A stretch of 64,000 bases of DNA from Streptomyces humicola. Lineage in GTDB: Bacteria > Actinomycetota > Actinomycetes > Streptomycetales > Streptomycetaceae. The notes under the pieces were generated by a model. That model was not told the origin of the DNA and searched no databases. It saw nothing but the letters and a program-made list of their open reading frames with translations. The first letter of the stretch is position 1; each line of letters opens with the position of its first letter. Location of the stretch: NCBI RefSeq assembly GCF_024436035.1, contig NZ_JANFNG010000019.1, forward strand, positions 1 through 64,000, given 5' to 3'. Positions 1 through 64,000 of this stretch are shown here, piece after piece. Both the position numbers and the translations under genes were made by a program.

Positions 1-2
1 CC

Positions 3-506
3 GCGCCGGTGCGAGTCTGCGCCCCCGGCCAGACAGCACCGTGCACCCGCTTCCTCCACGGCGTGAAGGCCATTGCTGCGAACGGCCTCTCCGGCGCCCA
101 CAGCCTGGCATTGCGCAGGAACAGCACAGTCCTGGCCTGGGGCGACAACTCCGTCGGCGAGGTCGGGGACGGCACCACCACTACCCCCCGGACCACGCCG
201 GTGCGAGTCTGCGCCCCCGGCCAGGCGGCTCCATGCAGCCACTTCCTCCACGACGGAAGCGCCATCGCCGCGGGCGCATTCCACAGCCTCGTGTTGCGCA
301 AGGCCGGAACAGTTCTCGCCTGGGGGGCCAACGGCCAAGGCGAGGTCGGGGACGGCACTACCACTACTCCCCGGACCACGCCGGTGCGAGTCTGCGCCCC
401 CGGCCAGACGCACCCTTGCACCCGCTTCCTCCACCATGTACGCGCGATCGCCGCGGGCGGCGACCACAACCTCGTTGTCGTTCAACCTCACCGACCTCAT
501 CATTGA
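3..506 (+). CDS. RCC1/ALT-type tandem repeat protein, C-terminal fragment (5' end outside window)
   Basis: The reading frame is open from the left edge, so only the C-terminal part is visible. It holds nearly three tandem repeats of about 61-64 residues, each opening with PVRVCAPGQ, continuing with a short variable stretch, AIAAG and HSLxLR, and closing with the run around DGTTTTPRTTP. This is the layout of RCC1-like beta-propeller proteins found in secreted actinobacterial proteins. The DNA repeats are almost identical (units begin near 9, 201 and 384), so copy number may vary between strains. The last unit ends AIAAGGDHNLVV and then runs a few atypical residues into the stop, which may mean the end is eroded. 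Function unknown. Confidence 0.6.
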   Translation, partial: APVRVCAPGQTAPCTRFLHGVKAIAANGLSGAHSLALRRNSTVLAWGDNSVGEVGDGTTTTPRTTPVRVCAPGQAAPCSHFLHDGSAIAAGAFHSLVLRKAGTVLAWGANGQGEVGDGTTTTPRTTPVRVCAPGQTHPCTRFLHHVRAIAAGGDHNLVVVQPHRPHH

Positions 507-650
507 GGACCCGCCCGCGGTCGGGAAGACGACGGTCGCCAGGCTGCTCGCGCGACGTCACGGGCTGCGCTGGTACTTGCTGAGGTTGAGAGGCTGTTCG
601 CCGACGCGCTGGCCGAAGGCTCCAGGGGTGTCAGGCGGCTGGGACTTCGA
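483..650 (+). pseudogene. P-loop NTPase (small-molecule kinase-like) relic
   Basis: Overlapping the end of the repeat protein in another frame is a convincing Walker A segment, PPAVGKTTVARLLARRHGL (511-567). The reading then continues, after a one-base frame change near 575, as LAEVERLFADALAEG. No start codon fits and homology fades by about 650, so this is read as a broken piece of a nucleoside-kinase-like P-loop protein. The family cannot be fixed from this short stretch. Confidence 0.4.
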
Positions 651-1147
651 GCACGGCCTGGCCTCTGGAGATGCCCATCTCGATGGTCCAATGAGCGTCG
701 CCGACCGCCTCCCACGGCCTGGTGTCCACGAATGCCTCCGGAACGCGGAAACCCGCCGCGACGTCCCGCCACAAACGGGCGATGTGGGCGCGGTTGCCGG
801 TGCGGACGCCGATCAGCGACTGGCTGCGCAGGTAGAACGGCAGCAGCCGGACCGGCAGCGGATCGCGGGCGATTACACCGGAGTCCACGACGCGGCCCAT
901 GTCGGCGAGCGTGTCGCGGTACTGCTGCCAAATGGCGGGGATGCCCAGGTTGTCGATGACGCAGTCGACACCCCACTCGCCCGTCACCTCACGCACCGCA
1001 CGGGCCAGATCGCCATCGGCGTCACCGTCGACCGCTGCGGCGAGCGGCAGACCGTCCAGACAGCCTGGTTTGAGGGCGAGCCGGTCGACACCGATGACCT
1101 GGGCCCCGCGATAGGCCGCGAGGGTCGCGGCCGCCGCACCAAGCGCT
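631..1147 (-). pseudogene. Medium-chain (zinc-type) alcohol dehydrogenase relic
   Basis: Minus-strand translation shows the Rossmann part of an MDR-family dehydrogenase: GALGAAAATLAAYRGAQVIG with a following acidic D residue, then GVDCVIDNLGIPAIWQQYRD and a natural-looking C-terminus ending LEVPAA and a stop at 631. The N-terminal catalytic GroES-like half is missing: upstream of about 1147 the frame gives no MDR sequence and no plausible start. A truncated oxidoreductase gene is the simplest reading. The substrate cannot be inferred. Confidence 0.55.
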
Positions 1148-1590
1148 CCGGCCCGGCGGCAGCCTTCCGGCCCACGCCTGGCTGCCCTGCCACGCCGTGC
1201 CCCCGGCCTGGCCTGACGACCTGGGCAGGGGCTTTCGGGTGCAGCTTCCTCCTGCTGTGGGGCGTGTTTGTCGCCTACTGGTTGGGTCCGATGTTTTCAT
1301 CGTGTTGTACGGCCTCGCCTCTTTTCATCTCTGCCGCACTGAGAGTGACTTGGCCTGGGCTTCGATGGCTCAGCAGTCGATGGTCAACTTGTCGTCTGCG
1401 ACCTGTCAGTGAGAAGCGAGCGCCCGTGGATCCGGTCCATACCCAACGGCGTGAGCGTCATGCCGTTGCCCCGGCCACCCAGGTCCCAACGGGGCCCTCT
1501 ACTCGCCGCTCCAGCGGCACGTCGCGGACAAGTGGAGTGTGTACGGGTTCGTGAGTCACTTCGGGAGGGTCCGTCGCCTCTCGCCGTTGA
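1148..1590. other. No supported gene
   Basis: About 440 bases between the dehydrogenase relic and the DUF202 gene. The short frames here show no recognisable motif, no good ribosome binding site and no strong hairpin. Probably decayed DNA. Confidence 0.5.
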
Positions 1591-1938
1591 TCACAGGAGG
1601 ACCACGACGGCGATCAGCGCGAGAAGCGTGATCAGGGTGGCGGCCGTGATCAGGCCGAACCGCGCCGGGGCGTAGAGGCCGGCGTCCAGTTGCTGGCCGA
1701 CGGACCGGTATCTGACCGTGCCGTAGGCGCCGACGAGCAGTCCGGCGAAGATCAGGATGCCCCCGGAGATCACGGCGTGGATTCCCCGGTGCGGGGCGAA
1801 TTTGGCCGCGGCCACGCCGAGTGCCGCCATGCTGATGCCGGTGCGGAGCCAGGCGAGGTAGGTGCGTTCATTGGCCAGGTGATCCCGGGCGCGGCTGCCA
1901 GTGTTCGGCGTAGCGCGCTTGGGAATCTCCGGGCTCAC
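1591..1938 (-). CDS. DUF202 (YidH-type) small membrane protein
   Basis: 115 residues with three predicted membrane segments. The family signature is clear: DHLANERTYLAWLRTGISM near residues 18-36, followed by hydrophobic stretches around AALGVAAAKF, ISGGILIFAGLLVGAYG and LITAATLITLLALIAVVVLL. The GTG start at 1938 is preceded by GGAGGG five bases upstream, which favours it over longer readings of the frame. It is divergent from the membrane gene at 2014. DUF202 proteins are inner-membrane proteins of unknown role. Confidence 0.8.
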   Translation of the reverse strand: MSPEIPKRATPNTGSRARDHLANERTYLAWLRTGISMAALGVAAAKFAPHRGIHAVISGGILIFAGLLVGAYGTVRYRSVGQQLDAGLYAPARFGLITAATLITLLALIAVVVLL

Positions 1939-2013
1939 GTGTCCCTCCGACTGATCGTTACTTTTAGGGCATATCGTACGGGTGTCGACGGCAGGCACGG
2001 GGAGGAGACACGG

Positions 2014-2688
2014 ATGGGCGCTCTGACTCCCGAAGCGGCCGGAGCCATGGAAAAGACGCTGCAGACACCTCGCGCGGCGGGAGCGGCCGGGATCGTTTTC
2101 GCCGTCCTGCTGGCGGCCACGATCATCCTGGTGCACAGCGCGATCCCGATCCGGCCGGTGAATGCTGCCACCTGGCTGGCAAGCTCCTCCAGCCGCGACG
2201 CGGCACGCGCGACGCTGGCCCTTTTGCCGTTCGCCGGAATCATCTTCTTGTGGTTCATGGGCGCGGTGCGCAGCTACGTCGGCGAGGGCGAGGACAAGTT
2301 CTTCGCCACGATCTTCCTCGGCAGCGGCCTGCTGTTCGTGGCGGCGCTCTTCACGCTTGCCGCCGAAACGGGCAGCATGCTCGCCACGGCGGCCGTTCCC
2401 CGCGGGACTGCGCAACTGCACCTGTGGCAGTACGGGCGCAATGCCGCCTTCACCCTGCTGTCCAGCTACTGCATGCGCATGGCCGCCGTCTTCACCATCG
2501 CCACCTCGACGATCGGGCGGCGGCTCGGCGTCTTCCCCTGCTGGCTCACCTGGCTTGGCTACCTCGTCGCGATCATTCTGCTCTTCGTCGTCACCAGCAT
2601 CGCCTGGTTCCAGCTGGCCTTTCCGCTGTGGGCGCTGGTCGTCAGCGGCTATATGCTGACGACCAGCCACTCTGCCGCAGGCGCGTAA
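2014..2688 (+). CDS. Polytopic membrane protein of unknown function
   Basis: 224 residues, starting at an ATG preceded by GGAGGAG (2001-2007). After a short cytoplasmic N-terminus there are about six hydrophobic segments, including GIVFAVLLAATIILVHSAI, ALLPFAGIIFLWFMGAV, FLGSGLLFVAALFTLA, LGYLVAIILLFVVTSI and LAFPLWALVVSGYML. No transporter motif was recognised. It lies head-to-head with the DUF202 gene and 15 bases before the CadD-type gene, with which it probably forms a small membrane-protein operon. Confidence 0.65.
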   Translation: MGALTPEAAGAMEKTLQTPRAAGAAGIVFAVLLAATIILVHSAIPIRPVNAATWLASSSSRDAARATLALLPFAGIIFLWFMGAVRSYVGEGEDKFFATIFLGSGLLFVAALFTLAAETGSMLATAAVPRGTAQLHLWQYGRNAAFTLLSSYCMRMAAVFTIATSTIGRRLGVFPCWLTWLGYLVAIILLFVVTSIAWFQLAFPLWALVVSGYMLTTSHSAAGA

Positions 2689-2703
2689 CCGCGCGATGCC
2701 CGA

Positions 2704-3276
2704 ATGATGCACGAAGTGCTGTACGCGGTGGTGCTGGGAGTCACCGTCTTCTGTGCCACGAACATCGACGCCTGGGCACTGTTCGTGGCGTTGTTCCTGC
2801 CCGAAAGACGGCCTCGCAAGCGGCTCTTGGTGTCAGCACTCCTCCTCGGCCTCCTGACGCTCTTGGGGCTCGGGGCCCTGGGCGGTGCAGTCGCCCGGTT
2901 GCTCGTGCCTTCATATGTCCGGCTGCTCGGAATCATCCCGGCTGCCCTGGGAGTGCGCGGCCTGGTACGAGGCGGTGATGTGGTGGCACCGCTGCGTCGG
3001 GCGGCGGAGTACCGACGCCTGGGGCAGTACGTGGCACTGGTCCTGGCGACTGGTCTGGACAACGTCAGCGTGTTCACTGTGGTGTTCTCGCGAGTGACCG
3101 TCGGTGCGGGTGTGCTGTTCGGGTGCGTGCAAATCGCGTTGGCTCCCTCGCTGGTCTGGGCAGCCGACGTGGCCTGTGAAGGGTGGTGCAGGAGTCGGCT
3201 GGTACGGGTGCACCAGCAGCGGCTGTCGTCGGTTGTTTTCATCCTTGTCGGCGCAGCGGTGCTGGTGACGGGGTGA
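2704..3276 (+). CDS. CadD-family (cadmium resistance / LysE-like) transporter
   Basis: 190 residues, almost entirely membrane-embedded. The N-terminus has the family pattern ATNIDAWALFVALFL (cf. TNxD in CadD), and the duplicated half carries the matching LATGLDNVSVFTVVFS. Such internal pairs of TNxD / GLDN motifs mark CadD and related cation efflux proteins. The first Met of a Met-Met pair is taken as start; the gene follows its upstream neighbour closely. Cd efflux is known for some family members; the ion here is not determined. Confidence 0.7.
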   Translation: MMHEVLYAVVLGVTVFCATNIDAWALFVALFLPERRPRKRLLVSALLLGLLTLLGLGALGGAVARLLVPSYVRLLGIIPAALGVRGLVRGGDVVAPLRRAAEYRRLGQYVALVLATGLDNVSVFTVVFSRVTVGAGVLFGCVQIALAPSLVWAADVACEGWCRSRLVRVHQQRLSSVVFILVGAAVLVTG

Positions 3277-3505
3277 GGCAGTGCTGGTGTAGGCGAGACG
3301 CTTTCCACTCAAATGGCAGACACGCCGACGGCGGCCTAGCATCGAAGGGAGTTCACACAGCTGCATTCGAGCGGGGCCCGCCCGCGACGGACCGGATGAT
3401 CGGGGCGTTGCGCAGCGCCGCGGGCGACTTCCCTTCCTTAAGTCCCAAAGGGTCGATGTGCCGGTCGGCATCGCCGTGCGGGAGGCATGGGTGGAGGACG
3501 GGCAG

Positions 3506-5866
3506 ATGTCGCCGAAGGAGTTCAAGGAGTACAGGCCGGGGACGGCGTTTCCGGGTGTGATCGGCCGTACGGCCGAGGAATCGAGTCCTGGGTGGCCGCA
3601 GCCGATGCGGGCCATGCCGGGAGCTCCGAATGTGTTGTTCATCGTGCTCGATGACACCGGGTACGGTCAGTTCGGTTGCTACGGCAGCCCGATGGCCACG
3701 CCGAACATGGATGCGCTGGCCGCTGATGGGCTGCTGTACAACAACATGCATACGACGGCGCTGTGTTCGCCGTCGCGTTCGTGCATCATCACCGGTCGCA
3801 ACCACCACGCCAACGGAATGGCGGCGATCACCGAACTGTCCACCGGCTACCCGGGATACAACGGCCAGATCCCGTTCGAGAACGGGTTTCTCTCGGAAAT
3901 GCTGCTGCAGCACGGGTACAACACCTACATGGTCGGCAAGTGGCACCTGGTCCCCTCGGAGCAGGAATCGGCGGCCGGCCCGTACGACCGCTGGCCGCTC
4001 GGCCGGGGCTTCGAGCGGTTCTACGGCTTCCTCGGTGGCGATACCAGCCAGTGGTATCCGGACCTGGTCTACGACAACCACCAAATCGAGCCCCCTGCTT
4101 CGCCAAAGGAGGGTTACCACCTGACCACGGATTTGGTGGACAAGGCGATCTCGTTCATCGCGGACGCCAAGCAGGTGGCTCCGGACAAGCCGTTCTTCCT
4201 GGACTTCTGTACCGGGGCGACACATGCGCCGCACCACGTGCCGAAGGAGTGGGCGGACGCCTACGAGGGGCAGTTCGACGACGGCTGGGACGCCTACCGC
4301 GAGTCCACGCTCGACCGGCAGAAGCAGTTGGGCGTTGCCCCGCCGGATGCGCGGCTGTCCCGCCACGACCCCGATGTGCCCGAATGGGACTCCCTCCCGC
4401 CAGATGCGCGCAGACTCGCGGCCAGGATGATGGAGGTCTACGCCGGGTTCCTCTCCCACACCGACCACCACATCGGGCGGCTGCTGGACTTCCTGAGGGA
4501 GACTGGCGAGTTCGACAACACGCTGATCATGGTCGTCTCCGACAACGGCGCCAGCGCCGAGGGCGGCCCCACCGGGACCACCAATGAGCTGCAGTTCTTC
4601 AACAATGCCCCCGAACCGCTCGAAGAGAGTGTGCGGTCGATCGACGAGCTCGGCGGTCCGACGACGTTCAACCACTACCCGTGGGGCTGGACCTGGGCGG
4701 GCAACACACCGTTCCGGCGCTGGAAGCGCGAGACCTACCGGGGCGGCGTCAGCGACCCGTTCCTCGTTCACTGGCCCAAGGGCTTCAAGGCGCGAGGCGA
4801 GGTGCGCACCCAGTTCGCGCACATCATCGACATGGTCCCCACCGTGCTCGATGTCCTCGGCATCGAGCCCCCGGCCACCGTCAAGGGCGTATCGCAGTCC
4901 CCGCTGCACGGTGTCAGTTTCGCCCACACCTTCGACAACCCGACCGCGCAGACCCTGCACCACTCCCAGTACTACGAAATGCTCGGCCACCGCGCCATCG
5001 ACCATGACGGCTGGCGTGCGATCTGCCCCTGGCCCGGCCCGTCGTTCACGGAAGGCGGCAAGCCCTTCGGCACCCCCATTACCGCCCAGGACCTCACCGA
5101 GCTGGACGCCCACCACTGGGAGCTGTACCACATCGACGAGGACTTCGCCGAGACCAGCGACCTCGCCACCGAGAACCGCGACAAGCTCATCGAGATGATC
5201 GCCCTGTGGTACGTGGAGGCCGGCAAATACGGCGTCCTGCCGATCGACAGCAGCGGCGTGCAGCGGATGATGATCGAGCGCCCGCAGATCACCGCGGCCC
5301 GCACCAGCTACACCTTCCGTCCCGGTACCGAGACGCTTCCCGCGGCCGTGGCACCCCGGGTGATCAACCGCCCGTTCAGCATCACTGCGGATGTAGAGAT
5401 CCCGTCCGGCGGTGCCGAAGGGGTCCTGCTCTGCCAGGGTGCCAACGTCGGCGGCTGGACCCTCTATGTGAAGGACAGCAAGCTCCACTACGCCCACAAC
5501 TACGTCCGGCGTGCCCTGCACCAGGTCTCCTCGACGGAAACGGTGCCCGAGGGCCGGTGCGAGCTGCGCTTCGAGTTCGAACCCACCGGCGAGCCGGACA
5601 TCGCCCACGGCAAGGGCACACCGGGTCGCGCCCGGCTCTACATCGACCGCCGCCCGGTCGGCGAGGCCGACATCCCGGTCACGACACCCGTGGCCTTCAA
5701 CCCGGGCGGCATGACCTGCGGCGCCAACCCCGGCTCCGCGGTGACGCCCGCTTACCAGTCGCCGTTCAGGTTCACCGGCACGCTGCACACCGTGACCGTG
5801 GACCTGTCGGGAGAGCTGATCACCGACGTCCAGACAGAGATCCGCATGCACATGGCACGTCAGTAG
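3506..5866 (+). CDS. Arylsulfatase, type I (formylglycine-dependent), AtsA-like
   Basis: 786 residues, the length of the large actinobacterial AtsA-type arylsulfatases. Metal-binding Asp pair at VLDDTGYG (residues 49-50), catalytic Cys87 in CSPSRSCIITGR (the CxPSR signature converted to formylglycine), and further sulfatase motifs GKWHL and VVSDNGAS. The C-terminal ~180 residues form a beta-rich domain around FSITADVEIP, typical of this long subtype. No signal peptide, so cytoplasmic unless exported otherwise. The ATG at 3506 has GGAGG eight bases upstream; a GTG at 3458 is possible but lacks a comparable site. It hydrolyses sulfate esters; the natural substrate is unknown. A formylglycine-generating enzyme must be encoded elsewhere. 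Confidence 0.9.
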   Translation: MSPKEFKEYRPGTAFPGVIGRTAEESSPGWPQPMRAMPGAPNVLFIVLDDTGYGQFGCYGSPMATPNMDALAADGLLYNNMHTTALCSPSRSCIITGRNHHANGMAAITELSTGYPGYNGQIPFENGFLSEMLLQHGYNTYMVGKWHLVPSEQESAAGPYDRWPLGRGFERFYGFLGGDTSQWYPDLVYDNHQIEPPASPKEGYHLTTDLVDKAISFIADAKQVAPDKPFFLDFCTGATHAPHHVPKEWADAYEGQFDDGWDAYRESTLDRQKQLGVAPPDARLSRHDPDVPEWDSLPPDARRLAARMMEVYAGFLSHTDHHIGRLLDFLRETGEFDNTLIMVVSDNGASAEGGPTGTTNELQFFNNAPEPLEESVRSIDELGGPTTFNHYPWGWTWAGNTPFRRWKRETYRGGVSDPFLVHWPKGFKARGEVRTQFAHIIDMVPTVLDVLGIEPPATVKGVSQSPLHGVSFAHTFDNPTAQTLHHSQYYEMLGHRAIDHDGWRAICPWPGPSFTEGGKPFGTPITAQDLTELDAHHWELYHIDEDFAETSDLATENRDKLIEMIALWYVEAGKYGVLPIDSSGVQRMMIERPQITAARTSYTFRPGTETLPAAVAPRVINRPFSITADVEIPSGGAEGVLLCQGANVGGWTLYVKDSKLHYAHNYVRRALHQVSSTETVPEGRCELRFEFEPTGEPDIAHGKGTPGRARLYIDRRPVGEADIPVTTPVAFNPGGMTCGANPGSAVTPAYQSPFRFTGTLHTVTVDLSGELITDVQTEIRMHMARQ

Positions 5867-6174
5867 CGTTCGGCGTCGAGCAGCAAACGCAGCTCGATCT
5901 CCAGCCACTGGCTCTCGCGACGCCACGCGTCCAGGGCGGACACCAGCCGACGGCTCAAGGCCCCGACCGTCAGCGACCGCCATCGGCAGCCGTCCAGGAA
6001 GCCCACGAGCACCCCGATCCGCTCATCCTGGCGGGCCACCGGCTGCCCGTCCAGCGCGGCGAGCGCCAGGCGGCTGACCTTCACGGGCGTGAGCGACCGC
6101 CACGCGTACGGGCCGAGCACGTCACACACGGCACCCACGCGTACGTCATCAGAAGCCACGAGCTGCACATACAC
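5860..6174 (-). CDS. Hypothetical protein with an internal duplication
   Basis: 104 residues, convergent with and overlapping the end of the sulfatase gene by 7 bases. The protein contains two similar ~40-residue units: RVGAVCDVLGPYAWRSLT..SR..LAALD and RIGVLVGFLDGCRWRSLT..SR..VSALD. The duplication and helical character suggest a genuine coding sequence rather than a shadow frame. No family recognised. The start is uncertain and no strong ribosome binding site is seen. Confidence 0.4.
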   Translation of the reverse strand: MYVQLVASDDVRVGAVCDVLGPYAWRSLTPVKVSRLALAALDGQPVARQDERIGVLVGFLDGCRWRSLTVGALSRRLVSALDAWRRESQWLEIELRLLLDAERY

Positions 6175-6253
6175 AGGGTACGGCCGCGACGTAAAGGTCT
6201 ACACCAGATGTGACTTCGGAACGCTGTCCGTTCTCGCCGAGCTGCAGCGAAAA

Positions 6254-6271
6254 CTGATCCCGGATGCACCG
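6254..6271 (+). repeat. IS1380 left end: target duplication plus inverted repeat
   Basis: CTGAT (6254-6258) followed by the terminal repeat CCCGGATGCACCG (6259-6271). The right end carries the inverted partner with 12 of 13 matches. Confidence 0.75.
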
Positions 6272-7978
6272 ATGAGTTATGTGGTCGGGACCTGGGCATG
6301 AGGGAGCGGATGCCCTCCGACCTGCGACGATGGGACTTGCTACAGGACCAGGTCGCCAGATCGGGAGAACATCCGCCAGATGCAAGTCTGTCATGCCGCC
6401 GAACATGTCTCCGCTGTCTTCGACGAGCCGAATCTGATCGCCGATGCTGGGCTGTTGCCGCTGGTTCGGCTGGCCGAGCGGGTCGGGCTGCGGGAGCTGG
6501 CTGCCTCATCGGTACGGATCGAGGGCGCGGACAATAGCGGTGGCGCCCACCCGGCGGCGAAGGTGACCTCGTTGCTGGCGGCGATGTGCGCTGGTGCGGA
6601 CAGCATCGAGGATGCCGACCGGCTGCGGCACGGCGCGATGGACCGGGCCTTCGCCGGGGTGCGAGCCCCGTCCACCCTGGGTACCTTCCTGCGCTCGTTC
6701 ACTCACGGCCATAACCTGCAACTGCACCGTGTGCACCGCCAGTTCCTGACCAATCTGGCGTCGTATACGCCGCTGCTGCCCGGCGCCGATCAGGTGATGT
6801 TCATCGACATCGACCCCACCCACCGCCGCGTGTACGGCCACGCCAAGCAGGGCGCCGAGGTCGGACGGCTCAAGGGGCAGCGCACGCTGCACCCGATCCT
6901 GGCCACCTTCTCCACTCCGATCGCCCGGCCGGTGATCGGCGCGGTCCGGCTGCGCCGGGGCAAGGCCGCCGACGTGCGCGGCGCCGGGCGCTTCGTCGCC
7001 GAAGCCCTGGCGATCGCCAAGGATGCCGGCGGCACGGGGATCCGGCTGGTCCGGGCGGACAGCAAGTTCTACACCGCCGACGTGGTCGCCGCCTGCCGCC
7101 GCGCCGGCGCCCACTTCTCCCTGACCACGGGCATGAACCCCTCCATCGCCGCCGCGATAGCGCGCATCGATGAGACCACGTGGGTTCCGATCCGCTACCC
7201 GGACGCCTTCGTCGATCCCGACACCGGCGAGATGGTCTCCGACGCCGAAGTCGCCGAGATCGAGTACACCGCGTTCACCGGCAGGAAGAAGGCCGAGCAG
7301 GTCACCGCCCGGCTCGTCGTGCGCCGGGTCCGCAGGCTGAACGCCGAAGTGGCCCAGGGTCAGGGTGAGTTGTTCACCGCTTGGCGCTACCACCCGATCT
7401 TCACCGACAGCCCGTTTGAGATGCTGGCCGCTGAGCTTGATCACCGTCGACACGCAGTCGTGGAGCAGGCCATCGCTGATGGAAAAGCCGGCCCGCTGGC
7501 CCACCTGCCGTCCGGGAACTTCCAGGCCAACGCCGCATGGCTGACCTTGTGGGCGATGTCCCACAACCTCCTGCGAGCCGCCGGAGCCCTCGCCTCGATC
7601 TTCCACGCCAAGGCCACCACCGCCACCCTGCGCGCCCACCTCGTCCACGTCCCCGCCCGGCTGGCCCGCACCGCCCGCGTCAAGCTGACGGTCCACCTGC
7701 CCGAGCAGTGGCCCTGGCGCGACGCCTTCCTCAGCCTGTTCGACGCCGTCCACTGCCCACCATCAACAGCCTGAACGCCCCATGTGACTGCGCACCTGAC
7801 GGCCGCACGACCACCGGCGACACCGCCACCACCCTCAGCCCCGACCACGGAGAACCCCTCGGACAGGCCGCGACCCGGGAGCGCGGCGGACCCCACACGC
7901 CCTCAAACCCCTGCCCCACACGGCCAACAGACCTCGGAGAGGAGCTGAGCTCCCAGAACATCAGCCGGTGCATTCGGG
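6259..7978 (+). mobile_element. IS1380-family insertion sequence, about 1.72 kb
   Basis: The element contains one transposase gene, is bounded by 13-bp imperfect inverted repeats and is flanked by a 5-bp direct repeat CTGAT (6254-6258 and 7979-7983). The size fits the family. It interrupts a serine-recombinase relic, whose reading frame is restored when the element and one CTGAT copy are removed, which confirms both ends to the base. The transposase looks intact, so the element could still be mobile. Confidence 0.8.
6380..7774 (+). CDS. IS1380-family transposase (DDE)
   Basis: 464 residues, full length for the family. The N-terminus HAAEHVSAVFDEPNLIADAGLLP is characteristic. The catalytic core is recognisable: first Asp in MFIDIDPTHRRVYG (about residue 143), second Asp in LVRADSKFYTADVV (about residue 230), and the C-terminal part with HNLLRAAGALAS. 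The frame is uninterrupted. It lies alone between the two inverted repeats, with 190 non-coding bases before the right end. Confidence 0.9.
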   Translation: MQVCHAAEHVSAVFDEPNLIADAGLLPLVRLAERVGLRELAASSVRIEGADNSGGAHPAAKVTSLLAAMCAGADSIEDADRLRHGAMDRAFAGVRAPSTLGTFLRSFTHGHNLQLHRVHRQFLTNLASYTPLLPGADQVMFIDIDPTHRRVYGHAKQGAEVGRLKGQRTLHPILATFSTPIARPVIGAVRLRRGKAADVRGAGRFVAEALAIAKDAGGTGIRLVRADSKFYTADVVAACRRAGAHFSLTTGMNPSIAAAIARIDETTWVPIRYPDAFVDPDTGEMVSDAEVAEIEYTAFTGRKKAEQVTARLVVRRVRRLNAEVAQGQGELFTAWRYHPIFTDSPFEMLAAELDHRRHAVVEQAIADGKAGPLAHLPSGNFQANAAWLTLWAMSHNLLRAAGALASIFHAKATTATLRAHLVHVPARLARTARVKLTVHLPEQWPWRDAFLSLFDAVHCPPSTA

Positions 7979-7983
7979 CTGAT
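7966..7983 (+). repeat. IS1380 right end: inverted repeat plus target duplication
   Basis: CGGTGCATTCGGG (7966-7978) mirrors the left terminal repeat with one mismatch and is followed directly by CTGAT (7979-7983). Confidence 0.75.
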
Positions 7984-8138
7984 TGTCGCAAATACCAACG
8001 ACGGCCTGGCCGCCGCCCGCGACCGCGGACGCGTCGGCGGACGCCGGCCGAGATTTCCCCCCGGGAGTCTACCCGGGGAACAGCCTCTAAAGAGCTCGAT
8101 AGAGAGCTTCAGAGCGCTCGGGATCGCTCGCCACCGCG

Positions 8139-8189
8139 TGGCAGCGGCAGAGTTCGAACCTGCGTAAGAGCAAGCCGACAGATTTACAG
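8139..8189 (-). pseudogene. 3' half of a tRNA-Tyr(GTA), probable old attachment site
   Basis: Reading the minus strand, the sequence gives the end of an anticodon loop CTGTAAATCTG (GTA anticodon), a long class II variable arm, the T arm GCAGG-TTCGAAC-TCTGC and a 3' acceptor strand. This matches the 3' half of actinobacterial tRNA-Tyr. Beyond 8189 the sequence no longer fits the tRNA 5' half, so this is a half gene with an abrupt break in the anticodon stem. Such truncated tRNA 3' ends are left when integrative elements insert in tRNA genes; SLP1-type elements use tRNA-Tyr. Confidence 0.65.
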
Positions 8190-8559
8190 CGGGCCGTCTG
8201 CGCACCCTCTGACTTGGCACTTTTCTAGCAGGCGACGACTCGGGGGACACACGGGGGAATCGAGTCACTCGAAAGCCGTGCGCGGACGGAGATCCGCGGG
8301 TTGGAGACGTGCTCTCAGCGGCCCGACGACAGGGCGCATTTCGGTCAATCTCTCCATGCAGGGGCGGCTCCATCCTACGGACACTGCAAGATGCACATGC
8401 GGGCCGGCGTCATCCCGTACCTTCTCCATAGATCTTGTCCCCCAAGCGGCACGGTGACCTGGGGACTCCTGCGCGTCACCACCGCCCACCGGGCTGTTCG
8501 TAGGCTACGGGCAAACGGCGATAAAATTACCCAAATCGGTGGCCTGGCTTCCGGACCTA
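8190..8559. other. No supported gene
   Basis: 370 bases between the tRNA-Tyr half and the integrase relic. No convincing coding frame, hairpin or RNA was seen. Confidence 0.45.
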
Positions 8560-8975
8560 GGCTGCTGCCTCTGTGACCTGGGCCGCAACGACGGACAGTC
8601 CATCCGCATCCACCCCACCGGCTGGGACATCCTCACCCCCCACCTGCAGGAGGTGTGCTGGCCTCCGATGGACGCCTGTTCACCGCTGTGCGGGGCGGAC
8701 GGGTCAGGTCAACCGAATACACGGAGGTGTGGCAGGCCGCACGTGACAAGGCTCTGTCGGAGGAAGACGCGGCGTCTCCTCTGGCGGACGTGCCTTACTC
8801 GCTCCGGCATGCCGGGGTATCCCTGTGGATCAAGGCTGGCGTGGATCCGGTGGAAGTCGCCCGCCGGGCGGGGCACAGCATCGCGGTGTTGTGGAAGTTC
8901 TACGCGAAGATCCTGCGAGGTCAGCAGCACCGCGCGAACCAGCTCATCGACGCAGCTCTGGACCCGTCCGAGTAG
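8560..8975 (+). pseudogene. Tyrosine recombinase (integrase) C-terminal relic
   Basis: From about 8655 one frame reads SDGRLFTAVRGG, then YSLRHAGVSLWIKAGVDP, VEVARRAGHSIAVLWKFYAKIL and a stop. This is the C-terminal catalytic domain of a tyrosine recombinase, with box II R (SLRHAG), H (AGHS) and the nucleophile Tyr. Upstream the homologous segment (PTGWDILTPHLQEV) is in another frame, one base off, and the N-terminal domains are gone. It differs in sequence from the intact AICE integrase at 9220-10401, so it marks a second, dead element. Confidence 0.6.
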
Positions 8976-9062
8976 GCCATCGGTCGGCCGGAGCTTGGCC
9001 GCAGGTTGGCCGCACAGGCAGGTCAACGGAGGGATTCACGCGGTCAGGGTGAGACAAGATAC

Positions 9063-9106
9063 AGGTGGGCGGGGGTCCCGGAATGACCCGGGACGCCCGC
9101 CCACCT
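9063..9106. terminator. Strong bidirectional hairpin terminator
   Basis: AGGTGGGCG...CCCGG pairs with CCGGG...CGCCCACCT around a small AATGA loop, nearly perfect over about 19 bp. It lies between the integrase relic (plus) and the tRNA-Ser att copy (minus), so it could have ended either transcript. In the element-free chromosome it would sit just 3' of tRNA-Ser. Confidence 0.7.
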
Positions 9107-9122
9107 GCGTGTTTCCTACCTG

Positions 9123-9180
9123 TGCGGAGGGTGTGGGATTTGAACCCACGGTGACGTTGCCGCCACGACAGTTTTCAAGA
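9123..9180 (-). repeat. attL: 58-bp copy of the tRNA-Ser 3' end
   Basis: Identical over 58 bp to 19394-19451, covering the tRNA-Ser(TGA) 3' end from the acceptor through the anticodon loop. The 5' part of the tRNA is absent here, so this copy is not a functional tRNA. With the right copy it bounds the AICE. Confidence 0.92.
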
Positions 9181-9219
9181 TGTCTTTCCGGATCTTGGCG
9201 CGGACGGCTCCGCCGCTGG

Positions 9220-10401
9220 TCAGACGGGTACCAGCGCCCCCGCCGAGCCGTCATCGTCGTCATCGTGCCCTTTACGTGCCCCTCGGGGGTTGTCGTGCCC
9301 CTCCATCCAGGACTCGGACGCCTCGGCGACCTGAGCGTCACGGCCGACCGCAGGTCGAGCGTAGTGCCGAGTCGTCACACTCGCGTTGGAGTGGCCGAGC
9401 CGATGAGCGGCGGTCATGACGCCATACTGGTCGGCGACCCAGGTGGCGTGAGAGGCCCGCAGGTCGTGCGGTGTCACATCCGTCAGTCCGGCCGCCGTCA
9501 CGGCGGGGTCGAAGTGCGCCTTGCGCCATTGGTTGTAGCGAAGCGGACGGCCAGCCCGGTTGGTGAACAGCAACGCATCATTGCCGCCAGGCAACTGGCT
9601 CAGGTAGGCCGACAGCCGCTGTACCAGCGAGCGCGCCAGCGTCAGGGTGCGCTTCTGGTGTGATTTCGGCGTATCGAAGACCAAGGCCCCGTTCGCCTCG
9701 GCGAGGTTCTCGTCCACGTGCACCAGGCGTCGGGGCACGTCGATGTCTCCACGCCGCATTGCGAACGCCTCACCGATCCGCAGGCCGCCGAAGGCAAGCA
9801 GCGCGATCAACAGGTCATGCGGTGCGTCGGCAGCCCGCACGATGCGGGAGGCTTCCTGTGGGGTCAGGATGTGCGGTTCGGTCTGCGGCATCCTCGGCAG
9901 CCGCACCCCACGGCATGGCGTCACCGCGATCAAACCGTTGTCCACAGCAGAGGCCATGATCTGAGCGAACACGCGATAGCACTGGCGGATCCAAGAGGCA
10001 CCGGCACCATCCGTCTTCATCTTGGCCACCCACTCCGCAACGGTGATCGGCCGCACGCTGGACAGCTCACGGCCGCCGAGCACTGGATTGATCCGTGAGG
10101 CGATGATCGACCGGTAGGTAGCCCGAGTTTTGTGCTTCAGCTGGGGTCCAACCGATGCCAGCCAGCGAGCGGCCCAGTCCTCAACGGTCGTCTTGGCGTC
10201 CGCCGGGTCGAGCCACCGACCTTCCTCGATCTCGATCCGCTTCTTGGCAAGCCACAGGTCAGCGTCGGTCGTCGTGGCGAACGTCCGATCGGCCGGTCTG
10301 AGAACACCATCCGGCCCGGGGTAACGGACCTGGTACCGGCCAGACGGCAGCTTACGGACACGGCCGAACTGGCGGCGGCTCTTGCGCTTTCCCGCCATCA
10401 C
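9220..10401 (-). CDS. int: AICE integrase (tyrosine recombinase)
   Basis: 393 residues. Arm-binding domain (about 10-60), core-binding SAM-like domain (about 70-160) and a C-terminal catalytic domain with all expected residues: Arg in FGGLRIGEAF, Lys in FDTPKSHQKR, HxxR in HDLRASHATW, His in AHRLGHSNAS and the nucleophilic Tyr in TTRHYARP. The C-terminus is unusually acidic (GHDDDDDGS). It ends 40 bases from attL, as is usual for AICE integrases, and catalyses recombination between tRNA-Ser and the element att site. The GTG at 10401 overlaps the xis stop; an ATG follows directly at 10398. Translation is probably coupled to xis. Confidence 0.93.
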   Translation of the reverse strand: MMAGKRKSRRQFGRVRKLPSGRYQVRYPGPDGVLRPADRTFATTTDADLWLAKKRIEIEEGRWLDPADAKTTVEDWAARWLASVGPQLKHKTRATYRSIIASRINPVLGGRELSSVRPITVAEWVAKMKTDGAGASWIRQCYRVFAQIMASAVDNGLIAVTPCRGVRLPRMPQTEPHILTPQEASRIVRAADAPHDLLIALLAFGGLRIGEAFAMRRGDIDVPRRLVHVDENLAEANGALVFDTPKSHQKRTLTLARSLVQRLSAYLSQLPGGNDALLFTNRAGRPLRYNQWRKAHFDPAVTAAGLTDVTPHDLRASHATWVADQYGVMTAAHRLGHSNASVTTRHYARPAVGRDAQVAEASESWMEGHDNPRGARKGHDDDDDGSAGALVPV

Positions 10402-10616
10402 GCCACCGCCTTTAGCCGATGCATGGACACGGGTTGCACTGTGTTGGCGCAGATGAATTCCTCAACCGCACTTTCGGGGACGCGCACATGGCGGCCGATT
10501 TTCACGAACGCAATCCGTCGTTCCTCGATCAAGCGGCGAGGGAAACGCTCCCCGGACGTTTCAAACGTCCCGAGCCGCTCCGCAACCTGTGCCACGGTCA
10601 GCAGTCGGTCAGGCAT
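10398..10616 (-). CDS. xis: Excisionase-like HTH protein
   Basis: 72 residues: LLTVAQVAERLGT opens a MerR/Xis-type winged helix-turn-helix, followed by RRLIEERRIAFVKIGRHVRVPESAVEEFI, the usual end of the excisionase-like domain. The ATG at 10616 is preceded by GGGAG and overlaps the rep stop by 8 bases; its own stop overlaps the int start. In pSAM2-like elements rep-xis-int form one operon in this order, and Xis directs the integrase toward excision. A longer upstream reading of the frame lies inside rep and is a shadow. Confidence 0.88.
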   Translation of the reverse strand: MPDRLLTVAQVAERLGTFETSGERFPRRLIEERRIAFVKIGRHVRVPESAVEEFICANTVQPVSMHRLKAVA

Positions 10617-11961
10617 GGGTAGCTTCTCCCTCCGTGCCCGGTGCGGGCTGGACTGTCGCAGCGAGGAATTCCTCGCCGGGGGTGAGGCCGGTTCCGGCGA
10701 AGGACCAGTGAGCGAGGACGAGCGTGGTTTCGTCACTGTCCGCGGTGGCCGGCTGGGGTGCTTCCTCACCGCGTGCGATGGCGGCCTGGAGTCGGCGCCA
10801 TTCGGCGCGGGCAGTGCGCAGCGCGCCGAGGGTGGTCGAGTAGCGGCGGGTCTTGGTGGAGAAGTGGCCGCGGAAGCCGAGCATGTGAGCCCAGGCACGG
10901 AGGCGGAGGTCTTCCAGTTCGGGCTGTGCCCCGAGTGCCCAGGCGGTACGGATCATCCGCCGGGCATGCTCGCTGAGACGCGCACGGGCCAGCTCTGCGA
11001 GGAACTTGATCGGACGATCCAGCGTGCCCGTCGCCGTTTCGGCGCCCTTGGTGGCGTATTTGGCGATGTACGCGGCGACGGCGCGATCGGTCAGTTCGGT
11101 GCCTCCGTCTAGGTCGGCGCTGCGGATGGGACGGATGTCGAGTTGGGTGCCGAAGGCGAATGCGTGCGCTCGGCCGTCGACGATCGGGCCAGTGATATCC
11201 GCTTTCGCCGTGGCGGTCTGGATGGCGTCGGCGAGCAGTTCGACCGTTGCCCAGGCCGGGGGCGGGGTGTCACCGCCATCGGGTCCGTCGAGGCGGATCA
11301 CAGCATGGAAGTGGACCGCGCCGCGCTTTTGGTACTCGGCGACCTTGGCGAAGGAGACGCGGGCGTGATGCCGGAAGTCCCGCTGCGTGAGCCCGGCGCG
11401 CTTGGCGATCTCCCGACGCAGGTAGATCGAGAAGCGCCGCCACAAGGCGCCCGCGTGAGCGTTCCACAGCACGGCCGCTTCGTAGTCGTACGTCTCCGGG
11501 TCGAGCGGCGTGCCCAACTCACCCGCGTCCTCTGGGTGCTGGGTGCCGCAGCGGCAACGGCCGGAGTCGGGCCGGTTGTGGACCGGCCCGAACGACGGAG
11601 CGGTGAACGTGGCGAACACACGCGGATGCGTCGCGACCTGGTCACTGGTGCCCTTGCCGCCGCGCAGTCCGGCGGTGATCAGGTGGTAGGTGTCACGGCG
11701 GTAGGTCTCGGCGCAGGCCGGGCACCGGGTAGTGCGGCGGTTGTTGCAGCGGACCAGGAGGTGACCGGCGGGCAGGTCTGCGGCGTGCAGCTCGGACAGG
11801 ATCTGCCCGGTGGCGGTGTCGATCTCGGTGCGGTGGCCGTCGAGGCGGATGGGCCGGGCACACCCGCCCAGGCCCCTCAGTTGCCGGAGCAGGGCGGGCA
11901 CGGTGCCCAGCGAGGCCAGGTCGGCCAATTCCTTGACCGGCGGCGGTGTGCGGACGGGCAT
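10609..11961 (-). CDS. repSA: RepSA-like replication initiator
   Basis: 450 residues, close to the length of pSAM2 RepSA. Recognisable features: Cys-rich RCNNRRTTRCPACAETYRRD (zinc-binding), HPRVFATFTAPSFGPVH, a His-hydrophobic-His type motif in GAVHFHAVIRLDG and a Tyr/Lys motif VAAYIAKYATKG that may supply the nicking tyrosine. These are hallmarks of the replication-initiator family that drives rolling-circle replication of excised AICEs. The ATG at 11961 follows AAAGGAGGA, far better than the longer frame to 12186, which overlaps the neighbour. Downstream xis and int overlap, so one transcript is likely. Confidence 0.9.
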   Translation of the reverse strand: MPVRTPPPVKELADLASLGTVPALLRQLRGLGGCARPIRLDGHRTEIDTATGQILSELHAADLPAGHLLVRCNNRRTTRCPACAETYRRDTYHLITAGLRGGKGTSDQVATHPRVFATFTAPSFGPVHNRPDSGRCRCGTQHPEDAGELGTPLDPETYDYEAAVLWNAHAGALWRRFSIYLRREIAKRAGLTQRDFRHHARVSFAKVAEYQKRGAVHFHAVIRLDGPDGGDTPPPAWATVELLADAIQTATAKADITGPIVDGRAHAFAFGTQLDIRPIRSADLDGGTELTDRAVAAYIAKYATKGAETATGTLDRPIKFLAELARARLSEHARRMIRTAWALGAQPELEDLRLRAWAHMLGFRGHFSTKTRRYSTTLGALRTARAEWRRLQAAIARGEEAPQPATADSDETTLVLAHWSFAGTGLTPGEEFLAATVQPAPGTEGEATHA

Positions 11962-11978
11962 CGGGCGAACTCCTCCTT

Positions 11979-12284
11979 TCAGCGGCGGCGGTTGTGGTTG
12001 GCGAGCAGGGAGCGCAGGACGACGGCGCAGACCGCGACGGAGACGGCGCCCACGGCGACGGCGGTCAGCAGCGCGGTCAGGACGACGCCGACCGCGATGA
12101 CGGCGGCCACTCCCCCGGCGCCAGCGGCGACAAGCGGCGCGACCGGACGGCGAGGAGCCGGGGCCGGGGCGGGGGAGTGCTGACAAGAGCAGGCAGGCGC
12201 ATGGGCTTCAGAGCCCAGAACCACGGTCGAAGGCCGGACAGCCGGAAGTTCCGGAGCCTGCGGGTAGACGGGACGGAGCAGCAT
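11979..12284 (-). CDS. Spread protein (SpdB-like), membrane-associated
   Basis: 101 residues: a Cys/Pro-rich N-terminal half followed by a long Ala/Val-rich hydrophobic region (GAGGVAAVIAVGVVLTALLTAVAVGAVSVAVCAVVL, two possible membrane helices) and a basic tail NHNRRR. It starts at an ATG with AAGGGA upstream, 17 bases before rep. Small hydrophobic proteins in this position are the Spd proteins needed for spread of the element along recipient hyphae. The assignment rests on position and hydrophobicity rather than strong sequence recognition. Confidence 0.6.
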   Translation of the reverse strand: MLLRPVYPQAPELPAVRPSTVVLGSEAHAPACSCQHSPAPAPAPRRPVAPLVAAGAGGVAAVIAVGVVLTALLTAVAVGAVSVAVCAVVLRSLLANHNRRR

Positions 12285-12298
12285 GGTGGCGGGTCCCT

Positions 12299-12493
12299 TC
12301 AGCGATGGATGCCGTTGACGACGCCGACCCCGGTGCGGGTGCCGGAGTCGATGGCAGGGGCAAGGAAGGTGTGGGCGAGGTAGAACCCGAACAGGGCGAT
12401 GACGGCGGCGACCCACAGGCGAATGCCGAGGAACTTGATCGCGGCCCAGGCGACGACACCGAGGACGAAGACCAGGGGCAGGCTGACGGTCAC
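12299..12493 (-). CDS. Small AICE membrane protein (Spd-like)
   Basis: 64 residues, GTG start at 12493. Two hydrophobic stretches, LPLVFVLGVVAWAAIKFLGI and LWVAAVIALFGFYLAHTFLA, fill most of the protein. It ends 14 bases before the next Spd-like gene. Probably part of the conjugative spread functions; nothing more can be said from sequence. Confidence 0.6.
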   Translation of the reverse strand: MTVSLPLVFVLGVVAWAAIKFLGIRLWVAAVIALFGFYLAHTFLAPAIDSGTRTGVGVVNGIHR

Positions 12494-12509
12494 GGCGGAA
12501 GGTGTCCTT

Positions 12510-12701
12510 TCAGCGGACGGGGCAGCGGTGGGTACGGGCGGCCAACTCGGCGGCGGCGCGGGAGTCGTAGTCGGCGGAGAAGCCGCAGCGCAGGGCGGTG
12601 CAGGCGGCGGTGTGCTTCTCCCGGCCTCGCTCGTCGTAGGCGGTGCCGACCTGGACGGGGCCTATCCGGATCACGCGGCGGAAGCGGCGGTTGGCGGGCA
12701 T
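12510..12701 (-). CDS. Mobile element transfer protein family (small basic)
   Basis: 63 residues: NRRFRRVIRIGPVQVGTAYD, then REKHTAACTALRCGFSADYD and AAELAARTHRCPVR. The three Cys and two His residues might bind a metal. This short protein recurs in AICE transfer operons, where it is usually annotated as mobile element transfer protein. Its ATG overlaps the upstream stop (TGATG), indicating translational coupling. Biochemical role unknown. Confidence 0.65.
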   Translation of the reverse strand: MPANRRFRRVIRIGPVQVGTAYDERGREKHTAACTALRCGFSADYDSRAAAELAARTHRCPVR

Positions 12702-12886
12702 CAGGCGTCCTCCGGGGCGCGGACGAAGTCGTCGGCGTGGTCGGTCAGCCAACGGCGGATCTCGGCGCTTTCGTCTGCGTCGGACGTGTTGATGGCCAGC
12801 TCGGCGACCCGGACGCCTTCAACGAAGCGGTTGCGGCGAGTCAGTTCGGCCGCGCGCCGCAGAGCGCGCAGGGTGGACGGACGCAT
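12701..12886 (-). CDS. Small AICE hypothetical protein
   Basis: 61 residues, predicted helical (RALRRAAELTRRNRFVEGVRVAEL ... AEIRRWLTDHADDFV). The ATG at 12886 is preceded by GAGGAGATC, a good ribosome binding site, and the stop overlaps the start of the next gene. No family recognised. Position within the tra-spd-rep operon suggests a transfer-related role. Confidence 0.6.
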   Translation of the reverse strand: MRPSTLRALRRAAELTRRNRFVEGVRVAELAINTSDADESAEIRRWLTDHADDFVRAPEDA

Positions 12887-12899
12887 TGGTGATCTCCTC

Positions 12900-13490
12900 T
12901 CAGAGTTGGGCGGCGATGGCGTCGGCAAGCGGGGCAGGCACGCCGAGCCGGGCGCGCAGGGTGGGTGTGTCGATGGGCGAGCCGGTTCGGGCGTGGTGGT
13001 CGGCGGCGACCTTCCGGGCGTGCTCGACGAGCGCGGCCGGGACGGACACGGCAGGCGCGTCCTGCTCGACGGGTTCCGGGCCGGGCAAGGGCTTCGGCTC
13101 CGGTTCCGTCTCGACGTCGACAGCCGTTGGCGTCGAATGTGCGAGGAGGGTTCCGCCGAGGAACGCGATGGCAGGCCATCCGGCGACGAGGATGCGCAGC
13201 CAGGCGGGCACGGCGTGAACGTCGAGGAGTCCGGCACTGGCCACATTCGCCCCGAGCGAGGCAGCGAGAGCGATCAGGAACCAGCACCATCCGGCCGGCC
13301 GGGACGAGCCGGAGCGCAGCCGACGCCAGGCGGCGACGAGCAGCAGATCCACCGAGATCGGATAGGCCCATGCCTTCCAGCCGGTCTGTCCGGCCGTCGC
13401 CGCGATGTCATGCAGATGGGCAAAGGACAACGCGGCGGCGATGGCCGCTTGGATCAGCACCGCATCGACGCGAGCCAGATAAGCGCGCAA
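12900..13490 (-). CDS. DUF2637 membrane protein (SpdB-type)
   Basis: 196 residues from the TTG at 13490. AAAGGAGGTGA, an almost full match to the 16S rRNA 3' end, lies eight bases upstream of this TTG and inside the longer frame, which makes an ATG at 13520 unlikely. Four membrane segments cover residues 8-125: VDAVLIQAAIAAALSFAHLH, AWAYPISVDLLLVAAWR, WCWFLIALAASLGANVA and ILVAGWPAIAFLGGTLLAH. A Pro/Glu-rich linker and a C-terminal helical domain (TPTLRARLGVPAPLADAI) follow. DUF2637 proteins accompany TraB/FtsK translocases in AICEs. Confidence 0.8.
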   Translation of the reverse strand: MRAYLARVDAVLIQAAIAAALSFAHLHDIAATAGQTGWKAWAYPISVDLLLVAAWRRLRSGSSRPAGWCWFLIALAASLGANVASAGLLDVHAVPAWLRILVAGWPAIAFLGGTLLAHSTPTAVDVETEPEPKPLPGPEPVEQDAPAVSVPAALVEHARKVAADHHARTGSPIDTPTLRARLGVPAPLADAIAAQL

Positions 13491-13576
13491 CGGTGTCACC
13501 TCCTTTCCTGGTTCGGGCATGGCGGGGGTAGGGACTTGGCGCGAAGACGGTCACGCCGACCGATGAAGGGGTTGGG

Positions 13577-14953
13577 CTACTCGGTCACGGGCCGGGGCTT
13601 GACCAGTCCGGCGGGGCGGTCCACCGGCTGAGCCGGGACGGCAGGCCGGAACCGGTCCAGCGAGGGCAGCTCCGGAACCAGGTGGGCCAACTCAGCGCAG
13701 ACGGCGGCAGCGTCGGCCATCGACAGGTACGGGGTGCGGATGCGGGACCAGCCGCCGGAGGTGTCGCCGACGACGGCCATACCGGGCCGCTCCGGCGCAA
13801 TGGCGCAGGCCGCCGAGACGGCCTCGGGGGCGATGTCGCCCAGCGCCATGGTCGCCGAGGGTTCGTCGTTGACGCGGTGGCAGACCCGCCCGGTGAGCTG
13901 AGCCCGGAGCATCGTTGCTCCCTTGCCTAGCTCGGCGCCGAACCGCTGCCCGCACACCTCCAGGTAGATGCCTGCCGCACGGCCGAGTTGGGCAAGGCGG
14001 ATGAGCTGCGTGACCATCTCGTCCCGCCGTTGTTCGTCTTTCTTCGTGGCGACCAGGAAGAGCTCTGCCACCTCGTCGACGAACAGCACCACCGGCACCG
14101 GCCTCTCCGCCTCTGGCAGGCCCCAGATGTCGGAGGTGATCTCCTCGTCCGGCCTGCCCGGTGCGATGCCCTGCCGGGCCTTGATCAGGTCGTACCGGTC
14201 CTCCATCAGCCGCACCAGCATCGGCAGCAGCTCGGCTGCCTCTTCCGGATCGGTCGCCAGCGCGGAGAGACGAGGAGCGAACGGTGCCAGCTCCACTCCG
14301 CGCTTGCAGTCGATCCCGGCCAGCGCGACCGGCTGAGGAGCCAGCCCCGCGACCAGGTGGCGCAGGAACATCGACTTGCCCGACAGGGTTGCGCCGAGGG
14401 TGAGTTGGTGAGGTATCGCCCGGTAGTCGCGAATGAATGCCGTTGCATCCTCCCGCAATGCCACCGGCACCCGAAGGAACCCACCAGCCGTCTTGCGCGG
14501 CATGCGCACGGCGCGGAACACATCGAAGCCGACCAAGCGCAGCTCCACCACACCCGGCTTCACCTCCGAGACATACACGGCGTGAACTCCCCAGGCGTGC
14601 CGGAGTCGTTCCGCCGACGCGGCGACATCCTGCGGTTCCTGGCCGGGGGTGAGTCGTAACCGTAGCCGCATCCCGGTCGAGGTCGGACGGATGATTCCGC
14701 GCCGAGGCGGAACCGGCCGCACTTCCCGCCGAGTTGTGGCACGAACCGCAAACGCCCGCAGCCTGGACGGCTGCACCGTCAGCCCGCACGAGTCCATCAC
14801 CGACCCGTACGAGACCAGCAGCTTGGCAGTCGAGACGGGCAGGCCGACCGAGCACCAGAACGCCGCCGGATGCTTCGCCCGGAGGTAAGCAGCCCCGCCA
14901 CCGGCCACGGCGACCGGGCCACCCACCTCCATCAGGTTCAACAGCTCGGACAT
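13577..14953 (-). CDS. traSA: FtsK/SpoIIIE-type DNA translocase (conjugative transfer)
   Basis: 458 residues. Walker A is GATLSGKSMF (about residue 187) and Walker B is PVVLFVDEVAEL; a following GRAAGIYLEVCGQRFGAEL matches the FtsK sensor/arginine region. The N-terminus includes a short hydrophobic stretch VGGPVAVAGGGAAYL that could contact the membrane. This is the single transfer protein of AICEs, pumping double-stranded DNA between hyphae after recognising clt repeats. Start ATG at 14953; the preceding regulatory gene stops 6 bases upstream, so they are cotranscribed. Confidence 0.9.
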   Translation of the reverse strand: MSELLNLMEVGGPVAVAGGGAAYLRAKHPAAFWCSVGLPVSTAKLLVSYGSVMDSCGLTVQPSRLRAFAVRATTRREVRPVPPRRGIIRPTSTGMRLRLRLTPGQEPQDVAASAERLRHAWGVHAVYVSEVKPGVVELRLVGFDVFRAVRMPRKTAGGFLRVPVALREDATAFIRDYRAIPHQLTLGATLSGKSMFLRHLVAGLAPQPVALAGIDCKRGVELAPFAPRLSALATDPEEAAELLPMLVRLMEDRYDLIKARQGIAPGRPDEEITSDIWGLPEAERPVPVVLFVDEVAELFLVATKKDEQRRDEMVTQLIRLAQLGRAAGIYLEVCGQRFGAELGKGATMLRAQLTGRVCHRVNDEPSATMALGDIAPEAVSAACAIAPERPGMAVVGDTSGGWSRIRTPYLSMADAAAVCAELAHLVPELPSLDRFRPAVPAQPVDRPAGLVKPRPVTE

Positions 14954-14958
14954 GGTGT

Positions 14959-15318
14959 TCAGGCCACCTCGCCCGCCGCCGCGGTCGGCATCATGCCGGG
15001 CACTACCGCCTCAGCGCGGAAGGCGATGCCGTGCCGTTGCTGACCGTTGAAGGTGCTCTCCCACGGCCGGGCCACCAGACCCGGCAGCGAGACCGGGGCG
15101 CCGACTGCCAGGCCCTCACTGATGCCGCGCTCCGGCACAGTGACCTTGATCAGCGAGGACTCCCCGTCCTCGATGTAGACCACGCCGAGCGTCCACAGCG
15201 TCTCGCCGCTGACGGCATCGGTGGCCACCTCGCCAGACCGACGGTCCTTGACCTTCTTCTCCGGAGCCTCGGTCAGCAGGATCGTCGCCGCCGAGGTCTC
15301 CACACGGATGGAACGCAA
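14959..15318 (-). CDS. SCO3933-like AICE protein upstream of tra
   Basis: 119 residues from a TTG at 15318 with GGGAG seven bases upstream; no in-frame ATG fits, and the longer frame to 15402 runs into the leader. The sequence RSIRVETSAATILLTEAPEKKVKDRRSGEVATD... resembles the family annotated as SCO3933-type regulatory protein and found just upstream of tra in AICEs. The mid-region VSLPGLVARPWE suggests a small beta-rich fold. It is the first gene of the transfer operon. A regulatory role is inferred only from naming and position. Confidence 0.65.
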   Translation of the reverse strand: MRSIRVETSAATILLTEAPEKKVKDRRSGEVATDAVSGETLWTLGVVYIEDGESSLIKVTVPERGISEGLAVGAPVSLPGLVARPWESTFNGQQRHGIAFRAEAVVPGMMPTAAAGEVA

Positions 15319-15453
15319 TGCACAACTCCCTTTGTGCTGGCCCTTCTTCACGAAGGGACTCAATTGCCGACAAACAGCTACACAATGGGAGGTTGACCGC
15401 ATACGGGCTGGGCGCGATACGCTCTAGGAGCGTTGATGCCAACGACGCACCCG

Positions 15454-15501
15454 GCCTGAGTGGGCTGCCTCCCGCTCAGGCCACATCCATTTCTGTGGCC
15501 T
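15454..15501 (-). promoter_or_regulatory. Two overlapping hairpins in the transfer-operon leader
   Basis: GGCCTGAG (15454-15461) pairs with CTCAGGCC (15476-15483); GGCCACA (15480-15486) pairs with TGTGGCC (15495-15501). They share GGCC at 15480-15483, so only one can form at a time. They lie in the ~310-base leader between the operator at 15632 and the first gene start at 15318. The rest of the leader holds no supported gene. Confidence 0.45.
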
Positions 15502-15631
15502 TCTCACACGCGCACCGGGCCGGGTCTGCCTTCCCGTATCGGTGCGCTTTCGCATGCCTGCTTCACCAACTCCGCCGGATGCGAAGGAGCGTTGCTGACA
15601 CCACCACAGTAACCCGTACTCAAAGTATTGT

Positions 15632-15650
15632 CTAGTACTTCAGGTACTAG
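15632..15650. promoter_or_regulatory. Inverted-repeat operator CTAGTAC-N5-GTACTAG
   Basis: Perfect 7-bp arms with a 5-base spacer, overlapping the stop codon of the XRE regulator and lying upstream of the transfer operon. A closely similar site (CTAGTAC-N5-GTAC) lies upstream of the ABM-XRE operon at 17295-17310. Further GTACT half-sites occur nearby (15616-15620). Confidence 0.6.
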
Positions 15651-16866
15651 TCCGCACTTCTTGTACGCCCAGCTCGTTCGCCAGCGCCCTGAGCTGGTCA
15701 GACGGCGGCTGGCTCATCGTCAGCAGATCGGTCACGAGCTGCTTGACCAGCGGCATGGCCCGCACCATCTCGGGCGACAGGCCGCGCGCCTTGAGTAGAG
15801 CGGAGACAGCGGCGCCGACCTGGCGGCGCTGTGCGTGCGCTCTCGCGATGTCGATCTGAAACCGCGTCTGCCGCTCGGAAGAGAGCCCGGAAGCGTCGAC
15901 AGCATCCGCCACCCGCAGGGCGACGCCCGCGTCACCGAGATCGACGGCAACGGCGACCTCATGCAGGCCGACGTTCGTCGGTCCGAACTCGGTGTTGTAG
16001 TCGTTGCGTCCGTCGCCGACCTGTTCGCCCATCTCGCGCGCCTGGCGCAGGTACGCATACGCGGCGTCCGCCTTGTTCATCCGGGCCGCTGCGACCGCTC
16101 GTTGGAGGGTCAGCGCTCCGCGCAAGGCAACAGCCTCAATCTCACCGGACTCCGCCATGGGGGCGAGCGCATCAGCCGCGCTACCCGATGCCTGCGCGGC
16201 CTGGTCGAAGTGGCGCGCGCCGAGGAAGACGATCGACAGCCGGAACTCACCGGCCGCCATCAGCAACGGGTCGTTGGCCCGCTCGGCAGCAACCACCGCG
16301 CGGTCAACGGCGATCCAGGCCGCCTCCGGTTCGCCCATGTTCGCCAGCCCAGCGCTACACGTGTGATACATGATCGCCAGCAGCCGGAACAGCTCGGAAC
16401 GTTCCTCCTCCGGCGCCGAGCGTGCCGCCGCCTCCAGACCGGGAACGAGCTGTTCCAGGATCTCGGCGAGGTCCGCATAGTTGCCCTCATGCGTCAGTGA
16501 CCACGCGCGATCGACCTGAGCCCGAAGCGCCGGCACGTCCGGCGGCTCGTGCTGGCCGAGGATGGCCTTGAGGGAGTGGGCGGCGCTCAGCACCAGGCGG
16601 AGCCGACTGGCCCCGGGCGGCTCACCCTCCACCACCGACGCGACGATGGGTGCCTCGGCCGCCAGCTCCGCGACCGGGATGTCAAGGACATCGGCAACCT
16701 TCTCCAGCACCGTCATCCGGTCGATGCGGCGCACGCCCCGTTCCACCTGGGACACCCAGGCTTCCGAGCGGTCCAGCAGCCGAGCGAACTCCTTCTGTGA
16801 GAGCCCGCGGCGCTTGCGGTTGAAGGCGATCTTGCGACCGAGCGCCTTTTCATACTCAGTACTCAA
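15640..16866 (-). CDS. XRE-family regulator with TPR-like C-terminal domain
   Basis: 408 residues. The N-terminal helix-turn-helix reads LGRKIAFNRKRRGLSQKEFARLLDRSEAWVSQVERG (about residues 8-43). The remaining ~330 residues are helical with a repetitive TPR-like pattern, as in the large XRE-TPR regulators of Streptomyces. The TTG start at 16866 has AAGGG upstream and lies inside the last codons of the upstream ABM gene (11-base overlap), implying translational coupling. Palindromes at both its own operon promoter and the tra promoter make it a candidate master regulator of the AICE, in place of the KorSA/Pra pair known from pSAM2. Confidence 0.8.
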   Translation of the reverse strand: MSTEYEKALGRKIAFNRKRRGLSQKEFARLLDRSEAWVSQVERGVRRIDRMTVLEKVADVLDIPVAELAAEAPIVASVVEGEPPGASRLRLVLSAAHSLKAILGQHEPPDVPALRAQVDRAWSLTHEGNYADLAEILEQLVPGLEAAARSAPEEERSELFRLLAIMYHTCSAGLANMGEPEAAWIAVDRAVVAAERANDPLLMAAGEFRLSIVFLGARHFDQAAQASGSAADALAPMAESGEIEAVALRGALTLQRAVAAARMNKADAAYAYLRQAREMGEQVGDGRNDYNTEFGPTNVGLHEVAVAVDLGDAGVALRVADAVDASGLSSERQTRFQIDIARAHAQRRQVGAAVSALLKARGLSPEMVRAMPLVKQLVTDLLTMSQPPSDQLRALANELGVQEVRTST

Positions 16867-17170
16867 CGTCCACACCCTTGCCGGACAGGAAGTCCAGGCG
16901 ATCGACCTCGACGCCGGACAGGTATTGCTCCCGCTCGGAGAGGAAGGCGCGGACGTGGTTCTGGGACTCGTGAGCCTCGAAGGCGTCCTTGTCCCGGTAC
17001 AGCTCGTAGAAGATCCGCTCCAGGGGGCGGCCGTCAACCCGGTGCACGGCGTAGATCAGCGTGCACGGCTCATTCGCCCGGATCAGCTCCCCAGTACGCG
17101 CGACCAGGGCGTCGAACGCGGCGGCTGCGGACTCGTCCTTGCACGTGAAGCGCACCATCAGCCCGAACAT
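16856..17170 (-). CDS. ABM-domain (antibiotic biosynthesis monooxygenase / YgiN-like) protein
   Basis: 104 residues: MVRFTCKDESAAAAFDALV, EPCTLIYAVHRVDGRPLERIFYELYRDKDAFEAH and NHVRAFL, the ferredoxin-like dimeric fold of the ABM superfamily, with the conserved ELYRDKDAFEAH element. ATG at 17170 follows AGAGGGAAA. It is the first gene of a two-gene unit with the XRE regulator, which begins within its final codons. ABM proteins include quinol monooxygenases and heme- or ligand-binding sensors. Here it may act as a partner or ligand sensor for the regulator rather than as a metabolic enzyme; that is inference. Confidence 0.75.
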   Translation of the reverse strand: MFGLMVRFTCKDESAAAAFDALVARTGELIRANEPCTLIYAVHRVDGRPLERIFYELYRDKDAFEAHESQNHVRAFLSEREQYLSGVEVDRLDFLSGKGVDVEY

Positions 17171-17294
17171 GCGGTTTCCCTCTCTGTCGGTATCTCGGCT
17201 CAGCACCACATCACGGCGTGAACGGTATGCGGTCGACCACCCCGCACGAAAAGTACGATCCCACACTCGGAGTACCCGTACGCGAGATACGGTG

Positions 17295-17310
17295 CTAGTA
17301 CTAATTGTAC
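17295..17310. promoter_or_regulatory. Operator-like site CTAGTAC-N5-GTAC upstream of ABM-XRE
   Basis: Same left arm and spacing as the palindrome at 15632-15650, with a four-base right arm. It sits in the divergent region between the ABM-XRE unit (minus) and the hypothetical gene at 17386 (plus), 125 bases upstream of the ABM start. Other GTAC half-sites flank it (17251-17290). Confidence 0.55.
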
Positions 17311-17385
17311 GGCTCGCCACTGTCCGCGTCAGCAAAACGCAACAGCTGACCCGGCAAACCGCAGGTCACCGCCATGGAGGCAGCC

Positions 17386-17814
17386 ATGCCCAGCTCCCCG
17401 AGAGCCCTTGTCCCTACCAGGAGCGATCCACCACCGACACCACATACCTGGCCGCTCGCTGATCACACGGTGGAACCCGCCGGGCAAGGCCGACACCGCA
17501 GGACAACGCCGACGCGCAGCCTTCACTGTGAGGCAGTCGCCTACACACCGCAGGACGGCCGATCCTTCCCGCTCAGCTCACACCGAGCCGCCTCTCCACG
17601 CCTGGCACTGCGTTGGATGCGGCGCCGAGCCCGGGACATCGCTGATCAGCTCGATCCGCCGACCGCACGACCGGTCCGGCACTGGATCAGCGACCACGCC
17701 GAGCACGAGCGCGCCCTGGCGCTACTCGCACGAGGCGAGACCTACACATTCACGATCTTCGACGACGCCACGCGCTACGCGCTGTCGGCCCACCCCACAG
17801 GGAACGCGCGATGA
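17386..17814 (+). CDS. AICE hypothetical protein, paralogue of the next gene
   Basis: 142 residues from the ATG at 17386, which has GGAGG five bases upstream; the ATG at 17374 lacks a site. The N-terminal half is Pro/Arg-rich and low in structure. The C-terminal half (LRWMRRRARDIADQLDP..HWI..ALALLARGETYTFTIFDDATRYALSAHP) aligns with the downstream protein. The stop overlaps the next start (ATGA). No known family recognised. Confidence 0.55.
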   Translation: MPSSPRALVPTRSDPPPTPHTWPLADHTVEPAGQGRHRRTTPTRSLHCEAVAYTPQDGRSFPLSSHRAASPRLALRWMRRRARDIADQLDPPTARPVRHWISDHAEHERALALLARGETYTFTIFDDATRYALSAHPTGNAR

Positions 17815-18209
17815 ACCACCTGACGCCTCTCATCCACCACGGCTACTGGTGCGAGTGCTGGACCCAGAGCCCGACAACCGGCGATGCCGCGGTCTTGCTC
17901 GCATCCTTCGACACCACCAGCGCCGCCCACGCCGTCCGCTGGATCCGCGTAGCGCTCCGCACGCTCGCCTCGGTCGACCCGGACGCGTTCGCCGGAGCAT
18001 GGGGATGGCTCACCGGCGGCTACGTAGCCGACATCGAAGCACTCGCCGGAACCGAGCCGTGCACCATCTCCATCCGCCACAAGGACACCCACGTCCAATG
18101 GACCGCCCGCCCGGTGCTCTTTCTCGGCCTGGCCCACCGTCAGGCGGACAACCTCCCGGCATGCGCAGGGAAGTTCACCCCGCTCACTGCCGCCCCCGTG
18201 CCTCACTGA
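17811..18209 (+). CDS. AICE hypothetical protein, paralogue of the previous gene
   Basis: 132 residues, start overlapping the previous stop by four bases. The core HAVRWIRVALRTLASVDP..WGWL..IEALAGTEPCTISIRHKDTHVQWTARP matches the preceding protein in spacing of RW, DP, W, AL and T-x-I. The N-terminus HGYWCECWTQSPTTGDAAVLLASFDT is Trp/Cys-rich. No signal peptide or membrane segment. Function unknown; the pair sits beside the regulator and may be accessory cargo. Confidence 0.6.
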   Translation: MNHLTPLIHHGYWCECWTQSPTTGDAAVLLASFDTTSAAHAVRWIRVALRTLASVDPDAFAGAWGWLTGGYVADIEALAGTEPCTISIRHKDTHVQWTARPVLFLGLAHRQADNLPACAGKFTPLTAAPVPH

Positions 18210-18389
18210 GTAACAACCTTCTCCACGGGTTCAAGGCGGCTCGCTCCACTCGCCGCGCGCGCCCCGGCTCACCGCCGGGCCCGACGCTCCTGTCTCCGCC
18301 CCGCTCCGGCCCCGGCTCCGCCGGGCGCGCGGCTAGAGCGATCACGCCATGAGGGTGAGGCCCAGCGGTGGCTGGGGCGGCCGGCTCCA

Positions 18390-18532
18390 CGGCTTTAGGC
18401 AGCCACCATGGGGCGAGCCTCGAAGATCGGGGCCCACATCGGGCCTTAACGGGCAGGTCCACAGACCGCCCGAGTCGCCAACAGCTTACGGGCCCCGATC
18501 TCTCGCCCCATGGCAGCTCCCGCCCAAAGCCG
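18390..18532. repeat. Long interrupted inverted repeat in AICE non-coding DNA (candidate origin or clt)
   Basis: Left arm 18390-18435 and right arm 18490-18532 match over most of their length. Perfect blocks are CCATGGGGCGAG (18406-18417) with CTCGCCCCATGG (18502-18513) and GATCGGGGCCC (18425-18435) with GGGCCCCGATC (18490-18500), plus an outer CGGCTTT/AAAGCCG pair. The 54-base loop contains more GC-rich inverted segments. The surrounding 18210-18983 has no supported gene. Such structures in AICEs and rolling-circle plasmids can be origins or transfer loci. Confidence 0.6.
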
Positions 18533-18788
18533 CTACGCCGACCTCGCGTCGGACTGTGCGGGCGCGTTGCACGTGAAACCAGTCCGCGCAGGGAAGCTGG
18601 CTCAACCGCGCCAGTAATAGGCAGGTTGCCGAACGGTCTATTACAAAACGTGAGGCGGCCATAGCGCCCGAAGCCAACCGACATCTGCCTTGTCGCGACG
18701 GATCGAAAATTTTAGGTTCGCAGGTCAGGGGCAGTCTTTGGCAAAGTCCACACAGCCTTTGGTGGCTCCATGCACAGAGAGTCCACAC

Positions 18789-18821
18789 TTATCCACAGAT
18801 CATCTTGTCTGCTGTGGATGA
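18789..18821. promoter_or_regulatory. Pair of inverted DnaA boxes
   Basis: TTATCCACA (18789-18797) is a consensus DnaA box, and TGTGGATGA (18813-18821) is an 8/9 match in the opposite orientation. Both lie in the AICE non-coding segment between the long inverted repeat and the gene at 18984. Confidence 0.5.
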
Positions 18822-18983
18822 CCATTGTGCATTCCGACTGAGACGGCGTCATGCTTCTCTCACACGCGCTCGCCAACAGTCGGTGTCGGTGGAGCGCGTT
18901 AGCGTCGCCCTAGACATGCGGAGGGCGCCCGCCTCTGGCCAAGAAGATCGGGCGCCCTACTCACGAACCGAAGGAGAACGCCG

Positions 18984-19241
18984 ATGGCGTCCTACGTAGC
19001 TCGCGGCACAGTTGCCAAGGCTGGCGGCTGCACGCTTCCGACTCTCGCACAGCGCTCTGACACCCGCAATACCGTGTTGATCTTGTTCGTCTTGCTGGGG
19101 TGCGTCATCAACGGCGAGTCGCTCTCCAGCATCTTCGGAAAGGCGACCGGGCTCATTGTCGCCGTGACGGTGCTGATCATCGTTCGTGTCGTCGGCGCGC
19201 TCGTCATAGCGATGACGGGCCCGACTGACATCAGCGTCTGA
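18984..19241 (+). CDS. Small AICE membrane protein
   Basis: 85 residues, ATG at 18984 preceded by AAGGAGAAC. Two hydrophobic stretches, TVLILFVLLGCVINGESL and ATGLIVAVTVLIIVRVVGALVIAM, suggest two membrane helices. It is the last gene before the tRNA junction and has its own terminator at 19348-19374. No family recognised; possibly a spread or entry-related membrane protein. Confidence 0.6.
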   Translation: MASYVARGTVAKAGGCTLPTLAQRSDTRNTVLILFVLLGCVINGESLSSIFGKATGLIVAVTVLIIVRVVGALVIAMTGPTDISV

Positions 19242-19347
19242 CACCCTCACGCACGGATGGTCCGCAGCGCCGTGCCCCATCCGTGCCCGATCCACCGGGG
19301 AATCACGGGGACTCACGGTCGAACACGGGCACCGGGAACGGCAACGA

Positions 19348-19374
19348 CCCCTGACCAAAGTAGCTGGTCAGGGG
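19348..19374 (+). terminator. Rho-independent terminator
   Basis: CCCCTGACCA pairs perfectly with TGGTCAGGGG across a 7-base loop and is followed by CCGTTTTC. It follows the small membrane protein gene and lies just inside attR. Confidence 0.8.
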
Positions 19375-19393
19375 CCGTTTTCACCGCTCCACC

Positions 19394-19451
19394 TGCGGAG
19401 GGTGTGGGATTTGAACCCACGGTGACGTTGCCGCCACGACAGTTTTCAAGA
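19394..19451 (-). repeat. attR: 58-bp repeat within tRNA-Ser
   Basis: Identical to 9123-9180. Here it is continuous with the rest of the tRNA-Ser gene, so this copy regenerates a functional tRNA at the right junction of the AICE. Confidence 0.92.
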
Positions 19452-19482
19452 CTGTTCCCTTAGGCCGCTCGGGCAACCCTCC
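19396..19482 (-). tRNA. tRNA-Ser (TGA anticodon)
   Basis: 87 nt on the minus strand: acceptor GGAGGGT pairs with ACCCTCC, D-arm CCCGAGCGGCC, anticodon loop CTTGAAA (anticodon TGA), a long class II variable arm and T-arm GGGTTCAAATCCC. CCA is not encoded. The gene hosts the AICE, and its 3' 56 nucleotides form part of the att repeat. Confidence 0.95.
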
Positions 19483-19557
19483 CCGCGGCGCCGGCCAGCG
19501 GCGACGCGGGGGACAGCCTAACGGGTCCGGGGGCGAGGTGCTCAAGATCGGGGGTGA

Positions 19558-20991
19558 TCAGCTGCCGTCGCCCTTGCGTTCGCCCAGGGTGACCGTGGTC
19601 GTCTGCGTCTGGCCGTTGCGCTGGTAGGTGACCTGGACCTGGTCGCCGGGGCGGTGCTGCCAGATTGTGCCGATCAGGGTCGGGCCGCTGTCGATGATCG
19701 TGCCGTCCAGCTTGGTGATCACGTCTCCCGGCTTGAGGCCGGCCTTCTCGGCCGGGCCGCCCGAGACCACCGACGAGCCGCCGTTGGCTCCGCTGGGCGC
19801 TATCTGGGCGCCCTGGCCCTGGTAGTTCATGTTCACGGACATGCCCATGATCGCGTAAACGGGCTGGCCGGTCTGGATCAAGGTGTCGGCGACCCACTTG
19901 GCCTCGTTGATCGGGATGGCGAAGCCGAGGCCGACGCTGCCGCCCTGGGAGGAGCCGCCGAAGGGGTCGATGCTGCCGCCGTTGGACGACTGGATCGCGG
20001 AGTTGATGCCGATCACGTTGCCGCTGCCGTCGAGCAGCGGGCCGCCGGAGTTGCCGGGGTTGATCGACGCATCGGTCTGCAGGGCGCTCAAGTACGACGC
20101 GGACGTGCCCTGGCCGTCGCTGGAGGCGACCGGCCGGTTCTTCGCGCTGATGATGCCGCTGGTGACCGTGCCGGAGAGGCCGAACGGCGCGCCGATCGCG
20201 ACGGTCGGGTCGCCGACCGCGACGGCGTCGGAGTTGCCGAGGGGAAGCGGGGTGAGCTTTTCGCCGCCCGCGTTCTGCAGCTTGATCACGGCGACGTCGT
20301 AGCCCTGGGCGTGGCCGACGACCTGGGCGTTGAACTGCTTGCCGTCGTAGAAGGTGGCCGTCAGCTTGCAGCCATCGGCGGCCGAGGCGATCACGTGGTT
20401 GTTGGTGATGATGTGACCCTGCGTGTCGAAGACGAAGCCACTGCCCGTCCCGCCGTTCTGGCAGCCGGTCGACTGGATCGTCACCACGCTCGGCAGCGCC
20501 TTCTTCGCTATTCCGGCGACGGATGTGGGTGACCGGTCGAGGTCCTTGGGGTTCACGGCGGCCGACACGGTCGTCGAGCCGCTGTTGGAGCCGTCGGCCG
20601 CCCAATAGCCGATGCCGCCGCCGATCCCTCCCGCGACCAGCGCGGCCGCGATCACGGCCGCGACGAGCCCGCCGCCGCGCCTGGGGCCGCTCTGCTGCGG
20701 GTGCTCCGGATAGGGGGCCGGGCCGGTGGTGTACGGGCCGTACGGGCTCTGCGGGCCGCCCGCGGCGGGGCCCGCACCGGGCGGCGGCGGGGACGAGAAG
20801 GCCGACGGCTGAACGGGAGGCGTCGGCGGTGCCGGCGGCGTGGGGGGCGCCGGCGGTACGGAGGGCATCCGAGCGGTGGTGTCGGCGCCGGTGTCGCCAG
20901 ACTGCTCCGAGACGCCCGGCTCGCCCTCCGCAGGGCGGCCGCCGCCGTCCTGCCCGGAGGCGGGGAGGCCGCCCTCGTTCTCGGTGCTCAC
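19558..20991 (-). CDS. HtrA/DegP-like membrane-anchored serine protease with PDZ domain
   Basis: 477 residues from a GTG with AGGAG upstream. Residues 1-105 are a Pro-rich cytoplasmic region; LVAAVIAAALVAGGIGGGIGYW (109-130) is the single membrane anchor. The trypsin-like domain shows His199 (TNNHVI), Asp232 (YDVAVIKL) and Ser315 (NPGNSGGP). A PDZ domain occupies about 370-460 (VVSGGPAEKAGLKPGDVITKLDG). The protease therefore faces the outside and probably handles misfolded or signalling proteins at the cell envelope. It is the first core gene to the right of the tRNA and is divergent from the phosphodiesterase gene. Confidence 0.92.
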   Translation of the reverse strand: MSTENEGGLPASGQDGGGRPAEGEPGVSEQSGDTGADTTARMPSVPPAPPTPPAPPTPPVQPSAFSSPPPPGAGPAAGGPQSPYGPYTTGPAPYPEHPQQSGPRRGGGLVAAVIAAALVAGGIGGGIGYWAADGSNSGSTTVSAAVNPKDLDRSPTSVAGIAKKALPSVVTIQSTGCQNGGTGSGFVFDTQGHIITNNHVIASAADGCKLTATFYDGKQFNAQVVGHAQGYDVAVIKLQNAGGEKLTPLPLGNSDAVAVGDPTVAIGAPFGLSGTVTSGIISAKNRPVASSDGQGTSASYLSALQTDASINPGNSGGPLLDGSGNVIGINSAIQSSNGGSIDPFGGSSQGGSVGLGFAIPINEAKWVADTLIQTGQPVYAIMGMSVNMNYQGQGAQIAPSGANGGSSVVSGGPAEKAGLKPGDVITKLDGTIIDSGPTLIGTIWQHRPGDQVQVTYQRNGQTQTTTVTLGERKGDGS

Positions 20992-21164
20992 AGCTTTGTC
21001 TCCTCGAAGATGCGGTCGACGATGTGGTCAGGCGTGTCGAGTCAAGCTTTTACCATCGTCCGTCGGACCACCGTAAGCAGTCCCTGTGCCGGTGCGCACG
21101 TTTCCTTATCACCGACATCTCTGACAAATCAGGCCCCTGCCCCGGACGGTGGGACGATGTCCCG

Positions 21165-22046
21165 GTGACGTACGCGTACGCGGACGGGCATGCCGACGGC
21201 ATCCCTGCCCGGACCACCATCGAAGTCGTCGCCCACCGCGGCGCCTCGGAGGATGCCCCTGAGCACACCCTCGCCGCCTACCGTAAGGCCATCGAGGACG
21301 GCGCGGACGCACTGGAGTGCGATGTCCGGCTCACCGCCGACGGCCACCTGGTGTGCGTGCACGACAGGCGCATCAACCGCACATCCAACGGGCGCGGCGC
21401 CGTATCGGCCCTGGAACTGCGGGAGTTGGCGGCGCTCGACTTCGGCTCCTGGAAAGGCACGGACGGCTGGGACGAAGCCGATCCGTACGAATCCCCCGAC
21501 TGGGAGGCCGATCCGAGCGAGCGCAGCGCCGTGCTCACCCTGGAGCGGCTGCTGGAGCTCGTCAACGGCGCGGGGCGCCGCATCGACCTGGCGATCGAGA
21601 CCAAGCACCCGACGCGCTGGGCGGGCCAGGTGGAGGAACGGCTGCTGGAGCTGCTCGGGCGCTTCGGTCTGCGTGACCCACGGAACGCCCCGAAGACGCG
21701 TTCACGCGTTCGTGTGATGAGCTTCTCGGCACGCTCACTGCGCCGCATCCAGACCGGCGCACCCGAGCTGCCGACCGTCTACCTGATGAGCTACCTCCTG
21801 CCGCGCTACCGCGACGGGCGGCTTCCGGCGAGCGCCCGCATCGCAGGGCCCGGCATCCGCGTGCTGCGAGCGAATCCCGGTTACGTGGCACGGGTGCACC
21901 GCGCCGGTCACCGCGTGCACGTGTGGACGGTGGACGAGCCGGAGGACGTGGAGCTGTGCGCACGGCTCGGCGTCGACGCGATCATCACCAACCGGCCCAA
22001 GCAGGTGCTGGCGCAGCTGGGCCGGCAGGTCCGGGAGCTTCCGTAG
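21165..22046 (+). CDS. Glycerophosphodiester phosphodiesterase (GDPD family)
   Basis: 293 residues. Catalytic-site motifs: VVAHRGASEDAPEHT (His24, Arg25), ECDVRLTADGHLVCVHD (Glu51, Asp53, His66) and IETK in the middle of the TIM barrel; the C-terminal VHVWTVDEPEDV..DAIITNRP is typical. It hydrolyses glycerophosphodiesters to glycerol-3-phosphate and an alcohol, feeding lipid turnover or phosphate scavenging. No signal peptide, so cytoplasmic. The GTG at 21165 is the most plausible start, though the ribosome binding site is weak. Confidence 0.9.
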   Translation: MTYAYADGHADGIPARTTIEVVAHRGASEDAPEHTLAAYRKAIEDGADALECDVRLTADGHLVCVHDRRINRTSNGRGAVSALELRELAALDFGSWKGTDGWDEADPYESPDWEADPSERSAVLTLERLLELVNGAGRRIDLAIETKHPTRWAGQVEERLLELLGRFGLRDPRNAPKTRSRVRVMSFSARSLRRIQTGAPELPTVYLMSYLLPRYRDGRLPASARIAGPGIRVLRANPGYVARVHRAGHRVHVWTVDEPEDVELCARLGVDAIITNRPKQVLAQLGRQVRELP

Positions 22047-22107
22047 CTTGGGCGCATTTGCCGCACACGAGGAGTACACCGGCGCGTTCGTACCGTGTTC
22101 GATCCCC

Positions 22108-22737
22108 ATGAATGCCCCTGGAGACGCCCAAGAGATCGCCGTTCGGCTGTTTCCGGTCCAGGCCTATGGGGCATCCACTCCGTGGCGTGGGGTGAAGGAG
22201 GTCTCGGGGGTGGCGTTGGTGGTGGCCCAGGAGGTGCCGACGTCCTCGACCATGGCCCTACCCCATGGTCCGGCGGGCGTAGGAGAGGCGCGGCGGCGGC
22301 TGCGCAAGGAGCTGTACGACGCCGGGGCACCGGATGCGGTGGTCGACGACGCAGTGCTGATTCTTTCGGAGCTTCTCAGCAATGCCTGTCGGCACGCCCG
22401 GCCGATAGAGAACGGCGGCCCGAGTTCGGGTCTGCGCGCTGCGTGGCGCCTCGACGAGAACGGTCTGCTGACACTGGAGGTGACCGACGGCGGCGGCCCC
22501 ACTCGGCCCATGCCGTCCAGTCCGTCCCTGACCGCCCGTGGCGGCAGGGGACTGGGAATCGTCGGTTCACTCTCGTTGGAGTGGGGCGTGCGCGATACGC
22601 CCGGCGAGGTCACCGTGTGGGCGATGCTCGCCGTACGCGGGCGGCACGCGCGGCGCAACGGCGTCAGCAAGCGGATGGCCATGCCCGCGGTGGGCGCCGT
22701 CGCGGACTTCGGTGATCTCTTCGACGAACTGGCGTAG
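22108..22737 (+). CDS. RsbW-like ATP-binding regulatory protein (HATPase fold)
   Basis: 209 residues from the ATG at 22108; a TTG at 22048 is possible and the start is uncertain because no clear ribosome binding site is seen. The GHKL ATPase motifs are present: N box LILSELLSNACRHA, G1 LEVTDGGGP and G2 GGRGLGIVGSLS. Streptomyces has many such anti-sigma-factor-like kinases acting on anti-anti-sigma proteins. The C-terminus carries an extra ~25 residues (RNGVSKRMAMPAVGAVADFGDLFDELA). It follows the phosphodiesterase gene by 61 bases. Confidence 0.75.
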   Translation: MNAPGDAQEIAVRLFPVQAYGASTPWRGVKEVSGVALVVAQEVPTSSTMALPHGPAGVGEARRRLRKELYDAGAPDAVVDDAVLILSELLSNACRHARPIENGGPSSGLRAAWRLDENGLLTLEVTDGGGPTRPMPSSPSLTARGGRGLGIVGSLSLEWGVRDTPGEVTVWAMLAVRGRHARRNGVSKRMAMPAVGAVADFGDLFDELA

Positions 22738-22915
22738 CCACGTCAGCGATTACCGGCCCGATTCCGATGCGCGCTTCCGACGTGCATTCGTCCCCCGTCT
22801 GTCCCTCGTGCGTCAGCCTCATTGCCGCTTGCTGGGTTGTGTCGCGCCGTGGGCGCGGCCGGAAGGACTACGCTCGCGCCGGAAAACATACGCAGCACGC
22901 GGGAGATGCCCACCC

Positions 22916-23896
22916 ATGGCCAAGAAGCGCCCCCTCACGTCGGACCGGAAGCCTGCCGCACGGCGCGGCGACGGGGAGATCCCGGTCGTCGGCGCGCGTG
23001 AGCCGTGCCCCTGTGGTTCCGGCCGCCGCTACAAGGCCTGTCACGGCCGGGCGGCAGCGCAAGCGCTCACCGAGTTGGTGCTCCGGCCGTTCGAGGGGCT
23101 GTCCGGCGAGTGCGACTGGGTCGCGATGCGCGAGCTCGTACCGGCGGCGACGGCCGAGCTGACGCTCAGGGAAGGACTGCCCGAGGGTGTGCCGTCGGTG
23201 ACGCTCGTGACCGTACTGCCGATGGCGTGGCCCGCGTTGCGTCGGGACACGGGCGCGGTGCTGCTCGGTCTGCAGAACGACACGACATCCGGGGACATCA
23301 GCAGGGACCTCGCCGACACGTTGCGCCGGGCGCTGGAGACCGAGCCGGGCAATCCGGTGGAGGCGCGGCGCGCCGAGGCGTCCGGGCCTCGGCTGCAGGA
23401 CCTGCTCGATCTCGACGCGCCGTTCGAGCCGGTGGTGCACAGCGGTTTCGAGTTCTGGCTCGGCGGTCCCGAGGAGGCGGCGAAGGCCACGGGCGAGGTG
23501 GCCGCCTCGCTGGAGCGGGCGAACGCGGCCGCGATGCCGACCGCCCGGCTGTCCGGGGTGGAGGCGGCGTACTGGTGCGCGACGCCGGACAAGAACCATC
23601 TGCGGTGGGTCATGCCGCACCCGGAGGAGAAGCTGATCGACGCGCTCGCGCGCCTGCACGCCTCGGGTGGCTCGTCGCTGGGCGACGGGACACGGCTGGT
23701 CGGATCGTTCCGCGCGCACGGGCTCGTCGTACCGGTGTGGGACCTGCCGACGTCGGTGCAGGCGGACGATATCGAGAAGCCGGCCGCGGAGTTCGACGAG
23801 CGGCTCGGGGAGGCGCTCGCCTCCGGCGCGCCGCTGACCGCGGAGGAGCGGCGGGCGCGCAGTGGACTCACCAACCGGCAGATCACGCTCAGCTGA
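22916..23896 (+). CDS. DUF5926 family protein with N-terminal SEC-C motif
   Basis: 326 residues. Residues 29-45 read REPCPCGSGRRYKACHG, the SEC-C zinc-binding motif shared with the SecA C-terminus. The rest matches the actinobacterial DUF5926 pattern (VTLVTVLPMAWPALRR, VEAAYWCATPDKNHLRWVMPHPEEKLIDALARLH, ERRARSGLTNRQITLS). The N-terminus is basic (MAKKRPLTSDRK). Probably binds zinc and possibly a ribosome or SecB-type partner; function not established. Monocistronic, with a strong terminator about 130 bases downstream. Confidence 0.85.
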   Translation: MAKKRPLTSDRKPAARRGDGEIPVVGAREPCPCGSGRRYKACHGRAAAQALTELVLRPFEGLSGECDWVAMRELVPAATAELTLREGLPEGVPSVTLVTVLPMAWPALRRDTGAVLLGLQNDTTSGDISRDLADTLRRALETEPGNPVEARRAEASGPRLQDLLDLDAPFEPVVHSGFEFWLGGPEEAAKATGEVAASLERANAAAMPTARLSGVEAAYWCATPDKNHLRWVMPHPEEKLIDALARLHASGGSSLGDGTRLVGSFRAHGLVVPVWDLPTSVQADDIEKPAAEFDERLGEALASGAPLTAEERRARSGLTNRQITLS

Positions 23897-24020
23897 GCGC
23901 CTGAGGACGGCGACGACGTGCGATGATGCGTGATTCCTGTCACAACTGGCCATTTCGGCCGGTGAATCTGCTGCAACGAATTTGCTCAAAGCCGAAGTCT
24001 TGTTACCGTTAAATAGAGCT

Positions 24021-24064
24021 CGATCGCTGGTGCATCCCCCGTCGCCAGCGATCGGGCCTTTTCC
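24021..24064 (+). terminator. Strong hairpin terminator, possibly end of a short RNA
   Basis: CGATCGCTGG (24021-24030) pairs perfectly with CCAGCGATCG (24045-24054), followed by GGCCTTTTCC. The loop holds five consecutive C residues. A promoter-like pair (TTGCTC near 23982, TACCGT near 24004, spacing 16) lies immediately upstream. Confidence 0.75.
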
Positions 24065-24151
24065 TGTTCCAGGGGGGCCGTGTTCCAGGGGTCCCTGTCC
24101 CAGAGGTCATGCCCGCGGCGTGTGCGGTACTGACTGACGCATCGCAGCGCG

Positions 24152-24868
24152 TCAGTACGCGAGCCGGCTCCCGTCGGGCGAGCCGACCCCCGCCTCGACG
24201 AGCGTGTCGACGATCACGGAGATCCGTGGCAGCCGGGGCGCCCCGCCGTCGGGGCCCGGCCGCGGCGGCCGCGCCCAGCTGACCTGGCCGGCCGCGATCC
24301 GCGACGGCGGCAGCACCACGTATCCGCCGCGGCCGTGGTAGCGGAGTGAGGACGGCACCCAGTCGTGCCGGTCGAGGAGTTCACCCAACTCCTCGAAGGA
24401 GTAAGGCGCCACGAGGAGTACGCACCGCGTCGGCGTCGCGACGACGGGTCCGAGCCGCACCCCCGTCTCCTCCAGCGTCGCGAGGGCGCGCGCGCCGGCA
24501 ACGGCCGGGAGACTGACGGCGGAGACCGCACCGCCGGTGGCGAGGATCACGGGAGCGTCGGGGCGGTTGGTCCACCACCAGCCGATCATCGTGGGGTCGG
24601 TCGTCGCCGCGAGCAGACCCGGGTCGTACGGATGGCCGCCGGGCACGGCGCAGTCGGGGCGCGGGCAGGCGCAGGCCCGGTCGCCGCCCCTGTGCTGCTC
24701 GTCGCGATCGGTGGCTGCGCGGTCACTGCCCGCGCCCGGCAGTACCGGCCACTTCCACTGCGCGGCGTATGACAGTGCCGCGGCCCGTAGCGCCGAACGC
24801 TCGCGCTTGGCCTTGGACCACTGGCTGGACCACTTGAGCCTGCGTCGCCTTCCGAGGATCTCGCGCAT
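24152..24868 (-). CDS. Bifunctional DNA primase/polymerase N-terminal domain protein
   Basis: 238 residues. The Prim-Pol-type core is visible: SYAAQWKWPVLPG near the N-terminus, a Cys-rich CACPRPDCAVPGGHPYDPG segment, WWWTNRPDAPVILATG and YHGRGGYVVLPPSRIAAGQVSW. Standalone copies of this domain are common in Streptomyces and have no assigned role. The ATG at 24868 begins MREILGRRRRLKW, the usual family start; an upstream ATG at 24910 lacks family sequence. It is convergent with the DUF5926 gene. Confidence 0.75.
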   Translation of the reverse strand: MREILGRRRRLKWSSQWSKAKRERSALRAAALSYAAQWKWPVLPGAGSDRAATDRDEQHRGGDRACACPRPDCAVPGGHPYDPGLLAATTDPTMIGWWWTNRPDAPVILATGGAVSAVSLPAVAGARALATLEETGVRLGPVVATPTRCVLLVAPYSFEELGELLDRHDWVPSSLRYHGRGGYVVLPPSRIAAGQVSWARPPRPGPDGGAPRLPRISVIVDTLVEAGVGSPDGSRLAY

Positions 24869-25620
24869 CAGCGCTCGTTCCTTTCCGTGAACGCCCGAGG
24901 ACCTGCCCATTACCACCAATGCCGCTCCCCCGTGAAGCCAGCACACCGCGTACGAGGCAGCGCATCACGCCGCCGGCCGAGCGTGGAACGTGGCGAGGGG
25001 TGGCGCACCTATGGCGCTTGGCGCTGCGCTCGCCTTCCCTCGTGACTGCCTACTGTTCCGCGTTCTGTCCCGCTCGTTGTCAGTCGTCCCGCCGGGTTTT
25101 GCGTTCCCCGCCACGTTCGCACACGTTCGCATACGGGGTAGGTCGGCCGTCGTCGTGTAGGACGCGCGGGTCGGGTGCCGGGTTCCGGCCATGCCGCCGC
25201 TCGTACCGATCGGCCGCCCTGCGCCTGTCCCACCTCGTACGTACCCGCCGACACGCATCCCACGCGATCAACACAGATATGACGCGCTGTCGAAGAAGCT
25301 GAATGACTTCAGTCGACCGCGAATTGGCATGCACTGCAGCTATTTTCAGTCAATCTCTCACCCCTTCTGTCGTCCGCCCTCCACTCCGAAACACTGTCGC
25401 ACCTAACAGGGGCAATCCTGGACATGTCCTCACCCTTGCGTGTACAAGTGAGGTATTGATAGCGGCGCAGCATGACATGGGGGTTTGCGATGCTATTGAC
25501 ACAAAAGTGCAGTTCAGACGCCACCCTGAGCACCCCTGCCAAATCCCCGCAGAACAGAACAAATCCATGCAGATCCCTCGGCCGACCTGACCAGAGATTT
25601 CCCACAGGAAGCCCAAGGCC
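24869..25620. other. Long intergenic region without a supported gene
   Basis: About 750 bases between the divergently transcribed primase-like gene and the PP2C gene. Frames here are short and lack codon bias; composition is less GC-rich than the flanks. Promoters for both neighbours must lie here, but no operator or hairpin stands out. Confidence 0.5.
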
Positions 25621-27105
25621 ATGAGCGCGTCGCGCGTTCCGAAAGTGGCCGGAATCGACCCCACCCTTACGGGCGTCGCGCAAAATCACGCACGCGCGAC
25701 GGACGCCCCCAACGCTGCGGACCCCGGCGCGAACCTGCCCGACCAGCCCGAACAGCCGGGCCGGGCCTCCGCGTCGGCGGCGTCGGACGGTTTCGCCGAC
25801 ACCGTACGTCCCGTCGATCAACTCGCCGCCGTCCAGGACCGTCTGGCCACCTGGATCTCCGATCTCACCACACTCCACGAACTGACCGAACGGCTGGCCG
25901 CTACGGTCACGCTCGACGCCGCGTTCGAAGAGCTGCTGCGCGCAGGGGCGTCACTCGTGGGAGCCCGCCGCGGCCTCGCCGTACTGGAACCGTCCGACGG
26001 CCTCGGGCCGCAGACCTGCGTCGGCTACGGCCTGCTCCGCGCCGACCTCGGCACCATCGAGACCGTCCCCGGCGGCGCCGCCTCGTACGGCCGCCTGCTC
26101 GGCGGCCAGGCCCGCGACTGCGGCAGCGGGCCTGTCGAGGTGCTGCACAGCGACCTCGCCGCAGAACCTGGCATCGACTCGCGCCACCGTGAGGTCGCCA
26201 CCCAGCTCGGCTTCGGCGCCAGCTACGGCCTGCGGCTCGCCACCGAGGACCAGGGCAGGCTCGGCGCCGTCGTGTGGTTCTACGACGAGCCCGCGGTGCC
26301 GGCCGGCCGCCAGCGCCACCTCGCCGGTCTCTACGTGCGGTACGCGGCGCGGCACATCGCCCGCCAGCTGGAGCTGACCCGGGCGCGCGGCACGATCGCG
26401 ATGCTGCGCGAGGAGCTGCTGCCCAGCAGGCTGCCGCGGGTGCCCGGCGTGCGGATGGCCGTACGTCACCGCACCGGGCCGCGTGGTGGCGGCGACTGGT
26501 ACGACGCACTGCCGCTGCCCGAGGCCGCGCTCGGCCTCGCCGTCGGCGGCGTCACGGGATCCGGGCCCAGCGCGGTCGCCGCGATGGGGCGGCTGCGGGC
26601 CAGTCTGCGTGCGTATGCGGTGATGGAGGGCGAGGATCCGGTCGCCGTGCTCTCCGATCTCGAACTGCTGCTACGGCTCACCGAACCCGCCCGCTCGGCG
26701 ACCGCCCTGTTCGCCTACGTGGAACCGGCGGCGCGCAAGCTGCTGCTCGCCGGCGCCGGGCACTGCCCGCCCCTCATCGTCGGCGAACGGCGGGCGGAGT
26801 ACGTAGAGACCTCGCTCTCCGCGCCGCTGGGGATGCTGAGCTGCTGGGAGGCGCCGAGCGTGGAGCTCGAGGCGGAGCCAGGAGAAACCTTGCTGCTGTA
26901 CACCGACGGGCTGCTCCACCGCACCGGCGAGCCGGTCGACCGCTCCTTCGCGATGCTGCACGCCGCGGCGGCGTGCGCGCCGCGGCGCGTGCGTGAGGAT
27001 CCCGAGCTGCTGGTCGACCACGTGCTGCGCACGTGCCTGCCGGACGGGCGCGCGGAGGCCGACGACGCCGAGGACATCGTGCTGCTCGCGACGCACTTCG
27101 ACTGA
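25621..27105 (+). CDS. GAF-SpoIIE/PP2C protein phosphatase, atypical metal site
   Basis: 494 residues: a disordered N-terminus (1-60), a GAF sensor domain (about 85-255) and a SpoIIE-type PP2C domain (about 280-494) with GGDWYDALPL, HCPPLIV, LLLYTDGLL and a C-terminal DAEDIVLL. The segment that normally reads GDVxGHG is VGGVTGSG, so one metal-binding Asp is replaced by Gly. Activity may be altered. Such proteins dephosphorylate anti-anti-sigma factors; an RsbW-like kinase gene lies 1.7 kb downstream on the other strand. Confidence 0.85.
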   Translation: MSASRVPKVAGIDPTLTGVAQNHARATDAPNAADPGANLPDQPEQPGRASASAASDGFADTVRPVDQLAAVQDRLATWISDLTTLHELTERLAATVTLDAAFEELLRAGASLVGARRGLAVLEPSDGLGPQTCVGYGLLRADLGTIETVPGGAASYGRLLGGQARDCGSGPVEVLHSDLAAEPGIDSRHREVATQLGFGASYGLRLATEDQGRLGAVVWFYDEPAVPAGRQRHLAGLYVRYAARHIARQLELTRARGTIAMLREELLPSRLPRVPGVRMAVRHRTGPRGGGDWYDALPLPEAALGLAVGGVTGSGPSAVAAMGRLRASLRAYAVMEGEDPVAVLSDLELLLRLTEPARSATALFAYVEPAARKLLLAGAGHCPPLIVGERRAEYVETSLSAPLGMLSCWEAPSVELEAEPGETLLLYTDGLLHRTGEPVDRSFAMLHAAAACAPRRVREDPELLVDHVLRTCLPDGRAEADDAEDIVLLATHFD

Positions 27106-27248
27106 TCGAGCCGAGAGGGCGGGGCGCCCGGGAGCTGGTTGACAGAGGCCAGTCAGGAGTTGTCCACAGGGGCCGGGGCAGTCCGCGGTGCGCGCATACG
27201 ATGGCGGGAGCGGTCGAACAACAGGCCCCAAGTGCGAGGAGGCATGAC

Positions 27249-28709
27249 GTGGCCGAGGAGCGCGCCCCGGAAGTGCAGAACACCGAAGGTGACGAGCCCA
27301 TGAAGCAGCGGAAGAACGGCCTCTACCCGGCCGTCTCCGACGAGCTTGCCGAGTCGATGAAGTCAGGCTGGGCCGACACCGAGCTGCACGACCTGCAGCC
27401 GATACCCCAGGCCCGCCATGCGGCCGCCCGCCGCGCCGCACTGTCGGCGCGCTTCCCCGGCGAGCGCCTCGTGATACCGGCCGGAAATTTGAAGACCCGG
27501 TCGAACGACACCGACTACCCCTTCCGCGCCTCGGTGGAGTACGTCCACCTCACCGGCGACCAGACGCAGGACGCCGTCCTTGTGCTCGAACCGACGGCCG
27601 ACGGACACGAGGCCATGGCGTATCTGCTGCCTCGCTCGAACCGGGAGAACGGCGAGTTCTGGCTCGACGGCCAGGGCGAGCTGTGGGTCGGCCGCCGGCA
27701 CAGCCTCGCCGAAGGCGAGCGGCTGCTGGGCATACCCACACGGGACGTGCGCAAGGCTGCCGACGACCTCAAGGCCGCACGGGGCCCGGTCCGCGTCGTC
27801 CGCGGCCACGACGCCGGGATCGAGGCGGCGCTCACCGACAAGGTGACCGCCGAGCGCGATGAGGAACTGAAGGTCTTCCTCAGCGAACTGCGCCTGGTCA
27901 AGGACGACTGGGAGATCGGCGAGCTGCAGAACGCGGTCGACTCCACCGTCCGCGGCTTCGAGGACGTCGTGAAGGTCCTCGACAAGGCCGAGGCCACCTC
28001 CGAGCGGTACATCGAGGGCACGTTCTTCCTGCGCGCCCGCGTCGAGGGCAACGACATCGGCTACGGCAGCATCTGTGCCGCAGGACCGCACGCCACCACC
28101 CTGCACTGGGTGCGCAACGACGGCCCGGTCCGCTCCGGAGACCTGCTGCTGCTCGACGCCGGAGTGGAGACCACCTCGCTCTACACTGCGGACGTCACCC
28201 GCACCCTGCCGATCAGCGGCACCTACACCGAGCTGCAGCGGAAGATCTACGACGCGGTGTACGAGGCGCAGGAAGCCGGCATCGCCGCGGTCAAGCCCGG
28301 TGCGAAGTACCGCGATTTCCACGACGCGGCGCAGCGCGTGCTCGCCGAGAAGCTCGTCGAGTGGGGTCTGCTCGAAGGCCCGGTCGAGCGCGTGCTCGAA
28401 CTCGGCCTGCAGCGGCGCTACACCCTGCACGGCACGGGCCACATGCTGGGCCTCGACGTCCACGACTGCGCCCAGGCACGCACCGAGACCTATGTCGACG
28501 GCACGCTCGAGCCCGGCATGGTCCTCACCGTCGAACCCGGCCTGTACTTCCAGCCCGACGACCTGACGGTCCCGGAGGGGTACCGGGGCATCGGCGTACG
28601 AATAGAGGACGACATCCTCGTGACGGAGGACGGCAATCGGAATCTGTCCGCGGCGCTGCCTCGGCGCGCCGAGGACGTCGAGGCGTGGATGGCGTCGCTG
28701 CGCGCCTGA
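27249..28709 (+). CDS. pepP: Xaa-Pro aminopeptidase (M24B)
   Basis: 486 residues from a GTG with GAGGAGG six bases upstream. An AMP_N domain (about 55-190, including NDTDYPFRASVEYVHLTG) precedes the pita-bread catalytic domain. All five metal ligands are present: Asp in LLLLDAGVE, Asp in YTADVTRTLP, His in HGTGHMLGLDVHD, Glu in LTVEPGLY and Glu in VRIEDDILV. It removes N-terminal residues preceding proline in the cytoplasm. A lone consensus DnaA box TTGTCCACA lies upstream at 27160-27168. Confidence 0.92.
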   Translation: MAEERAPEVQNTEGDEPMKQRKNGLYPAVSDELAESMKSGWADTELHDLQPIPQARHAAARRAALSARFPGERLVIPAGNLKTRSNDTDYPFRASVEYVHLTGDQTQDAVLVLEPTADGHEAMAYLLPRSNRENGEFWLDGQGELWVGRRHSLAEGERLLGIPTRDVRKAADDLKAARGPVRVVRGHDAGIEAALTDKVTAERDEELKVFLSELRLVKDDWEIGELQNAVDSTVRGFEDVVKVLDKAEATSERYIEGTFFLRARVEGNDIGYGSICAAGPHATTLHWVRNDGPVRSGDLLLLDAGVETTSLYTADVTRTLPISGTYTELQRKIYDAVYEAQEAGIAAVKPGAKYRDFHDAAQRVLAEKLVEWGLLEGPVERVLELGLQRRYTLHGTGHMLGLDVHDCAQARTETYVDGTLEPGMVLTVEPGLYFQPDDLTVPEGYRGIGVRIEDDILVTEDGNRNLSAALPRRAEDVEAWMASLRA

Positions 28710-28734
28710 GCGCACCTGAACCCGGTCGGGCGGT

Positions 28735-28765
28735 CCGGGGTGCGCGGCTTGCTCGTGCGCCCCGG
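28735..28765. terminator. Bidirectional hairpin between convergent genes
   Basis: CCGGGG-T-GCGC pairs with GCGCCCCGG around an 11-base loop, with one bulged base. It separates the M24 peptidase gene from the convergent RsbW-like gene. Confidence 0.5.
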
Positions 28766-28782
28766 CTTGCGCCGACTGCTCC

Positions 28783-29247
28783 TCAGGACGCCTTGAGCAG
28801 GGAGTCGTCCCGCCACTTGAGGACCTTGTCGAAGCTGACGACGACGCCCCGGCCCGGCCTGTTGCGGAAGTCGACGTGGTCGACGAGGGACTCGATCAGG
28901 AACAGGCCGCGGCCTCCCTCCTGATGGTGCGCCGCCCTCCTGACGAGGGGACGCAGTGCACGGCGGGCGCGGGACCGCGAGAAGCCTGGCCCGGAGTCGG
29001 TGACCTCGATGCGGCAGCGGTCGCCCTCGATATGGGCGGTGACGTGGTATTCACCGGCGCCGGCCCCCCACTCGGCGGCACCGCCGTGCTCAACGGCGTT
29101 GGCGCACGCCTCGGAGAGGGCAATCGACAGGTCATAGGAAATATCCGGATCGACCCCTGCTGTCTCCATCGTCCCCAACAGGAGCCTTCTCGCGAGCGGA
29201 ACGCTCGCAGCCTCGCGCCGGAGATGGAGTGACCACCAGATGCTCAT
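28783..29247 (-). CDS. RsbW-family anti-sigma factor / serine kinase
   Basis: 154 residues, a single HATPase domain: N box IALSEACANAVEHGG, G1 IEVTDSGPGF and G2 GGRGLFLIESLVDHVDF. This is the standard size for RsbW-like switch kinases. It opposes the M24 gene and lies near a PP2C phosphatase, a typical kinase-phosphatase pairing for partner switching. The ATG at 29247 is the only good start. Confidence 0.88.
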   Translation of the reverse strand: MSIWWSLHLRREAASVPLARRLLLGTMETAGVDPDISYDLSIALSEACANAVEHGGAAEWGAGAGEYHVTAHIEGDRCRIEVTDSGPGFSRSRARRALRPLVRRAAHHQEGGRGLFLIESLVDHVDFRNRPGRGVVVSFDKVLKWRDDSLLKAS

Positions 29248-29439
29248 GCTCCAGCCTCCTGGCTGCGGCTCGACATACGGTTACGTATTGCCGCGAAGGA
29301 CACCCGGTAAGCGTGGCGTTGACGTGAATCCGCTCATTCGGCGGATGTACGCGGCCGGTGCGGCGGGGTAAAAGGGCACCCGGTCACGTACTACCGCAGG
29401 CCGCGCGCCCTGCCATCGGAGGCTGTCGGGCGCAATGGG

Positions 29440-30297
29440 ATGATGGCGACCGTCATGACTGTCCCCGTGCGCGCCGGTGCCGGCCTGAGGCTGCTGAGAG
29501 CTGTGATGTTCTCGGCGGTCTGCGTGACGCTGTCCGCGGCGGGGCACTCGTTGGCGTCCGGTGGGGCGATACCGCTGTGGGCGCTGATCGCCGGGTGGGG
29601 TGGGGTGATGTGCTTCGCCGCGCCGCTCGCCGGGCGGGAACGTTCACTGCCAGGGATCGCGGCCGCACTGCTCACGGGTGAGCTGGGCCTGCACCTGCTG
29701 TTCAGTGCAGGGCAATGGTGCGGCTCCCCGTCCCCTTCGTCCGGATCCGTGAACTCCGGCGCCGTCGTGGCGCTTGCGCAGCGGCTGCTGTGCAACGACC
29801 ACCTGCTGGGGCTGACTCCGCAGACTGCGGCGCGCATCGTCCGGCAGGCGGGCATCGCCCCGACCTCCGCAGCAGCGTACGTAACGCCGGCCGCGTCCCC
29901 TATGCCGGGAATGGCCTCTGACGGCGGGGCGCCGGGTGCACACACCATGGCGATGTCGCTCGCCGCGATGTGCTCTCCGTCCATGCTCGCAGGGCACTTG
30001 GCGGCTGCCGTCGTTCTCGGCTGGGTACTGTGGCGCGGCGAGTCCGCGCTGTGGCACATGGTCAGGCTCTCCGCCCGGACCGCGGCGCAGACCGCGGACC
30101 GGTTCGTCGCGCTGCTCCCACTGACCGCCGTACTCGCCGCGATACGCGCGCTCGCCCTGCTCACCGGGGTGCTCGAAGAGCGTCTCGCCGCGGTGCGCAC
30201 GCGCCGGGCGGACGACGGAACCGGCCGACCGGAATCCGTGAAGCTGCAGCACTCCGTGGTCCGGCGGGGCCCTCCCGCGGTGACACTCGCGGCTTGA
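29440..30297 (+). CDS. Met/His-rich integral membrane protein of the copper operon
   Basis: 285 residues with about five membrane segments (for example MFSAVCVTLSAAGHSLA, IPLWALIAGWGGVMCFAAPL, LAGHLAAAVVLGWVLWRG and ALLPLTAVLAAIRALALL). Between segments three and four is a Met/His/Cys-dense stretch PMPGMASDGG...HTMAMSLAAMC, plausible for Cu(I) handling. It precedes ycnI, sco and PCuAC genes on the same strand, so a copper role is inferred from context and composition. The start could also be the ATG at 29455. Confidence 0.6.
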   Translation: MMATVMTVPVRAGAGLRLLRAVMFSAVCVTLSAAGHSLASGGAIPLWALIAGWGGVMCFAAPLAGRERSLPGIAAALLTGELGLHLLFSAGQWCGSPSPSSGSVNSGAVVALAQRLLCNDHLLGLTPQTAARIVRQAGIAPTSAAAYVTPAASPMPGMASDGGAPGAHTMAMSLAAMCSPSMLAGHLAAAVVLGWVLWRGESALWHMVRLSARTAAQTADRFVALLPLTAVLAAIRALALLTGVLEERLAAVRTRRADDGTGRPESVKLQHSVVRRGPPAVTLAA

Positions 30298-30403
30298 CGC
30301 GTTCTCTCGACGCCGCGGGGCGTATCGGGGGGCGTACGGCCGCACGCGTGCCACCGATAACCGAGATAACCCTCTTCACCACGAACCGTGGAGTCACCGC
30401 ATC

Positions 30404-31114
30404 ATGCGCATCTCACCCAGCCGCACCCTGCGCCGGATCCCGGCGATCACCGCGGCCGCAGCCGCCACCGTCCTCCTCGTCGCCGGGCCCGCCTTCGCCC
30501 ACGTCGTCGTCGAGCCGTCCACCGCGCCCAAGGGCGGCGAGGCCACCATCGACTTCAAGGTGCCCAACGAGCAGGACAACGCCAACACCGTCAAGGTCGA
30601 GGTCTACTTCCCGACCGACCACCCCATCGCCCAGGTCTCCACCGAGCCCGTGCCCGGCTGGACCGCATCGGTGACCACCTACAAGCTGGCCAAGCCGATC
30701 ACCACCGACGACGGCCAGGTCACCAACGCGGTATCGAAGATCACCTGGACCGGCGGCAAGATCGCACCCGGCGAGTTCCAGCAGTTCCCGGTCTCCGTCG
30801 GCCCGCTGCCGACCGACACCGACAAGGTCGTCTTCAAGGCGCTGCAGACCTACGACAACAACCAGATCGTCCGCTGGATCGACACCCCGGCAGCACCCGG
30901 CGCACCCGACCCCGAGCACCCCGCCCCGACACTGACGCTCACCCCCGCGGACGCGACAAGCAGCACGGCGAGCGGTACGGCGCAGACCACGGCGGCCAAG
31001 GCCTCCGACGGCGACACCACCGCCCGCGTCCTCGCCGTCGTCGGCATCGTCCTGGGCGCCGCAGGCGTGGCCTACGGCGTGTTCGCCGGACGCCGCCGCT
31101 CGGGCAACGCCTGA
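30404..31114 (+). CDS. YcnI-like copper-binding protein (DUF1775)
   Basis: 236 residues. A signal peptide ends AGPAFA, leaving mature N-terminal His33 (HVVVEPS), the Cu-binding brace residue of YcnI proteins; the conserved Trp lies in SKITWTGGK. The DUF1775 domain covers about 33-175. A Thr/Ala-rich linker and a C-terminal helix VLAVVGIVLGAAGVAYGVFAG plus basic tail anchor it in the membrane. It is expected to bind Cu(II) outside the cell and serves with the Sco and PCuAC proteins downstream. Confidence 0.92.
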   Translation: MRISPSRTLRRIPAITAAAAATVLLVAGPAFAHVVVEPSTAPKGGEATIDFKVPNEQDNANTVKVEVYFPTDHPIAQVSTEPVPGWTASVTTYKLAKPITTDDGQVTNAVSKITWTGGKIAPGEFQQFPVSVGPLPTDTDKVVFKALQTYDNNQIVRWIDTPAAPGAPDPEHPAPTLTLTPADATSSTASGTAQTTAAKASDGDTTARVLAVVGIVLGAAGVAYGVFAGRRRSGNA

Positions 31115-31144
31115 TCCGACCTGCCAGGACATCGGGAATCATCC

Positions 31145-31840
31145 ATGCGTACACACACTCGTACACCCTCCGCACCCCGTCGGGCACGACGCCTCGTCGC
31201 CGGCGCCGCGCTCGTCGCCGCGGCCGCCCTCACGCTCACCGCGTGCGGCTCGTCCTCCGGTGACAGCGGCAGCAGCGACCAGCCCGTCGCGTCGGTCTCG
31301 GGTGGCTCGTCCTCCGGCGCCGTGCCGCTCGACCCGCCGTTCGCCAAGCCGGCGGCGCAGCTCACCGACAACCACGGCAAGCCGTTCGACCTCGCCAAGG
31401 AGACCGCGGGCAGGCCGACGCTCATCTACTTCGGCTACACCCACTGCCCCGACGTCTGCCCGACCACGATGGCCGACATCGGCAATGCGGCCCGCACCCT
31501 GCCCGCCACCGAACAGCGGCAACTGCAGGTCATCTTCATCACCACCGACCCGCAGCGCGACACCCCGCAGCGCCTGACCCAGTGGCTCGGCGCCATGGAC
31601 CCGTCCTTCATCGGCCTGACCGGCGACTTCGCCACCATCCAGGCGGCGGCCCGCAGCGTCGGTGTGGACGTCGAGAAGCCGGTGAAGGAGAAGGACGGCA
31701 GCATCAGCGTCACCCACGGCTCGGAGGTGCTCGCCTTCTCCCCCAAGGACAACAAGGCGCACTTCCTCTACACCGCGGGCGTGTCGGTGAGCCAGTACAC
31801 GACGGGGATCCGCAAGCTCGTCAAGGGGGAGACGCCGTGA
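31145..31840 (+). CDS. sco: Sco1/SenC copper chaperone lipoprotein
   Basis: 231 residues. Lipobox LTAC with Cys34 as lipid attachment site. The thioredoxin-like domain has the Cu(I)-binding CPDVC (Cys101, Cys105) and the third ligand His191 (VTHGSEV). Sco proteins deliver copper to the CuA site of cytochrome c oxidase and, in Streptomyces, support copper-dependent development. Its stop overlaps the GTG of the PCuAC gene, confirming operon structure. Confidence 0.94.
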   Translation: MRTHTRTPSAPRRARRLVAGAALVAAAALTLTACGSSSGDSGSSDQPVASVSGGSSSGAVPLDPPFAKPAAQLTDNHGKPFDLAKETAGRPTLIYFGYTHCPDVCPTTMADIGNAARTLPATEQRQLQVIFITTDPQRDTPQRLTQWLGAMDPSFIGLTGDFATIQAAARSVGVDVEKPVKEKDGSISVTHGSEVLAFSPKDNKAHFLYTAGVSVSQYTTGIRKLVKGETP

Positions 31841-32325
31841 CCGCCGCGCGACGCCTCATACCGACCGGCCCCGTACTGCTCGTGGGCGGACTGCTGGTGG
31901 GCGCGGCTGCGCTCACCGGCTGCTCGCACGCCTCGCAAGCTCCGGCAGGCAAGCCCGAGCTGCGGGTGAGCGGCGCCTACGTGCCGCAGCCGCCGATGTC
32001 CGACATGGCGGCCGGCTATTTCACCGTCACCAACACCGGTGGGGCATCCGACGAACTGACCGGCGTCACCAGCGACCTCGCCTCGGACGTGTCCATGAAC
32101 ACGACCACACCGGCGGGCCAGATGCAGGACGCCGCGTCGCTGCCCATACCGGCCGACGGCAAGCTCGTCCTGAGCACCGGCGGCAACCATCTGATGCTGA
32201 TGGGGCTGCGCAAGAAGCCAACGGTGGGAGAGAAGGTCTCATTCGTGCTGCACTTCGCGAAGTCGTCCCCGATCGCCGTCCAGGTGCCGGTCGAACCCGC
32301 GACGTACCAACCGCCCAAGGACTGA
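31837..32325 (+). CDS. PCuAC-family copper chaperone lipoprotein
   Basis: 162 residues. Lipobox ALTGC with Cys29. The copper site normally reads (M/L)H...M...HxM; here the second part is intact (GGNHLMLMGL), but the first His is Asn (VSMNTTTPAGQM). The GTG start overlaps the sco stop (GTGA). PCuAC proteins relay Cu(I) to Sco or directly to CuA. The missing His may weaken or change copper coordination. Confidence 0.9.
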   Translation: MTAARRLIPTGPVLLVGGLLVGAAALTGCSHASQAPAGKPELRVSGAYVPQPPMSDMAAGYFTVTNTGGASDELTGVTSDLASDVSMNTTTPAGQMQDAASLPIPADGKLVLSTGGNHLMLMGLRKKPTVGEKVSFVLHFAKSSPIAVQVPVEPATYQPPKD

Positions 32326-32331
32326 TTCGCC

Positions 32332-34206
32332 ATGACGAGCGCCAAGCGGATCGCAGTCCTGCTGGGCGCGCTGGCCGCCGTGCTGCTCGGCACGGCGGCC
32401 CCAGCGTCCGCGCACGCCGCGCTGCTCACCACCGATCCCGGACAGGGTTCGGTGGTCAAGGTCGCGCCCACTCAGGTGCTGCTCACCTTCTCCGAGGGGG
32501 TGCTGCTCTCCGACGACTCGCTGCGGGTCCTCGCCCCCTCCGGCAAGGACGTCGAACGGGGCACGGCGCACCACGCGGGCGACAACCAGAACACGGCGAC
32601 GGTGGCGCTGCGTCCGGGCCTGGGCAACGGCACCTACACCGTGGCGTGGAAGGCCGTCTCGGCGGACACCCACCCGGTCGCGGGCGCATGGACGTTCTCT
32701 GTCGGCGCACCGTCGGCGACCTCGGTGAACGCCGGGTCCCTGCCCGGACAGCAGCCGGGCGGCGGCATCGTCGGCACCCTGTACTCCATCGGCCGCGCCT
32801 TCTCCTACGGCGGCTTCGCGCTGCTCGTCGGCGGCTGCGCGTTCCTCGGCGTCTGCTGGCCGCGCGGGGCGCGCCTGCGCGTCATGCAGAAGGTCGCCGT
32901 CAGCGGCTGGGTGACGCTGGCAGCCTCGACGATCGCGTTGCTGCTGCTGCGCGGCCCGTACGTCAACGGGACCGGGCTCGGCGGGATCGCCGACCTGGGC
33001 CAGTTGCAGGCCGCGGTGGAGACCAAGGAGGGTGCGGCGCTGATCTCCCGGCTGCTGCTGCTCGCCGCGGCCGCGCTCTTCCTCTCCGTGCTCTTCGGTG
33101 CGTACACCCGGCGCGAGGATCCGGAGGAGCGGCGTGATCTCGCCCTCGGCCTCTCCATAGGGGGCGCGGTGATCGCGACCGGGATCGCAGCGACATGGGC
33201 GATGTCCGAGCACGCCTCGGTCGGCATCCAACCGGCCGTCGCCATGCCCGTCGACGTGCTGCATCTGCTGGCGATGGCGGTGTGGCTGGGCGGGCTCGTG
33301 GCGCTGGTCACCGCGCTCTACCGGACGACGGCCATCGAACGCGCGGCGGTACGGCGCTTTTCGCGCATCGCCTTCGGATGCGTCTGTGCGCTGGTCGGTT
33401 CCGGGATCTACCAGGCGTGGCGTCAAGTCGGCTCCTGGCACGCGCTGTTCACGACGGAGTACGGGCAGCTGCTGATCGTCAAGATCGGCCTGGTGGTACT
33501 GATGCTCGGCACGGCGGCGATCTCGCGCCGCTGGACCGCGCGGCTCGCGGACGCACAGCACGGCGCCCCGGCCGAGCCCGAGACCGAACCCCAGCCGGTG
33601 CATGCCGAGGCCACGACGGCCGAGGACCCCGAGCGCGCCGCGCAACTCGCCCGCCAACGCGCGGCATTGGCCGCGGGGCGTGCGAAGAAGCTACGCGACG
33701 CCGACCCGGCGCGCGGCGGATTGCGCCGCTCGGTGCTCACCGAGGCCGCAATCGCCGTGCTCGTCCTCGCCGTCGCGACCGTGCTCAGCGGCAGCGAACC
33801 GGGCCGTGCCGTCGAGGAGTCGATCGCCGCGTCCGGCGGCGCGGCCGGCGGCGCGGCCGGCGGCCCAGTGCTGCTCTCCATTCCGTACGACACCGGCGGG
33901 CCGGACGGCAAGGGAACGGCCGGCGTCCACCTCGACCCCGCGCGCACCGGGAACAACGTGCTGCACCTGAGCGTCACCGACGCTTCGGGCAAGCCCGTCG
34001 ACGTCCCCGAGGTGGATGTCGCGCTCACTCTCCCGGCGAAGAACCTCGGGCCGATCCCGGTCACGCTCCGGCACGTCGCCACCGGCGAGTGGGCCGCGAC
34101 GAGCCTGCAGCTTCCGATGCCGGGCCAGTGGCAGCTGAGCGTCACGGTGCGTACGGACGACATTGACGAGACCACCGTCGCCAGGAACGTGGCCGTCGGC
34201 GGATGA
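32332..34206 (+). CDS. CopC-CopD fusion with C-terminal YtkA/FixH-like domain
   Basis: 624 residues. The signal peptide ends ASA before His28 (HAALLTTDPGQGS), the CopC Cu site; the second CopC His is in DTHPVAGAWTF. Eight or so membrane helices (about 150-390) form the CopD domain, including MPVDVLHLLAMAVWLGGLVAL. A basic Ala-rich cytoplasmic linker (about 410-470) leads to another helix and an external beta domain (about 505-624). It probably imports or traffics copper. Its stop overlaps the start of the dead DyP gene by four bases. Confidence 0.9.
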   Translation: MTSAKRIAVLLGALAAVLLGTAAPASAHAALLTTDPGQGSVVKVAPTQVLLTFSEGVLLSDDSLRVLAPSGKDVERGTAHHAGDNQNTATVALRPGLGNGTYTVAWKAVSADTHPVAGAWTFSVGAPSATSVNAGSLPGQQPGGGIVGTLYSIGRAFSYGGFALLVGGCAFLGVCWPRGARLRVMQKVAVSGWVTLAASTIALLLLRGPYVNGTGLGGIADLGQLQAAVETKEGAALISRLLLLAAAALFLSVLFGAYTRREDPEERRDLALGLSIGGAVIATGIAATWAMSEHASVGIQPAVAMPVDVLHLLAMAVWLGGLVALVTALYRTTAIERAAVRRFSRIAFGCVCALVGSGIYQAWRQVGSWHALFTTEYGQLLIVKIGLVVLMLGTAAISRRWTARLADAQHGAPAEPETEPQPVHAEATTAEDPERAAQLARQRAALAAGRAKKLRDADPARGGLRRSVLTEAAIAVLVLAVATVLSGSEPGRAVEESIAASGGAAGGAAGGPVLLSIPYDTGGPDGKGTAGVHLDPARTGNNVLHLSVTDASGKPVDVPEVDVALTLPAKNLGPIPVTLRHVATGEWAATSLQLPMPGQWQLSVTVRTDDIDETTVARNVAVGG

Positions 34207-34730
34207 GGAAAGATCACATACCGGAGAACATCTCGGAGAAGCCGAAGAACATATCCCGCCGACGGCTGTTGGGCACGGCGGGCCCGCCGGGGCGGCCGGG
34301 CCGGCGTCGGGCGGGGCAGCCGGCGCGTCCGCCTACGCCGCCGCGCACAACGGCGGGCCCGCGCTGACCACGGTCGGCAGCACCGCCGTCCCCTTCCACG
34401 GCACCCACCAGGCGGGGATCACCACCCCGGCGCAGGCCCGCGGTCACCTCGTCGCCTTCGACCTCGCGCCCGGGCGCGGGCCGCAAGGGCGCTGCCGCGC
34501 TGCTGCGCCGCTGGTCTGCGGCGGCCGGGGCGATGACGGCAGGCCGCATGCCGGACGGCGACGACCAGATCGCGCTGGACGCGAGCCCCTCCTCGCTCAC
34601 GGTGGCCTTCGGGCTCGACGGCGGTGACGGGCTGACGCGCTTCACCCGGCACGAGTCGAGCGCGCTGTTCGCGGTACCGGGCGGGGCCCAGCCGGGCGAG
34701 TACGTGAGCCAGCGGCTGCTGGAGTCATGA
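34203..34730 (+). pseudogene. dtpA: DyP-type heme peroxidase (dtpA-like), degenerate
   Basis: Starts well: an ATG overlapping the CopCD stop and a Tat-type signal (ISRRRLLGTAG). Then the frame shifts. DyP sequence resumes in another frame as VPFHGTHQAGITTPAQ and LVAFDLAPG, shifts again to DDQIALDASPSSLTVAFGLDGGDG, and jumps straight to the C-terminal RHESSALFAVPGGAQPGEYVSQRLLES. The central ~200 residues, including the GxxDG Asp and the heme-ligand His, are missing. At least two frameshifts and one deletion make this non-functional. An intact paralogue, efeB, lies at 42658. Confidence 0.85.
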
Positions 34731-34832
34731 TCCCCGTGAGCGACGCACGCGAGCAGGGGAAGGGGGGCGGAGAACCGGAGAAAGGGACGCAGCCGACGAT
34801 CGGCACGTGGCCGCATTAGGGTGAAGGTCATG

Positions 34833-35765
34833 ATGTCCTCGTCAGCAGCCCGCTTCACGTACCTCGGCCCCGAAGGGACCTTCACCGAGGCAGCGCTGCG
34901 CACGCTGCCGGAAGCGGCGACGCGTGAGCTGGTGCCGATGGTGTCGGTGCCGGCCGCGCTGGACGCGGTACGGAGCGAGGAGGCCGCGGCGGCGCTGGTG
35001 CCGATCGAGAACTCGGTGGAGGGCGGGGTCACCGCGACCCTCGACGAACTCGCCACCGGCGAGCCACTGATGATCTTCCGCGAGGTGCTGCTGCCGATCG
35101 CTTTCGCGCTGCTCGTCCGGCCGGGCACTGAGCTTGCGGGCATCAAGACGGTCACCGGGCACCCGGTGGCGCAGCCGCAGGTACGCAACTGGCTTGCGGC
35201 GAATCTCCCCGATGCGGTGTGGGAGTCGGCGGCCTCGAACGCCGACGGGGCACGGTTGGTGCAGGAGGGGCGGTTCGACGCGGCGTTCGCCGGTGAGTTC
35301 GCGGCGGCGCGGTACGGCTTGGAGCCGCTGGTCACCGGGATCCATGACGCCGAGAGCGCACACACGCGGTTCGTGCTCGTGGGCCGCCCGGGGCGGCCGC
35401 CGGCGCGGACGGGGGCGGACAAGACCTCGGCGGTCTTCTGGCTGCGTGACGACCATCCGGGCGCGCTGCTCGAACTGCTGCAGGAGTTCGCGGTGCGCGG
35501 GGTGAACCTGGTGCGGATCGAGTCGCGGCCGACGGGCGAGGGCATCGGGCGGTACTGCTTCTCGGTGGACTGCGAGGGGCACATCGGCGACCGCCGGGTG
35601 GGCGAGGCGCTGATGGGGCTGAAGCGGATCTGCCCGCAGGTGCGTTTCCTGGGGTCGTATCCGCGGGCGGACGAGGTCGAGCCGCGGTTGCGGCCGGGCA
35701 CGACGGACGAGGAGTTCACCGAGGCCGCGGACTGGCTCTCCCGCGCGCTCGACGGGCGGTGCTGA
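34833..35765 (+). CDS. pheA: Prephenate dehydratase
   Basis: 310 residues. Catalytic domain (about 5-190) with FTYLGPEGTFTEAAL, VPIENSVEGGVTATLD and HTRFVLVG; C-terminal ACT domain (about 205-285) with HPGALLELLQEFAVRGVNLVRIESRP, the Phe-binding regulatory module. It converts prephenate to phenylpyruvate in phenylalanine synthesis. A TAGGGT -10-like element (34817-34822) seven bases before the Met-Met pair suggests a leaderless or near-leaderless transcript; ATG 34830 or 34833 is used rather than the GTG at 34821. Confidence 0.94.
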   Translation: MSSSAARFTYLGPEGTFTEAALRTLPEAATRELVPMVSVPAALDAVRSEEAAAALVPIENSVEGGVTATLDELATGEPLMIFREVLLPIAFALLVRPGTELAGIKTVTGHPVAQPQVRNWLAANLPDAVWESAASNADGARLVQEGRFDAAFAGEFAAARYGLEPLVTGIHDAESAHTRFVLVGRPGRPPARTGADKTSAVFWLRDDHPGALLELLQEFAVRGVNLVRIESRPTGEGIGRYCFSVDCEGHIGDRRVGEALMGLKRICPQVRFLGSYPRADEVEPRLRPGTTDEEFTEAADWLSRALDGRC

Positions 35766-35881
35766 CCGCGGGGGCGAAGCGCCTGCGCCGAGGGCGGCGG
35801 GGTCCCCATGTCAGAGACCCGGCGGGGTTCCCCATGTCGGAGACGAGGGGCGGGCGACGGGCGGGACTGAGCCGTCTGTGG

Positions 35882-36312
35882 TTATCCACGGAAGTTATCC
35901 ACAGGCGCCTTTCGCGCCCTGGGGATAAGTCGACACGTCGCTGAAGAGTCGGCGCACGCGAACGCGACGTAGTCGACAAATCGCCCTACAGTGCCCAGCA
36001 TCGCCCACACCGCAGCAGATCGCCGTTCGTCAGCACAATTCCTTTGATCAACTCCATAGAGGGACCAATTCTCACTCGAAAGGGAGTGTTGACGAGGTTT
36101 GGGGTGGGAATCATGCCCCAGCACCGCGCCCTAACGGAACGATCTCTTCCGTCTTCCACAGATCGCACACACACCCTGTGGACAAGGGAAAAGGATCTCC
36201 ACCATCCTGTGGATAACTTCGCCCGTCAACTTCCGCCCGGCAGGCGGAAGATACCCCGAGGGAGGGATATGGGTGAATTATGTTGACGGATATCGAGCCA
36301 CCCTTATCCACT
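35882..36312. promoter_or_regulatory. DnaA-box cluster between pheA and serS
   Basis: The ~640-base gap contains TTATCCACG (35882-35890), TTATCCACA (35895-35903), near-match TGGGGATAA (35920-35928), TGTGGACAA (36177-36185, the reverse of the preferred Streptomyces box TTGTCCACA), TGTGGATAA (36208-36216) and TTATCCACT (36304-36312). Five clear boxes and one weaker, in both orientations. No gene is supported in the gap. Confidence 0.65.
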
Positions 36313-36390
36313 TCCCGCACTCATTTTCCAGAATCGGACAAATCGCCACAAGAACGACTTAACTTGTCGCTGCACGGCGCCCGGTCCCGG

Positions 36391-36396
36391 TAACCT
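36391..36396 (+). promoter_or_regulatory. Probable -10 element of serS
   Basis: TAACCT six bases upstream of the GTG start, with no ribosome binding site between. This spacing implies a leaderless serS transcript. Confidence 0.4.
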
Positions 36397-36402
36397 GTCC
36401 TC

Positions 36403-37713
36403 GTGATTGACCTTCGCCTGCTCCGTGAGGACCCCGACCGTGTGCGCGCGTCCCAGCGCGCCCGTGGAGAGGACGTCGCGCTCGTCGACGCGCTCCTCTC
36501 CGCCGACGAGCGGCGCAGGTCGTCCGGCTCCCGCTTCGACCAACTGCGCGCCGAGCAAAAGACGCTCGGCAAGCGCATCCCCAAGGCCACCGGCGACGAG
36601 AAGGCCGAACTGCTGCGCCAGGCATCGGAGCTGGCCGCCGCCGTCAAAGCCGCCGACGCCGACCAGAACGAGGCCGCCGAGGAGGCCCAGCGCCTGCTGC
36701 TCCAGCTCGGCAACATCGTCCACCCCGACGTCCCCGTCGGCGGCGAGGAGGACTTCACCGTCCTCGAGACGATCGGCACCCCGCGTGACTTCGCGGCCGA
36801 GGGGTTCGAGCCCAAGGACCACCTGGAGCTCGGCCAGCTCCTCGGCGCCATCGACGTGGAGCGCGCCGCCAAGGTCTCCGGCTCGCGCTTCTACTACCTC
36901 ACCGGCGTCGGCGCGCTGCTGGAGCTCGCCCTCGTCAACGCGGCCATCGCCCAGGCCACCGAGGCCGGCTTCACGCCCATGCTCACCCCGGCGCTGGTCA
37001 AGCCGCGCGCCATGGAGGGCACCGGCTTCCTCGGCCAGGCCGCCGAGAACGTCTACCACTTGGAGAAGGACGACTTCTACCTGGTCGGCACCTCCGAGGT
37101 CCCGCTCGCCGCGTACCACATGGACGAGATCGTCGACGTCGACCGGCTGCCACTGCGCTACGCCGGTTTCTCGCCCTGCTACCGCCGCGAGGCCGGTACG
37201 TACGGCAAGGACACGCGCGGTATCTTCCGGGTCCACCAGTTCGACAAGGTGGAGATGTTCTCCTTCGTCGCGCCGGAGGAGTCGGAGGCGGAGCATGCGC
37301 GGCTGCTGGAGTGGGAGAAGCAGTGGCTGAGCGCGCTCGGCCTGCCGTTCCAGGTGATCGACGTCGCCAGCGGCGACCTCGGCGCCTCGGCGTCGCGCAA
37401 GTACGACTGCGAGGCGTGGATCCCCACCCAGGGCAGGTACCGCGAGCTGACCTCCGCGTCCAACTGCAACGAGTTCCAGGCCCGCCGCCTCGCGGTGCGG
37501 CTGCGCGACGAGCGCGGCACCCGCCCGCTCGCCACGCTCAACGGCACACTGTGCGCGGTGCCGCGCACGATCGTCGCGCTGCTGGAGAACCACCAGATGG
37601 CCGACGGTTCGGTGTGGGTGCCGGAGGTGCTGCGGCCGTACCTGGGCGGGCGTACCAAGCTTGAACCGATCAAGAGTGGCCTGGAGTCCGTCAGCAAGCC
37701 TGCCACCAAGTGA
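36403..37713 (+). CDS. serS: Seryl-tRNA synthetase
   Basis: 436 residues. N-terminal coiled-coil arm (about 30-110) that contacts the long variable arm of tRNA-Ser. Class II motifs: motif 2 in [31 protein letters not shown] and motif 3 in [30 protein letters not shown] and [12 protein letters not shown] complete the serine/ATP site. It charges serine onto tRNA-Ser, including the tRNA at 19396-19482. Overlaps the HAD gene by four bases. Confidence 0.97.
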
Positions 37714-38528
37714 GCCCCGCCTCCGGCCGGTTCCCGTACGGGCTGATCGCGACAGACCTCGACGGCACACTGCTGCGCGGCGACGGCTCCGTCTCGCGCC
37801 GCACCTGTGACGCGCTCGCCGCCGCGACGGCGGCGGGCGCGGCGCACGTCATCGTCACCGGCCGCCCCGTCTCACGGACGCTCCACATCTTCGAAGCGCT
37901 CGGGTACGAGGGCCTGGCGGTCTGCGGGCAGGGCGCACAGCTCTACCACGCGGGCGAGCGACGGCTGCTCACCTCGGTCACCCTCGACCGGCAACTGGCC
38001 GCGCTGGCCCTGGAGAAGATCCAGGCCGAGGTCGGCCCGCTCGCCGTCGCTGCGCCGCGCGACGGCGTGGACGGTGCATTCCTCGTCGGCCCGGGATACC
38101 GCACTTCCGCGACGCTGCCGGCCACCCGCATCGCCGGTCGGGCGGAGCTGCTCGCAGAGCCGATCGGCAAGGTCTTCATCCAGCACCCGACGCTCGGCGA
38201 CGACGCCCTCGCCGAGGCCGCCCGCGCGGCCGCGGGCGGCCTCGTGGGCGTCGTGATGGCCGGCGAGGACACCGTCGAGCTGCTCCCGCCCGGCCTGACC
38301 AAGGCCACGGGCCTCTCGCTCGCCGCCCGCCGCCTCGGCCTGACGGCGGCGGACACCATCGCCTTCGGCGACATGCCCAACGACGTGCCGATGTTCTCCT
38401 GGGCCGCGTACGGCGTGGCCATGGCGGCCGCCCACGACGAGCTGAAGGCGGTCGCGGACGAGGTGACGGCCGCGAACGACGAGGACGGGATCGCGCTGGT
38501 GCTCGAACGTCTCTCGCCCGTCTCTTGA
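37710..38528 (+). CDS. Cof-type HAD hydrolase
   Basis: 272 residues, GTG overlapping the serS stop. HAD motif I is DLDGTLL (Asp nucleophile near residue 16), motif II VTGRP, and motifs [22 protein letters not shown] and [16 protein letters not shown]. The C2B cap lies between. Cof-type enzymes dephosphorylate small phosphometabolites such as sugar phosphates or vitamin intermediates; the substrate cannot be predicted. Cotranscribed with serS. Confidence 0.9.
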
Positions 38529-38649
38529 GCCGCTCACGCGCGGCCAGGACAGCACATATCCGGACGGGCCGGCGCCCCAGGTCGGATACGATATTGACAG
38601 CCAGTAGATCAAATACTCACGCTCAGTAGCGACTTGGGAGCTCCAAGCA

Positions 38650-40371
38650 ATGGCCCGACACCTGGTAACCAGCGCATTGCCGTATATCAATGGCATCAAG
38701 CACCTGGGCAACATGGTCGGGTCCATGCTCCCCGCCGACGTCTACTCGCGCTATCTGCGTCAGCGTGGCCATGACGTCCTCTACATCTGTGCCACCGACG
38801 AGCACGGCACTCCGGCCGAGCTGGCGGCCAAGGAGGCCGGGCTGCCGGTCGCCGAGTTCTGTGCACAGCAGCACGAGGCGCAGAAGGCGATCTACGACGG
38901 CTTCGGCCTCGCCTTCGACTACTTCGGCCGCAGCTCGTCGGCTCAGAACATCGAGATCACGCAGGAGATCGCGCGTGAGCTCAACCGCTACGGGTTCATC
39001 GAGGAGCGGTCGATCCGCCAGGTGTACTCGCTGGACGACGAGCGCTTTCTCCCCGACCGCTACATCGTTGGCACCTGCCCGCACTGCGGCTACGACAAGG
39101 CCCGCGGTGACCAGTGCGAGAACTGCACCCGCGTGCTGGACCCGACGGACCTGATCGACGCACGCTCGGCGATCAGCGGCAGCAGCGCGCTGGAGGTCCG
39201 CGAGACCAAGCATCTGTTCCTGCTCCAGTCCAAGCTCGCCGACGAGGTCGACGCCTGGGTCGAGCAGCACGGCAAGGAGTGGCCGACGCTCGCCTCCTCG
39301 ATCGCCCGCAAGTGGCTGACCGAGGGCCTTCAGGACCGCGCGATCACCCGCGACCTGGAGTGGGGCGTCCCTGTGCCCGGCGACACCTGGCCGGAGCTGG
39401 CGGCCGAGGGCAAGGTCTTCTACGTGTGGTTCGACGCCCCGATCGAGTACATCGGCGCGACGAAGGAGTGGTCCGACCGGGCGCCCGCCGAGCGGGACTG
39501 GAAGTCCTGGTGGTGGCAGGCCGACGACTCCGTCCGCTACACGGAGTTCATGGCCAAGGACAACGTGCCGTTCCACACGGTGATGTTCCCGGCCACGCTG
39601 CTGGGCACCCGTGCCCCGTGGAAGAAGGTCGACTACGTCAAGGCCTTCAACTGGCTGAACTACTACGGCGGCAAGTTCTCCACGAGCCAGCGCCGCGGGG
39701 TATTCACCGACGCGGCGCTTGAGTTGCTGCCCGCCGACTACTGGCGCTACTTCCTGATGGCGCACGCACCGGAGTCGGACGACACCAGCTTCACCTGGGA
39801 GCTGTTCGCCGCCACCGTCAACAAGGACCTGGCCGACACCCTCGGAAACTTCGTCAACCGCGTGCTCTCCTTCTCCCGCAAGCGGTTCGGCGACGAGGTC
39901 CCGGCCGGCAAGGAGGCGGGCGAGCCGGAGCGGAAGCTCGGCGAGGAGATCGCTGGGTTGCTCGCCGAGTACGAGGAGCACATGGAGACCTTGCAGTTCC
40001 GCAAGGCCGCGCAGGCGCTGCGCGCACTGTGGAGTGCGGGCAACTCCTACCTGGAGGAGAAGGCGCCCTGGCTGGAGATCAAGACCGACCAGGAGGCGGC
40101 CGCGCTCACCCTGCGCACGGCGATGAACCTGATCCACCTGTACGCGGTGGTCTCCGAGCCGTTCATCCCGGCCTCGGCGCGGACGATGCGGTCGGCATTC
40201 GCCCTCGACGGCGACGACGCGCAGTGGGTGACCCCCGAGGAGGCCCGCGCTTTGAACGCCGTCCCGGCGGGCACGTCCTTCACCGTCCCACCCGTACTCT
40301 TCGCCAAGATCACAGAGGAGGACCTCGACGCCTACCGCGCCCGCTTCGGCGGTGCGGAGGAAGCGGCATAG
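38650..40371 (+). CDS. metG: Methionyl-tRNA synthetase
   Basis: 573 residues. Class I signature 1 is HLGN in [16 protein letters not shown]; the second is FSTSQRRG in place of KMSKS, as in several actinobacterial MetRS. The zinc knuckle CPHCGY..DQCENC sits at about 140-157. The anticodon-binding helical domain is C-terminal (about 385-540); there is no EMAP-like extension. It charges methionine for initiation and elongation. GGGAG lies about ten bases upstream of the ATG. A perfect hairpin terminator follows. Confidence 0.96.
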
Positions 40372-40407
40372 CGTACGCGCGCGCTGCGGCGCACGCGCAA
40401 ACATGCT

Positions 40408-40444
40408 CAAGGCCCCGGAACAGCACGGAGGTTCCGGGGCCTTG
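40408..40444 (+). terminator. Perfect hairpin terminator of metG
   Basis: CAAGGCCCCGGAAC pairs perfectly with GTTCCGGGGCCTTG over 14 bp around a 9-base loop. The core matches the terminator after efeB. Confidence 0.85.
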
Positions 40445-40494
40445 TGCGTCGGCCCTCGCCATGGCGTCTTCACGGACCCCGACTGGACGCGATA

Positions 40495-40513
40495 CTAAGG
40501 TATGCCTTACCTT
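40495..40513. promoter_or_regulatory. DmdR/IdeR/DtxR-type iron box
   Basis: TAAGGTATGCCTTACCTTA is a 19-bp near-palindrome matching the DtxR-family consensus (TTAGGTTAGGCTMACCTAA type). It ends eight bases before the GTG of the EfeUO fusion and overlaps a probable -10 TACCTT (40508-40513), so binding of iron-loaded repressor would block transcription. Confidence 0.75.
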
Positions 40514-40520
40514 ATCGACC

Positions 40521-42614
40521 GTGACATGGGCTGAAGCTGTACCGAATCTTCTCATCGGCTTGCGCGAGGGGCTCGAAGCCGGGCTGGTCGTCAGCATCCT
40601 GCTGGCCGCGCTGCGCAAGACCACGGTGGGTGAACAGCGGGTGTCGACGGCGCCGGTCTGGCTGGGCGTGCTCGGCGCGGTGATGGTCGCAGGCAGCTTC
40701 GCCGCGGTGCTGACGTTCTCGACCAGCGTGCTGTCCAGCGCTGCTCAGGAGGCGGTCGGGGGGCTGCTGAGCGTGCTCGCGGTCGGCCTGGTCACCGCGA
40801 TGGTGTTCTGGATGCGGCGTACTGCGTCCGGGCTGGCGGCGCAGCTGCGCGGCGAGGTCGAGCGGGCCGTATCGGTCGGAACGGGCGCGCTGGCCGTCAC
40901 CGCGTTCCTCGCCGTCGGCCGGGAGGGCCTGGAGACGACACTGTTCCTGTGGACGGCCGCGAAGGCCTCGGGCTCGACGCTCGCGCCGCTGGTCGGTGCG
41001 GGGCTGGGGCTGGCCGCGGCGACCGTGCTGTGCTGGCTGCTGTACCGGCAGGCCCTGCGGCTGAATCTCGGGGTGTTCTTCAGCCGGACTGCGCTGGCGC
41101 TGGTGGTGATCGCCGCGGGGGTGCTCGCGTATGGGCTCGGCGATCTGCAGGACGCGGAATGGCTGCCCGGCTACCACTGGGTCGCGTTCGATCTGACCGC
41201 GCACATCGACCCCAACTCCTGGTGGGTCTCCATCATGACCGGTGTCACAGAGCTGGCACCCAGGTTGACGATGCTTCAGATCGTGGCGTGGGCCGTGTAC
41301 TTGGCGGTCGTGGTCCCCGCGTTCGTCCGGGCCGGGCGCCCCGCCACCGCCCAGGCTCCTGACGCCCAGGCTCCCGCCACCTCCGAGTCACCGGCAGCGG
41401 ACGAGGAGCGCGGGCCGGGCCGGTGGGAGCGGCTGCTCGGCCGGCGCCCGTGGGCGGTGGCCGCCGTCCTGGTCGTGGTTCCCGCACTGGCGGCGGCGAC
41501 CACGATATCGATGCTGCCGTCCGGGGCCGCATCGTCGACGCAGACGGTGACGGTGACGCAGACCACCTGCGCCAAGGACTGGACCTCGGCACACGCGGGC
41601 ACGCAGACCTTCGAGGTGGAGAACAAGTCCGGCAAGGCCGGCGAGATCAATCTGGTCAATTCCGCCGGTGCCGTGGTGGGCGAGATCGAGACGATCGGCC
41701 CGGCGACCACCGCCGAGATGACCGCCACCTTGGGCAACGGCTCCTACACCATCAAGTGCCTGATGTCCGGGCAGCCGGAGCTCTCCTCGGCCACCGTGCA
41801 GGTCAGCGGTGCAGGCTCGCAGCAGGCAGCCCCGGCCGCCGTGGCACCGGTGACCGTGCAGCAGCTCACCGGCCCGAACAACGCCTACCAGGCCTATGCG
41901 GCCGGCGGCCTGACGCAGTTGTCCGGTGCGGTGGCCGCGATCGGCGCGGACCTGCGGCGGTCAGATCTCGCTGCGGCGAAGAACGACTGGCTCACCGCAC
42001 AGCTGGACTGGGAACGGGTCGGAGCCTCCTACGACAGCTTCGGCGACGCGGGCACCGCGGTCGACGGCCTGCCGGACGGTCTGCCCGGCGGCGTGCAGGA
42101 CAAGGACTTCACCGGCCTGCACCGCCTCGAATACGGGCTGTGGCACGGGCAGAGCGCGGCCCAGCTGATGCCCGTGGTGGACAAGCTCAGCACGGACATC
42201 GCCACCGTCCGGAAGAACCTGGGCAGCGACGACCTCGCGGGCGACCCCACCAACCTGCCGATCCGCGCGCACGAGATTCTCGAGGACGCGATGCGCGACC
42301 ACCTCTCGGGAATCGACGACCAGGGGGCGGGCGCGGCCTACCCGGAGACCTACGCCGACCTGCAGGTCACCCGCACCGTGCTCGGCGAGCTGTCCGGTCT
42401 GCTCACCACCCGGGCCCCGGCACTGATCCCCACGGCCAACCAGCAGATGGACACCCTGCAGTCCGCGCTGCTCGCCACCCGGACCGGCGGGCAGTGGCGC
42501 TCCCCGGAGCAGACCCCGCTGGCGGCGCGCCAGTCCGTCAACGCGGCGGTCGGCGCCCTGCTGGAGACCCTCGACCAGGTGCCCGACCTGCTCGAAGTAC
42601 CGCCCACGCACTGA
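40521..42614 (+). CDS. efeUO: EfeU-EfeO fusion: ferrous/ferric iron permease joined to periplasmic EfeO
   Basis: 697 residues. Residues 1-260 are an FTR1/EfeU permease with seven membrane helices and both iron-binding REGLE motifs (LREGLEAGL and VGREGLETTLF). An additional helix (WAVAAVLVVVPALAAATTI, about 315-333) carries the chain outside. Then comes a cupredoxin-like EfeO domain (about 345-425, Cys in TTCAKDW) and an M75/imelysin domain (about 445-697) with LHRLEYGLW and the metal-binding HEILEDAMRDHLSG. EfeU and EfeO are usually separate proteins. No ribosome binding site is present, so the transcript is probably leaderless. Iron-regulated through the upstream box. Confidence 0.92.
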   Translation: MTWAEAVPNLLIGLREGLEAGLVVSILLAALRKTTVGEQRVSTAPVWLGVLGAVMVAGSFAAVLTFSTSVLSSAAQEAVGGLLSVLAVGLVTAMVFWMRRTASGLAAQLRGEVERAVSVGTGALAVTAFLAVGREGLETTLFLWTAAKASGSTLAPLVGAGLGLAAATVLCWLLYRQALRLNLGVFFSRTALALVVIAAGVLAYGLGDLQDAEWLPGYHWVAFDLTAHIDPNSWWVSIMTGVTELAPRLTMLQIVAWAVYLAVVVPAFVRAGRPATAQAPDAQAPATSESPAADEERGPGRWERLLGRRPWAVAAVLVVVPALAAATTISMLPSGAASSTQTVTVTQTTCAKDWTSAHAGTQTFEVENKSGKAGEINLVNSAGAVVGEIETIGPATTAEMTATLGNGSYTIKCLMSGQPELSSATVQVSGAGSQQAAPAAVAPVTVQQLTGPNNAYQAYAAGGLTQLSGAVAAIGADLRRSDLAAAKNDWLTAQLDWERVGASYDSFGDAGTAVDGLPDGLPGGVQDKDFTGLHRLEYGLWHGQSAAQLMPVVDKLSTDIATVRKNLGSDDLAGDPTNLPIRAHEILEDAMRDHLSGIDDQGAGAAYPETYADLQVTRTVLGELSGLLTTRAPALIPTANQQMDTLQSALLATRTGGQWRSPEQTPLAARQSVNAAVGALLETLDQVPDLLEVPPTH

Positions 42615-42657
42615 CCACGAGCATGCAGAAGCATTCGGAAGAGATAGGCACCCCACG

Positions 42658-43893
42658 ATGAATGTCAGCCGTCGCCGATTCCTCCACGGCACCGCCGCAG
42701 GCGCAGCCGGTACTGCTCTGACCGGCGGCATGCTCATCGGCGGGGCCCACGCGGACGCGCGCGCCGCCGCCGGCAGCGGCCCGGCGACCGCCGACTCCTA
42801 CCCGTTCCATGGCGCGCACCAGGCCGGGATCCTGACCCCCGGACCGGCGGACAAGCAGAGCGCCGCCTGCTACGCCGCATTCGACGTCACCGCCAAGAAC
42901 AAGGCGGAGCTGGCCGATCTGATGAAGACGCTGACCACGCGGGCCCGCTTCCTCACCGCGGGCGGCACGCCCGAGAACCTGGGGATCGGTCAGCCGCCGC
43001 CGGACAGCGACGTCCTCGGCCCGGTCATCCCCGCCGACGGGCTCACCATGACCCTGTCCGTGGGCTCCAGCCTCTTCGACGACCGCTTCGGCCTCGCCAC
43101 GCTGAAGCCGGCCAAGCTGACGCCGATGCGCATATTCCCCAACGACTCGCCGGACCCAGCCTGGATGCACGGCGACCTGCTGCTGCAGCTGTGCGCCAAT
43201 CACCCCGACACCATCCACCACACCATCCGCGACATCGCCAAGCACACCCGCGGTGCGATGCAGCTGCGCTGGAAGATCGACGGCTACAACTCCCCGCCCC
43301 GGCCATCGGGCACCGGCCGGAACCTGCTCGGTTTCAAGGACGGCACGGCGAATCCCACCGGCACCACCGCCTCCGACCTGATCTGGGTCGACGACCCCGC
43401 CGAGCCCGCCTGGGCCCGCGGCGGCTCGTACCAGGTGGTCCGGCTGATCCGGATGCTCGTCGAGTTCTGGGACCGCGTCTCCATCAACGAGCAGGAGAAC
43501 ATGTTCGGCCGCCGCCGCGACTCCGGAGCGCCGTTGGACGGCACCAACGAGTTCGACACCCCGAACTACGCCGCCGACCCCAAGGGCTCGGTCATCCCCC
43601 TCGACTCCCACATCCGCCTCGCCAACCCGAGGACGCCCACGACCGCGAACCAGAGGCTGCTGCGCCGCTCGTACAACTACGACCTCGGCGTCGACCAGAA
43701 CGGCGACCTGCAGGCCGGGCACATCTTCACCTGCTTCCAGCAGGACGTGCAGCGCCAGTTCGAGACCGTCCAGACCCGCCTGATCAACGAACCGCTGGTC
43801 GACTACGTCCAGCCCTTCGGCGGCGGCTACTTCTATGTCCTGCCGGGCGTCGCCGACACCCGCGACTGGTACGGCCGCGCCCTGCTCACCTGA
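42658..43893 (+). CDS. efeB: EfeB, Tat-exported DyP-type peroxidase
   Basis: 411 residues. Tat signal SRRRFLHGTAAGAAG at the N-terminus. DyP hallmarks: FHGAHQAGILTP, GFKDGTANP with catalytic Asp228, and proximal heme ligand His318 in DSHIRLANPR. The intact C-terminus reads GGGYFYVLPGV. EfeB oxidises ferrous iron or extracts iron from heme for the EfeUO system. It is 43 bases downstream of the fusion and so shares its iron-regulated promoter. Followed by a perfect terminator. Confidence 0.95.
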   Translation: MNVSRRRFLHGTAAGAAGTALTGGMLIGGAHADARAAAGSGPATADSYPFHGAHQAGILTPGPADKQSAACYAAFDVTAKNKAELADLMKTLTTRARFLTAGGTPENLGIGQPPPDSDVLGPVIPADGLTMTLSVGSSLFDDRFGLATLKPAKLTPMRIFPNDSPDPAWMHGDLLLQLCANHPDTIHHTIRDIAKHTRGAMQLRWKIDGYNSPPRPSGTGRNLLGFKDGTANPTGTTASDLIWVDDPAEPAWARGGSYQVVRLIRMLVEFWDRVSINEQENMFGRRRDSGAPLDGTNEFDTPNYAADPKGSVIPLDSHIRLANPRTPTTANQRLLRRSYNYDLGVDQNGDLQAGHIFTCFQQDVQRQFETVQTRLINEPLVDYVQPFGGGYFYVLPGVADTRDWYGRALLT

Positions 43894-43907
43894 GTAGAAG
43901 CGGAAAG

Positions 43908-43935
43908 GCCCCGGAACCTCGACGGTTCCGGGGCC
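43908..43935. terminator. Bidirectional terminator between efeB and aspS
   Basis: GGCCCCGGAACC pairs perfectly with GGTTCCGGGGCC over 12 bp with a 4-base loop. It serves two convergent genes. Confidence 0.85.
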
Positions 43936-43957
43936 CTCGTATGCCGTGCCCTGCCTG

Positions 43958-45727
43958 CTACTTGTTGCTCGGGGGCGGCTTGCGGATGCTCAGGTGCAGC
44001 TCCTTCAGCCGCGCCTCGTCGACCTCGCTCGGCGCACCCATCAGCAGGTCCTGCGCGGTCTGGTTGAGCGGGAAGGCGATGGTCTCGCGGATGTTGGGCT
44101 CGTCGGCGAGGAGCATCACGATGCGGTCTACGCCCGGCGCGATGCCGCCGTGCGGCGGGGCGCCGAAGTGGAAGGCGCGCAGCATGCCGCCGAACTCCTT
44201 CTCCACCTGCTCGCGCGCATAGCCGGCGATCTCGAACGCCTTGTACATCACGTCCGGCTCGTGGTTACGGATCGCGCCCGACGACAGCTCGACGCCGTTG
44301 CAGACGATGTCGTACTGCCACGCCAGGATGTCCAGTGGGTCCTTGGTCTGCAGCGCTTCGAGCCCGCCCTGCGGCATGGAGAACGGGTTGTGGCTGAACT
44401 CGATCTGCCCGGTGTCCTCGTTCCGCTCGAACATCGGGAAGTCGACGATCCAGCAGAAGCGGAAGACGTCCTCCTCGAAGTGGCCGGCCCGCCTGGCGGC
44501 CTCCACGCGCACCGCGCCCATGATCTTCGAGACCTCGTCGAACTCGCCCGCCCCGAAGAAGACCGCGGTGCCGGGCTTGCCGTCCACGGCCTCGACCAGC
44601 GCCTTGACGTCCTCCTCGGTGAGGAACTTGGCGATCGGGCCGGTCAGCGCGTTGTCCTCGCCGATGCGGATCCATGCGAGGCCCTTCGCGCCGAGCTCGA
44701 CGGCGAACTCGCCCATCTGGTCGAAGAAACGGCGCGGCTGGTCCGCGGTGTCCGGTACGGCCAGCGCCCGCACGTGCTTGCCCGCGAAGGCCTTGAAGCC
44801 GGAGTTCGCGAAGATCTGCGACACGTCGACGAGTTCGAGCTTGGCGCGCAGATCCGGCTTGTCGGAGCCGTACTTGAGCATCGCCTCGCGGAACGGGACG
44901 CGCGGGAACGGCGAGGTGACGTGACGGCCGCCGCCGAACTCCTCGAACAGCTCGGTCATCACCTTCTCGATGACCTCGAAGACATCCTCCTGCTCGACGA
45001 AGCTCATTTCGACGTCGAGCTGATAGAACTCGCCGGGCGACCGGTCGGCGCGGCTGTCCTCGTCACGGAAGCACGGCGCGATCTGGAAGTAGCGGTCGAA
45101 GCCGGCGATCATCAGCAGCTGCTTGAACTGCTGCGGTGCCTGCGGCAGCGCGTAGAACTTGCCGGGGTGCAGCCGCGAGGGCACCAGGAAGTCGCGTGCG
45201 CCCTCGGGCGAGGTGGCCGACAGGATCGGGGTGGCCATCTCGTTGAAGCCGAGCGCCGTCATCTTCTCGCGGATGGCGGCGATCACGGCCGAGCGCAGCA
45301 TGATGTTGCGGTGCATGCGCTGGCGTCGCAGGTCGAGGAAGCGGTGGGTGAGCCTCTTGTCCTCGGAGACACCGTCCTCGGGGAAGACGGGGAAGGGCAG
45401 CGGGTCGGCGGCGCCGAGCACCTCGGCCTCGGTGACCTCGACCTCGATCTCGCCGGTCGGCAGCTCCGGGTTGACGTTCTCCGTGCCGCGGGCGCGCACG
45501 CGGCCGTCGACGCGGATCACGGACTCCTTGGTCTGCCGGTCCAGCGCCTCGTACGCCGGGGTCCCCGGGTGGGCGATCAGCTGGACGACGCCGTAGTGGT
45601 CCCGCAGATCGACGAAGAGGATGCCGCCCAGATCACGCCGGTTGTGCAGCCAACCGGACAGGCGCACCCTGGCGTCGACGTCGGCGGCGCGGAGTTCGCC
45701 GCAGGTGTGGGACCGGTACCGATGCAT
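43958..45727 (-). CDS. aspS: Aspartyl-tRNA synthetase
   Basis: 589 residues, the usual bacterial length. N-terminal OB-fold anticodon domain ([26 protein letters not shown]), class II motif 2 in [30 protein letters not shown], the bacterial GAD insertion in the middle, and motif 3 in [14 protein letters not shown]. The ATG at 45727 begins [14 protein letters not shown], the normal family start. The Asp/Asn specificity of the tRNA cannot be judged here. Convergent with efeB. Confidence 0.97.
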
Positions 45728-45747
45728 CGTCCATCCAACTCTGGGGT

Positions 45748-45765
45748 CCGGGGGCCGGCCCCCGG
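45748..45765 (-). promoter_or_regulatory. 18-bp palindrome in the aspS leader
   Basis: CCGGGGGCCGGCCCCCGG, perfectly self-complementary, lies 20 bases upstream of the aspS start codon. As RNA it would form a very stable hairpin or favour duplex formation. Confidence 0.4.
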
Positions 45766-45904
45766 CCCACCGTAAAAACACAGAACACAGCAGGCTCCCC
45801 AAAGAGTACCGTGACACCCCACCTCGATCTTTGGCATATACATGGCGACGCCCTGCACCAACCCAAGTAACACAGGGGTAGATATCTGAGGAAATCTCAT
45901 TAAA

Positions 45905-48067
45905 GTGGGCTCGATGTATTCGGATGGCGCCCCACAGCCGGTCCGGGCCGAAGACGTCCTGACGGCCGTCGGCACCGGCCTTTGGCATTGGGACAGCGTC
46001 TCCGGAGTCGTCGAGATGGACCGCGTCACCGCCCGGCTGCTGGGCCTGCCGCCCCAGCCCGCGAAGGTACGGGACACCGTGATACGGGCCCGGTACCACG
46101 TCGAGGACTACGTCGAATTCAGCAGGCTCGTCTCCCTCGCGCTGACCGAGGGCACCGTCGCCGAGTCCGTCCTGCGGGTTGTCGGGGACGACGGCACGAT
46201 CCTGCGCCGGGTGCGCAACCGCGTCCACCCGATCGGGTCAGGCGAGGTGCTCTTCCTCGGCGGAACGCTGCAGGAGGTCCCCGAGGGCTGCCCGCAGATG
46301 CCCACCACGGGCATGACCCCGGGCACCCTGGACTGGCAGCGCTCGCGCGAGGCCTTCCTGCTCGACGCCGGGCGCGCGCTCGCCGAGGCGAACAGCACCG
46401 CCGAAGTGTTGCGGGTGGCCTCCACCCTGTCCATGCCCGGCTTCTCGCCCGAGGGCATGGCGATCTTCAAGGTCGAGGGCGACCGGCTGAACATCATCGG
46501 CCACCACGGCCACAGGGAGGGCGACGAGCGCCCGTTCCTGGAGATGCCGGTGGAGACCAACTATCCGGCGGCCGAGGTGGCCCGCACCGGCCGCGCCATC
46601 TATCTGCCCACCCCCGGCGCCTACCGCGAGCGGTTCCCCGACACCTGGCCGATCGTCGAGCCGTTCGGCCGCTCCTCCTGGGCGTTCCTGCCGCTCGTCG
46701 TGGCCGGCGGGACGATCGGCGCCTGGCTCGCCGCCTTCCGCAACCACGTCGACTTCACCCCGGACGAGCGGTCCGTGCTCACCACGGTGGCACGGATGCT
46801 CGCCCAGGCACTCGACCGCGCCCACCTGCAGGAATCCGAGCGCGAGCTCTCCGACGGGCTGCAGCGCACGATGATGCCCACTCACAAGGCGGAGATCGGC
46901 GGAATGGCGCTCGCCGCGCGCTACGTGCCCACCGGCGGCGGGCTGCGGGTCGGCGGCGACTGGTACGACGTGATCGACCTGCCGTCCGGCCGCACCGCCC
47001 TGGTCATCGGCGACGTCCAGGGGCACGACGTCCACGCGGCCGGGCTGATGGGGCAGCTGCGGATAGCCCTGCGCGCCTACGCCTCCGAGGGGCATGCGCC
47101 GGACGCGGTGCTCTCGCGCGCCTCCCGCTTCCTCGCCGGGCTCAGCGCGCCGGGACCGGACGGTAACGGCCAGGGCCACGCCGAGGCCGCGGCCGAACGC
47201 TTCGCCACCTGCCTCTACCTCGAGGTCAACCCGGGGTGCGGAACCATCGAGATCGCCAGAGCCGGCCACCTCGACCCGGCGATACGCCTCGCCGACGGAA
47301 CGACGATCATCCGGCACACGCCGGGCGGCCTACCGCTCGGCATCGACCCCGACGCCGACTACCCGACGACGCGCCTCGCCCTCGACCCGGGTGAGGTGCT
47401 TCTGGTGTGCACGGACGGACTGATCGAGACCGGCGGCCACGACATGGACTCCGGCTGGACCCGGCTGACGAAAGTGCTGAGCGAGGGCCCCGTCGACGAC
47501 CTGGAATCGCTCGCCGACTCGCTCGTCACCGCCGTGCACGGCCCGCCGTCCCACCACACCACGGGACCGCTCGCGGACCGCCGCGAGGACGACCTGGCGC
47601 TGCTGCTGTTGCGCTGCGGCGAAGCCGGGGACGATATGGCGTTCCCGGCGCGCCGTGCGGTGCTCACCGTCGCCCAGGACGAACCGAAGCGGATCAAGGG
47701 CGCACGGGACGAGGTGCGCGCGCTGCTCCACGACTGGAACGGCCCCGAACAGGTCGACGCGGCCGTGCTCATGGTCTCGGAGATGTGCACCAACGTGCTC
47801 GTGCACACCGACGGCGACGCGGCGCTGAGCGTCACCATCCTCGGCCGCCCGGGCTCGCGCAGCTTGCGCATCGAGGTGGCCGACCGCAGCGACGACATGC
47901 CGCACCGGCGCTCGCCGGGCGAGATGGCTTCGTCCGGGCGCGGACTGATGCTGCTCGACGAGCTGGCGGCCGCGTGGGGCGTGGAGCCGCGGGGGAACGG
48001 GAAGTCGATCTGGTTCGAGCTGTACGAGGCGCAGGCCCAAGCCCACGCCGGCGCGTATCGGGCGTGA
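45905..48067 (+). CDS. PAS-GAF-SpoIIE/PP2C phosphatase fused to an RsbW-like kinase
   Basis: 720 residues. PAS domain (about 15-125), GAF domain (about 150-305), SpoIIE PP2C domain (about 325-555) with all metal motifs ([41 protein letters not shown]) and a C-terminal HATPase domain (about 570-710) with N box [14 protein letters not shown] and [11 protein letters not shown]. One chain therefore has both phosphatase and kinase-type domains. The GTG at 45905 or the ATG at 45914 may start it; neither has a clear ribosome binding site. Divergent from aspS. Confidence 0.9.
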
Positions 48068-48084
48068 TCAGGGGTGCGCCACCG

Positions 48085-49038
48085 TCAGGCGTGCGCCACC
48101 GGGACGGTGCCGAGCCGTCCCGCCTTGAAGTCCTCGAAGGCCTGCGCCAGCTCGGCGTGCGTGTTCATCACGAACGGCCCGTAGTGGAACATCGGCTCGC
48201 GGATCGGCGCACCGCCGAGCAGCACGACCTCGAAATTGGCGCTGCGGGAGTCCTGCGTCTCGTCGGCGCGGATGGTGAGCGAGTCCCCGCTGCCGAAAAC
48301 GACCGCCTGCCCCATGCGGAACGGCCGCCCCTGCGTGCCGGCCGCGCCGCGCCCTGCGAGTCCGTAGGCGAGTGCGTTGAACTCCGGGCGCCAGGGCAGC
48401 GTCAGCTCGGCGCCCGGGTTGACGGACGCGTGGATCATCGTGATCGGGGTGTGCGTCGAGCCGGGCCCGGCGTGGTCCGCGAGATCGCCCGCGATCAGCC
48501 GGAGCAGCGCACCGCCGTCCTCGGAGGCGAGCAGTTTGACGCTCCCGCCACGGATGTCCTGGTACTTCGGCGGGATCATCTTGTCGTGGCTCGGCAGATT
48601 GACCCACAGCTGAAGGCCGTGGAAGAGCCCTCCGGAGACCACGAGCTCCTCGGGCGGAGTCTCGATGTGCAGCAGGCCGGAGCCCGCGGTCATCCACTGC
48701 GTGTCGCCGTCGGTGATGACGCCGCCACCGCCGTGCGAGTCCTGGTGCACAAACGTTCCGTCGATGATGTACGTGACGGTTTCGAAGCCGCGGTGAGGGT
48801 GCCAGGGCGTTCCCTTGGCCTCTCCGACCGCGTACTCCACCTCACCCATCTGGTCCATCATGATGAACGGATCGAGGTGGCGGTAGTCGATTCCGGCGAA
48901 GGCGCGGCGGACCGGGAAGCCCTCGCCCTCGAATCCGCTCGGCGCGGTGGAGACGGCGAGCACCGGCCGGGGAACGGCGCCCGAAGGCGCAGCCACACGC
49001 GGCAGGGCCAACGGGTTCTGTGCGGTCACGGCAGGCAT
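48085..49038 (-). CDS. Pirin family protein
   Basis: 317 residues, bicupin fold. The N-terminal cupin has PWHPHRGFETVTYIIDGTFVHQDSHG with the three His and downstream acidic metal ligands, followed by WMTAGSGLLHIETP and GLQLWVNLP. The C-terminal cupin ends FHYGPFVMNTHAELAQAFEDFKAGRLG. Bacterial pirins act as quercetinases or modulate pyruvate metabolism. The promoter region carries an inverted repeat (49055-49085). Confidence 0.92.
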   Translation of the reverse strand: MPAVTAQNPLALPRVAAPSGAVPRPVLAVSTAPSGFEGEGFPVRRAFAGIDYRHLDPFIMMDQMGEVEYAVGEAKGTPWHPHRGFETVTYIIDGTFVHQDSHGGGGVITDGDTQWMTAGSGLLHIETPPEELVVSGGLFHGLQLWVNLPSHDKMIPPKYQDIRGGSVKLLASEDGGALLRLIAGDLADHAGPGSTHTPITMIHASVNPGAELTLPWRPEFNALAYGLAGRGAAGTQGRPFRMGQAVVFGSGDSLTIRADETQDSRSANFEVVLLGGAPIREPMFHYGPFVMNTHAELAQAFEDFKAGRLGTVPVAHA

Positions 49039-49054
49039 GACACCCTCCTCGGAT

Positions 49055-49085
49055 GTTCAACGTTCAACTTAGTTGAAGGGTGAAC
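49055..49085. promoter_or_regulatory. Nested inverted repeat upstream of pirin (MarR-type operator pattern)
   Basis: TTCAACTTAGTTGAA (49063-49077) is palindromic about its centre, and a further GTTCAA (49055-49060) and GTGAAC (49080-49085) flank it symmetrically. The site is 17-47 bases upstream of the pirin start. Confidence 0.55.
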
Positions 49086-49171
49086 AAGCCGCAAGAGGTA
49101 CTCATTCCCGTCGTCACAAAATCAGCCATCTGCGCAGCAGTGGCATGTAGCCGTCTGTGCAGCAACGGCGT

Positions 49172-49639
49172 CTAGCCATACATACGGCGCATCGCGAAGT
49201 CGACCATCTGCTCGACCGCCTTCGCGTCGAAGACCATCCGGTGCTCGCCCTCCATGTCGAGCACGAATCCGTATCCCGTCGGCAGCAGGTCCAGCACCTC
49301 CGCACCCGTGATCATGAAGTACTTAGACTCCTTGCCCGCATACCGGCGCAGCTGCTTGAGCGAAGTGAACATCGGGATCACGGGCTGCTGGGTGTTGTGC
49401 AGCGCCAGGAAGCCGGGATTCTCGCCGCGCGGGCAGTAGACCTTGGAGGTGGCGAAGATGTTCTGGAAGTCCTCAGCGGACATCGACCCCGTGGTGAAGG
49501 CCCGCACGGCGTCGGCGAGCGACGGCGGCGACGGCTCGGGGTACAGCGGCGGCTGCCCCGCGTACCCGCCGGGTCCCGGCGCTCCGACGGGGGGCGGTGC
49601 GGTGGCGCCTGCTGCAGAGGTCTGGTCGTAGCCGTACAC
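49172..49639 (-). CDS. SseB-domain protein
   Basis: 155 residues, GTG start. A Pro/Gly-rich N-terminus (1-40) precedes an SseB-like N-terminal domain: SKVYCPRGENPGFLALHNTQQPVIPMFTSLKQLRRYAG, then ITGAEVLDLLPTGYGFVLD. Actinobacterial genes with this domain are mostly uncharacterised; some relate to secretion or act as enhancers of serine sensitivity. Its start lies ~120 bases from the divergent acyl-CoA dehydrogenase gene. Confidence 0.8.
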   Translation of the reverse strand: MYGYDQTSAAGATAPPPVGAPGPGGYAGQPPLYPEPSPPSLADAVRAFTTGSMSAEDFQNIFATSKVYCPRGENPGFLALHNTQQPVIPMFTSLKQLRRYAGKESKYFMITGAEVLDLLPTGYGFVLDMEGEHRMVFDAKAVEQMVDFAMRRMYG

Positions 49640-49689
49640 GCGCTACAGAGTAACGAGGGTCATAGACCCGAACGGTGGTTGCTTCTTAT

Positions 49690-49701
49690 TACCCGCGGGT
49701 A
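49690..49701. promoter_or_regulatory. Perfect palindrome upstream of the acyl-CoA dehydrogenase gene
   Basis: TACCCGCGGGTA, with AT-rich flanks, 58 bases before the ATG; a second small repeat CTACT-N4-AGTAG follows at 49714-49727. The pattern suits a TetR/FadR-type fatty-acid regulator. Its position between divergent genes allows control of either. Confidence 0.45.
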
Positions 49702-49758
49702 GCATAGTGGCGACTACTAACCAGTAGAGCTTCTCCCGACCAGACGGAGCCTTACGTC

Positions 49759-51585
49759 ATGGGCCACTACAAGTCGAACCTGCGCGACATCGAGTTCAAC
49801 CTGTTCGAGGTTCTCGGCCGCGACAAGATCTACGGCACCGGACCGTTCGCCGAGATGGACGTGGACACCGCCAAGAGCGTCCTCAGCGAGATCGCCCGTC
49901 TGTCGGAGAACGAGCTCGCCGAGTCGTACGCCGACGCCGATCGCAATCCGCCGGTCTTCGACCCCGAGACCAACACCGCGCCGGTCCCGGACAGCTTCAA
50001 GAAGAGCTTCGCCGCGTACATGGACGCCGAGTGGTGGCGGCTGGGCATTCCGGAGGAGATCGGCGGCACCACCGCGCCGCGCTCCCTGCTGTGGGGCTTC
50101 GCCGAGACCATCCTCGGCTCCAACCCGGCCGTGTGGATGTACGCGTCGGGCCCGGCCTTCGCGGGCGTCCTCTACGACGAGGGCACCGAGGAGCAGCACA
50201 AGATCGCCCAGCGGATGACCGACCGGCTGTGGGGCTCCACGATGGTGCTCACCGAGCCGGACGCCGGCTCTGACGTCGGCGCCGGTCGCACCAAGGCGAT
50301 CCAGCAGCCCGACGGCACCTGGCACATCGAGGGTGTCAAGCGCTTCATCACCTCGGGCGAGCACGACATGGCCGAGAACATCATCCACTTCGTGCTGGCC
50401 CGCCCCGAGGGCGCCGGGCCCGGCACCAAGGGCCTGTCGCTGTTCATCGTGCCGAAGTACGACTTCGACTGGGAGACCGGCGAGCTCGGCGAGCGCAACG
50501 GCGTCTACGCCACCAACGTCGAGCACAAGATGGGCCTGAAGGCCTCCAACACCTGCGAGATGACCTTCGGCGCCAGGCACCCGGCCAAGGGCTGGCTGCT
50601 CGGCGAGAAGCACGACGGCATCCGCCAGATGTTCAAGATCATCGAGTTCGCGCGGATGATGGTCGGCACCAAGGCCATCGCGACGCTGTCCACGGGCTAC
50701 CTCAACGCGCTGGAGTACGCCAAGGAGCGCGTCCAGGGCGCCGACCTCGCCCAGTTCATGGACAAGACCGCGCCGCGCGTCACCATCACCCACCACCCGG
50801 ACGTGCGCCGCTCGCTGATGACGCAGAAGGCGTACGCCGAGGGCATGCGCGCCCTCGTCCTCTACACCGCCGCCGTCCAGGACGAGATCCTGATCAAGGA
50901 GGCTGCGGGCGAGGACGCCTCCGCCGCGAACCGTCTCAACGACCTGCTGCTGCCGATCGTCAAGGGCTACGGCTCGGAGAAGTCGTACGAGCAGCTCGCG
51001 CAGTCCCTGCAGACCCTCGGCGGCTCCGGCTACCTGCAGGAATACCCGATCGAGCAGTACATCCGGGACGCGAAGATCGACACCCTCTACGAGGGCACCA
51101 CCGCCATCCAGGGCCAGGACTTCTTCTTCCGGAAGATCGTCCGCGACCAGGGCCAGGCGCTCACCGCCCTCTCCGAGGAGATCAAGAAGTTCCTGGCCGA
51201 CGCCGTCGGCGGCGAGGAGCTGGCCCCGGCGCGCGAGAAGCTCGCCAAGGCCGCCGTCGACCTGGAGGCAATCGTCGGCGCGATGCTCGCCGACCTCGCC
51301 GCCACCGAGCAGGACGTGAAGTCCATCTACAAGGTGGGGCTCAACACCACCCGCCTGCTGCTCGCCTCCGGCGACGTGGTCGTCGGCTACCTGCTGCTCA
51401 AGGGCGCCGCGGTGGCCGCCGAGAAGCTGGCCGGTGCGAACGAGAAGGACAAGGCCTTCTACCTCGGCAAGATCGCGGCCGCGAAGTTCTTCGCCGACAC
51501 CGTGCTGCCGGGCATTGCCATCCAGCGCGAGCAGGCCGAGTCCGTGACCAACGAGCTCATGGAGCTGCCGGAAGAGGCGTTCTGA
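49759..51585 (+). CDS. Acyl-CoA dehydrogenase, long actinobacterial (FadE5-like) type
   Basis: 608 residues, longer than ordinary ~390-residue enzymes and matching the FadE5 subgroup. N-terminal domain (about 30-160), FAD/substrate region [23 protein letters not shown], and helical domain with [41 protein letters not shown], where the Glu of YEGTT is the catalytic base. About 130 extra C-terminal residues form the subgroup-specific domain. It catalyses FAD-dependent alpha-beta dehydrogenation of acyl-CoAs in beta-oxidation. Electron transfer flavoprotein is needed from elsewhere. Confidence 0.92.
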
Positions 51586-51620
51586 CGGCAGCAGTCACCG
51601 CGCGCTTCTATGCTGTCCGC

Positions 51621-52895
51621 ATGAGCTTCGACCGCGCCCACACCGACGACCTGATCGCCTTCCTCGGCTCGAGCCCGACGCCGTACCACGCGGTGGCAAG
51701 CGCCGCCGAGCGGCTGGAGAAGGCCGGTTTCCGGCAGGTCGAGGAGACCGACGCGTGGGATGCGCAGCCCGGCGGCAAGTACGTGCTGCGCGGCGGCGCG
51801 ATCATCGCCTGGTACGTCCCCGAGAACGCCGGCCCCGAGACGCCGTACCGCATCGTCGGAGCGCACACCGACTCGCCGAACCTGCGCGTCAAGCCGCGCC
51901 CCGACGCCGGTGCGCACGGCTGGCGGCAGGTCGCCGTGGAGATCTACGGCGGCGTGCTGCTCAACTCGTGGCTCGACCGTGACCTCGGCATCGCGGGCCG
52001 GCTCTCGCTGCGCGACGGCAGCCACCGGCTCGTCGCCGTCGACCGCCCTCTGCTGCGCGTACCGCAGCTCGCCATTCACCTCGACCGCCAGGTGAACGAG
52101 GGCATGACGCTCGACCGCCAGAAGCACCTGCAGCCGATCTGGGGGCTCGGGGACGTCGACGAGGGCGCGCTCATCCGCTTCCTCGCGCAGGAGGCGTCGC
52201 TCGACGCGGACGAGGTCGTCGGCTGGGATCTGATGACGCACGACGTGCAGCCCCCCGCCTACCTCGGCCGGGACCGCGAGCTGCTCGCGGCGCCGCGGCT
52301 GGACAACCTGCTCTCGGTGCACGCGGGTACGACCGCGCTCGCATCGGTGGCCTCAGGCCCGCTCCCGTACATCCCCGTACTGGCCGCCTTCGACCACGAG
52401 GAGAATGGGAGCCAGGCCGACACAGGCGCGATGGGACCGCTGCTCGGCGGCGTGCTGGAGCGGTCCGTCTTCGCGCGCGGCGGTACGTACGAAGACAGGG
52501 CGCGAGCCTTCGCCGGGACGATCTGCCTCTCCTCCGACACCGGCCACGCCGTGCACCCCAACTACCCGGAACGGCACGACCCCGGCCACCACCCGCTGCC
52601 CAACGGCGGCCCGATCCTGAAGGTCAACGTCAACCAGCGGTACGCCACGGACGGCGCGGGGCGCGGCATCTTCGCCGCCGCGTGCGAACGCGCCGACGTG
52701 CCGTGGCAGTCGTTCGTCTCCAACAACGCCGTGCCGTGCGGCACGACGATCGGCCCGATCACGGCGGCACGGCACGGCATCACCACCGTCGACATCGGCG
52801 TGGCGATCCTGTCGATGCACTCGACGCGCGAACTGTGCGGCGCGGACGACCCGTTCCTGCTGGCGCGAGCGCTGAAGGCGTTCCTCAAGGGGTGA
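51621..52895 (+). CDS. M18 family aspartyl aminopeptidase
   Basis: 424 residues. Di-zinc ligands are all visible: His in GAHTDSPNLRVKP, Asp in APRLDNLLSVH, Glu-Glu in FDHEENGSQADTG, Asp in SSDTGHAVHPNYP and His in ILSMHSTREL. It removes N-terminal Asp/Glu residues from peptides in the cytosol and normally forms a tetrahedral dodecamer. Start ATG at 51621, 35 bases after the dehydrogenase gene, so the two may be cotranscribed. Confidence 0.93.
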   Translation: MSFDRAHTDDLIAFLGSSPTPYHAVASAAERLEKAGFRQVEETDAWDAQPGGKYVLRGGAIIAWYVPENAGPETPYRIVGAHTDSPNLRVKPRPDAGAHGWRQVAVEIYGGVLLNSWLDRDLGIAGRLSLRDGSHRLVAVDRPLLRVPQLAIHLDRQVNEGMTLDRQKHLQPIWGLGDVDEGALIRFLAQEASLDADEVVGWDLMTHDVQPPAYLGRDRELLAAPRLDNLLSVHAGTTALASVASGPLPYIPVLAAFDHEENGSQADTGAMGPLLGGVLERSVFARGGTYEDRARAFAGTICLSSDTGHAVHPNYPERHDPGHHPLPNGGPILKVNVNQRYATDGAGRGIFAAACERADVPWQSFVSNNAVPCGTTIGPITAARHGITTVDIGVAILSMHSTRELCGADDPFLLARALKAFLKG

Positions 52896-52913
52896 CCGGG
52901 CCGGCGGCCGCGT

Positions 52914-54722
52914 TCAGCGGTCATCGTCCATACCCGCCAGGACGAGCGGCAGCCGTGATGTCGCGCCCTCCGTCAACCGGACCGGGACGCCCCAGTCCTG
53001 CTGGTGGACGTGGCACGCCGGGTACTCGTTCTCAGGGTCGTCGTCGCATGAGGCGGCCATCGCGGAGACGTGGAGGACCCCTTCGCCGACGGACGCGTCC
53101 AGCGTCAGTTCGCGGGTGAGGTCCGTGCCCGGTCCTTCACCGGAGGCGAGCAGCTCCGGCGGCGTGGCGGAGACCAACAACCGGGTGGACGGCCCGTAGC
53201 GCTCGTCCAGCTTCTGGCCGGCCGGAGCCGTGAAGATCACGTCCAACTGCAGCCGCCCCGGGGCGACTTCGGTCGCAGGCCGTTGGGTGCGGTGCGCGGC
53301 CGCCTCGACGCGCACCGCCTCCTCGGGGAGCCGGAGCCGGGTCAGCCGGTGCCGGGCCGATTCGACGACGACGACGTCGCTGCCGACGACCACCGCGGCG
53401 GACGGCTCGCGCAGATCGGTCGCGAGCGTGGTCACCTCGCCCGTCGCCGGGTCGAAGCGCCGCAATGCGTGGTTGTAGGTGTCGCAGACGGCGACCGAGC
53501 CGTCGGGCAGTGCGGTGACGCCCAATGGGTGCTGGAAGAGCGCCTTTTCGGCCGGTCCGTCGCGGTGTCCGAAGTCGAAAAGGCCGGTGCCCACGGCGGT
53601 GTGCACGGCGTATGCGTCGCCGTCGCGCTCGACCCAGCGCAGCGCCGAGGTCTCGGAGTCCGCCACCCACAGCCGGTCGCCGGCGGCCGCCAGCCCCGAC
53701 GGCTGTGCGAACCACGCCTGACCCGCCGCGCCGTCGACCAGGCCCTCGCTGGTCGTGCCGGCCGCCACCTCCACCGTCCCGCGCTCCGGGTCGTAGCTCC
53801 ACAGCTGGTGGACGCCGGCCATCGCGATCCACACTCGCCCGTCGAACCACGCCACGTCCCACGGCGAGGAGAGATCCACCTCGCGGGCCGGTCCCGAGGT
53901 CGGCGACCCCTGCCACCACTGCTTCCCGGTCCCGGCGACGAGCTCGATGTCACCGGTGGCCGGATCGTACGTCCGCAGCGCGTGGTTGACCGTGTCGGCG
54001 ACGATCACCTTGCCGTCCGGGAGCAGCGCCAGCCCTTGCGGCTCGTTGAAGGTGCCGGGGCCGCCGATCCGCCGTACGACGGTCTCCCCGTCCTCCGCGA
54101 GTTCGACGAGGGTGTGCCGGGTGGTGTCGGAGACCAGGAAGGTGCCGGACGGAAGCCGCACCGCCTTGCCGGGGAAGCGCAGATCCGTCGGCTCGGGCTC
54201 CGGCGGCACGTAGGGGCCGTCGCCGCGCCGCAGCGTCCCCTTCGCCGCGTGCTCGGCCTCGAGCTCCTCGACGAGAGTGGCGATGGCGTGCGCATGCCCT
54301 TCGCCCGCGTGCTGAGCCACAACGTAGCCCTCGGGGTCGATGACGACGAGGGTGGGCCAGGCCCGTACCGCGTACTGCTTCCAGGTCGCGAGCTCCGGGT
54401 CGTCGAGGACGGGATGGTGCACCCCGTACCGTTCGACGGCGTCGACGACGGCCGCGTGGTCGGCCTCGTGCACGAACTTCGGCGAGTGCACCCCGATGAT
54501 CACGACGGTGTCGCGGTGCCGTTCCTCCAGCTCACGCAGCTCGTCCAGGACGTGCAGGCAGTTGATGCAGCAGAACGTCCAGAAGTCGAGCACGACGCAC
54601 TTACCTCGTAGATCGGCAAGGGACAGCTCTTTGCCGCCGGTGTTGAGCCAGCCGCCCTTCCCGACCAGCTCAGGGGCACGGACACGGGCACGGGCGCGCG
54701 GGGCGGGTGAGGCATCGGTCAT
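52914..54722 (-). CDS. Thioredoxin-NHL repeat protein (NHLRC2-like)
   Basis: 602 residues. N-terminal thioredoxin-like domain (about 15-150) with the redox motif in WTFCCINCLHVLDELREL, followed by a six-bladed NHL-type propeller (about 180-470; repeated units such as FNEPQGLALLPDGKVIVADTVNHALRTYD) and a C-terminal beta domain. No signal peptide. The architecture matches NHLRC2; the bacterial role is unknown but probably thiol redox. The ATG at 54722 is chosen because the thioredoxin domain begins just after it. Confidence 0.88.
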   Translation of the reverse strand: MTDASPAPRARARVRAPELVGKGGWLNTGGKELSLADLRGKCVVLDFWTFCCINCLHVLDELRELEERHRDTVVIIGVHSPKFVHEADHAAVVDAVERYGVHHPVLDDPELATWKQYAVRAWPTLVVIDPEGYVVAQHAGEGHAHAIATLVEELEAEHAAKGTLRRGDGPYVPPEPEPTDLRFPGKAVRLPSGTFLVSDTTRHTLVELAEDGETVVRRIGGPGTFNEPQGLALLPDGKVIVADTVNHALRTYDPATGDIELVAGTGKQWWQGSPTSGPAREVDLSSPWDVAWFDGRVWIAMAGVHQLWSYDPERGTVEVAAGTTSEGLVDGAAGQAWFAQPSGLAAAGDRLWVADSETSALRWVERDGDAYAVHTAVGTGLFDFGHRDGPAEKALFQHPLGVTALPDGSVAVCDTYNHALRRFDPATGEVTTLATDLREPSAAVVVGSDVVVVESARHRLTRLRLPEEAVRVEAAAHRTQRPATEVAPGRLQLDVIFTAPAGQKLDERYGPSTRLLVSATPPELLASGEGPGTDLTRELTLDASVGEGVLHVSAMAASCDDDPENEYPACHVHQQDWGVPVRLTEGATSRLPLVLAGMDDDR

Positions 54723-54878
54723 GGGATCAAGGGTGCCATCCGACGGGAGGTATCCGGCCCGGGGTGGCTGTGAGCAGGGCCACGCGGATGCCCCGCCCAT
54801 GCGTGGCGACGGGACCCACGGACGGGTGCAGCCGACCCGCTGAGCTGTGTTGCTCGCCGTCGCGCAGCGGGCCGGGGT

Positions 54879-55106
54879 CTACTGCTCTCGCGTCACGCGG
54901 GCGTGGTCGGTGAACACGCGCCGGAAGAGATCGTGGCCGGTCCGGCCGGTGTGCTGTAGACACCAGTCCTGCGCCGTTTCCTGCTCTTCCTGCGGGCCGG
55001 ATTCGGCGCCACAGCCATACGCGACGCAAAACGCTTCGTACGTGATCCCGCTCTCTGGTGCGTGCCGGATCGTGTGAGGCACGTACCGCATGACTGAGCG
55101 CGTCAT
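54879..55106 (-). CDS. DUF7848 small protein
   Basis: 75 residues. The core RYVPHTIRHAPESG, then CVAYGCGAESGPQEEQETAQDWCLQHTGRTGHDLFRRVFTDH matches the small Cys-rich family common in Streptomyces; the Cys-x4-Cys and Cys/His residues may bind zinc. ATG at 55106 with GGGGAG upstream. It follows a frameshifted partner gene on the same strand, whose original stop overlapped this start. Confidence 0.75.
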   Translation of the reverse strand: MTRSVMRYVPHTIRHAPESGITYEAFCVAYGCGAESGPQEEQETAQDWCLQHTGRTGHDLFRRVFTDHARVTREQ

Positions 55107-55302
55107 GGACACTCCCCGTGAGCGTGTCTGCGAATCTCCACGTTCAGGTCACTGACCCGGAATGGTCCCCGCGCATCCTGGCTTCCGTTCGCTGCGAATC
55201 CAGCGCGAAGCACACGTCACAACCGGCCGTAGGTTTCGGGTCCGGCTCCAACCGCAACGGCAACTCAACCGGTGCTGTGGGGTATCGCTGCGGCTTGGTC
55301 AT
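55103..55302 (-). pseudogene. Small Cys-containing Streptomyces protein, frameshifted near its end
   Basis: The minus strand begins MTKPQRYPTAPVELPL at 55302 with GAGG eight bases upstream, continues GCDVCFALDSQRTEARMRGD and meets a stop at 55144. A one-base shift just before that stop restores SDLNVEIRRHAHGECP ending at 55103, overlapping the DUF7848 start as in intact versions of this gene pair. The open frame alone would give 52 residues. A short truncated product may still be made. Confidence 0.55.
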
Positions 55303-55421
55303 GCGCCGATCCTCGTACCGGTCCTCGGGACGGAGGAACCTCGTACGTTTCCCACTTCGGGACGTCCCACAGGGGGTAGAACGTCCCTAGCAACGTCCGG
55401 AAGTGCGGGGTGACACTGATC

Positions 55422-55740
55422 ATGCGGAATGAGCGCCTGCGGGCCGTCATGGTGTCCGGTGGATGGACGCACGAGGACCTCGCCAACGCAACCGGGGTGG
55501 ATCCCAAGAGCGTTTGAACGGTGGGTCAACCTCGGGCGCACCCCTAGGCGAGCAACCGCATTCAAGGCAGCCGAGGCACTAGGGGAAGACGTGCACGCAC
55601 TTTGGCCAGCACTCAGGCAGGCACGAGCAGCACGGGCAGTGAGTCCCGAATTGATCGCGCTGTACGACCAACGGGCAAACCTCCCCGTGTCCACGTTCGT
55701 TGATCTGTTCACGCAGGCAAGGGAACGCATCGACGTCCGG
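55422..55740 (+). pseudogene. XRE-family HTH regulator, frameshifted and truncated
   Basis: From ATG 55422 the frame reads MRNERLRAVMVSGGWTHEDL and GVDPKSV, then hits TGA because of one extra T at about 55518. In the next frame the protein continues ERWVNLGRTPRRATAFKAAE, ALGEDVHALWPALRQ and LPVSTFVDLFTQARERIDV before homology ends at about 55740, where a Nudix fragment begins. It lies divergent from the small Cys-protein gene, as its intact relatives do. Confidence 0.7.
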
Positions 55741-56035
55741 GACTGCCGTTCGCGAAGTGCGGGAAGAGACCGGCCTAGAGGTCGAGATCACCGGGCTCGT
55801 GGGCACGTACACCGACCCGAAGCACGTCATCGCCTACAGCGACGGCGAGGTACGCCGGCAGTTCGCTGTCGTCTTCACGGCACGCGTGGTCGGCGGGACG
55901 CTTGCCATGTCGGACGAGTCGACAGAGCTGCGCTACGTCTCCTCCGGCGACCTGGACGCGCTGCCCATGCACCACACACAGCGGCTGCGGCTGACGCACT
56001 ACCTAGAACACCGGGATCGGCCCTATCTCGGCTGA
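55741..56035 (+). pseudogene. Nudix hydrolase, C-terminal fragment
   Basis: TAVREVREETGLEVEITGLVGTY carries the second half of the Nudix box (REVREETGL), and the rest (FAVVFTARVVGG..ESTELRYVSSGDLDALPMHHTQRLRLTHYL) is a normal Nudix C-terminus. The N-terminal strand and the first part of the box (Gx5E) are missing, replaced directly by the tail of the XRE relic, so a deletion fused the two. Confidence 0.7.
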
Positions 56036-56092
56036 GCCACTGAGATTCGACGAGCAGCCACGCCGCACTGACTTTCATTGCTACGTTCAACC

Positions 56093-56212
56093 ATGAGCGT
56101 CTCCGAGATGACCCGAAAGATCCTCTGGGTTCAGGCTGGTGGCCGGTGCGCCGTCTGCAAAGAGCAAGTGATCACGTCTGGGACTGATTCGGATGACCCC
56201 TCTGCCTGCTGA
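56093..56212 (+). pseudogene. HNH endonuclease N-terminal fragment
   Basis: 39 residues: EMTRKILWVQAGGRCAVCKE is the start of an HNH-type protein with its first Cys pair. The sequence ends at a stop a few residues later (DDPSAC), before any of the HNH catalytic residues. Confidence 0.55.
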
Positions 56213-56572
56213 AGGACTTTCTGGATATAGCCGGGGAACTTGTAAGCATCCGAGAGAACCGTGACGCGGAGAAGACACTTCAGCGGTGCATCAGCCGGCT
56301 CGCCGAGCGTGGGTTCCTTGTGGGTGCCTACGTTCGCCACATGCTCTTGACGGGCGGGACTGCTGACTCGCTCTTCGCCGAGGCAGTAGTGGATGCCGGT
56401 GGTCGCCTCGTGGTGGTGCTGCCCTCGGAGGATTACCGACAGGCAAAGGTGAAGCCGGACCACGCCCCGTTGTTCGATCGCCTCATCGAGGTGGCGGGTG
56501 GTGATCGAGGCGCGCGAGGCTGGGATCCCGGTAGATGTGGTCTGGCCGGAGGGCGCTGCTCGCGTCGGCTAG
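56213..56572 (+). pseudogene. SLOG/DprA-like nucleotide-binding protein, internally deleted
   Basis: After the HNH relic the sequence reads SRLAERGFLVGAYVRHMLL, ADSLFAEAVVDAGGRLVVVLP and KVKPDHAPLFDRLIEVAG, and, in a shifted frame, VIEAREAGIPVDVVWPEGAARVG with a stop at 56570. These are the first and last parts of a Rossmann-like SLOG-type protein; the middle is gone. No start codon fits. Confidence 0.5.
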
Positions 56573-56636
56573 ATAGGTGATCGATTCCTAGGCGGCGAGT
56601 CGTCCCGCAAAGAGGGACGGTCGAACGCGAACGCAA

Positions 56637-56675
56637 ACACGAGCACCACCACTGAGGGCGTGGCGGTGCTCGTGT
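56637..56675 (-). terminator. Hairpin downstream of the SGNH hydrolase gene
   Basis: ACACGAGCACCACCAC pairs with GTGGCGGTGCTCGTGT with one mismatch around a 7-base loop, just beyond the gene's stop on the minus strand. Confidence 0.65.
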
Positions 56676-56685
56676 CCGGGGGCGG

Positions 56686-57558
56686 TCAGCGGCGGACGGC
56701 GGCGAGAACCGCGTTCGCCATCGCCCGTTCACCGCGCGCGTTCGGGTGGAACGGCAGGGCGGGGTTGGTCGGGAAGAGCGCCTCCGACCAGCGGACGTTG
56801 CGCGCCTCGCAGAAGTCGTGGCGCAGGCTGGCCGGGTGGTTGTTGACGAAGACCGCGTGGCCCCTGCGCGCCGCCTGCGCCAGCATCCTGTTCACCGCGT
56901 TCTCGAAGGTCCCGAGGTAGGCCAGGTCGCCGTTGCCGAACATCTCACGCGGACGGCAGCCCCGATGGTCCACGGGGACGAGCCGGAGATAGCCGACGAG
57001 GAAGACACGGGCGCGGGGGGCGCGCCGGTGGATCGCCCGCAGCAGTTTCACGACCTTCGGCTCCGCGGCCGCCAGCCGCCCCTGCAACTCGTCGGAACCG
57101 CCGGAACCGCTACTGCCGTAACTGACCTGACAGGGCGAGCCGTTCGAGTCGAACGTTCCGAGGGCGGTGCACTTGGCGACGATGCGTGAGAACCCGACGT
57201 CGTTGCCGCCGATGCTGAGGGTCACCAAGTTGGTGCCGCGAGTGACCGCACGCAGCTGCTCGGCGAAGACGGTTTCGGTGCGCGCGCCGTCGCACGTGAC
57301 GTCCTTGAACGAGACGACGTGCAACCGTCGCGCCACGATGGACGGATAGTTGTGGTTCGAGCGCATGCACCGTGCGTCGACGGTGTCGGGAACGCCGGAC
57401 GCTGCGGCGGATGAGTCGCCGAGCGCGACGTAGTGCACGCCGTGAACGGGCGTGCCGGCCGCCGAGCCGGGCACGGCCATGAACAGACCGAGCACGAGGG
57501 CGACCACCGCGGCAATGCGCGGCGGGCGGAGTGGGGACAGGGACGGTGTGCGGGACAT
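56686..57558 (-). CDS. Secreted SGNH/GDSL-type hydrolase (lipase/esterase)
   Basis: 290 residues from an ATG with AGGAG five bases upstream. A signal peptide (about 1-34: IAAVVALVLGLFMAVPGSAAG) precedes the SGNH domain. Block I YVALGDSSAAASG (nucleophile Ser), block III IGGNDVGFS and block V FHPNARGERAMANAV (His) are present, with several Cys pairs as in Streptomyces lipases. It is predicted to be an extracellular esterase or lipase. Monocistronic, with a hairpin terminator after it. Confidence 0.9.
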   Translation of the reverse strand: MSRTPSLSPLRPPRIAAVVALVLGLFMAVPGSAAGTPVHGVHYVALGDSSAAASGVPDTVDARCMRSNHNYPSIVARRLHVVSFKDVTCDGARTETVFAEQLRAVTRGTNLVTLSIGGNDVGFSRIVAKCTALGTFDSNGSPCQVSYGSSGSGGSDELQGRLAAAEPKVVKLLRAIHRRAPRARVFLVGYLRLVPVDHRGCRPREMFGNGDLAYLGTFENAVNRMLAQAARRGHAVFVNNHPASLRHDFCEARNVRWSEALFPTNPALPFHPNARGERAMANAVLAAVRR

Positions 57559-57727
57559 ACGGGCTCCTGCGGACTTCCTGCGCGAGACGATCACCACGAT
57601 CGCTACTGAATGTGATCGTGTGATCACCGCACCCGGAAGTCCACGGGGCGCGCCTGCCGCAACCCGAACGTTGACCGGATGGGCGTACCCCTCGCGCCGG
57701 CGGGGCCCGCCGGGCCCGGCGCGGCGA

Positions 57728-58531
57728 CTACGGCGTCGGGAGCCCGAGCACGCGGTCGCGCAGCACCGGGAACTCAGCCCGCGTCTTCGCCACCTTCGCG
57801 GGATCGAGTTCCACGGTCAGCGTTTCCTCCCCGGCCCCGGCCTCCGCCACGACCTCGCCCCACGGGTCGACGACGACGCTGTGGCCGGCCTGCTCGACCC
57901 CCGCGTGCGTACCCGCCGTGCCGCAGGCGAGGACATACGCCTGCGACTCCACGGCGCGGGCGCGTGCCAGCAGCGACCAGTGCGCGCGGCGTCGCGCGGG
58001 CCACCCGGCCGGGACGACGAGCAGCTGCGCCCCGGCGTCGACGAGCAGCCGGAACTGCTCGGGGAAACGGAGGTCGTAGCAGGTGGCGAGGCCGATGACG
58101 GTGTCGACGACGGGCGCGGTGACGATCTCGCGCCCGGCTCCCATCAAGGTCGCCTCGCCCTTGTCGAAGCCGAAGCGGTGGATCTTGCGATAGGTACGGT
58201 TCAGCTCGCCGTCAGGTGAGAAGAGCAGCGAGGTGTTGTACAGCGTGCCGTCCGTGGCACGTTCCACGATCGACCCCGCGTGCAGCCATACGCCCGCGTC
58301 ACGCGCCGCGGCGCCCATCGCCCGGGCGGTCGGTCCGTCGGCCGGCTCGGCGTGACTGGCGAACGCGTCGAAGGCGAAGGCGCCCATGGGCCACAGCTCC
58401 GGGAGCACGACCAGATCGGCACCGTCTTGTGCGCGTACCAGCCCCGCCACCCGCTCCCGGCGGGTTTCCACCGGCTCGTCCGGCTTGACGTCGATCTGGA
58501 GGAGCGAAGCGCGCACAGTACCACCGTCCAT
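57728..58531 (-). CDS. Nitrilase-superfamily amidohydrolase (Nit2/omega-amidase-like)
   Basis: 267 residues. Catalytic triad: Glu in VVLPELWPMG, Lys in YRKIHRFGFDKGE and Cys in LATCYDLRFPEQFR. The spacing suits the Nit/omega-amidase branch. Likely cleaves a small amide such as alpha-ketoglutaramate or a deaminated side product; the exact substrate is not shown. The start is ATG 58531, with a GTG four codons on as an alternative. Divergent from the DinB-type gene. Confidence 0.88.
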   Translation of the reverse strand: MDGGTVRASLLQIDVKPDEPVETRRERVAGLVRAQDGADLVVLPELWPMGAFAFDAFASHAEPADGPTARAMGAAARDAGVWLHAGSIVERATDGTLYNTSLLFSPDGELNRTYRKIHRFGFDKGEATLMGAGREIVTAPVVDTVIGLATCYDLRFPEQFRLLVDAGAQLLVVPAGWPARRRAHWSLLARARAVESQAYVLACGTAGTHAGVEQAGHSVVVDPWGEVVAEAGAGEETLTVELDPAKVAKTRAEFPVLRDRVLGLPTP

Positions 58532-58653
58532 GGGTCCGGCCCGCCCCCGCGGGCTCTACGATCGTCACACGAAAGCACTGCCATGGTGCCAGCGCACAGC
58601 GTAATTTGGGGCGCACACCGCCACGACCGCGCACCGATCGTTCGAGAGGTCCC

Positions 58654-59478
58654 GTGACCGTCCACAGCACCCTCCAGCCCTACATCGACGCCTGGACCCA
58701 ATCCATAGAAGCCATATCGGAATTGGTCGCGCCGCTCGCCGAGGGCGAGTGGAACAAGGCGACCGAATGCCCGGGGTGGTCGGTCCGGGACGTCGTCTCG
58801 CACATCATCGGCCTCGAGTGCGAGAAGCTCGGCGACCCCCGGCCGATTCACTCTCTCCCACGCGATCTCTTCCACGTCAAGGACGAATTCAGCCGTTACA
58901 TGGAGGTGCCGGTCGATGTGCGGCGCTGCCACACCGGCCCGGAGATGACGTCCGAACTGGAGTACACGATCATCCGGCGTGCGAGGCAGTTGCGCAACGA
59001 GAACCGCGACCCGGAAACGACCGTGCCCGGCCTGATGGGCACCGAGACGACACTCGAACGCTCCCTGCAGACGCGGGTGTTGGACGTCTGGGTGCACGAG
59101 CAGGATCTGCGCCGGGCGCTGGACAAGCCCGGCAACCTCGACTCACCGGCCGCGGTAGTGGCCCGCGACGCGCTGCTCGCCGCGCTGCCGAAGGTTGTCG
59201 CGAAGGACGCGGCGGCGCCGGCCGGCTCCGCGGTGGTCTTCGACGTCCACGGCCCCCTCGAATTCATGCGCACCGTCCGCGTCGACGCGGAGGGGCGCGG
59301 CACGATCGACGGCCATGTCTCGCTGGGCCCCGCGGCGACGCTCACCCTGGACTGGGAGACGTATGTCCGCCTCGCCTGCGGCCGGGTGCGCGCGGATGCG
59401 GTCGACGACCGTGTGAAGGTCGAGGGCGACCAGCGCCTGGCGGAGGCGATCCTGGCGCACTTCGCGGTGACGCCGTAG
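58654..59478 (+). CDS. Maleylpyruvate isomerase family (DinB-like) mycothiol-dependent protein
   Basis: 274 residues from a GTG with GAGAGG upstream. The DinB-like four-helix domain (about 5-160) has the metal motif WSVRDVVSHIIGLE and VWVHEQDLRRAL (His-Glu-x2-Asp). A C-terminal domain (about 190-274) reads LTLDWETYVRLACGRVRADAV..VKVEGD, typical of the actinobacterial family. Members use mycothiol as cofactor. The reaction here is unknown. Confidence 0.85.
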   Translation: MTVHSTLQPYIDAWTQSIEAISELVAPLAEGEWNKATECPGWSVRDVVSHIIGLECEKLGDPRPIHSLPRDLFHVKDEFSRYMEVPVDVRRCHTGPEMTSELEYTIIRRARQLRNENRDPETTVPGLMGTETTLERSLQTRVLDVWVHEQDLRRALDKPGNLDSPAAVVARDALLAALPKVVAKDAAAPAGSAVVFDVHGPLEFMRTVRVDAEGRGTIDGHVSLGPAATLTLDWETYVRLACGRVRADAVDDRVKVEGDQRLAEAILAHFAVTP

Positions 59479-59608
59479 CGCCATACCGCCGGGACGGCGG
59501 CTGCTGCGCGCCGCGGATCGCGCCTTCGGCGCGGAGACGCAACCTGCGCCCGGCACAGGGCCATGCCGCCCCGCGGCGCGCAGCCGCCCCGCTACGGGAC
59601 CCGGCCGA

Positions 59609-60925
59609 TCACGCGGGGACGTGAACCGCCGAAACGCGGCTGACCGTGATCCGCTCGCGCTCGCGCCTCGCCGCGCGGCGGCGCAGGCGGAGGATCTGGC
59701 TCAGGCCGAGACCCTGCAGCACGAAGATGCTGCTGAGCGCGATCGCGTAGTTGTCGCCCGTCGCGTCGAGCAGGACGCCTATAGCCAGCAGCGCGATCAT
59801 CGACGCCGTGAAGCCGCCCATGTTGACGATTCCCGACGCCGTGCCCAGCCGCTCCGGCGGGTTCGCGGGGCGGGCGAAGTCGAAGCCGATCATCGACGCC
59901 GGGCCGCAGGCCCCGAGCACGGAGCACAGCACGATCAGCAGCCACATCGGCGCGTGCGCCCCCGGCCAGGCGAGAACCGCGATCCAAGCCGTGGCCGTCG
60001 TCGCGATCACGCCCAGCGCGAGTGGCATCCGCGCACCGTGATGGCGGGCGATGACCTGGCCGAAGACCATCCCCAGCGCCATGTTGGAGACCACCACGAG
60101 CGTCAGCAGCGTGCCCGCCGCGCCCTGAGAAAGCCCCTCCCCCTCGACGAGGAACGGCATCCCCCACAGCAGCAGGAACACCATCGCCGAGAACTGCGTG
60201 GTGAAGTGCACCCACATCCCGAGCCGTGTGCCCGGCTCCCGCCAGGCGTCGACGAGCTGCCTGCGGACGGCGGCGGCCGACGGCGGCTCGGAAGGCGGCG
60301 GTTCGAAGCCCTCTGGATGGTCCTTCATACAGGTCAGCACGAGGATCAGGACAAGGGCGCCGCCGAGCGCCGTGCCCACGAAGGTCGCCGTCCAGCCGAT
60401 CGAGTGCAGCAGCCGCGAGAGCAGCAGCGTGCTGACGAGGTTGCCGGCCATGCCGAACAGCGCGGCGCCCTGGGCTATCAGCGGTCCGCGCCGCGCCGGG
60501 AACCAGCGCGCGCCGAGTCGTAGCACGCTGATGAACGTCATCGCGTCCCCACAGCCCAGCACCGCGCGGGCGCCGAGGGCGAGGCCGTACGAGTGGCAGA
60601 GCGCGAACCCCAGCTGCCCGGCGGTGAGTAGCACGATGCCGACGCTGAGCACCCGCTTGGTACCGAACCGGTCGACGAGCAGGCCGACGGGTATCTGCAT
60701 CCCCGCGTAGACCAGCACCTGGAGGATGGAGAAGGTGGACAGCTCGGAGGCGCTGACGTGGAAGCGCGCCGCCGCGTCGATGCCGGCGACGCCGAGGCTG
60801 GAGCGGTGCACCACGGCGATCATGTAGACGAGGACGCCGATGCTCCACACGGCGACGGCACGCGAACCGCCCGGCGGGTCGCCGGGCAGTCTCAGCTTGT
60901 TCCTGTCGGTCTCGATCACGCTCAT
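59609..60925 (-). CDS. MFS transporter
   Basis: 438 residues, twelve predicted membrane helices. The MFS motif A region appears as GLLVDRFGTKRVLS after helix 2; other typical segments are LGARAVLGCGDAMTFI and LGTASGIVNMGGFTASMIALL. Its start overlaps the stop of the GntR regulator (four bases), so the regulator and transporter form one operon. The substrate is not predictable; MFS plus FCD-type GntR pairs often handle organic acids. Confidence 0.88.
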   Translation of the reverse strand: MSVIETDRNKLRLPGDPPGGSRAVAVWSIGVLVYMIAVVHRSSLGVAGIDAAARFHVSASELSTFSILQVLVYAGMQIPVGLLVDRFGTKRVLSVGIVLLTAGQLGFALCHSYGLALGARAVLGCGDAMTFISVLRLGARWFPARRGPLIAQGAALFGMAGNLVSTLLLSRLLHSIGWTATFVGTALGGALVLILVLTCMKDHPEGFEPPPSEPPSAAAVRRQLVDAWREPGTRLGMWVHFTTQFSAMVFLLLWGMPFLVEGEGLSQGAAGTLLTLVVVSNMALGMVFGQVIARHHGARMPLALGVIATTATAWIAVLAWPGAHAPMWLLIVLCSVLGACGPASMIGFDFARPANPPERLGTASGIVNMGGFTASMIALLAIGVLLDATGDNYAIALSSIFVLQGLGLSQILRLRRRAARRERERITVSRVSAVHVPA

Positions 60926-61584
60926 GCCTCCCCCCTCACCAGGGCCTTCACCCGGCTGACGTGCCGGTGGACCATCGCTGCCGCCGCGTCTGCGTCGCCG
61001 CTCCGCAGCGCGGCGAGCAGTTCTCCGTGTTCGGCGATGTTCTTGGCGACGCGGCCCGGGTCGGCGTGCATCACCTGCACGCCCATCCGCAGCTGGCGGT
61101 CGCGCAGCTGGTCGTACAGGTGGGACAGGATCGCGTTGCCTGCGGCGCGGACGATCTCCGCGTGGAAGCAGCGGTCGGTGACGGCGGCCGCGGCGAGGTC
61201 ACCGGTCCGTGCGTGCTCCTCGTGCTCGGCCAGCAACTCCTCCAGCTTGCGGAGGAGTTGAGGTTCAGCCGGGACGACCTTGCGGATCGCGTGCTCCTCG
61301 ACGAGCAGCCGGGTCTCGACTACGTCGGCGATCTCCTGTGCGGAGACCGGGAGCACGAGCGCGCCCTTCTTCGGGTAGAGCTTGATCAGCCCTTCCGCTT
61401 CGAGGCGCAGCAGCCCTTCCCGTACGGGGGTGCGTGAGACCCCGACCGCCTCGGCGAGATCGCCCTCGGTGAGCAGCGTGCCGCCCTCGTAACGCCGTTC
61501 GAGCACGGCCTGCTTGACATGGGCGTAGACCCGCTCGGCGGCGGGCGGCTGCTTGGTGGTGGTGCCGGAGGCAGTCGAAATCAT
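60922..61584 (-). CDS. GntR-family (FadR/FCD subfamily) regulator
   Basis: 220 residues from ATG 61584 (a GTG at 61593 is possible; neither has a ribosome binding site). Winged helix at 14-80 (GTLLTEGDLAEAVGVSRTPVREGLLRLEAEGLI). The C-terminal FCD helical domain (about 90-215) carries metal or ligand residues in DRCFHAEIVRAAGN and AEHGELLAALRSGD. It lies directly upstream of the MFS gene and probably represses the pair via the operator at 61601-61613. Confidence 0.9.
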   Translation of the reverse strand: MISTASGTTTKQPPAAERVYAHVKQAVLERRYEGGTLLTEGDLAEAVGVSRTPVREGLLRLEAEGLIKLYPKKGALVLPVSAQEIADVVETRLLVEEHAIRKVVPAEPQLLRKLEELLAEHEEHARTGDLAAAAVTDRCFHAEIVRAAGNAILSHLYDQLRDRQLRMGVQVMHADPGRVAKNIAEHGELLAALRSGDADAAAAMVHRHVSRVKALVRGEA

Positions 61585-61600
61585 GATGAGCACATCATAG

Positions 61601-61613
61601 ATACATCATGTAT
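61601..61613. promoter_or_regulatory. GntR-type operator palindrome
   Basis: ATACATCATGTAT, perfect 6-bp arms about a central base, 17 bases upstream of the GntR start. Typical size and position for FCD-type autoregulation. Confidence 0.6.
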
Positions 61614-61644
61614 GCGCGGGGAGGTGGCGTCCGGGATACGGACG

Positions 61645-61678
61645 ACGGGCCCGGCCGCGATGTACGCGCCGGGCCCGT
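61645..61678 (-). terminator. Terminator hairpin after the E2 gene
   Basis: ACGGGCCCGGC pairs perfectly with GCCGGGCCCGT over 11 bp around a 12-base loop, 25 bases beyond the E2 stop on the minus strand. Confidence 0.7.
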
Positions 61679-61702
61679 GACTGCTACTACGAGGCTGCGG
61701 GA

Positions 61703-63106
61703 CTACGCCCAGGTGATGAGCCGCTTCGGTTGTTCCAGGATGGCCGCGACGTCGGCGAGCACCTTGGAGCCCAGCTCCCCGTCGACCAGACGATGGTCGA
61801 AGGAGAGCGCCAGGGTGGTCACCTGGCGTGGCTTGACCTTGCCCTTGTGGACCCACGGCTGTTCCTTGACCGCGCCGAAGGCGAGGATCGCGGATTCACC
61901 GGGGTTGAGGATGGGCGTTCCGGTGTCGACGCCGAAGACGCCGACGTTGGTGATGGTCACCGTGCCGCCCTGCATGTCCGCCGGCTGCGTCTTGCCCTCG
62001 CGGGCGGTGGCCACCAGGTCGCCGAGCGCGGTGGCGAGTTCCGGCAGCGTCTTGGTGTGCGCGTCCTTGATGTTGGGGACGATCAGGCCGCGCGGGGTGG
62101 CCGCGGCGATGCCCAGGTTCACATAGTCCTTGTAGACGATCTCCTGGTTGGCCTCGTCCCAGGCGGCGTTGGCCTGCGGGTGCCGCTTGATCGCCACCAG
62201 CAGGGCCTTGGCCACCAGCAGCAGCGGGCTCACCCGCAGCCCCTCGAAGGCCTTGTCCTGCTTGAGCTGCCGCACGAGCTTCATCGTGCGGGTGATGTCG
62301 AACGTCACGAACTCGGTGACGTGCGGGGCGGTGAACGCGCTGGTCACCATCGCCTGGGCGGTGGCCTTGCGCACGCCCTTGATCGGGACGCGGCGTTCGC
62401 GTTCCGCGCGTTCCGCGGCGGATGCGACGGGGGCCGGAGCGGTCGGCCGCACCGGCTGCTCCTGCGGGGGAGCCGCCGCGGCGTGGACGTCCTCGCGGGT
62501 GATCGTGCCGTGCGGTCCGGTGGGAACCACGGCCGCCAGATCGACGCCGAGGTCCTTGGCCAGCTTGCGCACCGGCGGCTTGGCGAGCGGGCGCGGCTCC
62601 GACGGCTGCACGGACGGTACGGACTGCACGGACGGAGCCGGCGTCGTGGTCCGGCCACGCCCGTTGAGCTCCGAGGCCTGCACCGGGACGCCGGCGACGG
62701 GCTTGCGCGGGCGCCGCTTCGTCGACGACTCGCTCACGCCGTAACCCACCAGCACCGCCTGGCGCTTCTTCTCGGGCTCCGGCCCAGGCTGCGCGGGCTC
62801 CGGCGTCGCCGGTTCCTGCGCCGACCGGGCCGGTTCGGGTGCGGGCGCCCCGCCCGGCTGGGTGTCGACGGTGATGATGGCCGTACCGACGTCGACCGTG
62901 CGGCCCTCGGGGAAGCGGATCTCGTGGACCACGCCGTCGAAGGGGATGGGCAGTTCGACGGCGGCCTTGGCCGTCTCCACCTCGCAGACCACCATCCCGT
63001 CGTGGACGGTGTCCCCCGGCGCGACGTACCACTTGAGGATCTCGGCCTCGGTGAGCCCCTCGCCCACATCGGGCATCTTGAACTCACGGAAACGCTCTGC
63101 AGTCAT
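61703..63106 (-). CDS. 2-oxoacid dehydrogenase E2 (dihydrolipoamide acyltransferase)
   Basis: 467 residues. Lipoyl domain (1-80) with the lipoylated Lys47 in VETAKAAVEL; Pro/Ala-rich linker; peripheral-subunit-binding domain (about 175-215: PPVRKLAKDLGVDLAAVVPTG); catalytic domain (about 240-467) with LSFDHRLVDGELG, the HxxxDG active site. Single lipoyl domain and sequence favour the branched-chain (BKD) type, which supplies branched starters for fatty-acid synthesis. It follows E1-beta on the minus strand with a 21-base gap. Confidence 0.92.
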   Translation of the reverse strand: MTAERFREFKMPDVGEGLTEAEILKWYVAPGDTVHDGMVVCEVETAKAAVELPIPFDGVVHEIRFPEGRTVDVGTAIITVDTQPGGAPAPEPARSAQEPATPEPAQPGPEPEKKRQAVLVGYGVSESSTKRRPRKPVAGVPVQASELNGRGRTTTPAPSVQSVPSVQPSEPRPLAKPPVRKLAKDLGVDLAAVVPTGPHGTITREDVHAAAAPPQEQPVRPTAPAPVASAAERAERERRVPIKGVRKATAQAMVTSAFTAPHVTEFVTFDITRTMKLVRQLKQDKAFEGLRVSPLLLVAKALLVAIKRHPQANAAWDEANQEIVYKDYVNLGIAAATPRGLIVPNIKDAHTKTLPELATALGDLVATAREGKTQPADMQGGTVTITNVGVFGVDTGTPILNPGESAILAFGAVKEQPWVHKGKVKPRQVTTLALSFDHRLVDGELGSKVLADVAAILEQPKRLITWA

Positions 63107-63127
63107 GTTCGCTGCTCTCCTCGGCTC

Positions 63128-64000
<873 letters not shown>

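Follow-up and report, generated by a model that had tools for sequence, protein, structure and literature searches.

A dtpA pseudogene at the end of an otherwise intact copper operon in a genome that encodes a second DtpA

In Streptomyces lividans, dtpA (SLI_4211) is the last gene of an operon that also contains sco (SLI_4214), ecuc (SLI_4213) and a putative copper transporter gene (SLI_4212); maturation of GlxA requires DtpA in this species, and reduced oxidase activity is mentioned for the dtpA mutant (PMC4736821). We analysed a window comprising bases 1-64000 of contig C10 from the 7.07-Mb draft genome (78 contigs) of a soil actinobacterium, and found on its plus strand the order YcnI-like (DUF1775), Sco, PCuAC chaperone, CopC-CopD fusion, dtpA relic, pheA and serS. 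The order Sco, PCuAC (ECuC), CopC/CopD and DyP peroxidase with a Tat signal is that of the S. lividans sco-ecuc-SLI_4212-dtpA operon (PMC4736821), and the 3' neighbour is again pheA, as at most loci of this arrangement (type 1). The relic thus stands as the final gene of a sco-ecuc-copper transporter operon, in agreement with the first-pass annotation, which had placed this dtpA in the sco/ecuc copper operon. The window departs from S. lividans in that the last gene of the operon is a relic, the genome lacks GlxA, and a second DtpA is encoded in a different operon.

The other members of the operon, all on the plus strand, are intact. The YcnI-like protein (DUF1775; 30404..31114) matches Pfam PF07987 (E 7.6e-51) and aligns over its full length with the sister genome, the closest genome compared (G001, the MAG Streptomycetaceae bacterium CP_BM_RX_5, of the same genus). 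It is followed by the SCO1/SenC copper chaperone gene sco (31145..31840; PF02630, E 1.7e-33), the ecuc-like PCuAC copper chaperone gene (31837..32325; PF04314, E 7.8e-28), whose start at 31837 is inferred from a GTGA overlap with the sco stop, and the CopC-CopD fusion, an SLI_4212-like putative copper transporter (32332..34206; PF04234 and PF05425). Beyond the relic lies pheA (prephenate dehydratase; 34821..35765), a 3' neighbour whose conservation in type-1 dtpA operons is seen from synteny at most of the fetched loci. The intact state of the neighbouring chaperones, as originally claimed, is borne out by these Pfam matches together with full alignment and rates against the sister.

The segment 34203-34730 of the plus strand is a pseudogene of the A-type DyP peroxidase DtpA, real and recently formed. 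As reference we used the intact 428-codon dtpA of the sister (L045:9174-10460), which sits at the corresponding position, flanked by CopC/D and pheA; the sister is thus the close relative with an intact copy that the first-pass annotation had proposed to look for. The relic's ATG at 34203 overlaps the CopC/D stop and opens a frame reading ...ISRRRLLGTAG, in which the Tat motif ISRRRLL is present, yet the frame breaks within the h-region of the signal peptide through a single-base frameshift at 34275..34285 (near 34280). Read from the original start, translation ends at a premature TGA after 54 codons (34365..34367), and the peptide HNGGPALTTVGSTAVPFHGTHQAGITTPAQARGHLVAFDL is encoded in a different frame. 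The second single-base break, at 34463..34470 (near 34468), placed like the first by alignment to the sister gene, restores the original frame, which then gives GAGRKGAAALLRRWS...SLTVAFG; directly after this come LDGGDGLTRFTRHESSALFAVPGGAQPGEYVSQRLLES and the native stop at 34728-34730. The seam between the two peptides, at 34612..34613, is the junction at which about 762 bp (about 254 codons; sister codons 136-389) were deleted in frame with loss of the heme site, the missing codons including GQIDGT (from 229), the proximal-His segment DAHIRVAA (334-341) and RRxFSYHDG (352 on). The start, the twin-arginine motif and, at the 3' end, the final 38 codons survive; of the motifs that the C66 copy (below) shares with the DtpA proteins of S. 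coelicolor and S. lividans, the relic retains only the Tat motif.

Profile searches agree with this picture. The relic matches Dyp_perox_N only at E 0.24 over 21 profile positions and gives no Dyp_perox_C match, so complete DyP domains in one frame are not found, and its N-terminal part matches TIGR01412 at 1e-11. DNA identity to the sister is 81% over a contiguous 5' stretch that includes the N-terminal part of the relic and reaches 92.5% across the final 120 bp, which argues against a chance resemblance. Because both GxxDG and the proximal heme His lie within the deleted codons, the remaining bases yield no heme peroxidase in any reading. The alignment upholds the original coordinates and description, namely a Tat signal with N- and C-terminal DyP segments in different frames and the central heme region gone. 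The possibility that the central segment had moved within the window was rejected, since a search of the window for it matched only the 37%-identical EfeB.

The first-pass annotation had also concluded that the peroxidase is lost, and this holds for the resident locus but not for the genome. DtpA is absent from its resident locus only and is still encoded elsewhere; rather than having disappeared, the enzyme has probably changed its place in the genome. Seven Dyp_perox_C matches were found in the genome, two of which are DtpA-like genes outside the window, so that the proposed search for another DtpA returned an intact copy on contig C66 and a half-deleted one on contig C55. On the minus strand of C66 we observe sco, PCuAC, an intact DtpA gene and a ctaG-like gene; YcnI, CopC/D and pheA are missing there. 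The C66 protein is encoded in one open frame of 413 aa (L039:6051-7292, minus strand), has both DyP domains (PF04261, 8.6e-36; PF20628, 5.3e-45) and is 74% identical to the DtpA of the sister. Its closest solved structures are SCO3963 (4gt2) and S. lividans DtpA (5mjh, 6gzw, 5map), with which it aligns over residues 5-412, sharing the Tat motif, GQxDGT (here GQIDGT), the proximal-His segment and RRxFSYHDG. The copy on C55 (L040) has 90% DNA identity to C66 and belongs to a third copper operon; at L040:7261-8304 a deletion has fused the 5' end of sco with the latter half of dtpA, and what remains in an open frame is a DyP half that bears the heme motifs and lacks a signal. The remaining DyPs of the genome, including the EfeB of the window, are 33-38% identical to DtpA. 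A match on contig C4 (L044:6436-6618) was set aside as a B-type-like fragment and not DtpA, being a partial Dyp_perox_C in a 189-aa frame, and a search of plasmids returned only distant DyPs annotated as efeB.

We next consider how widely DtpA occurs. Full-length dtpA was present in all 24 relatives examined (17 genera), and across the family 293 of 298 genomes had a DtpA match at E <= 1e-100, so a broken resident dtpA is unusual within a near-universal gene. Four of the five genomes without a match (G060, G064, G120 and G198) belong to a single other genus, g14, and the fifth is of low quality, with dtpA frame-broken. At the g14 loci (L212-L215, L220, L221), Sco-PCuAC-CopC/D is followed directly by pheA and dtpA is cleanly gone, and the family-wide search detected no second DtpA in these four genomes. 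Since they kept Sco and PCuAC, the combination of intact chaperones and a lost peroxidase has precedent.

Sequence comparison suggests that the loss in the window is recent relative to the species split. The readable remnant, taken without its last 38 codons, which were compared by eye from the alignment, has dS 0.34 and dN 0.14 against the sister (ratio about 0.41), and the corresponding ratios are about 0.28 for sco, 0.36 for PCuAC, 0.25 for CopC/D and 0.08 for pheA. As the remnant's rates are little above those of the flanking operon genes, most of its differences would predate the loss of function. Five amino-acid changes (three computed, two found by eye) fall on the window branch at positions common to all compared outgroups.

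The arrangement on C66 defines a second, rarer operon type. Retrieval with the C66 protein gave 80 named loci, of which 74 are type 1 (YcnI-Sco-PCuAC-CopC/D-dtpA), including two truncated at contig ends, and six resemble C66 (type 2). Three of the six, in S. malaysiense, Streptacidiphilus anmyonensis and Actinomadura darangshiensis, include ctaG and have the same gene set and order as C66, and the others, in three further Actinomadura, lack ctaG. S. malaysiense and S. anmyonensis carry both operon types with both dtpA genes intact, unlike the window genome. In the tree, the C66 and C55 copies are sisters (100/98) and belong to a starred clade that further includes the remaining type-2 copies, the relic and the resident dtpA of the genus. 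The best tree gives all type-2 copies a single origin, at weak support (66/81), and duplication within the genus as the origin of C66 is 11 log units worse than the best tree and not rejected (p-AU 0.19). The patchy occurrence of type 2 across two families favours horizontal sharing. The Actinomadura DtpA genes in the type-2 arrangement (L086, L089, L094, L096) nest inside a Streptomycetaceae clade, and on this placement horizontal transfer between families is likely.

We favour the explanation, to which we assign a probability of roughly 0.72, that the resident dtpA decayed recently and that its decay was tolerated because the intact type-2 DtpA of C66 is able to serve its role. Under this account the resident type-1 gene, last in YcnI-Sco-PCuAC-CopC/D-dtpA, became a pseudogene, the Tat-targeted C66 protein, heme-competent as judged by its motifs, would carry out the same extracytoplasmic copper-oxidation step, and this redundancy would be the cause of the decay. 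PCuAC and Sco of both operons would be retained for further clients, for example cytochrome c oxidase. The near-universality of dtpA favours the account, as loss of the resident gene would be unusual without a stand-in. Against it, the third copy, on C55, is itself decaying. The pairs of intact genes in S. malaysiense and S. anmyonensis indicate that redundancy does not force loss, and the four g14 genomes that loss can occur without a stand-in. A broader version, which we put forward tentatively and judge somewhat less than evenly probable, is that the main conserved job of DtpA in Streptomycetaceae is independent of GlxA, maybe copper loading of cytochrome oxidase, and that the type-2 operon is a horizontally shared module that in this genome displaced the resident dtpA. 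The pairing of dtpA with ctaG in type 2 would point to such copper loading. The relic alone is a case of ordinary gene decay; the strain is nevertheless a natural one in which, as far as gene content goes, a paralog from another operon has taken the place of the resident DtpA.

An alternative that we regard as unlikely is that loss of GlxA in this lineage made DtpA dispensable and let it decay, with the second DtpA being incidental. The dependence of GlxA maturation on DtpA in S. lividans (PMC4736821) lends it some plausibility, as does the proposed search for GlxA, which yielded no match to a full-length GlxA query at E <= 1e-3 in either the window genome or the sister. However, the sister lacks GlxA too and its dtpA is intact, and the window genome itself retains the C66 DtpA. 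Within a set of 25 genomes, a further 12 gave no close GlxA match, and each of these 12 keeps an intact dtpA. Family-wide, the GlxA C-terminal domain (PF09118) occurs in 219 of 298 genomes, and DtpA is kept in 76 of the 79 without it, indicating that absence of GlxA is no sufficient cause of dtpA loss and that some other, widely required function of DtpA must exist. Loss of GlxA may be a contributing factor in the decay. This family-wide distribution of DtpA without GlxA is a more useful result than the relic: with DtpA almost universal and GlxA not, a DtpA role beyond GlxA becomes testable, and the window genome and the sister, both of which lack GlxA, offer themselves as natural test strains. 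On contig C20 we observe a broken galactose-oxidase-like gene (L046:7700-8540), with a GO-like_E_set domain in a 134-aa frame, the genome's single PF09118 match, and a kelch piece in another frame. We rejected it as a GlxA relic, and with it a coupled loss of GlxA and DtpA, as four GlxA proteins used as tblastn queries aligned only over short pieces, at 31-36%, and the search with full-length GlxA found no match.

It is very improbable that the breaks are a sequencing or assembly artefact and that dtpA is intact in the organism. The assembly is a draft, and the two single-base breaks both lie in G+C runs, compensate each other and could be sequencing errors. Even with both removed, however, the frame encodes a protein without a heme site. 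Sequencing errors of this kind do not account for the deletion, which is exactly in frame with the flanking codons, and there is no repeat that would collapse. The C66 and C55 paralogs, at only about 80% DNA identity, are too distant for a chimera, and the surrounding Sco, PCuAC, CopC/D and pheA genes are free of frame errors. That the relic is expressed as a short secreted protein with a new role is extremely improbable, for although its segments still have codon structure and the two breaks compensate, the frame break and stop in the signal-peptide region preclude a secreted product from the original start, and the five family-conserved residues are changed on the window branch.

The window also encodes EfeB, a deferrochelatase/peroxidase of the efeUOB iron operon (42658-43893). 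Like DtpA it is a Tat substrate of the DyP superfamily, but it is only about 35-37% identical to DtpA and adjoins FTR1/imelysin and not Sco/PCuAC, and by sequence it is no substitute. In both species of the genus efeU (FTR1 permease) and efeO (cupredoxin and imelysin) are fused into a protein of about 700 aa, followed by efeB (window 40563-42614; L045:15427-17673, minus strand). The efeUO-efeB cassette lies between metG and aspS in both, in opposite orientation (window 40.4-43.9 kb versus L045:14126-17673), reflecting either an inversion or independent acquisition. EfeB identity between the two species is only 62%, whereas pheA and metG are far more alike.
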